Source: Desulfobacterales bacterium (GTDB lineage Bacteria > Desulfobacterota > Desulfobulbia > Desulfobulbales > BM004). Taken from it: a stretch of 34,186 nt of DNA. The DNA lies in contig JAAXQI010000033.1 of assembly GCA_012974315.1 (NCBI GenBank), positions 1 to 34,186 of the forward strand, read 5' to 3'. Below are positions 1-34,186 of this stretch, piece after piece (positions within the stretch are counted from its first letter, which is position 1; each line of letters starts with the position of its first letter). Made by a program: the position numbers and the translations under genes. The notes below the pieces were generated by a model. It was not told the DNA's origin. It did no database searches and worked only from the letters and a program-made list of their open reading frames with translations.

Positions 1-93
1 GACTTATAGTATAAAATCGACCAAAAAGTTTCATTTTGCCCCCCAATTGGGACATTTCAACTTACTAAATTTTTACTTAGGAGAATTTGACTT

Positions 94-1257
94 ATGTCAG
101 GATATCTTTTTACATCGGAGTCCGTTTCAGAAGGGCATCCGGATAAAGTTGCCGACCAGATCTCAGATGCCATACTGGATTCAATCCTGGAACAGGACAC
201 ACAAGCAAGAGTGGCCTGTGAAACAATGGTTACAACCGGCATGGCCATTATTGCTGGAGAAATAACCACTTCCGCCTGGGTGGATATGCCAAGTATCGTC
301 AGAGATACAATTAAGGAAATTGGCTACAATTCTTCAGAAATGGGTTTTGACTCCCAATCCTGCGCCGTGCTCACATCAATAGATAAGCAGTCGCCGGATA
401 TTGCCGTTGGCGTAAATGAAGGGTCGGGGCTTGATCTTGACCAGGGTGCTGGCGACCAGGGGTTGATGTTCGGCTATGCCTCATCTGAGACCAAGGTTCT
501 GATGCCCATGCCCATAACCTATGCCCACAGACTCATGAAGCGCCAGGCTGAAGTCCGCAAGGCAGGGTTGTTGCCATGGCTGCGTCCGGATGCAAAGAGT
601 CAGGTTACAATTGAATATTTAGACGGTAAGCCAAAAAGGGTTGAAGCAATTGTCATTTCCACCCAGCACAACCCGGATGTCAACTATAAAGACCTGAAAG
701 AAGGCGTCATGGAAGAGATCATAAAACCGATCATACCCGGCGACATGGTTGACAAGGATACAAAATACTTTATCAACCCGACCGGCCGTTTTGTTATCGG
801 TGGACCTGTTGGCGACTGCGGTGTTACCGGACGCAAAATAATAGTAGATACCTACGGCGGCATGGGCTCACACGGTGGCGGCGCCTTTTCCGGTAAAGAT
901 CCAAGCAAGGTGGACCGTTCTTCATCCTATATGGGAAGGTATGTAGCCAAAAATATTGTGGCGGCGGGCATTGCCACTGAGGTTGAGGTGCAGATTGCCT
1001 ATGCTATCGGTATTTCAAACCCGGTATCCATTAATGTTAATTCTTTCGGAACCGGAAAAATAGAAGACAATAAAATCAAAGAATTGATCTATGAACATTT
1101 TGACCTGAGGCCTAAAGCTATTATTCAACACCTTGATCTTCTCAGGCCTATATACAAAAAAACTGCCGCCTATGGCCATTTTGGCAGGGAGCGGGCGGAA
1201 TTCACCTGGGAAAATACTGATAAGGCCGACGAATTGAAAAGCGCCGCTGGAATCTAG
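94..1257 (+). CDS. metK: S-adenosylmethionine synthetase
   Basis: 387-aa ORF. MetK motifs seen: N-terminal [36 protein letters not shown], and [32 protein letters not shown]. Confidence 0.98.
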
Positions 1258-1311
1258 TTTTACTATTGAGCAGTAGAGACTACTTGAAACACAAAGGAGC
1301 ATGGAATCACC

Positions 1312-2619
1312 ATGAGCAAAGATATGAATGATAACGCCGATTTTAAAGTTGCAGATATAAACCTGGCAGATTGGGGCAGAAAAGAAACTAATATTGCCGA
1401 AACAGAGATGCCGGGGTTAATGGCAATCCGGAGTAAATATAGCGCCCAGAAACCTCTTAAAGGCGCCAGAATTGCCGGCTGCCTGCATATGACCATCCAA
1501 ACAGCCGTGCTTATGGAAACCCTCATAGAGCTGGGCGCAGAAATCCGCTGGTCATCCTGTAATATTTTTTCCACCCAGGATCACGCAGCTGCGGCCATGG
1601 CTGCGGCCAATATCCCGACCTTTGCCTGGAAAGGGGAGAATGAAGAAGAATTCTGGTGGTGTATTGAGCAGACAATTTTCGGACCTGACGACTGGCGGCC
1701 TAACATGCTGCTGGATGATGGCGGCGATCTGACCGTGATAATGCATGAGAAGTACCCGGAGCTGATGAAAGATGTCCGTGGCATAAGCGAGGAGACAACG
1801 ACCGGTGTACATCGACTCAATGAAATGATGCAGAAGGGCACCCTGCTTGCACCAGCCTTTAATGTCAATGACTCAGTGACAAAATCAAAATTTGACAATC
1901 TCTACGGCTGCAGGGAGTCCCTGATAGACGGCATTAAACGGGCTACCGATGTTATGATTGCCGGAAAGATAGCAGTTGTCTGCGGCTACGGTGATGTTGG
2001 CAAGGGATGCGCCCAGGCCCTGCGCGGCATGGGGGCAACGGTATTGGTCACCGAAATTGATCCTATCTGCGCCCTGCAGGCTGCCATGGAAGGCTACAGA
2101 GTTGTGACCATGGATGAGGCTGCGCCAGTGGGCAATATTTTTGTTACATGCACCGGCAATTTGAGGGTAATAAACAGGAAACACATGGAACAGATGCCCG
2201 ACCAGGCCATTGTCTGCAACATTGGCCATTTTGATTCCGAAATTGATATCGCCTCCATCCGTGATCTTCCCTGGGAAAATATCAAACCCCAGGTTGACCA
2301 TGTCATCTTCCCGGATAACAAACGAATAATTGTCCTGGCCGAAGGGCGGTTGGTAAATCTTGGCTGTGCCACCGGACATCCAAGCTTTGTTATGAGTAAC
2401 TCCTTTTCCAATCAGGTCCTGGCCCAGATAGAGCTCTGGCTGGATCAGGGCAAATATGAGAACAAGGTATACTTTCTGCCAAAACATCTCGACGAGATGG
2501 TTGCCAGACTGCACCTTGAAAAAATCGGGGCCAATCTTACTACCTTAAGCACAGAGCAGGCCGACTATCTCGGTATCAAAACGGAAGGCCCCTACAAACC
2601 TGAATATTACCGTTATTAA
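1312..2619 (+). CDS. ahcY: Adenosylhomocysteinase (S-adenosylhomocysteine hydrolase)
   Basis: 435-aa ORF. Typical motifs: [42 protein letters not shown]-terminal [13 protein letters not shown]. Next to metK. Confidence 0.98.
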
Positions 2620-2661
2620 AACGAGGGTTCAGGTTCCATTCAATAATCTCCAAAGCATATA

Positions 2662-2697
2662 CCAGGAAGCCTGTTTAATTTGCAGCAGGCTTCCTGG
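2662..2697. terminator. 12-bp perfect inverted repeat downstream of ahcY; possible terminator or leader hairpin
   Basis: CCAGGAAGCCTG (2662-2673) pairs perfectly with CAGGCTTCCTGG (2686-2697) across a 12-nt loop. No clear U-tract follows (CTGAAAAAGGGG), so terminator function is uncertain. Confidence 0.5.
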
Positions 2698-2713
2698 CTG
2701 AAAAAGGGGTGCC

Positions 2714-3889
2714 ATGCATTTTCAATTTCTCCTCTCTGGCCCCCATGGCGATATAGAGCTTTCTCCAGAAGACCTGGATCAGCCATTTCTCATCAGTCCT
2801 GAAGAGCAACACCCCTTTCTCACACTGGCAGACTATTTTGGGGCCCTGCAAAATTTCATACTGTTCAATAATGGAAACGCTCTCTGTTCAGCATTGAAAA
2901 AACAGGGCCTGCAGGCTGACCTGACCCTTCCCGACATCTCCGGAGTTATCATCCGTTCCGAAAAGCATGGAGCATTTTATCATATTGCCAGTGTTGAAAT
3001 TATCGGGACCGGGGAAAATGTCACATTTGCCAACAGCAAATTTGCTATCACCACGGCATTATCAGAATCTGCCAGGACATCACTTGACGAAGAATATTTT
3101 ATTTTTCAGCAACTTTCTGAAATCACGCCGGATTTCATTCCAAAAATGTATTGCAAAGAATCAATCTCCTGGACTACAGACTTTGGTTCTGAAGAGTTTC
3201 TCATGGTATTGGGGGAGTGGCTTGACGGCTATCACGAATGGCACGCAAGCGATGATCCTGAGTCAGGGAATCGTAAAATTCATCTCTGGGATTATGAAAA
3301 CGGCTACCGCTTTCTTTCGGACACAGAAAGCTACGAACTCCTGCTCCAGGCTGCCTCCATCCTGACATATTATTATGACCCGGGATCCTTCTGCCAGATC
3401 TATCCCTGGCACCATGGTGCCGGGGACTTTGTGGTCAAAGCTGATTCTAATGCAATCTCGGTGAAACTTATCACTGCCAGGCAGTATGAACCCCTTGTCC
3501 AGTTTGACGGGGAAGAAGAGGCCGACCGGTTGGTTGCGACAATTCATTTCCTGCTCAACCTTGCCCTCAGAATGCGACTGGACAGAATCGATGGAGTCGG
3601 GCAACCTGCATGGCTTGGGGCTTTTGCCGTCCATGCAGCAGTTGAAGGTTTCTTTACCGTGCTTGCTGCCACCCAGGTTAAAAACAAACTAACAAGAGGG
3701 CCTGCGGCAGAATTCCTGGAGATCATGCAATCATTTGATGCCGGGGAAATATCCGACATGTACACATCTCTGCTGGAAATTTATGCTGAGGAAGATCAGG
3801 ATGATTTTCGCCTGATCCAGGCTGAGCTTGCTGATCATGTCGCAGAACTGCATGAGACACTGCAGAGTTTTTCTTTGGGCAACCCTTAA
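2714..3889 (+). CDS. Hypothetical protein, possibly a divergent phosphotransferase/kinase-like fold
   Basis: 391-aa ORF with RBS-like AAGGGG before the ATG. The stretch EEYFIFQQLSEITPDFIPKMYC...FLMVLGEWLDGYHEW loosely resembles the aminoglycoside-phosphotransferase layout. Canonical catalytic motifs were not recognised. Confidence 0.75.
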   Translation: MHFQFLLSGPHGDIELSPEDLDQPFLISPEEQHPFLTLADYFGALQNFILFNNGNALCSALKKQGLQADLTLPDISGVIIRSEKHGAFYHIASVEIIGTGENVTFANSKFAITTALSESARTSLDEEYFIFQQLSEITPDFIPKMYCKESISWTTDFGSEEFLMVLGEWLDGYHEWHASDDPESGNRKIHLWDYENGYRFLSDTESYELLLQAASILTYYYDPGSFCQIYPWHHGAGDFVVKADSNAISVKLITARQYEPLVQFDGEEEADRLVATIHFLLNLALRMRLDRIDGVGQPAWLGAFAVHAAVEGFFTVLAATQVKNKLTRGPAAEFLEIMQSFDAGEISDMYTSLLEIYAEEDQDDFRLIQAELADHVAELHETLQSFSLGNP

Positions 3890-3895
3890 AGAGAG

Positions 3896-4666
3896 TTATT
3901 CTGGAATTTTTCCAACAAGATTTACATCGCCTGATAAAACGGTATGGATAGTACCTGCCTCGTCCCTGATACGTAAAACCCCATCAGCGTCGGGTCCCAG
4001 GGAAACACCTGTTACCAGCTTGCTCTGGGGTGTCACCCAGGTAAGGATTTTGCCCTGAATTGCATCACGCTGCAGCCATTCCGTAAGAATTACCGGAAAA
4101 TCTCCTTTTTCCAGACGCTGCACCTCTTTCTCAACTGCAGCGACACATGTTTCTAACAGTATTTCGGATGGAATTTGCCTGACAGCATGGAGGGACAATG
4201 CCGTTGCACGTTCCTCAATGTCAGCCGGGTATCCACCTTCCGGATGAACGAGGTTCAAACCAACACCAACAACTACCAAAGTAGAAGGACTGGAATCCGA
4301 ACCTGCAACAGACTCAGTCTCGGTCAGGATACCGCCGAATTTTCGTCCACCCAACAGAAGGTCATTGGGCCATTTAATTTCCGGGGAAAGAGAATACGCT
4401 GCTTCCACAGCTTTGCAGAGTGCCAAACCTGCGGCAAGGGTAACTTTGGGCAGGTTTTCCGGGGCGAGTCTTGGCCTCAGGACAATGGAGAAATAAAGAC
4501 CCATTCCAGGCAATGACAGCCAGGAACGATTTAACCTTCCCCGGCCGCCGGTTTGAGCAGCAGCCACAACAACAGTCCCAGAGACTGCTCCCTTTTTCCC
4601 GAGCTCAAGTGCTATGGAATTTGTTGATTCTGTAACATCAAGCCTGATTATTTCCCGTGCATTCAC
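3896..4666 (-). CDS. birA: Biotin-[acetyl-CoA-carboxylase] ligase
   Basis: 256-aa ORF with ESTNSIALELGKKGAVSGTVVVAAAQTGGRGRLNRSWLSLPGMGLYFSIVLRP and IKWPNDLLLGGRKFGGILTE, the biotin ligase core. Confidence 0.95.
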   Translation of the reverse strand: MNAREIIRLDVTESTNSIALELGKKGAVSGTVVVAAAQTGGRGRLNRSWLSLPGMGLYFSIVLRPRLAPENLPKVTLAAGLALCKAVEAAYSLSPEIKWPNDLLLGGRKFGGILTETESVAGSDSSPSTLVVVGVGLNLVHPEGGYPADIEERATALSLHAVRQIPSEILLETCVAAVEKEVQRLEKGDFPVILTEWLQRDAIQGKILTWVTPQSKLVTGVSLGPDADGVLRIRDEAGTIHTVLSGDVNLVGKIPE

Positions 4667-4723
4667 GTTAGCGCATCAACCTCATATTTATATTCCAGCC
4701 AAACATCTGAAAAATCCTGAAAA

Positions 4724-4759
4724 AAAAAGACAGGAGCATAATACTGCCCCTGTCTTTTT
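4724..4759 (-). terminator. Rho-independent terminator of the dsrABD operon
   Basis: Minus strand reads AAAAAGACAGGGGCAGTATTATGCTCCTGTCTTTTTTTT: a stem ending in a T-tract, just downstream of dsrD. Symmetric, so possibly bidirectional. Confidence 0.8.
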
Positions 4760-4793
4760 ACTTCTTCTTGAAGATATTTAAAAAACTAGCGAA

Positions 4794-5027
4794 TTAAACA
4801 CCAATTTTATCTTCGTCTTTGATACGCTCAGGAAGAGCATACATTGTACTACTGCCGCTGGACCAGAACATAGCCTTTTGTTCTTTCACAAGTTCATTAG
4901 CAGCATTTTTGATCTCGCGAGGCTTTCCATCAACCTTCTTCTGCATATCCTTGAGATACAGTGCCGGTTTTTTTGACGAGCCCAGCAAGGCAAGGATTTG
5001 AGCTTTTAATTCTTCTTTATCAGCCAT
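4794..5027 (-). CDS. dsrD: DsrD, dissimilatory sulfite reductase-associated small protein
   Basis: 77-aa ORF (MADKEELKAQILALL...KKVDGKPREIKNAANELVKEQKAMFWSSGSSTMYAL) immediately downstream of dsrB. Confidence 0.95.
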   Translation of the reverse strand: MADKEELKAQILALLGSSKKPALYLKDMQKKVDGKPREIKNAANELVKEQKAMFWSSGSSTMYALPERIKDEDKIGV

Positions 5028-5052
5028 GTTATTGCTCCTTTATTGGGTACAA

Positions 5053-6180
5053 TTATTTTATATGGCTTGTGAACTTGAACTGGGTGGTGGTCCGCCACGT
5101 ATCGTATGCCAGGCGGTAATCATCAATGCTCTTGTCCGTAAACGGAATGTTGCATTTTTCGAAAAATTTCTCCCAGCCAATTCGCTCGGCCCATTCACCA
5201 ACACGCTCATACTTCTTAGCATCTTTGGCATATACTTCAATGATATTCTTGACTGCATCAACAACTTCCGGCCAGCGTGGCGGATTGTTGGGCAGGAACG
5301 GAATAACCATCTTGGAGAACTTTGGCGCGGATCTGGAGTTGGAAATCTTGCCACCAACCAGGATCGCAATGCCATCACCTTCCGGATCAGCCAAAGGCAT
5401 GGAAGGACACATGGTGTAGCAGTTACCGCAGAACATACAGCGGGATTCGTTAACTGTAACACTCTTTACCTCTTCACCTTTGCTGTTAATACCTTTAGCA
5501 GGCTTAATAGCTCCAAGCGGGCAGGCAGCGATTGCCAAAGGCAGCTCGCATACCGAGGTAATCGTATCATGATCGATGAGCGGCGGCTTCCTGTGAACAC
5601 CAAGAATAGCGACGTCGGAGCAATGTACAGCACCGCACATATTCAGGCAGCAGGCAAGGGCAACGCGTACCTGGGCTGGCAGAGTCATGCTGGTAAAGTA
5701 ACCGAACAGCTCATCCATAACCGCCTTAACCACACCTGAAGCATCGGTGGCAGGTGTATGGCAATGAACCCAACCCTGGGTATGGACGACATTGGTTATA
5801 CCGGCACCGGTGCCGCCAACAGGCATCATGCCATGGTTGTTACAGTCATCTACCAAGGCTTGAACCTTGTCAGCACTGTCAACCATGAATTCAACGTTAT
5901 TACGAGTGGTAAAACGCATGATTCCGTCACAGTGTTTATCAGCCATGTCACAGTAATCATAAATCAGTGATGTACTGATAAGGCGCGCGCAAGCGATCCT
6001 GACCGTATAACACTCTGCACCGGTCTCGCTCACATGTTTCAGAACGCCGGGCGCGGTAATCTCATGGTACAGCCATTTGCCATAGTTTTCTTTTATTACC
6101 TGGGGGAAAAATTGCTCATAATGTGGGGGACCGATGTCTGTGATCCTGTCTTCCATCGGTTTGTCTGGATTGTAACCCAT
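5053..6180 (-). CDS. dsrB: Dissimilatory sulfite reductase beta subunit
   Basis: 375-aa ORF with [20 protein letters not shown] and the ferredoxin-domain motif [31 protein letters not shown]. Confidence 0.98.
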
Positions 6181-6256
6181 AATATAACCTCCTTAAATAT
6201 CTATATATATTAACAACTTGTTATGTATCTATTGACACTGTCATGCATACAGGTTT

Positions 6257-7537
6257 CTACATGGGGTTTCTTTTCCTGAACTCAGCAAGATCCCGCACAA
6301 ATCCACCAGGAACCTCTTCTGCTTTCCAGAAGACATAAGGATTAGAACGAGGTTCTTTAACATGCTGCGGAATAGGCTCAACTTCCATTACCTGCAGGAA
6401 GGTAGGCAGACCGACACGCTGGATGGATTCACCAATCCTCTCACGGTTTTTGCCTTCTTCCATCCACCAATCCCAGCACTTCTCAATGACGTCCTTGAGC
6501 GCTTCAAAGTCATTCTCAGGGTCCATTTCAATAAAGGGATAAATCATGGTGGCGATCTGGGCACCATCGAGGATCGGAGCCTTGGCGCCGATCAGAATGG
6601 TAGCGCCTTGTACTGCACCTGGACGAAGCGCGCGAGGCATTACGTTGATGCAATGCATGCAGCGTGTACATTCAGCGTTGTCAATCTTCAGTTCATCGCC
6701 TTCCATCCACATACAACCGGTGGGGCAGAGATCGATAACTTCAGTCTGGATATCAAATGCACCCCAGTCACGGCCTGAATAGGAGCCACCGTTTGCTGGG
6801 AATTCATTGTTCAGATATCCTTTAACAGCCGCCTGATCCATGCGGATGTCATCTTTCCAGTTACCGATAACAGCCATGTCGGAACGGGCGATGGCAGCAA
6901 CACAGTCGTTGGGGCAGCCGGAAAATTTAATTTTAAACTTATAGGGGAAAGCAGGACGATGAACCTCATCCTGATAGGTCATGGTGATATCATGGCAGGC
7001 AGCCTGGGTGTCATAGCAGCTCCACTCGCAGCGGGCTTTACCAAGACAGCAGGAAGGGGTACGCAAGTTACCACCGGAGCCGCCGAGGTCAACACCAACA
7101 TCATGGGTTAACTCATAGAAAATTTCTTCCAGTTCATGGGTGAATGTTCCCAGGAGAACCATGTCACCGGTGGAACCGTGCATATTGGTCATACCGGAAC
7201 CGCGCCTATCCCAAATTTCCATGATCTGGCGCAAAATTTTAGAGCTGTAGAATTTACTTGAGGGCTGGTTAACTCGAACGGTATGGAAATGGGCAACACC
7301 GGGGAACTGTTTAGCAACGTCAGAATAACGGCCAACAATTCCACCACCATATCCGAAAACACCGACGATACCGCCATGTTTCCAATGGGTGATCTTGTCC
7401 TTGTAGGAAAGTTCAAGCTGTCCGAGAATGTCCCAGCAGGCTTCATTTTTTTCAGCCTGCCTTTTAATGTCTGTGACAAAACTCGGCCAAGGACCACTTT
7501 CCAACTGATCCAACATAGGCGTATCATGCTTTGGCAT
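6257..7537 (-). CDS. dsrA: Dissimilatory sulfite reductase alpha subunit
   Basis: 426-aa ORF with RTPSCCLGKARCEWSCYDTQAACHD, KFSGCPNDCVAAIARSDMAVIG and CTRCMHCINVMPRAL. Confidence 0.98.
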   Translation of the reverse strand: MPKHDTPMLDQLESGPWPSFVTDIKRQAEKNEACWDILGQLELSYKDKITHWKHGGIVGVFGYGGGIVGRYSDVAKQFPGVAHFHTVRVNQPSSKFYSSKILRQIMEIWDRRGSGMTNMHGSTGDMVLLGTFTHELEEIFYELTHDVGVDLGGSGGNLRTPSCCLGKARCEWSCYDTQAACHDITMTYQDEVHRPAFPYKFKIKFSGCPNDCVAAIARSDMAVIGNWKDDIRMDQAAVKGYLNNEFPANGGSYSGRDWGAFDIQTEVIDLCPTGCMWMEGDELKIDNAECTRCMHCINVMPRALRPGAVQGATILIGAKAPILDGAQIATMIYPFIEMDPENDFEALKDVIEKCWDWWMEEGKNRERIGESIQRVGLPTFLQVMEVEPIPQHVKEPRSNPYVFWKAEEVPGGFVRDLAEFRKRNPM

Positions 7538-7672
7538 CTTTGTTTCCTCCTTAACGGTCTATTGTTCTTAAACAACCTTAAAATTAAGGTTAGCCTTTAA
7601 CCTCCCGTAACCAATCATTTTTTCTTGCAAGTGCATCTTATAAAACAGATTCAATTCCTGATCAAAAACGAT

Positions 7673-7694
7673 TGAATACTCATTCATTAAATGA
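7673..7694. promoter_or_regulatory. Overlapping small palindromes upstream of dsrA; candidate operator
   Basis: TGAAT-ACTC-ATTCA (7673-7686) overlaps TCATT-A-AATGA (7684-7694), about 135-155 bp upstream of the dsrA start. AT-rich, so chance is possible. Confidence 0.25.
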
Positions 7695-7849
7695 CCGAAC
7701 ATATCGCCCAGTCAGAGCTTTGTCAACAAAAAATAAAAAGAAATACATGCATTAATTTTTTTTGTTCAAACCCTGACAGTTGTATCCCCTTGCTGCCTCC
7801 TTAGCGGATGAGCAATCGGGGCTAATTTGTACTATTTACAGGCAGATAA

Positions 7850-10800
7850 TTACTGAGAGGATTCGTCAGGCTGGTTTGTCAAAACCTTTGGCTTTTCCAT
7901 ACGAATTACAAAAACAAGAATGGACGGTATTATAAAAACGGTAAAGATAGTTGACACGGCCAAGCCGCCGAGTATGACACTTCCAAGCCCCCTGTAAAGT
8001 TCCGAACCTGAACCGGGAAACAATACCAGCGGCAGCATGCCAAAAATACTGGTGGTGGCACTCATATAAATGGGACGCAGCCTGCTTCTGGTTGATTCAA
8101 GCACAGCTTCCCTGTAATCCATATTGTTATTATGCACATTATTCAGGGCCTGATGAACAATAAGGATAGCATTATTCACCACGATACCGATAAGTATGAC
8201 AAACCCGAGCATGGTGAGAATATCCATGGGCTGGGGCTTGGAGCTCAAGAGGTTCAAGAGTTTCAGGCCAATAAAGCCACCTGCCCCCGCCAGAGGAACC
8301 GTCAGCATAATAATGAGAGGATAAATAAAATTACCAAAGAGCGCCGCCATCAAAAGATAGGCTATTGCGGCAGCCAGAATAAAGTTCCACTTCAGGGCCT
8401 CTCTGGTTTCTGTAAGTTTGTCGGCAGCGCCGCTCATCCTGACACTCAACCCTTTCAAAAGTCCCATGGCCCGCACAGGGCTTATAATTTTTGCTTCAAC
8501 TTCCTCCATCGCCGCCTGCAGCGGCACATCCAGAGGCGGAGTCATCTGCAGGGTTATGGTCCGGCTTCTTTCAAGATGGCGTATCTGGGTCATACCGGTT
8601 GTGCGCTCAAGATCCGCAAGAGTTGACACAGGGACAACCTTGCCTCCTGGAGTGGTCACAAGAGAGTGGTAGAGGGCCTCAGGGGTTTTAATAGAATCGT
8701 CTGCCGTTTTAAGCACCAGGTCAATAGTTTTTCTCCCCTCCTGCTTGAAATCGCCAATAATTCTGCCATCCATAAGCACATCAAGCGTAATGCCCAGGTC
8801 TGCTGAACTCATATTGTTGGCCTTCAAACGTTCACGGTTTGGTACTATTTTGACCTCAGGATAGCTGAGCTCTATTGACGGCACAGGCCGGACCTGGGTG
8901 TCGGGCATGGATTGCTTTGCTGTGCCGAACATCACGCCGGCGGCCTTGACAATATTATCCAGGTCATCACCGCTGATATCAACATCGATTGTCCGACTTC
9001 TGCCAATCCTGCTCTGGAAAATACCGGCCTGCATACTGATACCGAACATACCTGGAACAGAAAATATCATGCGCTTGAAAAGGGGCAGCAGCTCGGCTGC
9101 CCGGTCCCAGTCCGTGGCCATTGCCCCGAACAGCATGATAGACTCCCTTCCCACAAAAAACATATTGAGGATGCCCGGGTAGCCATCGTGTTCTTTTTGA
9201 AGATGCGGCTCTGCCATGACAAAAAGCTTTTCACCGATATCCTGTCTCTCCTGCTGGGAAAGACCTGGAGGGGGGACCAGGATGCTGAGAACAAAATTTC
9301 TGTTTCCCTGGGGCAGATAATCTGTCTGGGGCATAAGCAGGACAACTGAACCTGCCGCCAAAATAATCAGAAGACCAACGGTGCCAATTCTGGTGGCCCA
9401 GTTTCTGGTGGCAAAAGAGACTATTCCCATAATGAAAGATGAAAACTGGCTTCCAATACGGACCACCAATCCCGCTTCCTTTTTAGCCTTTTTAGTGGCC
9501 ACAGAAAAAAGCCTGAAAGAAAACATGGGAATGACTGTCATGGATACGATCAGGCTCAAAGATACGGCACCAACTACTGCTATGGCGATATCCCGGAAGA
9601 GCTGGCCGGCCTCCTCCTGGATAAAAACAACAGGTAAAAATACCGCTATAGTTGTCAGGCTCGAAGCAATAATGGCGCCCCATACCTCCCGGGTTCCTTC
9701 ATAGACCGCATCATAGGCCGATTTACCCATCTTGCGGTGCCGATCAATATTTTCAATAACCACAATTGCATTATCAACCAGCATACCGACTGCAAAAGCA
9801 ATGCCCGCAAGACTTATGACATTGAGGTTGCGGCCCATTGCATTCATGAAGATAAACGTGCCTATGATGGAGATAGGAATAGAGGTGGCCACCACAAGTG
9901 TTGAGCGTATGCTCCGGAGAAAAACCAGAAGGACGACAAGGGCAAGCATGCCTCCAATAATGATATTCTGCTTGATAAGATTAATGGCTCCATTAATATA
10001 ACGCCGCTGGTCATACACCCATTCCAGGCTTATCTCCCGGGAAGCAAGCTTCTCTTTGTTCAGCCATTGCACCACTGCCTCTACACGTTCGGTCATGGCA
10101 AGAATATTAGTGCCTGGTTCAGGTTTAATCCCAAATGCTATGCCGCCTTTACCATTGTGGATAACAGTACTTTGGCGTTTGCTGTAGCCTCGCTTTATCT
10201 CGGCAACATCGGCCAGCAGCACCCTTTTTTCCCCGGTAGAGACAAGAACCACATTGGCAATATCTTCTTCAGAGTTGAATTCACCGGTGGTGCGAATCCT
10301 GAAATCCCTGCGTCCAACTCCCATGTTGCCTGCCGAGACATTCACATTTTCACTGCGCACTGCCTGTATGACATCATTTACTGTCAGGGCGTAGGCAGCA
10401 AGCTGTTCCGGATTAACGACTATATGCATCTCCTCAAAAACACCGCTGCCGATAAAGAGATCCGCCACACCCTCGACACGCTCCAGATGCTGGCGGATTT
10501 CATTTTCAAAGAATGTCCTGTACGTTTCGATATGCCTCGGATTTGTCTCCCCGGACTTGAGGATAACCCATATTACCGGCGAGGTCGCAGAGCCTGTGGC
10601 ATTGATGATGGGCTTGTCCACTCCTTCCGGATAGGAGGCCACTTCATTCAACTTATTGGAAACACGGAGCAGGGCATCATCCACATTGGTGCCAAGTTTG
10701 AAGGTCAGGGAAATAGAACCCTGGCCGTTGAATGCCTCACTTTCCATTTCTGTGAGGCCGGGGATCCCTTTCAGTGTTTTTTCCTGCTCCTCGATAATTT

Positions 10801-10984
10801 CCCGTTCCATCTCATAGGGAGTAGCACCACGCCAGGTAGTTGAAACCGTGATTGTCGGCTCCACTACTGTCGGGCTGAGCTGATACGGAAGTGTCTGCAG
10901 GCTGATAATGCCGAAAAGGACCACTAAAATAATGCCGACCAATATGGTAACCGGCTTTTTAATTGAAAAACTGACAATATCCAT
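7850..10984 (-). CDS. RND-family efflux transporter permease (AcrB/MexF-like)
   Basis: 1044-aa ORF. N-terminus MDIVSFSIKKPVTILVGIILVVLFGIISLQTLPYQLSP; TM4 motif AGIAFAVGMLVDNAIVVIENIDRHRKMG with RND Asp residues. Confidence 0.96.
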   Translation of the reverse strand: MDIVSFSIKKPVTILVGIILVVLFGIISLQTLPYQLSPTVVEPTITVSTTWRGATPYEMEREIIEEQEKTLKGIPGLTEMESEAFNGQGSISLTFKLGTNVDDALLRVSNKLNEVASYPEGVDKPIINATGSATSPVIWVILKSGETNPRHIETYRTFFENEIRQHLERVEGVADLFIGSGVFEEMHIVVNPEQLAAYALTVNDVIQAVRSENVNVSAGNMGVGRRDFRIRTTGEFNSEEDIANVVLVSTGEKRVLLADVAEIKRGYSKRQSTVIHNGKGGIAFGIKPEPGTNILAMTERVEAVVQWLNKEKLASREISLEWVYDQRRYINGAINLIKQNIIIGGMLALVVLLVFLRSIRSTLVVATSIPISIIGTFIFMNAMGRNLNVISLAGIAFAVGMLVDNAIVVIENIDRHRKMGKSAYDAVYEGTREVWGAIIASSLTTIAVFLPVVFIQEEAGQLFRDIAIAVVGAVSLSLIVSMTVIPMFSFRLFSVATKKAKKEAGLVVRIGSQFSSFIMGIVSFATRNWATRIGTVGLLIILAAGSVVLLMPQTDYLPQGNRNFVLSILVPPPGLSQQERQDIGEKLFVMAEPHLQKEHDGYPGILNMFFVGRESIMLFGAMATDWDRAAELLPLFKRMIFSVPGMFGISMQAGIFQSRIGRSRTIDVDISGDDLDNIVKAAGVMFGTAKQSMPDTQVRPVPSIELSYPEVKIVPNRERLKANNMSSADLGITLDVLMDGRIIGDFKQEGRKTIDLVLKTADDSIKTPEALYHSLVTTPGGKVVPVSTLADLERTTGMTQIRHLERSRTITLQMTPPLDVPLQAAMEEVEAKIISPVRAMGLLKGLSVRMSGAADKLTETREALKWNFILAAAIAYLLMAALFGNFIYPLIIMLTVPLAGAGGFIGLKLLNLLSSKPQPMDILTMLGFVILIGIVVNNAILIVHQALNNVHNNNMDYREAVLESTRSRLRPIYMSATTSIFGMLPLVLFPGSGSELYRGLGSVILGGLAVSTIFTVFIIPSILVFVIRMEKPKVLTNQPDESSQ

Positions 10985-11047
10985 ACATTAAACCATTCTA
11001 TTTGCTGCTGATTTCGTGAGCAAAAGGCTCAAACCAATATTTACTCG

Positions 11048-12130
11048 TCACGGATTCAGCGTATTGCCTATCCGCACAGACTGACCTTCGCGCAACCTCT
11101 CATTCCCTTTAACAACAACCATATCGCCATCTGCCAAACCTTCTCCTGCAACCCCTACATACATCCCATCGTAACCAGTTACCTGCACAACAACCATTTT
11201 GGCTATTGAATCCTTTGCCAGCCAGATGACATTCTGGCCAAACCTGTCAATGACCGCATCTCTGGGCACCTTGAGTCCTTCTCTTTTTTCAGCAGATGGC
11301 ACCAGTGCCCTTGCCTCCATCCCCTCAATCAGCCCTCTTAAATTTTGCAATCGTATTTTCACATCAAAAGTTCTGGTTGCAACATCACCACTTGGTACAA
11401 AACTGAGAAACTCTCCGATAAATTGTTCGCCATCGCTTTTCACTGTGAGTTTCTTCCCGGGCTGTAAATACTTGAGCATTCCAGCCGGGACATTGACCAC
11501 TATATCGACGCTGCTGTCATCAGCAACTATTGCAACCACGCCACCCTCTTGTACCCACTCTCCAATTTCTGCGTTCTTCTGCATGACAATGGAGTCAAAC
11601 GGGGCACGTATCTTCTTTTTTTTCTTTTCCAGTAAAAGCCTGTCCATGGATGCTTTTATGGACAGAGCCCTGCTTTTCAGCATTTTACTTTTAAAATAAT
11701 ATTCATCATACGATGATTCAGAAACAGAGCCTTCTTTATAGAGAGGTTCCCTTTTTTTGAGCTCTTTTTCAGCCTGCTCCATCTCGACAAGCACCAGTTC
11801 ATAGTCTGCCCGGGTGCCACTGATAACAGTATCCAGAATATCTGCCTCCAGGCTCACGAGTGGTTCGCCTTTTTTGACCCGGTATCCCTCTTCAAAAAAT
11901 ACCTGGTCCACAACGCCCTCAACCTCAGCGGCAAGATTTGATTTGCGGGAATAGTAAACCGTGCCCACAAATTCCACCATGGGCTCAGCTTCACCCCGGG
12001 CAACCTGCGCAACTTCAACCAAAGCAGGTGGAGGACCCTGGGGCTTTGCTTCTGCCTTTGCTCCATTCTCTTCTGCTACGGCAAAACCGATATTGCCAAG
12101 CAATAAAAATATACAGAAAACGAACACCAA
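11048..12130 (-). CDS. RND efflux periplasmic adaptor (membrane fusion protein)
   Basis: 360-aa ORF, probable TTG start. Signal-peptide-like N-terminus, biotinyl-lipoyl-like hairpin (SNLAAEVEGVVDQVFFEEGYRVKKGEPLVSLE), IRAPFDSIVMQKNAEIGEWVQEG. Adjacent to the RND permease. Confidence 0.93.
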   Translation of the reverse strand: MVFVFCIFLLLGNIGFAVAEENGAKAEAKPQGPPPALVEVAQVARGEAEPMVEFVGTVYYSRKSNLAAEVEGVVDQVFFEEGYRVKKGEPLVSLEADILDTVISGTRADYELVLVEMEQAEKELKKREPLYKEGSVSESSYDEYYFKSKMLKSRALSIKASMDRLLLEKKKKKIRAPFDSIVMQKNAEIGEWVQEGGVVAIVADDSSVDIVVNVPAGMLKYLQPGKKLTVKSDGEQFIGEFLSFVPSGDVATRTFDVKIRLQNLRGLIEGMEARALVPSAEKREGLKVPRDAVIDRFGQNVIWLAKDSIAKMVVVQVTGYDGMYVGVAGEGLADGDMVVVKGNERLREGQSVRIGNTLNP

Positions 12131-12219
12131 CTCTCTCTAAAAATCAAAACATATCAACAATAAAGACCAACTGACAAGGAATTTCAGGTGCAATAAAAAA
12201 ATATTAATTCAATGAAACT

Positions 12220-12282
12220 CCCCGCAGCAAGCTACGGGGTATCTCAACAAAGGATATTTCTAATAATAACGCTGCAAGCAGC
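12220..12282. repeat. Two neighbouring palindromes in an intergenic spacer (REP-like)
   Basis: CCCCGCAGC-AA-GCTACGGGG (12220-12239, one mismatch) and GCTGC-AA-GCAGC (12271-12282). Both have an AA loop and each is followed within 4 nt by TAT. Confidence 0.5.
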
Positions 12283-12341
12283 AGAGTATTTACCCAAAGA
12301 GAGAATAAATCCCTGCCTGAAATACCCCCCAGATCACTTAC

Positions 12342-13967
12342 TCACTCCTCTTTAAAAATTCCTGCTGCCTCAAGCATGGCCCAACTTTCCGGATATTGTT
12401 CACTGTCTTTACCGCCAGCCTGACGCAAAATATTCAAGTGTTCAAGAAACCTGTTGGCAAGAACTTTGCCAAGCTGCACCCCTTCCTGGTCAAAGGAGTT
12501 GATATTCCAGATAAAGCCCTGAAAGACGATCTTCGCTTCATAGAGCGCAAGCAGGCCTCCCATAGTATAAGGCGTCAGCTTGTCGGACAGCAGTATTGAA
12601 CTTGGCCTGTTTCCGCCAAAAAAACGATTGGGATTATCATCCTTCCTGCCTGTTGCAAGTGCAAGTGACTGGGCCAGTAGATTGGCAACGAGCTTTTCCT
12701 GTGATGTTGTTCCTTTGAGCAGCAGATCCGACCCAAGCTGGCTTTGCCTGAAACCGATGAATTCTGTCGGAACTACGGTCGTGCCCTGATGGAGAAGTTG
12801 ATAGAAGGCATGCTGGCCATTAGTGCCAGGCTCACCCCATACTATGGGACCCGTGAAACCGGATACCTTCTCGCCGTTTCTGGTCACGGATTTGCCGTTA
12901 CTTTCCATATCACATTGCTGAAGATGAGCGGGGAAACGCAGCAGGGCCTGGCTGTAAGGCAGGACAGCAACCGTCTCATGGCCGAGAAAATTATGGTTCC
13001 ATATTCCCAACAATGCCAGGAGCAAGGCCGGATTCCTTCTAATATCCCTCTCCTCGGCCGCCATGTCCATGTCATTGGCACCCCTCAGCACCTCTATAAA
13101 GGCATCATAGCCGAGCCCAAAACCGAGCATCACTGCCCCTACCATGGACGTGGCACTGTAGCGCCCCCCGATATAATCATACATATAAAAGGACTGCAGA
13201 TATTTCTCAGGGTTGTCCATGGGACTGGACTGACCGGTGATAGCAATAAAGTGTTTTGCAGGATTCAGACCGGCCCCTACAAAAGCTGCCCGAACAATCT
13301 CCTCGTTGGTAAGAGTCTCCAGCGTTGAACCGCTTTTTGACACTACTCCCACAAGGGTTCTGGAAAGATCGAGTTTTCTTAAGACAGCTGCTGCATCGTC
13401 AGGGTCTACATTGGAAATGAAATGGACCCTTCTGTTTTTCAGCGAATATGCGGCAAGAGCAAAATATATGGCACGGGGTCCAAGATCAGAACCGCCGATG
13501 CCGATATTGACATAATCTGTATAGGCCTCTCCCTGTTCATTGACCAGTTGGCCCTTGTCCAGCCCTGCCAGGAATGCCTTGAGCTTTTCCAGCTCTTGCA
13601 TTGCCTGCCCGGTTGCCACAACATGGCACGGAGTTTCATTGAAGATATCCCGACAGGCGGTATGGAGAACCTGCCGTTCCTCACTCTCGTGACCGTCAAT
13701 CCTGTTCATCACAGCTCCACCTTTCATTGCATGAAACTGGTCTAAAGCACCACTCTGGTCAGCAAGCTGCTGCAGTCCATTTATCACAGCATCATCTATG
13801 CGCTGGGTGGAAAAAAGCAGGTCAAATCCTGATCCACTGGATTTATAGGTCTTTATTCTTTCAGGGGATATGGCCCCGGGAGCTGTGAGGTCAAAAGGAT
13901 TTCTGGCCAACTTCGCAAGCTTCTCATAGACCGGAAGCTCATCTAGATTTGTCGTATTCCATGTCAT
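12342..13967 (-). CDS. pgi: Glucose-6-phosphate isomerase
   Basis: 541-aa ORF with VNIGIGGSDLGPRAIYFAL, VVSKSGSTLETLTNE, IGGRYSATSMVGAVMLGF and WNINSFDQEGVQLGK. Confidence 0.97.
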   Translation of the reverse strand: MTWNTTNLDELPVYEKLAKLARNPFDLTAPGAISPERIKTYKSSGSGFDLLFSTQRIDDAVINGLQQLADQSGALDQFHAMKGGAVMNRIDGHESEERQVLHTACRDIFNETPCHVVATGQAMQELEKLKAFLAGLDKGQLVNEQGEAYTDYVNIGIGGSDLGPRAIYFALAAYSLKNRRVHFISNVDPDDAAAVLRKLDLSRTLVGVVSKSGSTLETLTNEEIVRAAFVGAGLNPAKHFIAITGQSSPMDNPEKYLQSFYMYDYIGGRYSATSMVGAVMLGFGLGYDAFIEVLRGANDMDMAAEERDIRRNPALLLALLGIWNHNFLGHETVAVLPYSQALLRFPAHLQQCDMESNGKSVTRNGEKVSGFTGPIVWGEPGTNGQHAFYQLLHQGTTVVPTEFIGFRQSQLGSDLLLKGTTSQEKLVANLLAQSLALATGRKDDNPNRFFGGNRPSSILLSDKLTPYTMGGLLALYEAKIVFQGFIWNINSFDQEGVQLGKVLANRFLEHLNILRQAGGKDSEQYPESWAMLEAAGIFKEE

Positions 13968-14002
13968 AACTCTCCTCCTGGTTTTCAGCCTTTTATAGGA
14001 GA

Positions 14003-14695
14003 TTATTTCCAGGTTTTCGTTGCTGACTGGCAGATGTCTTTCATTTCCATAATTTCTTTTGCATAGTCCTGCTGCCCGAATACCGCTGATCCGGCGACAA
14101 ATATATTCGCTCCGGCTCCGGCCACATCTTTAATGGTTACAGGGCTGACTCCCCCATCAACCTCAATCCCGACCTCAAGACCGCGATCTTCAATCATATT
14201 TTTCAGGGTCTTGATTTTGTTAAGAGAGGACCTGATAAAAGACTGGCCACCAAAGCCCGGATTTACGCTCATAAGCATAACCAGATCAACATCTGCCAGA
14301 ATTTCATCGAGAGTCCCCAGGGGGGTAGCAGGATTCAGGACGGCGCCGGCCTTTTTCCCCAACTCCTTTATTCTGCTTACGGTACGATGCAGGTGAGGGC
14401 AAGCCTCAACATGGACAGTGATCCAGTCTGCCCCCGCCTTGGCAAAATCATCTATGTACCTGTCAGCATCTTCAATCATCAAATGCACATCAAGGGGCAG
14501 GTCCGTGATCTTGCGCACTGAAGCCACCACCAGAGGGCCGATAGTTATATTAGGCACAAAATGGCCATCCATAACATCTATATGAATTATATCAGCGCCT
14601 GCATTTTCAACAGCCCTTATTTCCTCTCCCAGGCGGCTGAAATCTGCTGACAGTATGGATGGCGCCATCATAAATTGTTGCATGCTGTTCATCAT
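14003..14695 (-). CDS. rpe: Ribulose-phosphate 3-epimerase
   Basis: 230-aa ORF with [49 protein letters not shown] and VDGGVSP. Confidence 0.98.
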
Positions 14696-14758
14696 CTCCC
14701 CTTTTCTGAAAATTAACCGCTTTTGAACGTTTTTCTCTGAATATGACGGTTGGAGAGT

Positions 14759-17491
14759 TTACTTGCCTGCTTCTCCGGATGTCTCTGTGGTGCTTCCCTC
14801 CGGCTCCTTTGCTTTATCAGCAAGGCCGCCACCGACTGCCACCATAACATAGGCATCAGGCAAAATATATTTCCTTGCCGCCTGGAGTACCTTTGCAGCA
14901 TCAATTTCCTTTATAGCCTGAATATACTTGTTGCCAAAATCCTGGCCCAGATCATACGTCTCATTTAATCCCAGATCCAGGGCCTGGGCGCTATGGGTCT
15001 GCATGGCCAGCTCATACTGGCTGATAAGAATGTTTTTTGCCCTGTTTAATTCTTCCTCGCTCACTTTCTCTTCACGCATAGTATTGAGTTCATGCCAGAC
15101 ACTTTTTATAGCCTGTTCCTTTTTATCAGGGCTGGTTCCTATATAAATTCCAAATGCTCCTGTATCAATCCCGAAAAACGAAAAGGAAGAAAGGCTGTAA
15201 GCCAGGCTCTGCTTATCGCGCAACTCGGTAAAAAGCCTGCCACTCTGTCCCGAAAGGATAGTATCAAGAATCTCAAGGGTAAAGCGGTCCCCATCCTTTA
15301 ACGTTGCACCCAAAAATCCTATAATCAGGTGAACCTGCTCCTTGTCGCGGCTTACCTCCTGAATTTTTTCTTTTGTCAATAGAGATGGGGGCAGAATTTC
15401 TTCCTCGATCTCCTGCTCCACGGAAGTTTGGCTAACCTGCCAGTCGCCGAATAAACGGACGACGAGATCCTTTGTCTCTTCGGCTTTAACATCTCCTGAT
15501 ATGGCAAGAACCAAATGGTCCGGCTGTGCATGTTGCTGGTAAATATTCTTTAAGGCTGCAGGAGTGAAACTCTTGATCGCATCTGCAGACCCGATACTGT
15601 TGAGACCATACGGGTGCCCTTCAAACATCATTCTGTTAAACTCCTGAAAGGCAAATGACGTCAGGGAATCTTCCTGCTGTTTCAGCTGGGCCAGAAGTTC
15701 AGGAAGGATTTTTACCGCCTCCGTGGCATTGAATGCCGGCTCCCGTATGATATCCCGCACCAGATTAAGGCCATCAGGAAAGAAGCGCGCCAAAAAGTCC
15801 GCTTTTATGCCAAACGTGTTCTTGCCGGCAAAACCGGTTATCCCACCTGCCATGTCAGCCACGGCTTCGGCAATCTCATTGGCACTCATATTCAGGGTGC
15901 CCCTGGGCAACAGATCACTGATATAAGAAAAGGCGCCATTCGTGACCGGGCTTTCTGTCCGGATTCCTCCGGGGAAGACAGCCCTGATACCGACAGTGGG
16001 AACTGTATCATCCTCTCGCACCAGCAATGTTATGCCATTTTCCAGTTCAAAACGATGCACGCCGCTTAAATATGTATTCGCCAGCATTGCCTCTGAATCC
16101 CCATGAATTGCTGCATCCTCGGATCTGGCTATGGTTGCTTCGATCTCTTCCCTGCCCGGCTCAAATGTACTGTCTGTCTCCATCAGGAACCCGACATTAA
16201 TAGCTTTTTCAGTAAAATATTTCTGCGCAACCCTCTTAATGTCTTCATGGGTTACGGCGCGAATTTTTTCCAGATATTCGTCTTCTCTCGGATCCCCGGT
16301 CATCATGTCGAATGAACCCAGCACCCGGGCCTGCCCCTCAACCCGCTCCAGGTTAAATACAAAATCGCTTTCCAGGTTGTGCTTGGCCCTTTTCAGCTCT
16401 ACATTTGTTACGGAAAAGTATTTAAACTTGAAGAGCTCTGCCACTGAGGCTTCAAAAGCCTGCAGCATATTCGAACCATCAAGTACTGCCATTATCTCAA
16501 ACATGCCTGGATCCGTGGGGGTAAAGGCAGATGCATTGATACCATACACCAGCTGTTTTTCATCCCGCAGAGACCTGTAAAGCCGCGAGGTTTCTCCATG
16601 GCCGGCAATCTGGGCCAGAACATCAAGAACCGGAGAATCGGGGCTGTCAAATTTTGAAATTGGAATAGCAATCGCTATCTGGGGCTGCATAATATCAGCC
16701 TTAATGGTAAAAAATCTTGCCTCATCCTGCACAGGCTCGGCCACCAGGGGTGCTGTTTCACTTTCGCCCCTGGGCTGGTTGCCCATCAAATCACTGACCC
16801 TGGCAATAACATCCTGCCCCTTAACATCTCCAACAACAACGACCGTTAGATTTTGGGGATAATAATGCTTGCTTATATACTCCAGTATCTTGTCCCGGCT
16901 GAAGCTATTAATGGACTCCTCATTACCAATCACAGGAAGTCGATAAGGGTGACGGGTATAGGCGGTTGCCATCAAATCATGGAACAACCTTATATTGGGC
17001 CGGTCATACCGCATGGAGAGCTCTTCCAGGACAACCTTCTTCTCCCGCTCAAGCTCAACCGGATCAAAAACTGAATGCATGACCGCTTCTGCCAGCACCT
17101 CAAGAGCCATTTCCCAGTGCACTGCTGACAGGGTGGCATGATAGACCGTATTCTCATATGAGGTATAGGCATTGACCTGCCCGCCGACTCCTTCAATGGC
17201 TCCGGCAAGCTCTCCAGGGCCCCGTGTTTCAGTACCTTTAAAGATCATATGTTCTATAAAATGTGTGATGCCGGCCTCGTCTGTATTCTCATACACACTC
17301 CCGGCCTTAACCCAGATCTGCACTGTTGCCACCCTGGTTCCAGGCATCTCCTTCACTAAGACGGTCAAGCCATTATCCAGGGTTGTTTTATGAAGATGCG
17401 GGGCCAGTTCTTCTGCCAAGAGCGGTGAAGTAGACATGATTGCCACCAGTAGGATGTTTAGTAGTATTAATAAATTACGCATTATTTTCAT
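14759..17491 (-). CDS. M16-family zinc peptidase, tandem two-domain form
   Basis: 910-aa ORF with signal-like N-terminus and zinc motif HFIEHMIFKGTETRGPGEL in the first half. The second half is M16-like without an obvious HxxEH. Confidence 0.94.
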   Translation of the reverse strand: MKIMRNLLILLNILLVAIMSTSPLLAEELAPHLHKTTLDNGLTVLVKEMPGTRVATVQIWVKAGSVYENTDEAGITHFIEHMIFKGTETRGPGELAGAIEGVGGQVNAYTSYENTVYHATLSAVHWEMALEVLAEAVMHSVFDPVELEREKKVVLEELSMRYDRPNIRLFHDLMATAYTRHPYRLPVIGNEESINSFSRDKILEYISKHYYPQNLTVVVVGDVKGQDVIARVSDLMGNQPRGESETAPLVAEPVQDEARFFTIKADIMQPQIAIAIPISKFDSPDSPVLDVLAQIAGHGETSRLYRSLRDEKQLVYGINASAFTPTDPGMFEIMAVLDGSNMLQAFEASVAELFKFKYFSVTNVELKRAKHNLESDFVFNLERVEGQARVLGSFDMMTGDPREDEYLEKIRAVTHEDIKRVAQKYFTEKAINVGFLMETDSTFEPGREEIEATIARSEDAAIHGDSEAMLANTYLSGVHRFELENGITLLVREDDTVPTVGIRAVFPGGIRTESPVTNGAFSYISDLLPRGTLNMSANEIAEAVADMAGGITGFAGKNTFGIKADFLARFFPDGLNLVRDIIREPAFNATEAVKILPELLAQLKQQEDSLTSFAFQEFNRMMFEGHPYGLNSIGSADAIKSFTPAALKNIYQQHAQPDHLVLAISGDVKAEETKDLVVRLFGDWQVSQTSVEQEIEEEILPPSLLTKEKIQEVSRDKEQVHLIIGFLGATLKDGDRFTLEILDTILSGQSGRLFTELRDKQSLAYSLSSFSFFGIDTGAFGIYIGTSPDKKEQAIKSVWHELNTMREEKVSEEELNRAKNILISQYELAMQTHSAQALDLGLNETYDLGQDFGNKYIQAIKEIDAAKVLQAARKYILPDAYVMVAVGGGLADKAKEPEGSTTETSGEAGK

Positions 17492-17612
17492 TTTCTCTGC
17501 CGTTATTTTACTGATTTTATTCTTAAATAGTTAACCATACTGCACTTTTCTCTCTGGCGTCAACTATTGAAGTGTTCCTACAATTTCCACACAGCAATAA
17601 CGGTGACGAATA

Positions 17613-18605
17613 TCAGACAGTTCCACAAAGAATGGCGGAATCATTGGGCGCCTGAAAACTGACCCGGTGTATATCCCTGGCACCCGCCTGCCTCAACATA
17701 TCACGTACTTCCTTTGCTGAATAAGAGCGCCCATGATTACTCAAGAGCATATTCATTGAAAAAAGGGCCGGGAAAAGCGGGCCGTCCAGGGTATCATTCA
17801 GGAAAAAATCGTGGATGAGAATCAAGCCGCCCGGCTCCAGCGCTTTCACAGTTTTTTCAATAAGTACCTGGCATTCCTCGAACGAATTACTGTGGAGTAT
17901 CTGCGAAAGCCATGCCACGTCAAAAGGCCCTCCTAATGGATCTGCATTGAAGTCGCCGGCAACAAAAGCAATACGGTCTGCAACTCCAAATCCCTCAGTT
18001 GTCTTTTTGGCAAAAGGGGCAGTTGTTTCGCGGTCATAAATAGTTGCCTTCAACATTGGGTTCGCCAGGCAGAAATGTATGGCATGGGTGCCCGGTCCGC
18101 CGCCGAGATCAAGCAGATGACGCCTTCCCTCCAGGTCAATTGCTGCAGCTATTGTAGGTGCAATAGCCATGGCCAGGTTAAACATGCCCAACTGGAAACT
18201 TTCCCGTTCAATATCTTCACCGTGTGATCTTGTTTCCACAGGCGCCCCATGAAGAACAGCCTCATGCAGCTGGGCCCAACCATCTACTAAATGAAAATGG
18301 TGCATGATTATATAACCAATATAGCCCGGCGCCCCTTTTACCAAACATGAACGGCTGAAATCTGTGTTTCTATAACTATTGTTTTCATGCTCTAAAAGTC
18401 CCATTGCAGTTATCCCATTGAGGAGCATCGCCACGGAGCGCGGTTTTCCCCCGACACTGTCGCTGATATCTTCAACAGTCAGCTGTCCGTCACCAATCAC
18501 TGAAAAAATTTCCAGTTTTACCGCAGCATGGACTGTGCTTGACCTCCAGTAAGCGCTTGAAGTACCTAAAAGCTGCCCGATGTTCCATTCCTGTCCATTC
18601 TCCAT
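17613..18605 (-). CDS. SAM-dependent methyltransferase (O-methyltransferase, HIOMT-like)
   Basis: SAM motif HLLDLGGGPGTHAIHFCLANP, then GPFDVAWLSQILHSN and LEPGGLILIHDFFLNDT. The track ORF extends to 18740, but the ATG at 18605 follows AGGAGA and begins the recognisable domain. Confidence 0.88.
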   Translation of the reverse strand: MENGQEWNIGQLLGTSSAYWRSSTVHAAVKLEIFSVIGDGQLTVEDISDSVGGKPRSVAMLLNGITAMGLLEHENNSYRNTDFSRSCLVKGAPGYIGYIIMHHFHLVDGWAQLHEAVLHGAPVETRSHGEDIERESFQLGMFNLAMAIAPTIAAAIDLEGRRHLLDLGGGPGTHAIHFCLANPMLKATIYDRETTAPFAKKTTEGFGVADRIAFVAGDFNADPLGGPFDVAWLSQILHSNSFEECQVLIEKTVKALEPGGLILIHDFFLNDTLDGPLFPALFSMNMLLSNHGRSYSAKEVRDMLRQAGARDIHRVSFQAPNDSAILCGTV

Positions 18606-18903
18606 GGTTTTCTCCTGTGTCAAAACCTGCTTTGTTTTATAGCAAACCGGCGGTTTCTTTTTTTGCCTCAATAGGGCATAATACAAGATGTATAAGCCAT
18701 GACTCAAAAATATAGCCGCATACTGCTCATCACAGAACAAATATTCAATAAATATTGTATATGAAAGTCTGCTTGACTCGCTGCTTTACTGAAGTGTAAA
18801 CATTGTAATACGTTAATGAATATGAGCAACCCCAAACGATTACATCAAAAGCTGAACACATATAAAAAAGCTTGAGTTGCTCTAAAATCTGCCAGGAAAT
18901 AGC

Positions 18904-19137
18904 GTGTTAGTTATCCGTTGTGCAGCCTGCAAAAATAAACTATGGAAGTATGACAAGATCGGCCCGGGAGAGGTTTTGCGCTGTCATAAGGCAAGAATTA
19001 CCAGAAAATATACCTTTACAGCCCGGGATCAAAAGATACAATGCAATTGCGGCAAAGATATTGGCATAGACAAAGGTTCATTTATCAAAATGATCAGTAA
19101 GGCCTTTACATACTCCGGCACGAAGAGAAGCAGTTAA
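18904..19137 (+). CDS. Small zinc-ribbon-like protein
   Basis: 77-aa ORF, GTG start preceded by AGGA. CxxC (CAAC) near the N-terminus and CNC(G) distally: IRCAACKNKLWKYDKIGPGEVLRCHKARI...IQCNCGKDIGIDKGSFIKM. Confidence 0.7.
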   Translation: MLVIRCAACKNKLWKYDKIGPGEVLRCHKARITRKYTFTARDQKIQCNCGKDIGIDKGSFIKMISKAFTYSGTKRSS

Positions 19138-19175
19138 ACTACTCCAGGTTTGCACGTTATAAGCAAGACTCGCAT

Positions 19176-21137
19176 ATGTATAACAAGTTTTTTGGTTTCA
19201 AAGAAAAACCCTTTAGGCTGGTCCCCAATCCAGAGTATCTATTTCTGAGCAAGAGCCATGAAGAGGCGCTTGCCCATCTCACCTACGCCATTTCCCACGG
19301 CGACGGCTTTGTGGAGATTACCGGAGAAGTTGGAACCGGGAAGACTACTTTATGCAGAGTTTTTCTGGGGAGTCTTGATACGTCCATAGATGCTGCCTAT
19401 ATCTTCAATCCAAAACTCGATGCTCTGCAACTTCTTAAGGCCATCAATGATGAGTTCGGGATTGATTCAAAACCTGACAACACCAAGGATTTAATCGACA
19501 TACTCAATGGATTTTTAATAGAAAAAAAAGCTGCCGGCCAAAAAGTTATGGTCCTCATTGATGAGGCCCAGAACCTTTCCCTGGAGGTTCTGGAGCAGCT
19601 TCGCCTTCTTTCCAACCTCGAAACCACACAGGAAAAACTGCTGCAAATCATTTTAGTGGGCCAGCCTGAACTTGGTGACATGCTGTCATCCCACCAGTTA
19701 AGACAATTAGGGCAGCGCATTACCATCAACTGCCACCTGGACCCCCTGACCTTTCAAGAAGCCAAGGACTATATCAGGCATCGCATCTCCCTGGCTTCCC
19801 ACAGGGCAGGGCCTCCTTTCGATAAAGCCTCCTATCGGGCCATATATGAATACTCAAAGGGCATTCCACGACTGATTAATATTGCCTGCAACAGGGTCCT
19901 GCTGAATGCATTCAGCCGCAACAGCGTTAAGATAACGGGCTCAATTACCAATGAGGCCATAAAGGAGCTGACACGGGAAAAAGCAGAGAATTCTCATGGA
20001 TCGATCCAGGGAAGTATAGGCCTGATCACAACAGTATCAGCTTTTTGTATCACTCTTGCAATCGTAATGCTCTATCTCTATTATGGACATCCTTTTGTAA
20101 TTCCTTTCGCCAATAAAGCGATAGTTTCTTCCAGCGCCACCCAGGAAAACAACCAGGAAGCGATTCCAAAAAATAAAAAAGCTCCTGAACCTCCAGAGCC
20201 TGTTGCTCCCCTGACAGGAGAACCGACCATTCTTCAAAGTGAAACCATAATGCCCAGTTCATCCTCTGAAATTAGAGAGACTGGCATTAATAAAAATACA
20301 ATAGCTCCTGAGGATACAACTGATCAGGAAGGCCAGAGTGAAAAAGAACTGTCTCAACCTCGTGATCTGCCGGAAATAGATAGTACTGGCAAAACTATTG
20401 CAACAGAGCCTGATACTCAGGTTAAGCTGCCAACTGTTAACGAGGATGCCCTAAAATTTCTTAACTCTTTAAAAAGCCTTAACTCCCGTCACAGCCGTAA
20501 TATTTCCATGAAAGAAACCCTGAAACTCTGGTTTCCCGCAAAAAAAATATCCCGACTGAAAAGTAAGATTGAGTCTTCTGACCCGGTTTTCTTTCAGCAA
20601 GCTGCAAATTTTTTCGGCTTACAGGTTCAATCTGTTGCAACGGATTCAGATTTAGCCCTTATCCAAAACCTTAACCTCCCAGCCATTTTCACTTTCTATC
20701 TACCAGGCCACACATGGCCCAAATATCTTGCAGTGCCATATATGAACAAAGAAAAAATATACTTTATTGCAGAAGAGCATGACCAGTTAATCTCAGTTAA
20801 CAGGGATATTTTTCTGCAATACTGGTCAGGAGAGGCCTATATTCCATGGAAAAATTATAACAAATTAAAAGGTGTAATTACAGAACGCTCCGACGGAAAT
20901 GATATAAAATCTTTAAAAAAACTTTTACGGCAACTGGGCTATGACCACGTTTTGTTAACTGAAAGTTATGACAAGGAAACCATAAAAATCATTAAAGACA
21001 TTCAAGAAAAATATGGCTTACATGTTGACGGACAGGTTGGCCCATTTACTAAAATTGCCCTGTATAATGAAAGCCGCGAATTTATAAAACCTTCACTTGG
21101 CAAATTTGAAACAGCCAGAACGGAGAATGACAGTTGA
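19176..21137 (+). CDS. ExeA/GspA-like AAA ATPase with C-terminal peptidoglycan-binding domain
   Basis: 653-aa ORF. N-terminus YNKFFGFKEKPFRLVPNPEYLFLSKSHEEALAHLTYAI, Walker A GEVGTGKTT, Walker B VMVLIDEAQNLS, one TM segment, then WSGEAYIPWKN and a peptidoglycan-binding-like tail. Confidence 0.93.
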   Translation: MYNKFFGFKEKPFRLVPNPEYLFLSKSHEEALAHLTYAISHGDGFVEITGEVGTGKTTLCRVFLGSLDTSIDAAYIFNPKLDALQLLKAINDEFGIDSKPDNTKDLIDILNGFLIEKKAAGQKVMVLIDEAQNLSLEVLEQLRLLSNLETTQEKLLQIILVGQPELGDMLSSHQLRQLGQRITINCHLDPLTFQEAKDYIRHRISLASHRAGPPFDKASYRAIYEYSKGIPRLINIACNRVLLNAFSRNSVKITGSITNEAIKELTREKAENSHGSIQGSIGLITTVSAFCITLAIVMLYLYYGHPFVIPFANKAIVSSSATQENNQEAIPKNKKAPEPPEPVAPLTGEPTILQSETIMPSSSSEIRETGINKNTIAPEDTTDQEGQSEKELSQPRDLPEIDSTGKTIATEPDTQVKLPTVNEDALKFLNSLKSLNSRHSRNISMKETLKLWFPAKKISRLKSKIESSDPVFFQQAANFFGLQVQSVATDSDLALIQNLNLPAIFTFYLPGHTWPKYLAVPYMNKEKIYFIAEEHDQLISVNRDIFLQYWSGEAYIPWKNYNKLKGVITERSDGNDIKSLKKLLRQLGYDHVLLTESYDKETIKIIKDIQEKYGLHVDGQVGPFTKIALYNESREFIKPSLGKFETARTENDS

Positions 21138-21913
21138 GCTCAATACTTCGCGCCCTGAAAAAACTTGAGAATGAGCCAAGGCACCTGGGGGGATCCCAGC
21201 ATCTGGACAGCAAATTTGTGCCGTCAGCAGATATTGGCAAGCAACGTACAGTTTCCACTATCTTCATCATGGTGGTCGGAGGCAGTATTGTTTACGGTCT
21301 TGTCATCTTGGCAGGCTGGTGGCTCTTTTCTGAAAAATTCCAATCTCAGACTATCGTACCCCCAAAAATTTCCCAACTGGATTCCAGGCTGGACGAAAGT
21401 CCAACCCCATCACAAAATTTAAATAATGCACCGATTCGGGCAGTTGCAGAGGAAAAATCCAAAGAGACGCCGGAAACTCAGAAAACAGTTGAGCAGGTCA
21501 GGGAACCTGAACCGGCCAGTTTGGAAAAGCCGGACTCCCAGATAATCGGCCAAGAGAATGCTTTACCTGCTGAAGAACAAACACCTGAAAAAACTGTCCC
21601 GGTCCAGGAAATTTCAAACCTAAAAACAAATGAACAATTCACCCAGCCTGCTGAAAAAACTGTTGCCCCTTCAGGCAGCACCCCGGTAACCCCGGTAAAA
21701 ACAATAACGGTTGAAATTCCCAAACTCAACGATCCGGATATGAAGCTGCAGGCAATTACATGGTCGAGGGTTCCTCAAAAAAGGATCGCAGTAATAAATA
21801 GCCGAATTCTGCGAGAGGGGGAGATGGTTTCCGGCTATCTTATTAACACAATTAACCAGGATGACATTGTGCTAAGCCAGGAAGGGGCAAAATGGAAACT
21901 TTTGTTCCGTTAA
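21134..21913 (+). CDS. GspB-like general secretion pathway protein
   Basis: 259-aa ORF, TTG start overlapping the upstream stop. GspB-like N-terminus SSILRALKKLENEP, one TM, Pro/Glu-rich linker, C-terminal LQAITWSRVPQKRIAVINSRILREGEMVSGYLINTINQDDIVL. Confidence 0.88.
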   Translation: MSSILRALKKLENEPRHLGGSQHLDSKFVPSADIGKQRTVSTIFIMVVGGSIVYGLVILAGWWLFSEKFQSQTIVPPKISQLDSRLDESPTPSQNLNNAPIRAVAEEKSKETPETQKTVEQVREPEPASLEKPDSQIIGQENALPAEEQTPEKTVPVQEISNLKTNEQFTQPAEKTVAPSGSTPVTPVKTITVEIPKLNDPDMKLQAITWSRVPQKRIAVINSRILREGEMVSGYLINTINQDDIVLSQEGAKWKLLFR

Positions 21914-21941
21914 TGGGGTTTATGTGCAGAGGAGAAACATT

Positions 21942-23036
21942 ATGAAAAAACATTTTGTATTATTGTTTGTGTTTGTTTTCTGTCTCACCAGTCGCAATGT
22001 CGTTGGGGAAACAACGGAGAATTTCCCCCCGGCATCCATCCCAGCCCTTGTTTCAGCCGTCAGAATTGAGGGGCCTGTTAATTTTTGTGGCGAGCAGGTG
22101 CCACTTGATTCAATTGAAGTCCGCGAAAGACTTGAAAAAGAGTTGCTTCTCATTCTCTGGAACAGACCGCAGATCATTCTCTGGCTGAAACGCGCCACAC
22201 GCTATTTCCCCTTCATTGAGAGAACCCTTGCCCAACATAATATGCCCGATGATCTCAAATATATTGCTGTGGTAGAAAGCGCTCTGCTCCCCCATGCAGG
22301 TTCCTCCAAAAAAGCCATAGGTTACTGGCAGTTCATAAAATCCACAGGGCTCCATTATGGCCTTACCATTGACCCAAATATTGATGAACGCCGCAACTTT
22401 TTTGCCTCCACAAAGGCCGCAGTAAGCTATTTGAAAGAACTGCATGACCTTTTCGGCTCCTGGACTTTGGCTGCTGCCGCTTATAACGTTGGTGAAGACC
22501 GGGTTCGGGATGAAAAAACGAACCAGAAGGTTGATAATTATTACGATTTTTATCTCCCTTTAGAAACCCAGCGTTATATTTTTAAAATTGTGGCCGCCAA
22601 ACTTATATTTTCAAATCCGTCCCGCTATGGATTTAACCTCCAAGCCGATGATTATTATCCGCCAATATCTTTTGACCGTGTAAAACTTACCCTTCCAGGC
22701 AGAACACCTTTATTCCTTGTAGCTCAGGCCTCCGGAACACATTTCAAGCAGATCAAAGACCTCAACCCTGAAATACGGGGATATGATTTACAGAAGGGCA
22801 GCCACATCATAGCAGTACCAGAAGGCACAGGGAAAAAATTTCATTCACATTTTGCCGGTCTTACTGAAAAATGGAGACAGGAAAACAAAATGAATATATA
22901 CATTGTAAAAAAGGGCGATAGCCTTACTCGTATTGCTGAACGTTTTGACGTTACCCTGCCTGCCCTGACGACCTGGAATGATCTAAGCCAAAGCAGTTAC
23001 ATCCATCCAGGTGAAAAACTTGTTATCTACCAATAA
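21942..23036 (+). CDS. Membrane-bound lytic murein transglycosylase (MltD-like) with LysM domain
   Basis: SLT motifs VVESALLPHAGSSKKAIGYWQFI and WTLAAAAYNVGEDRV. C-terminal LysM YIVKKGDSLTRIAERFDVTLPALTTWNDL. The ATG at 21942 has GAGGAG upstream; the track ORF begins earlier at GTG 21924. Confidence 0.94.
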   Translation: MKKHFVLLFVFVFCLTSRNVVGETTENFPPASIPALVSAVRIEGPVNFCGEQVPLDSIEVRERLEKELLLILWNRPQIILWLKRATRYFPFIERTLAQHNMPDDLKYIAVVESALLPHAGSSKKAIGYWQFIKSTGLHYGLTIDPNIDERRNFFASTKAAVSYLKELHDLFGSWTLAAAAYNVGEDRVRDEKTNQKVDNYYDFYLPLETQRYIFKIVAAKLIFSNPSRYGFNLQADDYYPPISFDRVKLTLPGRTPLFLVAQASGTHFKQIKDLNPEIRGYDLQKGSHIIAVPEGTGKKFHSHFAGLTEKWRQENKMNIYIVKKGDSLTRIAERFDVTLPALTTWNDLSQSSYIHPGEKLVIYQ

Positions 23037-23046
23037 TTAATCAATT

Positions 23047-23559
23047 ATGAAGAAAAAATTTATCTTTTCAGGCGCGAGCGTTCTACTTCTTGCAGCATTT
23101 TTCTTTTTTATGCCAAAAGGCGTCGAGAAAGGGCAATGTTTAGAAGGTGATTGTATAAACGGCCCCGGCACGCTAGTCTTCAAAGATGGTCGAAAGTATA
23201 CCGGCAGCTTTACCAATGGCAGTTATAATGGCCAAGGGGTTTTGCTCTTGCCTGATGACAGAAAATATGAAGGAGAATGGAAAAACGACCTGCCAAATGG
23301 GTTTGGCACCCAGACCAACCCTGATGGCACTAACTATACCGGCGAATGGAAAGATGGCAAATATGATGGGCAGGGGACACTGACTACTGCTGATGGCGGT
23401 TCATACATAGGCACCTGGGAAAATGACCTACCCCATGGAAAAGGAACGCTGACCAAGCCTGACGGCAAAATATTTACCGGAGCATTCAGAAAGGGCAAAG
23501 CAGTGGGAGAAGGAGAGCTGATCACTCCTGACGGCAAAGAGACAAAAGTTTCTTTATGA
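23047..23559 (+). CDS. MORN-repeat protein with N-terminal signal/anchor
   Basis: 170-aa ORF with several MORN units (YTGSFTNGSYNGQGVLL, YEGEWKNDLPNGFGT, YTGEWKDGKYDGQGTL, YIGTWENDLPHGKGTL). Starts 10 nt after the transglycosylase stop. Confidence 0.93.
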   Translation: MKKKFIFSGASVLLLAAFFFFMPKGVEKGQCLEGDCINGPGTLVFKDGRKYTGSFTNGSYNGQGVLLLPDDRKYEGEWKNDLPNGFGTQTNPDGTNYTGEWKDGKYDGQGTLTTADGGSYIGTWENDLPHGKGTLTKPDGKIFTGAFRKGKAVGEGELITPDGKETKVSL

Positions 23560-23638
23560 TCTGCAGGTATCATCTTCCTGAAAATTTGACTGTTTTAAAC
23601 GTTGAGATCGGCATAATAATCTTTTATGGTGATAGTTT

Positions 23639-24817
23639 ATGAGTAAACAGACGCTCAAAGTACGGACACCACAATTTCCGCTCTATTCTGAAGTCCGCCA
23701 TCTGCTGCAGGTATTTGAAGGTGTCTCCCAGTCATCTATCAAGGCAATGCTCAAATCTATTGAAGAGCAGACCGGCACTCCCAGACAACCCGTAGACTGG
23801 ACTAATCCCAAATCGTGGATCCAAAAAAGATTAGCCGGTGAATCTGCTTTGCTGGCCCAACGTATCTGGCAGGAAAGCAACAATGAAGTCAACCCACGCC
23901 ACATATACGGTTCATATCTTTTTATCAATAACAACGGATTGCTGAGCGATAATGTTTTCGGAGTTTACCAAACTACACCCCGCGGTCAGGCATTTCTTGC
24001 CAATGACCCAAAACTCCTTGCGGAAATTGATGACCAGGAAGGTCTCCCCCATCTCTTGAGAATTCTTGCCGGAAAAACCAGTGCCAGACGACGGGACCTC
24101 TTGCCTGAATGGAGTGATTTCCTGAGAGAACATTCCCATTTTGGAACCCAGGCCACCATCAGAGACACATTGCGCCGCAGACTGAATAATCTTGTTGAAA
24201 GGGGCTATGTTTCCAGAGAAGGGGTAACATATCTCATCACCAAAAAAGGTTTGGATTATGCCGAGCAGTTCTCCCAGGCCGATCTTGACCAGAAGAGAGA
24301 TATTATAAGGACAATAAAGAGCTTTAACCAGGAGCAGATGAACAAATTGAGCAGCCTGCTTGCCTTTATGCAGCAGAGAGATTTTGAGTTTCTCGTACTG
24401 GAACTGCTCGAATCAATGGGCTATGAAGATATAAAAATTACCAAAGAAGGCGGCAGCAAGGGTGTTGAAGTCACAGCTTCTATTCAGTTCGGCATCAGCA
24501 CTGTTTCTGAAGTCATACATGTCAAGCGCTATCAGACTTCTACAGGCAGGCCTGCCTTAGACCAGCTTCGGGAAGCTATTTCCCGCCATGAGTGTTTCCG
24601 CGGCACTTTAATTACCCTGGGCCGCTTTACCCGGGAATGCAAAGAAGCCGCACTTATTGCCGAAGGGCTGCAGATGAAACTCATTGACGGGAAACATCTC
24701 CTGATGCTGCTCAGTGAAAATAGTATTGGCGTCACCCGGCAGGCAGTTACCCTCTATCATATTGACGATGAATATTTTTCCTCATCAAAAGACACTTCTG
24801 CAGCGCCTGAAAACTGA
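23639..24817 (+). CDS. Mrr-like restriction endonuclease-type protein, solitary
   Basis: 392-aa ORF. C-terminal Mrr-like core FEFLVLELLESMGYEDIKITKEGGSKGVEVTASIQFG...SEVIHVKRYQ...LDQLREAISRHECFRGTLITLGRFTRE; long winged-helix-like N-terminal region. Confidence 0.8.
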   Translation: MSKQTLKVRTPQFPLYSEVRHLLQVFEGVSQSSIKAMLKSIEEQTGTPRQPVDWTNPKSWIQKRLAGESALLAQRIWQESNNEVNPRHIYGSYLFINNNGLLSDNVFGVYQTTPRGQAFLANDPKLLAEIDDQEGLPHLLRILAGKTSARRRDLLPEWSDFLREHSHFGTQATIRDTLRRRLNNLVERGYVSREGVTYLITKKGLDYAEQFSQADLDQKRDIIRTIKSFNQEQMNKLSSLLAFMQQRDFEFLVLELLESMGYEDIKITKEGGSKGVEVTASIQFGISTVSEVIHVKRYQTSTGRPALDQLREAISRHECFRGTLITLGRFTRECKEAALIAEGLQMKLIDGKHLLMLLSENSIGVTRQAVTLYHIDDEYFSSSKDTSAAPEN

Positions 24818-24844
24818 CATCTGCCAATAAACTGTTGCTTGTAT

Positions 24845-25153
24845 TCAGAGTTTTTTAAGAACTTTTTCAAGCTCCAGGGGATTATCCACCTGATATATTC
24901 TCACTTTCCTGCTCCGTGGAAACTCATATTTAATTAATAATCTAAGGTGTCTGGGCAGCAACGACTTTTCAACAACCTGCTCTGCATCACGATAGCCGCG
25001 CTCCCGCACCAGGATTTTACCATCGTCGAGCAATAACACAGCGATAGAGCGATTGCGTTTATAGGAGAGCAACTCAATGGACTGGGGCGGGTGCAGTTTT
25101 TCAAGTTTCTGTAAAAGGTTGCTTAAAACGGAATCAATATTTACCAGGGCCAT
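24845..25153 (-). CDS. Hypothetical protein
   Basis: 102-aa ORF in a clean intergenic slot between serA and the nuclease gene, with soluble-protein composition. No family recognised. Confidence 0.65.
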   Translation of the reverse strand: MALVNIDSVLSNLLQKLEKLHPPQSIELLSYKRNRSIAVLLLDDGKILVRERGYRDAEQVVEKSLLPRHLRLLIKYEFPRSRKVRIYQVDNPLELEKVLKKL

Positions 25154-25182
25154 TGGCGTTTAAAGGCTCACAGATTCAGAAA

Positions 25183-26367
25183 CTAATTATGGCAGGACAT
25201 AATTCTGGTCCGAATTACATCCGGGTGCGCTTCGATTTGTGCGATGACATCGAGTGGTATAGGGGATTCAACATCAATAATATTATATCCAATGAAGCCG
25301 TTGCTTTCATTTAAATAACTCGCAATATTTATCCCGTTTGATCCAATGATATTGGAGGCAAAGCCAATCATGCCGGGGATGTCCCGGTTAATCATGATAA
25401 GTCTGGCATGGCAGCTTCCGGAAGGAATCGATTCAACGGTAGGGAAGTTAACTGAGCGGCTTATGGTGCCATATTCCAGGTAGTCTTTTATTTCTGAGAC
25501 CGCCAGGCAGGCACAGTTTTCCTCACTTTCCTCTGTACTGGCACCAAGATGAGGCGATGTCAGCACCCTTGGATGGGCCAGGTTCAAATGGTTGGGAAAA
25601 TCCGTGATATAACCATCCAGCTTTCCTGCATCAAGGGCAGCAAGAACTGCCGCATCTTCCACAATCTCTCCTCTGGAAAAATTAATCAGTGTAGCTCCTG
25701 GCTGCATCTGGGCTATGAACTCACGGTTTACCAAGCCATGGGTCTTTTTGTTGAGTGGCACATGTATGGAAACAATTTCAGCTTGCTGCAGCACTGAACC
25801 AAGATTTCTGGAGAGTTTAACGTCATAGGATAAGGTATGGATATTTTCAAGAGCTGGAGACGGGTCAAAAGCAACCACCTGCATCTGCCTCTGCACCCCA
25901 CCATTTGCAACCATCGCCCCTATTTTCCCCACTCCAACAACACCCAGATTCTTGCCTGCCAGCTCCACGCCCCTAAAGGTTGCTTTACGGGACTCTACAG
26001 CCTGGCTAATTGCTGCGTCATCCAAGCCTGCAAGTTCCTTACAGAATTCTACCCCCTGGTGTATATGGCGCATTTCAACACCCAGCATCGCAAACAACAA
26101 TTCTGCTACGGCATTGGCATTAGCACCCGGAGTGTTAAAAATACAGATTCCCTGCTTTGTAGCTTTATCCACAGTAATATTATTTACTCCGGCCCCGGCT
26201 CTTGCCACTGCCAAAAGCTCAGGATAGTCATCTATGTCAAGCTGATCACTGCGTACCACAATACCATGGGGATTGGCTACATCCGGGCCAACCTGATAAT
26301 TAGGCCCGAAGAGTGCCAGTCCTTCCGGGGCTATACGATTAATGGTTTTAATACGGTAGAGTTCCAT
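25183..26367 (-). CDS. serA: D-3-phosphoglycerate dehydrogenase-type 2-hydroxyacid dehydrogenase with C-terminal ACT domain
   Basis: 394-aa ORF with LGVVGVGKIGAMVANGG, FSRGEIVEDAAVLAALDAGKLDGYITDFP, HLGASTEESEENCA and an ACT-like C-terminus (MINRDIPGMIGFASNIIGSNGINIASYL). Confidence 0.92.
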   Translation of the reverse strand: MELYRIKTINRIAPEGLALFGPNYQVGPDVANPHGIVVRSDQLDIDDYPELLAVARAGAGVNNITVDKATKQGICIFNTPGANANAVAELLFAMLGVEMRHIHQGVEFCKELAGLDDAAISQAVESRKATFRGVELAGKNLGVVGVGKIGAMVANGGVQRQMQVVAFDPSPALENIHTLSYDVKLSRNLGSVLQQAEIVSIHVPLNKKTHGLVNREFIAQMQPGATLINFSRGEIVEDAAVLAALDAGKLDGYITDFPNHLNLAHPRVLTSPHLGASTEESEENCACLAVSEIKDYLEYGTISRSVNFPTVESIPSGSCHARLIMINRDIPGMIGFASNIIGSNGINIASYLNESNGFIGYNIIDVESPIPLDVIAQIEAHPDVIRTRIMSCHN

Positions 26368-26438
26368 ACTTATTGGGATTACCTGGATTAGAGCCTGTTG
26401 TCAAGTGCTACCAGCAAAAAGAGCGCTTCCTTGTAATT

Positions 26439-26612
26439 ATGAACAGTATTTTCAAAATCTGTTACAAACGGAAACGGTGTACCATCTTATTGGCTACCCA
26501 ATATACAGAAAACCCTGAAAAACCACTACTTGTCCAGATTAAATCGCGGGACCTCGCCAGAAAGAAGTTGTCAAGTTTTGTAGCTTTGGGCTACCTTTAT
26601 TCCAGATTATGA
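26439..26612 (+). CDS. Possible small protein (57 aa)
   Basis: Otherwise empty intergenic region between serA and ald. Translation TILLATQYTENPEKPLLVQIKSRDLARKKLSSFVALGYLYSRL looks like folded protein. Weak RBS; no family recognised. Confidence 0.35.
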   Translation: MNSIFKICYKRKRCTILLATQYTENPEKPLLVQIKSRDLARKKLSSFVALGYLYSRL

Positions 26613-26656
26613 GACTGGGTTTCTGAATCATTGGCAGCTCTTGCGGAGGAAATGAT

Positions 26657-27656
26657 ATGATCATCGGTGTACCTAAGGAAATAAAAGACAAAGAGTTCCG
26701 GATTGCCATTATACCAGCAGGAGTTCAAAATCTTGTTGATTCAGGCAATACGGTTATCATTGAATCTGGAGCCGGGCTTGGAAGCTCCATACTCGATGAA
26801 GAGTTCGCAGGTGCAGGTGCCAGGATTGTAAAGGATGCAGCAACTGTATTCAATGAAGCGAAAATGATTATGAAGGTCAAGGAGCCTTTACTGCAGGAAT
26901 ATGGGTATATGCGTGAAGGCTTGATCCTTTTTACCTATCTGCACCTCGCACCACTGCCGGAACTGACCCAGGTCCTGCTGGACAAGCAGGTATCGGCAAT
27001 TGCCTATGAGACTGTGAGGCAGAATGATGGCTACCTGCCCCTTCTTGCCCCAATGAGTGCAGTAGCTGGCCGCATGTCTATCCAGGTAGGGGCGCATTTC
27101 CTTGAAAAGGAAGCTGGCGGCAGGGGAGTGCTGCTAGGCGGGGTTGACGACCTGCCTGGCTGAATTTAAAAACTTTTTTCAAGGGAAAATATACACCCGC
27201 ATCGCGAACAAAGAAAATATTGAAGAAGAAATCAGCCGGGCAGATCTGGTTATCGGGGCTGTTCTTGTTCCTGGTGCAACCGCACCGAAGTTAATTACAA
27301 GGGAGATGCTTTCACTTATGCAAAAAGGGGCGGTAATTGTTGATGTAGCAATTGACCAGGGAGGCTGCGTTGAAACCGCAAGACCGACCACTCACTCTGA
27401 CCCTGTTTATGAAGTTGATGGAATAATACATTACTGTGTGACTAACATGCCCGGGGCAGTACCAAGAACATCAACCTTTGCCCTGACAAATGTAACGCTG
27501 CCATATGCGCTTGATATAGCCAATAACGGGCTTCACGGGGCAATTCAGAAAGACCCGGCCCTTAAAAAAGGCATTAATACCTATGGGGGAAAGCTTACAA
27601 ACAGGGAAGTTGCGGTAGCGCAGGGAAAGGAATTTACAGACATAGATGAACTGTAA
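26657..27656 (+). pseudogene. ald: Alanine dehydrogenase, disrupted by internal deletion and frameshift
   Basis: Two consecutive ORFs match the two ends of Ald: [27 protein letters not shown]...[10 protein letters not shown], then [38 protein letters not shown]...[10 protein letters not shown]. The expected PGV..(V)VIGGGTxGxNAA..VTVLDIN segment between them is absent. Confidence 0.85.
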
Positions 27657-27670
27657 GAAGTTGGGAGTTA

Positions 27671-27870
27671 GCAGTCGGCAGTCGAAGTCAAAGTTTATAC
27701 CCCTCCAGGGGGTATTAAAAAGAGTGCCCTGAAAGGGTACTTATCCGAAGTCGGAGTTTATGCCCTGCAAGGGTGCTTATCCGAAGTCTCCACTACGTTG
27801 CGCTTATCCGAAGTCTCCACTGCGTTGCGCTTATCCGAAGTCTCCACTGCGTTGCGCTTATCTGGTAGAT
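27671..27870. repeat. Modular tandem/palindromic repeat array
   Basis: Palindromic cores CCCCTCCAGGGG (27700-27711), CCCTGAAAGGG (27727-27737), CCCTGCAAGGG (27763-27773); then three 27-bp units CTTATCCGAAGTCTCCACT(A/G)CGTTGCG at 27776-27802, 27803-27829 and 27830-27856, plus a partial unit. Confidence 0.93.
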
Positions 27871-27914
27871 TGAAAAATGTTTTTGCTGAATGCTGCCAAC
27901 TGATAGCTATTTTT

Positions 27915-28406
27915 TTACCAGCCCCAGAGAAGACTGCGCTTTACCCAGCCGGTCAAACCATCCTCATGCCTTACCTTGACCCAACCGTCTCCCCGTTTCA
28001 GGGTCTGGAACACAACTCCATATTCAGCCTTACCGACAACTTTATATTTTGTTCCTGGGCCGCTGCGGATATTTATGCGGGCTTTACTGTTTTTATTTAT
28101 TTTAACAATGAGATGAGGTTTTTTAGAAACCAAATCCTTGTAAATCCAGCCAATATCACCTTCAAAATCCGACACCTGAATCCAGTTGTCTTTATAGCTG
28201 CGAATCCTTAGCGGAAAGCCTTTACCCAACTCCCATATAATAGGGTACTGGGTTGAGGGCCCTTTGCGCAGATTCACCTTTTCTCCTGCCACACTGACCA
28301 TGACAAAACCTGCCGCCCCGGAACAAACAGGCCATAACAACATAAGCAGGATCAGTGCAAGCCATCCAGCCCTCTTCAAAGTCCCGTGTCTTTTGTCAGC
28401 ACCCAT
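27915..28406 (-). CDS. Exported protein with two bacterial SH3 domains
   Basis: 163-aa ORF with signal-like N-terminus and two SH3b-like units: VNLRKGPSTQYPIIWELGKGFPLRIRSYKDNWIQV and INIRSGPGTKYKVVGKAEYGVVFQTLKRGDGWVKV. Confidence 0.9.
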   Translation of the reverse strand: MGADKRHGTLKRAGWLALILLMLLWPVCSGAAGFVMVSVAGEKVNLRKGPSTQYPIIWELGKGFPLRIRSYKDNWIQVSDFEGDIGWIYKDLVSKKPHLIVKINKNSKARINIRSGPGTKYKVVGKAEYGVVFQTLKRGDGWVKVRHEDGLTGWVKRSLLWGW

Positions 28407-28489
28407 TATATTCTGATATAATTAAATTCGTTGTTTGTTGTTTCAAGCGCATCATATTTTATGAAAAATATAGACACCTGTTGATCATA

Positions 28490-29383
28490 TCATTTCAATG
28501 CGACCGGTATCCTGGGGCCCGATTTACTGCCGATTGGAAGACCGGCAATTTCAAGGGTAATTGCATCAAACCTACACGCCTTGTCCATGCACTTCAGACA
28601 GGAAATACATTCTGCATTTTCCGGGGATTCATTGAATTTCACGCCCATGGGACAGACAGAGTGGCACTCCCCGCACTTGGTGCAATTTTCTTCAACAAGT
28701 CTGAGCTTTACCAGCTTAAGTTTTTTGAACAACGAATAAAATGCCCCTAGCGGGCAAGCTGTCCGGCAAAATGGCCTGCTGGCCAGAATGGACCAGATTA
28801 TAAAACCCACTAAAATGAACAGTTTATTATAAAAAATCGGACCAATAGTCCGTCCAAGTTCAGGCTGCAGCAGAAGCATAGGCAGGCCGGCTTCCAGGGT
28901 CCCGGCAGGACAGAAATACTTGCAGTACCATGGTTCTCCATACCCGAAAGCATCAACAGCTGTCAGGGGCAGGAGAATTACAAAGAAGATCAAAAAGAAA
29001 TATTTAATGTAGTTGAGTTTCTGCGGGATATTAAATTTTCTGGAGGGAATTTTATGGAGCAATTCCTGGATCAATCCGAAAGGACAGGCCCAGCCGCAAA
29101 TAAGCCGCCCGAAAACTCCGCCCAGAATCCCCATGGTCCCGATAACATACAGGCCAAAAAAATTCTGTCCGTTTTCCAGGGCAACCCGGATACCAGCCAT
29201 CATCTGCTGTAAAGAACCTATGGGGCAATATGTTGTTGCAGCAGGGCAGGAATAACAGTTCAAGCCGGGTGAGCAGACAACCTTTAACGGCCCCTGATAG
29301 ATGGTGCGTGTAAAAGGAAAAGACCATGAGCCATTCACCAGTAAGGCCATAATGGTCTGTATCCACTTTCTAATAACTTCCAT
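28490..29383 (-). CDS. NapH-like membrane polyferredoxin / 4Fe-4S binding protein
   Basis: 297-aa ORF. Multiple TM segments, CGWACPFGLIQELLHKIPSRK, CRTACPLGAFYSLF, and ferredoxin motifs CTKCGECHSVCPMGV and CISCLKCMDKAC. Confidence 0.92.
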   Translation of the reverse strand: MEVIRKWIQTIMALLVNGSWSFPFTRTIYQGPLKVVCSPGLNCYSCPAATTYCPIGSLQQMMAGIRVALENGQNFFGLYVIGTMGILGGVFGRLICGWACPFGLIQELLHKIPSRKFNIPQKLNYIKYFFLIFFVILLPLTAVDAFGYGEPWYCKYFCPAGTLEAGLPMLLLQPELGRTIGPIFYNKLFILVGFIIWSILASRPFCRTACPLGAFYSLFKKLKLVKLRLVEENCTKCGECHSVCPMGVKFNESPENAECISCLKCMDKACRFDAITLEIAGLPIGSKSGPRIPVALK

Positions 29384-29547
29384 TATCCTATACCAATGCA
29401 GCTTAAGCAGACCTGGACTGCCTGCGCAAGAACCCTGCCCACTTCACCGTTCATAATGCCAATCATCCCCATAACTAGAAAAAACAGGATGGTGATAAAC
29501 GGAGCAACCCTTATGTTTTTAGTCTTTTCTTCTTTCTTCCTGGCCAT
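29383..29547 (-). CDS. CxxC-containing single-TM microprotein (CD1871A-like)
   Basis: Hand-translated minus-strand ORF absent from the track: MARKKEEKTKNIRVAPFITILFFLVMGMIGIMNGEVGRVLAQAVQVCLSCIGIG*. Its stop overlaps the start of the polyferredoxin gene (TAATG), and it starts 11 nt after the thiamine-binding gene. The CLSCIGIG tail matches my recollection of CD1871A-family CxxC proteins. Confidence 0.85.
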   Translation of the reverse strand: MARKKEEKTKNIRVAPFITILFFLVMGMIGIMNGEVGRVLAQAVQVCLSCIGIG

Positions 29548-29558
29548 TTCTTCAGAAC

Positions 29559-29870
29559 CTATTGCTGCATCTTTGCAAGCCGGTTAACTACTGATGCCTT
29601 TTTAGCACCGATTGAAACCTTTTTATCCCTTCGATCATCCAGGCTTATCTGGGTCACAACCCTATTGACGCCTTTAGAAAACGGGCTCTCGGATAATTGA
29701 GCAGCCAGCATTAAGAGATCCTCTGTGTTGCCTTCAATAATTGTACCCATGTCTGTCAGCTCGTAGGAAAAACCTGATTTCTCAAGAACTTTCTGAATAT
29801 CAGCTACATATTCACCTACGCTGGGAGAATTTGTGCCCAACGGTATAATTGTAAGGTGCATTAAAGCCAT
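29559..29870 (-). CDS. MTH1187-family thiamine-binding protein (DUF77/YqgV-like)
   Basis: 103-aa ORF: MHLTIIPLGTNSPSVGEYVADIQKVLEKSGFSYELTDMGTIIEGNTEDLL...GVNRVVTQISLDDRRDK, typical of the MTH1187/YkoF-like fold. Confidence 0.9.
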   Translation of the reverse strand: MALMHLTIIPLGTNSPSVGEYVADIQKVLEKSGFSYELTDMGTIIEGNTEDLLMLAAQLSESPFSKGVNRVVTQISLDDRRDKKVSIGAKKASVVNRLAKMQQ

Positions 29871-30090
29871 TTTCCCCTCCAGAAAGATTTCGTCGCTGCC
29901 AACAATTTCTTCATCAATTACTTAATAGCGACAGCATAAAAATGCAAGAAACAAGAAGTCTTCGGCTCGCTATCTACTGCTTTATACCCATCAATAATTT
30001 AATCTTTTTGATTTTATCCGCTTACAATGGTAGAGAAAAACAACTATTGCTTTAATATATTGTTGCCTACTTAATTCCTGGAGTGTCCCC

Positions 30091-31749
30091 ATGGCATATT
30101 CAACAGACTTCCTGATCATCGGCACCGGCATTTCCGGGCTGTCATTTGCCTTGAAAGCAGCAAAAATCGGCAAAGTTACAATTGTCACCAAAAAGGCAAA
30201 AGTTGATACTGCAACCAACCTTGCCCAGGGTGGAATTGCAGCGGTCCTCTCTGAAGAGGATTCCTTTGATCTGCATATTATGGATACACTGCGCTCCGGA
30301 GCCGGACTGTGCAAAGAAGAAGTGGTCCGCATGGTGGTTGAAAACGGCCCTGACCGCGTGCAGGAACTCCTTGACATCGGGGTGCATTTCAAAACCAGGA
30401 CACATGATACCCCGCTTCTTGACCTGGGGCGTGAGGGTGGCCACTCAGCACGCCGTATCGCCCATGCATTGGATCTTACCGGACGAGAGATAGAAAACGC
30501 ACTGCTGCAAAAGGTTGCCGAGACTCCCAACATTCGTTTACTTGAGAACCACCTCGCCGTTGACCTGTTAATTGGATCCAAAGCCGGGGTAAAACCATCT
30601 GAAAACCGTTTTGATGACCTCTGTCTTGGCGCCTATGTTCTTGATCGGGAAAGCGGCAAGATCGATAACTGGCGGGCAAAGGTAACAATTCTCTGCTCAG
30701 GCGGTTGCGGCAAGGTATATCTTTATACGACAAATCCGGATATTGCCACAGGTGACGGAATTGCCATGGCTTACCGGGCCGGTGCCAGGGTCGCCAACCT
30801 GGAATTCGTCCAATTTCATCCGACATGTCTTTATCACCCCAAGGCAAAAAATTTCCTGATTTCAGAGGCAGTCCGGGGTGAAGGCGGTCGATTGATTGAC
30901 GAAAAAGGGTTCCATTTCATGGAGAAATATGACCCCGGGGGAGACCTTGCAACCAGGGATACTGTTGCCAGGGCAATTGATACCGAGATGAAGGGTAGTG
31001 GCGATGACTGTGTCTATCTTGATATCAGCCATAAGGACGCAGATTTTATCAAAAGCAGATTTCCCAACATCTATCAAACCTGTTTTTCATACGGTATTGA
31101 CATCACAAAGGAACCAATCCCGGTTGTCCCGGCCGCCCATTACATGTGCGGAGGAGTCCTGACTGATATGTGGGGCAGGACAAATATTGAAAACCTCTTT
31201 GCCCTTGGTGAAACAGCCTGTACGGGTTTGCATGGCGGCAACCGCTTAGCCAGCAACTCCCTGCTTGAAGCTGTCGTTTTTGCACACCAGGCCTATCTGG
31301 TATGTGATCAGGAAAAAGACATAATCCTAGGTACTCCATTCCATGATTCCCCGGAATGGTCAACAGGCAAGGCAAGGATGATTAATGAAAACGTGTTAAT
31401 CACCCATAACTGGGACCAGATCCGGCGCCTTATGTGGAACTATGTCGGGATTGTGCGGAGCGAAAAACGCCTTAATCTGGTCAAAAAGCGATTGGCTCCA
31501 ATACTCAAGGAAATAGCGCAACATTTCAGGGATTACTTCCTGACCCCTGACCTTGTTGAATTGCGTAATATTGCCCTGGTGGCTGAACTCATTGTACAAA
31601 GCAGCATTCACCGCAAAGAGTCCAGAGGACTTCATGCCATTACTGAATATCCCGCACAGGATGACAAGAACTGGCTCCATGACACCATCCTGTCCCGTAG
31701 CGACAAAACAATACAATCATCTCTCCTGGGCCCTGATGAGCATGAATAA
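30091..31749 (+). CDS. nadB: L-aspartate oxidase
   Basis: 552-aa ORF with DFLIIGTGISGLSFALKAA, NLAQGGIAAVLSEEDSFDLHIMDTLRSGAGLC, REGGHSARRIAHALD and GLHGGNRLASNSLLEAVVF. Confidence 0.96.
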   Translation: MAYSTDFLIIGTGISGLSFALKAAKIGKVTIVTKKAKVDTATNLAQGGIAAVLSEEDSFDLHIMDTLRSGAGLCKEEVVRMVVENGPDRVQELLDIGVHFKTRTHDTPLLDLGREGGHSARRIAHALDLTGREIENALLQKVAETPNIRLLENHLAVDLLIGSKAGVKPSENRFDDLCLGAYVLDRESGKIDNWRAKVTILCSGGCGKVYLYTTNPDIATGDGIAMAYRAGARVANLEFVQFHPTCLYHPKAKNFLISEAVRGEGGRLIDEKGFHFMEKYDPGGDLATRDTVARAIDTEMKGSGDDCVYLDISHKDADFIKSRFPNIYQTCFSYGIDITKEPIPVVPAAHYMCGGVLTDMWGRTNIENLFALGETACTGLHGGNRLASNSLLEAVVFAHQAYLVCDQEKDIILGTPFHDSPEWSTGKARMINENVLITHNWDQIRRLMWNYVGIVRSEKRLNLVKKRLAPILKEIAQHFRDYFLTPDLVELRNIALVAELIVQSSIHRKESRGLHAITEYPAQDDKNWLHDTILSRSDKTIQSSLLGPDEHE

Positions 31750-32584
31750 GCCCCCTAAAGGGGACAAGCCCCCTGGCGAGGATAAACACCCTAAAGGGCA
31801 TAAACCCTCTGGCAAGGACACGTCAGCATACCTGGAACCAGCCGAAAACATTCTTGTTTTCCCGGGTTTTTCCTCTTCCTGCCTTTTTCATGGGACATTC
31901 AACCGGCATGGCGGCGTCAGCCCGTCTCCATGGAATTCTAATAATGTTTCCTTCGGACTTGGCGACAATTCTGAAAATATATATGCCAACAGAAAACAAA
32001 TAAAAACAGCTCTTGGCTGCAAGCGCCTTGTCTCTGCAAAACAGATTCACGGTTCCCGGGTGCATACTGTTGATGAAAGCCCGGCGGACGACCTGGAAAT
32101 CCATGGATTTGATGGACTGATCACCAATGTACCAGGCATAGGTTTAATGATCCAACAGGCTGACTGCCAAGCTGTTCTGCTGTTTGATCCTGCAAAAAAA
32201 GCTATTGGTATTGCCCATGTGGGCTGGCGGGGAACCGTGGCAGATATCATTGCTGAGACGGTTTTTTCCATGGGTCAGGAATTTTCAACAGAGCCGACTG
32301 ATATAATAGCGGCCATAAGTCCTTCTCTGGGACCATGTTGTGCGGAGTTTATCAATTTTCGCTCTGAACTTCCAGAAGCGCTGCATGGCTATCAGGTTCG
32401 GGCCAACTATTTTGATTTCTGGGCAATAAGCCGCGACCAACTCTGTGGAGTTGGTGTCAGGCCGGAAAATATCCAGGCCGCTGGTATTTGCACCTGCTGC
32501 AATCAGGATTTTTTTTCTTATCGCAGAGACAGGGATACCGGACGCTTTGCGTCTGTGATTGGGGTGAAAAAGACTGAAGACTGA
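31736..32584 (+). CDS. pgeF: Laccase-domain protein (YfiH/PgeF family, peptidoglycan editing factor)
   Basis: Motifs LVSAKQIHGSRVHTVDE, MIQQADCQAVLLFDPAKKAIGIAHVGWRGTVADI, SPSLGPCCAEF. The ORF opens at 31553 but that part overlaps nadB; in-frame ATGs at 31736 and 31742 are the likely starts. Confidence 0.92.
   Translation: MSMNKPPKGDKPPGEDKHPKGHKPSGKDTSAYLEPAENILVFPGFSSSCLFHGTFNRHGGVSPSPWNSNNVSFGLGDNSENIYANRKQIKTALGCKRLVSAKQIHGSRVHTVDESPADDLEIHGFDGLITNVPGIGLMIQQADCQAVLLFDPAKKAIGIAHVGWRGTVADIIAETVFSMGQEFSTEPTDIIAAISPSLGPCCAEFINFRSELPEALHGYQVRANYFDFWAISRDQLCGVGVRPENIQAAGICTCCNQDFFSYRRDRDTGRFASVIGVKKTED
31751..31822 (+). repeat. Four degenerate 18-bp repeats inside the 5' end of pgeF
   Basis: CCCCCTAAAGGGGACAAG / CCCCCTGGCGAGGATAAA / CACCCTAAAGGGCATAAA / CCCTCTGGCAAGGACACG, encoding PPKGDK PPGEDK HPKGHK PSGKDT. 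Confidence 0.92.
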
Positions 32585-32605
32585 AGACTGAAGACTGAAG
32601 ACTGA
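32571..32605. repeat. Five perfect tandem copies of a heptamer (AGACTGA)
   Basis: AGACTGA x5 read directly. The pgeF stop codon (TGA, 32582-32584) is the end of unit 2. Confidence 0.97.
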
Positions 32606-32701
32606 AGAAGAAATTTTAATCAATTGAAAATACAGAACAAACACCTTTTTTAGTTTTTCACCTTTTCACGCAGCTGAACAAAAAAAATTATTAAACAAGG
32701 T

Positions 32702-34081
32702 TTGGAACATAAGGTGTCAAAAAGTCCACGTTACATTGCCATTGAAATTCTCTGCAACTGGGAAGAAAACCGTCTGCCTGTTGATCAGATAATGGAGAAA
32801 TGTTTTTCCAGCATGATCCTTGATGATCCGCGTGATCGACAATTGTCTATGTCCCTGGTATATGGCGTTATCCGCTGGCAGGGATATCTGGATTGGGTGC
32901 TTGGTGATTTTTCCAAACATCCTCTGAACAAAATGAAAAGCCGAACCCTGCAGGCACTCAGGGTTGGCCTTTTCCAGCTGCTTTTTCTGGACCGTATCCC
33001 TCCATCTGCTGCAATCAACGAAACTGTCCAGGCCCTAAAAGACATGAAGCAGCCAAAATGGCTGACCGGATTTGTCAACGGAATTTTACGCAGCGTCGAA
33101 CGACAGCGCCAAAACCTTCCTACCCCTTTTAATAACATGCCACTCCCGGAATCTGCCCTGCTGAGCCACCCGGAATGGCTTATACAGCGATGGAAAACCC
33201 GTTACGGAAACCCATTGACTACCACAATATGCCGGGAGAACAACACAATTGCACCACTCTGCTTGCGGACCAATACATCTCTTACCTCAACAGAGACCTT
33301 ACTGAAAAAATTTAAAAAAGCAGGTCTGGATGCAGCGCCTGGCAAGTTCAGCCCATTAGCTATCAAACTTGTGGATTATCACGGGCCTGTTGTAAATATT
33401 CCCGGATTTGGAGAAGGACTGTTTCAGGTGCAGGACGAGGCAGCACAGCTGATTACTCTACTGCTTGGTCCACTACAGAAGGAAAAATCTTACCTTGACG
33501 GTTGTGCAGGCCTGGGAGGCAAAACATCTCACCTGGCCCAGATGTTGCCAGCAGAAAGCATACTGATTGCCATTGAACCCAATAAAGGACGCGTAAAAAA
33601 ACTCAAGGAAAACCTTGCCCGCTTGCGGCTCGACACTTCAGTGACTATTGTTGAGGATACGATTGGCTCTCTTCTGCCTGTTATGAAAGAAAAATTTGAT
33701 GGGGTGCTGATAGACGCCCCCTGTTCAGGCCTGGGAGTTATCAGGCGGCACCCGGATATACGCTGGAACAGGACCCCTGAAGACCTGCTGCGTTACCAGG
33801 AAATACAATCTGCCATACTCGACAGCGCGGCTCAACTTCTGGCTTCTGGAGGAACACTGGTCTATGCTACCTGCAGCACAGAACCAGAGGAAAACGAAGA
33901 GGTAGTTCAAAATTTTCTTGCTCAAAATCCCCGGTTTATATTGTCAAACTGCAGAGATGTATTGCCTGGAAATGGAGCTTCACTTGTTGATAGTACGGGG
34001 GTTTTTCGGACCCTGCCGGGCCAGGACGACCTGGACGGATTCTTTGGAGCAAGGCTAATTAAAAAATATAGTGCATCTTAA
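32702..34081 (+). CDS. rsmB: 16S rRNA (cytosine-C5) methyltransferase RsmB
   Basis: 459-aa ORF. NusB-like N-terminus (YIAIEILCNWEENRLPVDQIMEKCF), YLDGCAGLGGKTSHLAQML, DAPCSGLGVIRRHPDIRWNR, VYATCSTEPEENEEVVQNFL. Start may be TTG 32702 or GTG 32714. Confidence 0.95.
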   Translation: MEHKVSKSPRYIAIEILCNWEENRLPVDQIMEKCFSSMILDDPRDRQLSMSLVYGVIRWQGYLDWVLGDFSKHPLNKMKSRTLQALRVGLFQLLFLDRIPPSAAINETVQALKDMKQPKWLTGFVNGILRSVERQRQNLPTPFNNMPLPESALLSHPEWLIQRWKTRYGNPLTTTICRENNTIAPLCLRTNTSLTSTETLLKKFKKAGLDAAPGKFSPLAIKLVDYHGPVVNIPGFGEGLFQVQDEAAQLITLLLGPLQKEKSYLDGCAGLGGKTSHLAQMLPAESILIAIEPNKGRVKKLKENLARLRLDTSVTIVEDTIGSLLPVMKEKFDGVLIDAPCSGLGVIRRHPDIRWNRTPEDLLRYQEIQSAILDSAAQLLASGGTLVYATCSTEPEENEEVVQNFLAQNPRFILSNCRDVLPGNGASLVDSTGVFRTLPGQDDLDGFFGARLIKKYSAS

Positions 34082-34186
34082 GCAAACTCAGCAAAGTTCC
34101 TCTTGGGGCCTTGGTATACTGGAATGACGAATTTTTTTGAGCAATAAGATTCTTTCAAGGCTGTAATCCAGTAACAGTCGAGGAAA

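Follow-up and report, generated by a model that had tools for sequence, protein, structure and literature searches.

We identified a conserved gene pair in which a membrane microprotein of the CD1871A family, 54 residues long in the stretch of DNA analyzed here (34,186 nucleotides of contig JAAXQI010000033.1 from a Desulfobacterales bacterium, hereafter the window), is encoded immediately upstream of a membrane polyferredoxin, and in 52 distinct genes of its relatives the first Cys codon of the C-terminal CxxC motif is an in-frame UGA. The UGA-containing forms comprise a probable selenoprotein family, as judged from their sequences, with many members of about 42–60 residues. We moderately favor the interpretation that the two proteins together carry electrons across the membrane to periplasmic thiols, as a two-part conduit.

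The pair belongs to a three-gene unit on the minus strand, and all three open reading frames are present in the order and at the coordinates reported by an earlier, sequence-only reading. The gene encoding an MTH1187-type (UPF0045/YkoF-like) thiamine-binding family protein of 103 aa (29559..29870) is followed, after the 11-nt gap described in that reading (29548–29558), by the microprotein gene (29383..29547), whose product falls below the 60-aa limit of the ORF listing, and then by the gene for the 297-aa NapH-like polyferredoxin (28490..29383). The latter two genes overlap within a TAATG sequence (29381..29385, minus strand), where the microprotein stop codon TAA (29385–29383) shares one base with the polyferredoxin ATG (29383–29381), and in most relatives the two genes likewise overlap or are separated by just a few bases. 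Directly downstream of the polyferredoxin, on the same strand, lies a gene for a secreted bacterial SH3-domain protein (27915..28406; PF06347, TIGR04211), which occupies the same position in several relatives and whose membership of the module is unproven. The Rfam search of the window detected neither a TPP riboswitch nor any other RNA, and the promoter/terminator scan returned signals no more frequent than expected by chance. On the plus strand, an alanine-dehydrogenase-like frame recognized by eye (26657–27656) is split into overlapping ORFs (26657–27163 and 27144–27656), reflecting a frameshift that could be either real or an assembly error.

The microprotein scored 36 bits against NF040920 (CD1871A family; curated cut-off 32), which bears out the assignment that the sequence-only reading had proposed to check with a CD1871A/CxxC HMM. 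The single hydrophobic segment and the CLSCIGIG end noticed in that reading were both recovered, the former as one predicted transmembrane (TM) helix at codons 14–32 (29452..29508, minus strand) from hydropathy and the positive-inside count, and the latter as a CxxC motif at C47/C50 (codons 47–50, TGC TTA AGC TGC, 29398..29409, minus strand). Coding-type conservation at 29383–29547, the lack of which would have counted against the gene, is evident: relative to five same-genus relatives, substitutions numbered 61, 34, and 126 at codon positions 1, 2, and 3, and this preponderance of third-position changes indicates that the 54-aa ORF is coding. Six Lys/Arg residues precede the TM helix and one follows it, a charge pattern that predicts an N-in, C-out orientation and places the CxxC outside, so that a periplasmic location of the motif is likely. 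A redox thiol role for it is rather probable and is backed by the Cys/Sec exchange and the TlpA-type neighbors described below. NF040920 is a named but uncharacterized family whose name and description make no mention of selenocysteine, in contrast with the forms reported here; one of its members, in Peptoclostridium acidaminophilum, likewise adjoins a "4Fe-4S binding protein". The PDB sequence search with the microprotein yielded nothing convincing, and a search of the open-access literature found no paper on CD1871A or its motif. In one genome (G203), which holds a Sec-form microprotein beside a polyferredoxin, we also observed a second, Cys-form copy (L069:4515-4679) with no polyferredoxin recognized within the 6.5 kb examined.

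The polyferredoxin scored 77.9 bits against Fer4_5 (PF12801; gathering score 22) and 63.3 bits against the NapH/MauN model (TIGR02163; cut-off 213). Since the latter cut-off was missed by far, we regard it as a separate Fer4_5 family, and the names given to the three genes in the sequence-only reading are supported by profile scores with the exception of NapH membership itself. With NapH/MauN it shares two CX3CP motifs, membrane helices, and a C-terminal 2x[4Fe-4S]-type ferredoxin domain, and it differs from them by an additional conserved N-terminal C-x5-C-x2-C-x6-C group (C37/C43/C46/C53), by C158, and by its pairing with the microprotein. The Cys residues were invariant or nearly so in the alignment of relatives, including those of the ferredoxin domain (residues 234–265), with C96/C100 and C206/C210 of the CX3CP motifs being invariant. 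A topology sketch derived from hydropathy would place the N-terminal group and C158 on the outer side, the same as the microprotein CxxC, and the CX3CP and ferredoxin Cys residues inside or at the inner face. The AlphaFold (AF2) model was mediocre (pLDDT 69.5), falling below 50 at residues 16–51, which cover part of the outer Cys region; a structure search with it returned no PDB match and nothing at E<0.001, and the PDB sequence search with the polyferredoxin matched ferredoxin domains only. In two polyferredoxins from Cloacimonadota (L154 and L170), C37 and C46 are both lost while C43 and C53 are kept, and this joint loss would fit a paired function of C37 and C46.

The absence of microprotein homologs next to NapH-like genes elsewhere had been named as what would refute the pairing, and the comparison of loci gave the opposite result. 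A search of 58 relatives with the polyferredoxin only found orthologs in almost all of them, and in 30 of 30 loci chosen by the polyferredoxin alone the microprotein gene adjoins the polyferredoxin start, either with a 1-base overlap or within five bases. The microprotein was also close upstream in 143 of 148 loci with a polyferredoxin, but many of these were found via the microprotein, so that the former figure is the less biased one. A profile search located the polyferredoxin in 126 of 395 genomes of the phylum. Long open frames suggested a fusion of both proteins in one frame, which was dropped on reading the sequences. In several lineages (L085, L105, and others) the polyferredoxin gene is followed by rph- and rdgB-like genes (RNase PH and HAM1-type pyrophosphatase, recognized by eye), probably as housekeeping synteny, and a Sir2-type deacetylase-like ORF, also identified by eye, directly follows it in several Sec-form loci (L141:3932, L148, L150).

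The third member of the unit is less constant. The MTH1187-type protein of the window belongs to the thiamine-binding UPF0045 family by score (TIGR00106, 89.1 bits, cut-off 54.7; PF01910, 98.5 bits, cut-off 24.9), and it matches solved members of that family such as PDB 1lxn. Its gene was found upstream of the pair in 50 of 218 loci (a redundant set), which makes it an optional partner, and it never occurred in the same locus as a TlpA neighbor. Both observations render it unlikely, from gene context, to be a core subunit of a complex; it may instead be a cytoplasmic regulator or accessory. Among titles and abstracts, no paper on MTH1187 in a redox pair was found.

In the window, codon 47 of the microprotein is TGC, and the copy is therefore a Cys form. 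The UGA forms derive mostly from metagenome-assembled genomes (MAGs) of Deltaproteobacteria, together with MAGs labeled Cloacimonadota, Eisenbacteria, and Poribacteria. Searching the family in the 395 genomes of the phylum revealed matches carrying one in-frame TGA in precisely the position of the first CxxC Cys, which keep the tail LSCIGVG and a normal stop; within a single family of 24 genomes, 12 copies carry TGA and six Cys. Scanning about 85,000 species genomes for the DNA pattern of U-L-S-C-I-G-x-G gave 32 hits, 31 of them real and one (L162) rejected as a chance hit, and about 20 further Sec loci were picked by the polyferredoxin only. Polyferredoxin loci with no NF040920 hit are in large part Sec forms, with tail variants such as UMSC, ULAC, ULHC, UTYC, ULDC, and UPSC, the others having Cys forms or, in some cases, no recognized microprotein. 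When 14 Sec forms were compared with NF040920, all fell below the cut-off (9.8–31 bits, one with no reported hit), and hence they probably escape current annotation. In addition, several long Sec-form microproteins of about 80–137 aa (L177:4294-4704, L185, L198, L182) contain additional membrane segments N-terminal to the usual TM helix and the ULSCIGVG tail. The polyferredoxin tree requires five Cys/Sec label changes, at least three of them forced by well-supported branches, which indicates more than one exchange event; one locus (L169) is a separate Sec case within a Cys clade, and some Cys forms of the Sec-rich family f31 look like reversions on this tree.

The Sec forms matched none of the known selenoprotein models. 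TsoA (LULAXC motif, NF045695), a listed selenoprotein with a similar-looking motif name, was ruled out as the same family, as its spacing is U-x3-C compared with U-x2-C in the microprotein and no hit was obtained at E<=1. The microprotein Sec form is missing from the 119 selenoprotein families tabulated in a 2026 catalogue, in the portion available to us (PMC13188914), and the new deep-Sep families appear different from it (PMC12013277). No report of the Sec form was found in the open-access literature, and one may exist elsewhere. As the Cys family already has a database name it is not new; the Sec form is the new part.

The sequence around the in-frame UGA argues against a sequencing error, a pseudogene mutation, or a true stop. 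Beginning 11–12 nt 3′ of the UGA is a hairpin of roughly seven base pairs capped by a GGGT loop; its 3′ arm is located mainly past the stop codon, where pairing cannot be attributed to conservation of the microprotein. Hairpins of at least 6 bp at a suitable distance were detected in 45 of 52 Sec genes, compared with 17 of 106 Cys genes and with a mean of 11.7 of the 52 Sec genes when the 3′ part was shuffled. In alignments of 31 and 50 sequences, 83% and 80% of the cells were paired, respectively, and in both, pairing and covariation exceeded every one of 500 shuffles as well as the slid controls. Other hairpin placements were seen in L140, L154, L166, and L170, and by this measure a few loci (e.g., L174, L181, and L192) have no clear stem. 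The machinery for Sec insertion was nearly always present: at least one of tRNA-Sec and SelB was found in 33 of the 34 Sec-carrier genomes checked. Among the TGA genomes of the 24-genome family, each was detected in 11 of 12, the further Sec carriers having tRNA-Sec in 21 of 22 and SelB in 16 of 22. Neither was found in three genomes of that family with Cys forms only (G382, G288, G446), and out of 14 controls only E. coli and M. jannaschii were positive. The genome of the window encodes SelB (358 bits), while its 84%-complete assembly yielded no tRNA-Sec above the cut-off. Nearly all named Sec carriers being MAGs, and one of them (G456) showing neither tRNA-Sec nor SelB, would agree with an artifact or a genuine stop, but the same codon recurs as UGA in 52 different genes, the conserved C-terminus carries on past it, and the hairpin statistics and the almost constant presence of the machinery argue in the same direction. 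We thus consider that explanation highly improbable, and insertion of Sec at the UGA in the cell almost certain on these genomic grounds.

The gene neighborhoods also suggest what the dyad may react with. In 24 loci (two of them, L211 and L224, with doubtful motifs) a TlpA-type CxxC redoxin is encoded within 4 kb of the pair and on its strand, compared with 2 loci where it is on the opposite one; most loci have no TlpA neighbor. In the loci L056, L059, L061, L092, and L096, which are of the same type as that of the window, TlpA stands directly upstream of the microprotein, in the place of MTH1187; in Cloacimonadota it directly follows the polyferredoxin; and in the clostridial P. acidaminophilum the NCBI annotation reads TlpA, CD1871A, and 4Fe-4S, a single divergent gene separating TlpA from the other two. 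Other neighbors include a rhodanese, MauE, and a c554 cytochrome in L141, and a redoxin-TPR protein and a c7 cytochrome in L156. The upstream redoxin-fold proteins of f31 and of L149/L156 have no Cys pair and hence were not counted as thiol proteins. Secreted redoxin-TPR proteins upstream of the microprotein in L160, L149, L156, and L062 have lost both motif Cys residues (e.g., ATWSGRS), and a sensor or binding protein is possible for these.

The job proposed for the pair, supplying reductant to periplasmic TlpA-type thioredoxins, is that of DsbD/CcdA (PF02683), to which it bears no homology, Fe-S proteins standing here in place of a thiol relay; PF02683 had no hit in the three window proteins. 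Under a permissive threshold, DsbD_TM was absent from 53 of 126 genomes with the module and from 19 of 269 others (p=6e-16, a value that ignores kinship among related, hence not independent, genomes), whereas counting strong hits only (E<1e-30) it was absent from 96 of 126 and 183 of 269 (p=0.12, not significant). The anticorrelation is therefore suggestive, and replacement of DsbD/CcdA as a strict rule was rejected, since the outcome changes with the threshold and both systems occur together in many genomes. Among the 58 relatives, ResB was present in 55 and DsbD_TM in 34.

In the conduit that we propose, electrons would enter the cytoplasmic two-cluster ferredoxin domain of the polyferredoxin and pass via the CX3CP cluster(s) at the membrane to the N-terminal group of Cys residues, which is predicted to lie on the outer side. 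From there the microprotein's outward C-terminal dyad, CxxC or UxxC, would be reduced, presumably by direct contact, and would pass reducing equivalents on to periplasmic TlpA-type thioredoxins, so that Fe-S chemistry would accomplish what DsbD/CcdA otherwise does by thiol exchange. Such a flow through the polyferredoxin to TlpA, with the topology, cluster content, direction, and substrate it implies, seems to us somewhat better than an even proposition. Sec ligates metals in known enzymes, and the dyad might accordingly be a ligand completing a metal site (Fe-S or another kind) in the polyferredoxin on the outer face; the complex would then be an oxidoreductase for quinol or cytochrome and not a thiol reductase. 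The odd number of predicted outer Cys residues (C37, C43, C46, C53, C158) and the multihaem cytochrome genes near the pair in L141 and L156 would fit such a site; TlpA-type neighbors favor thiol transfer instead, and a UxxC dyad usually has its Sec in a redox-active role according to the 2026 catalogue (PMC13188914), which leaves the ligand role doubtful, at perhaps one chance in a few. More unlikely still is that the microprotein, being short, with a single TM helix and a tight 1:1 gene pairing, serves as an assembly or stability subunit resembling the small single-TM subunits of respiratory complexes, its CxxC acting in insertion or cluster delivery. It is the C-terminal dyad and not the TM helix that is most constrained, and its repeated Cys/Sec exchange favors chemistry over scaffolding.

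These observations add a probable selenoprotein family beyond the 119 families of the 2026 catalogue, as far as its accessible part extends (PMC13188914), and point to the CxxC as the redox-active site of an uncharacterized small-protein family. The proposed thiol conduit also offers a testable answer to how periplasmic thiols could be reduced in anaerobes that have cytochrome c maturation genes and no clear DsbD/CcdA. With roughly even chances, the pair would represent a further kind of transmembrane thiol reductant, in which an Fe-S-driven polyferredoxin and a CxxC/UxxC microprotein of ~50 aa supply reductant to the periplasmic thioredoxins of anaerobes; its Sec form, widespread and as yet unlisted, may rank with the smallest selenoproteins.
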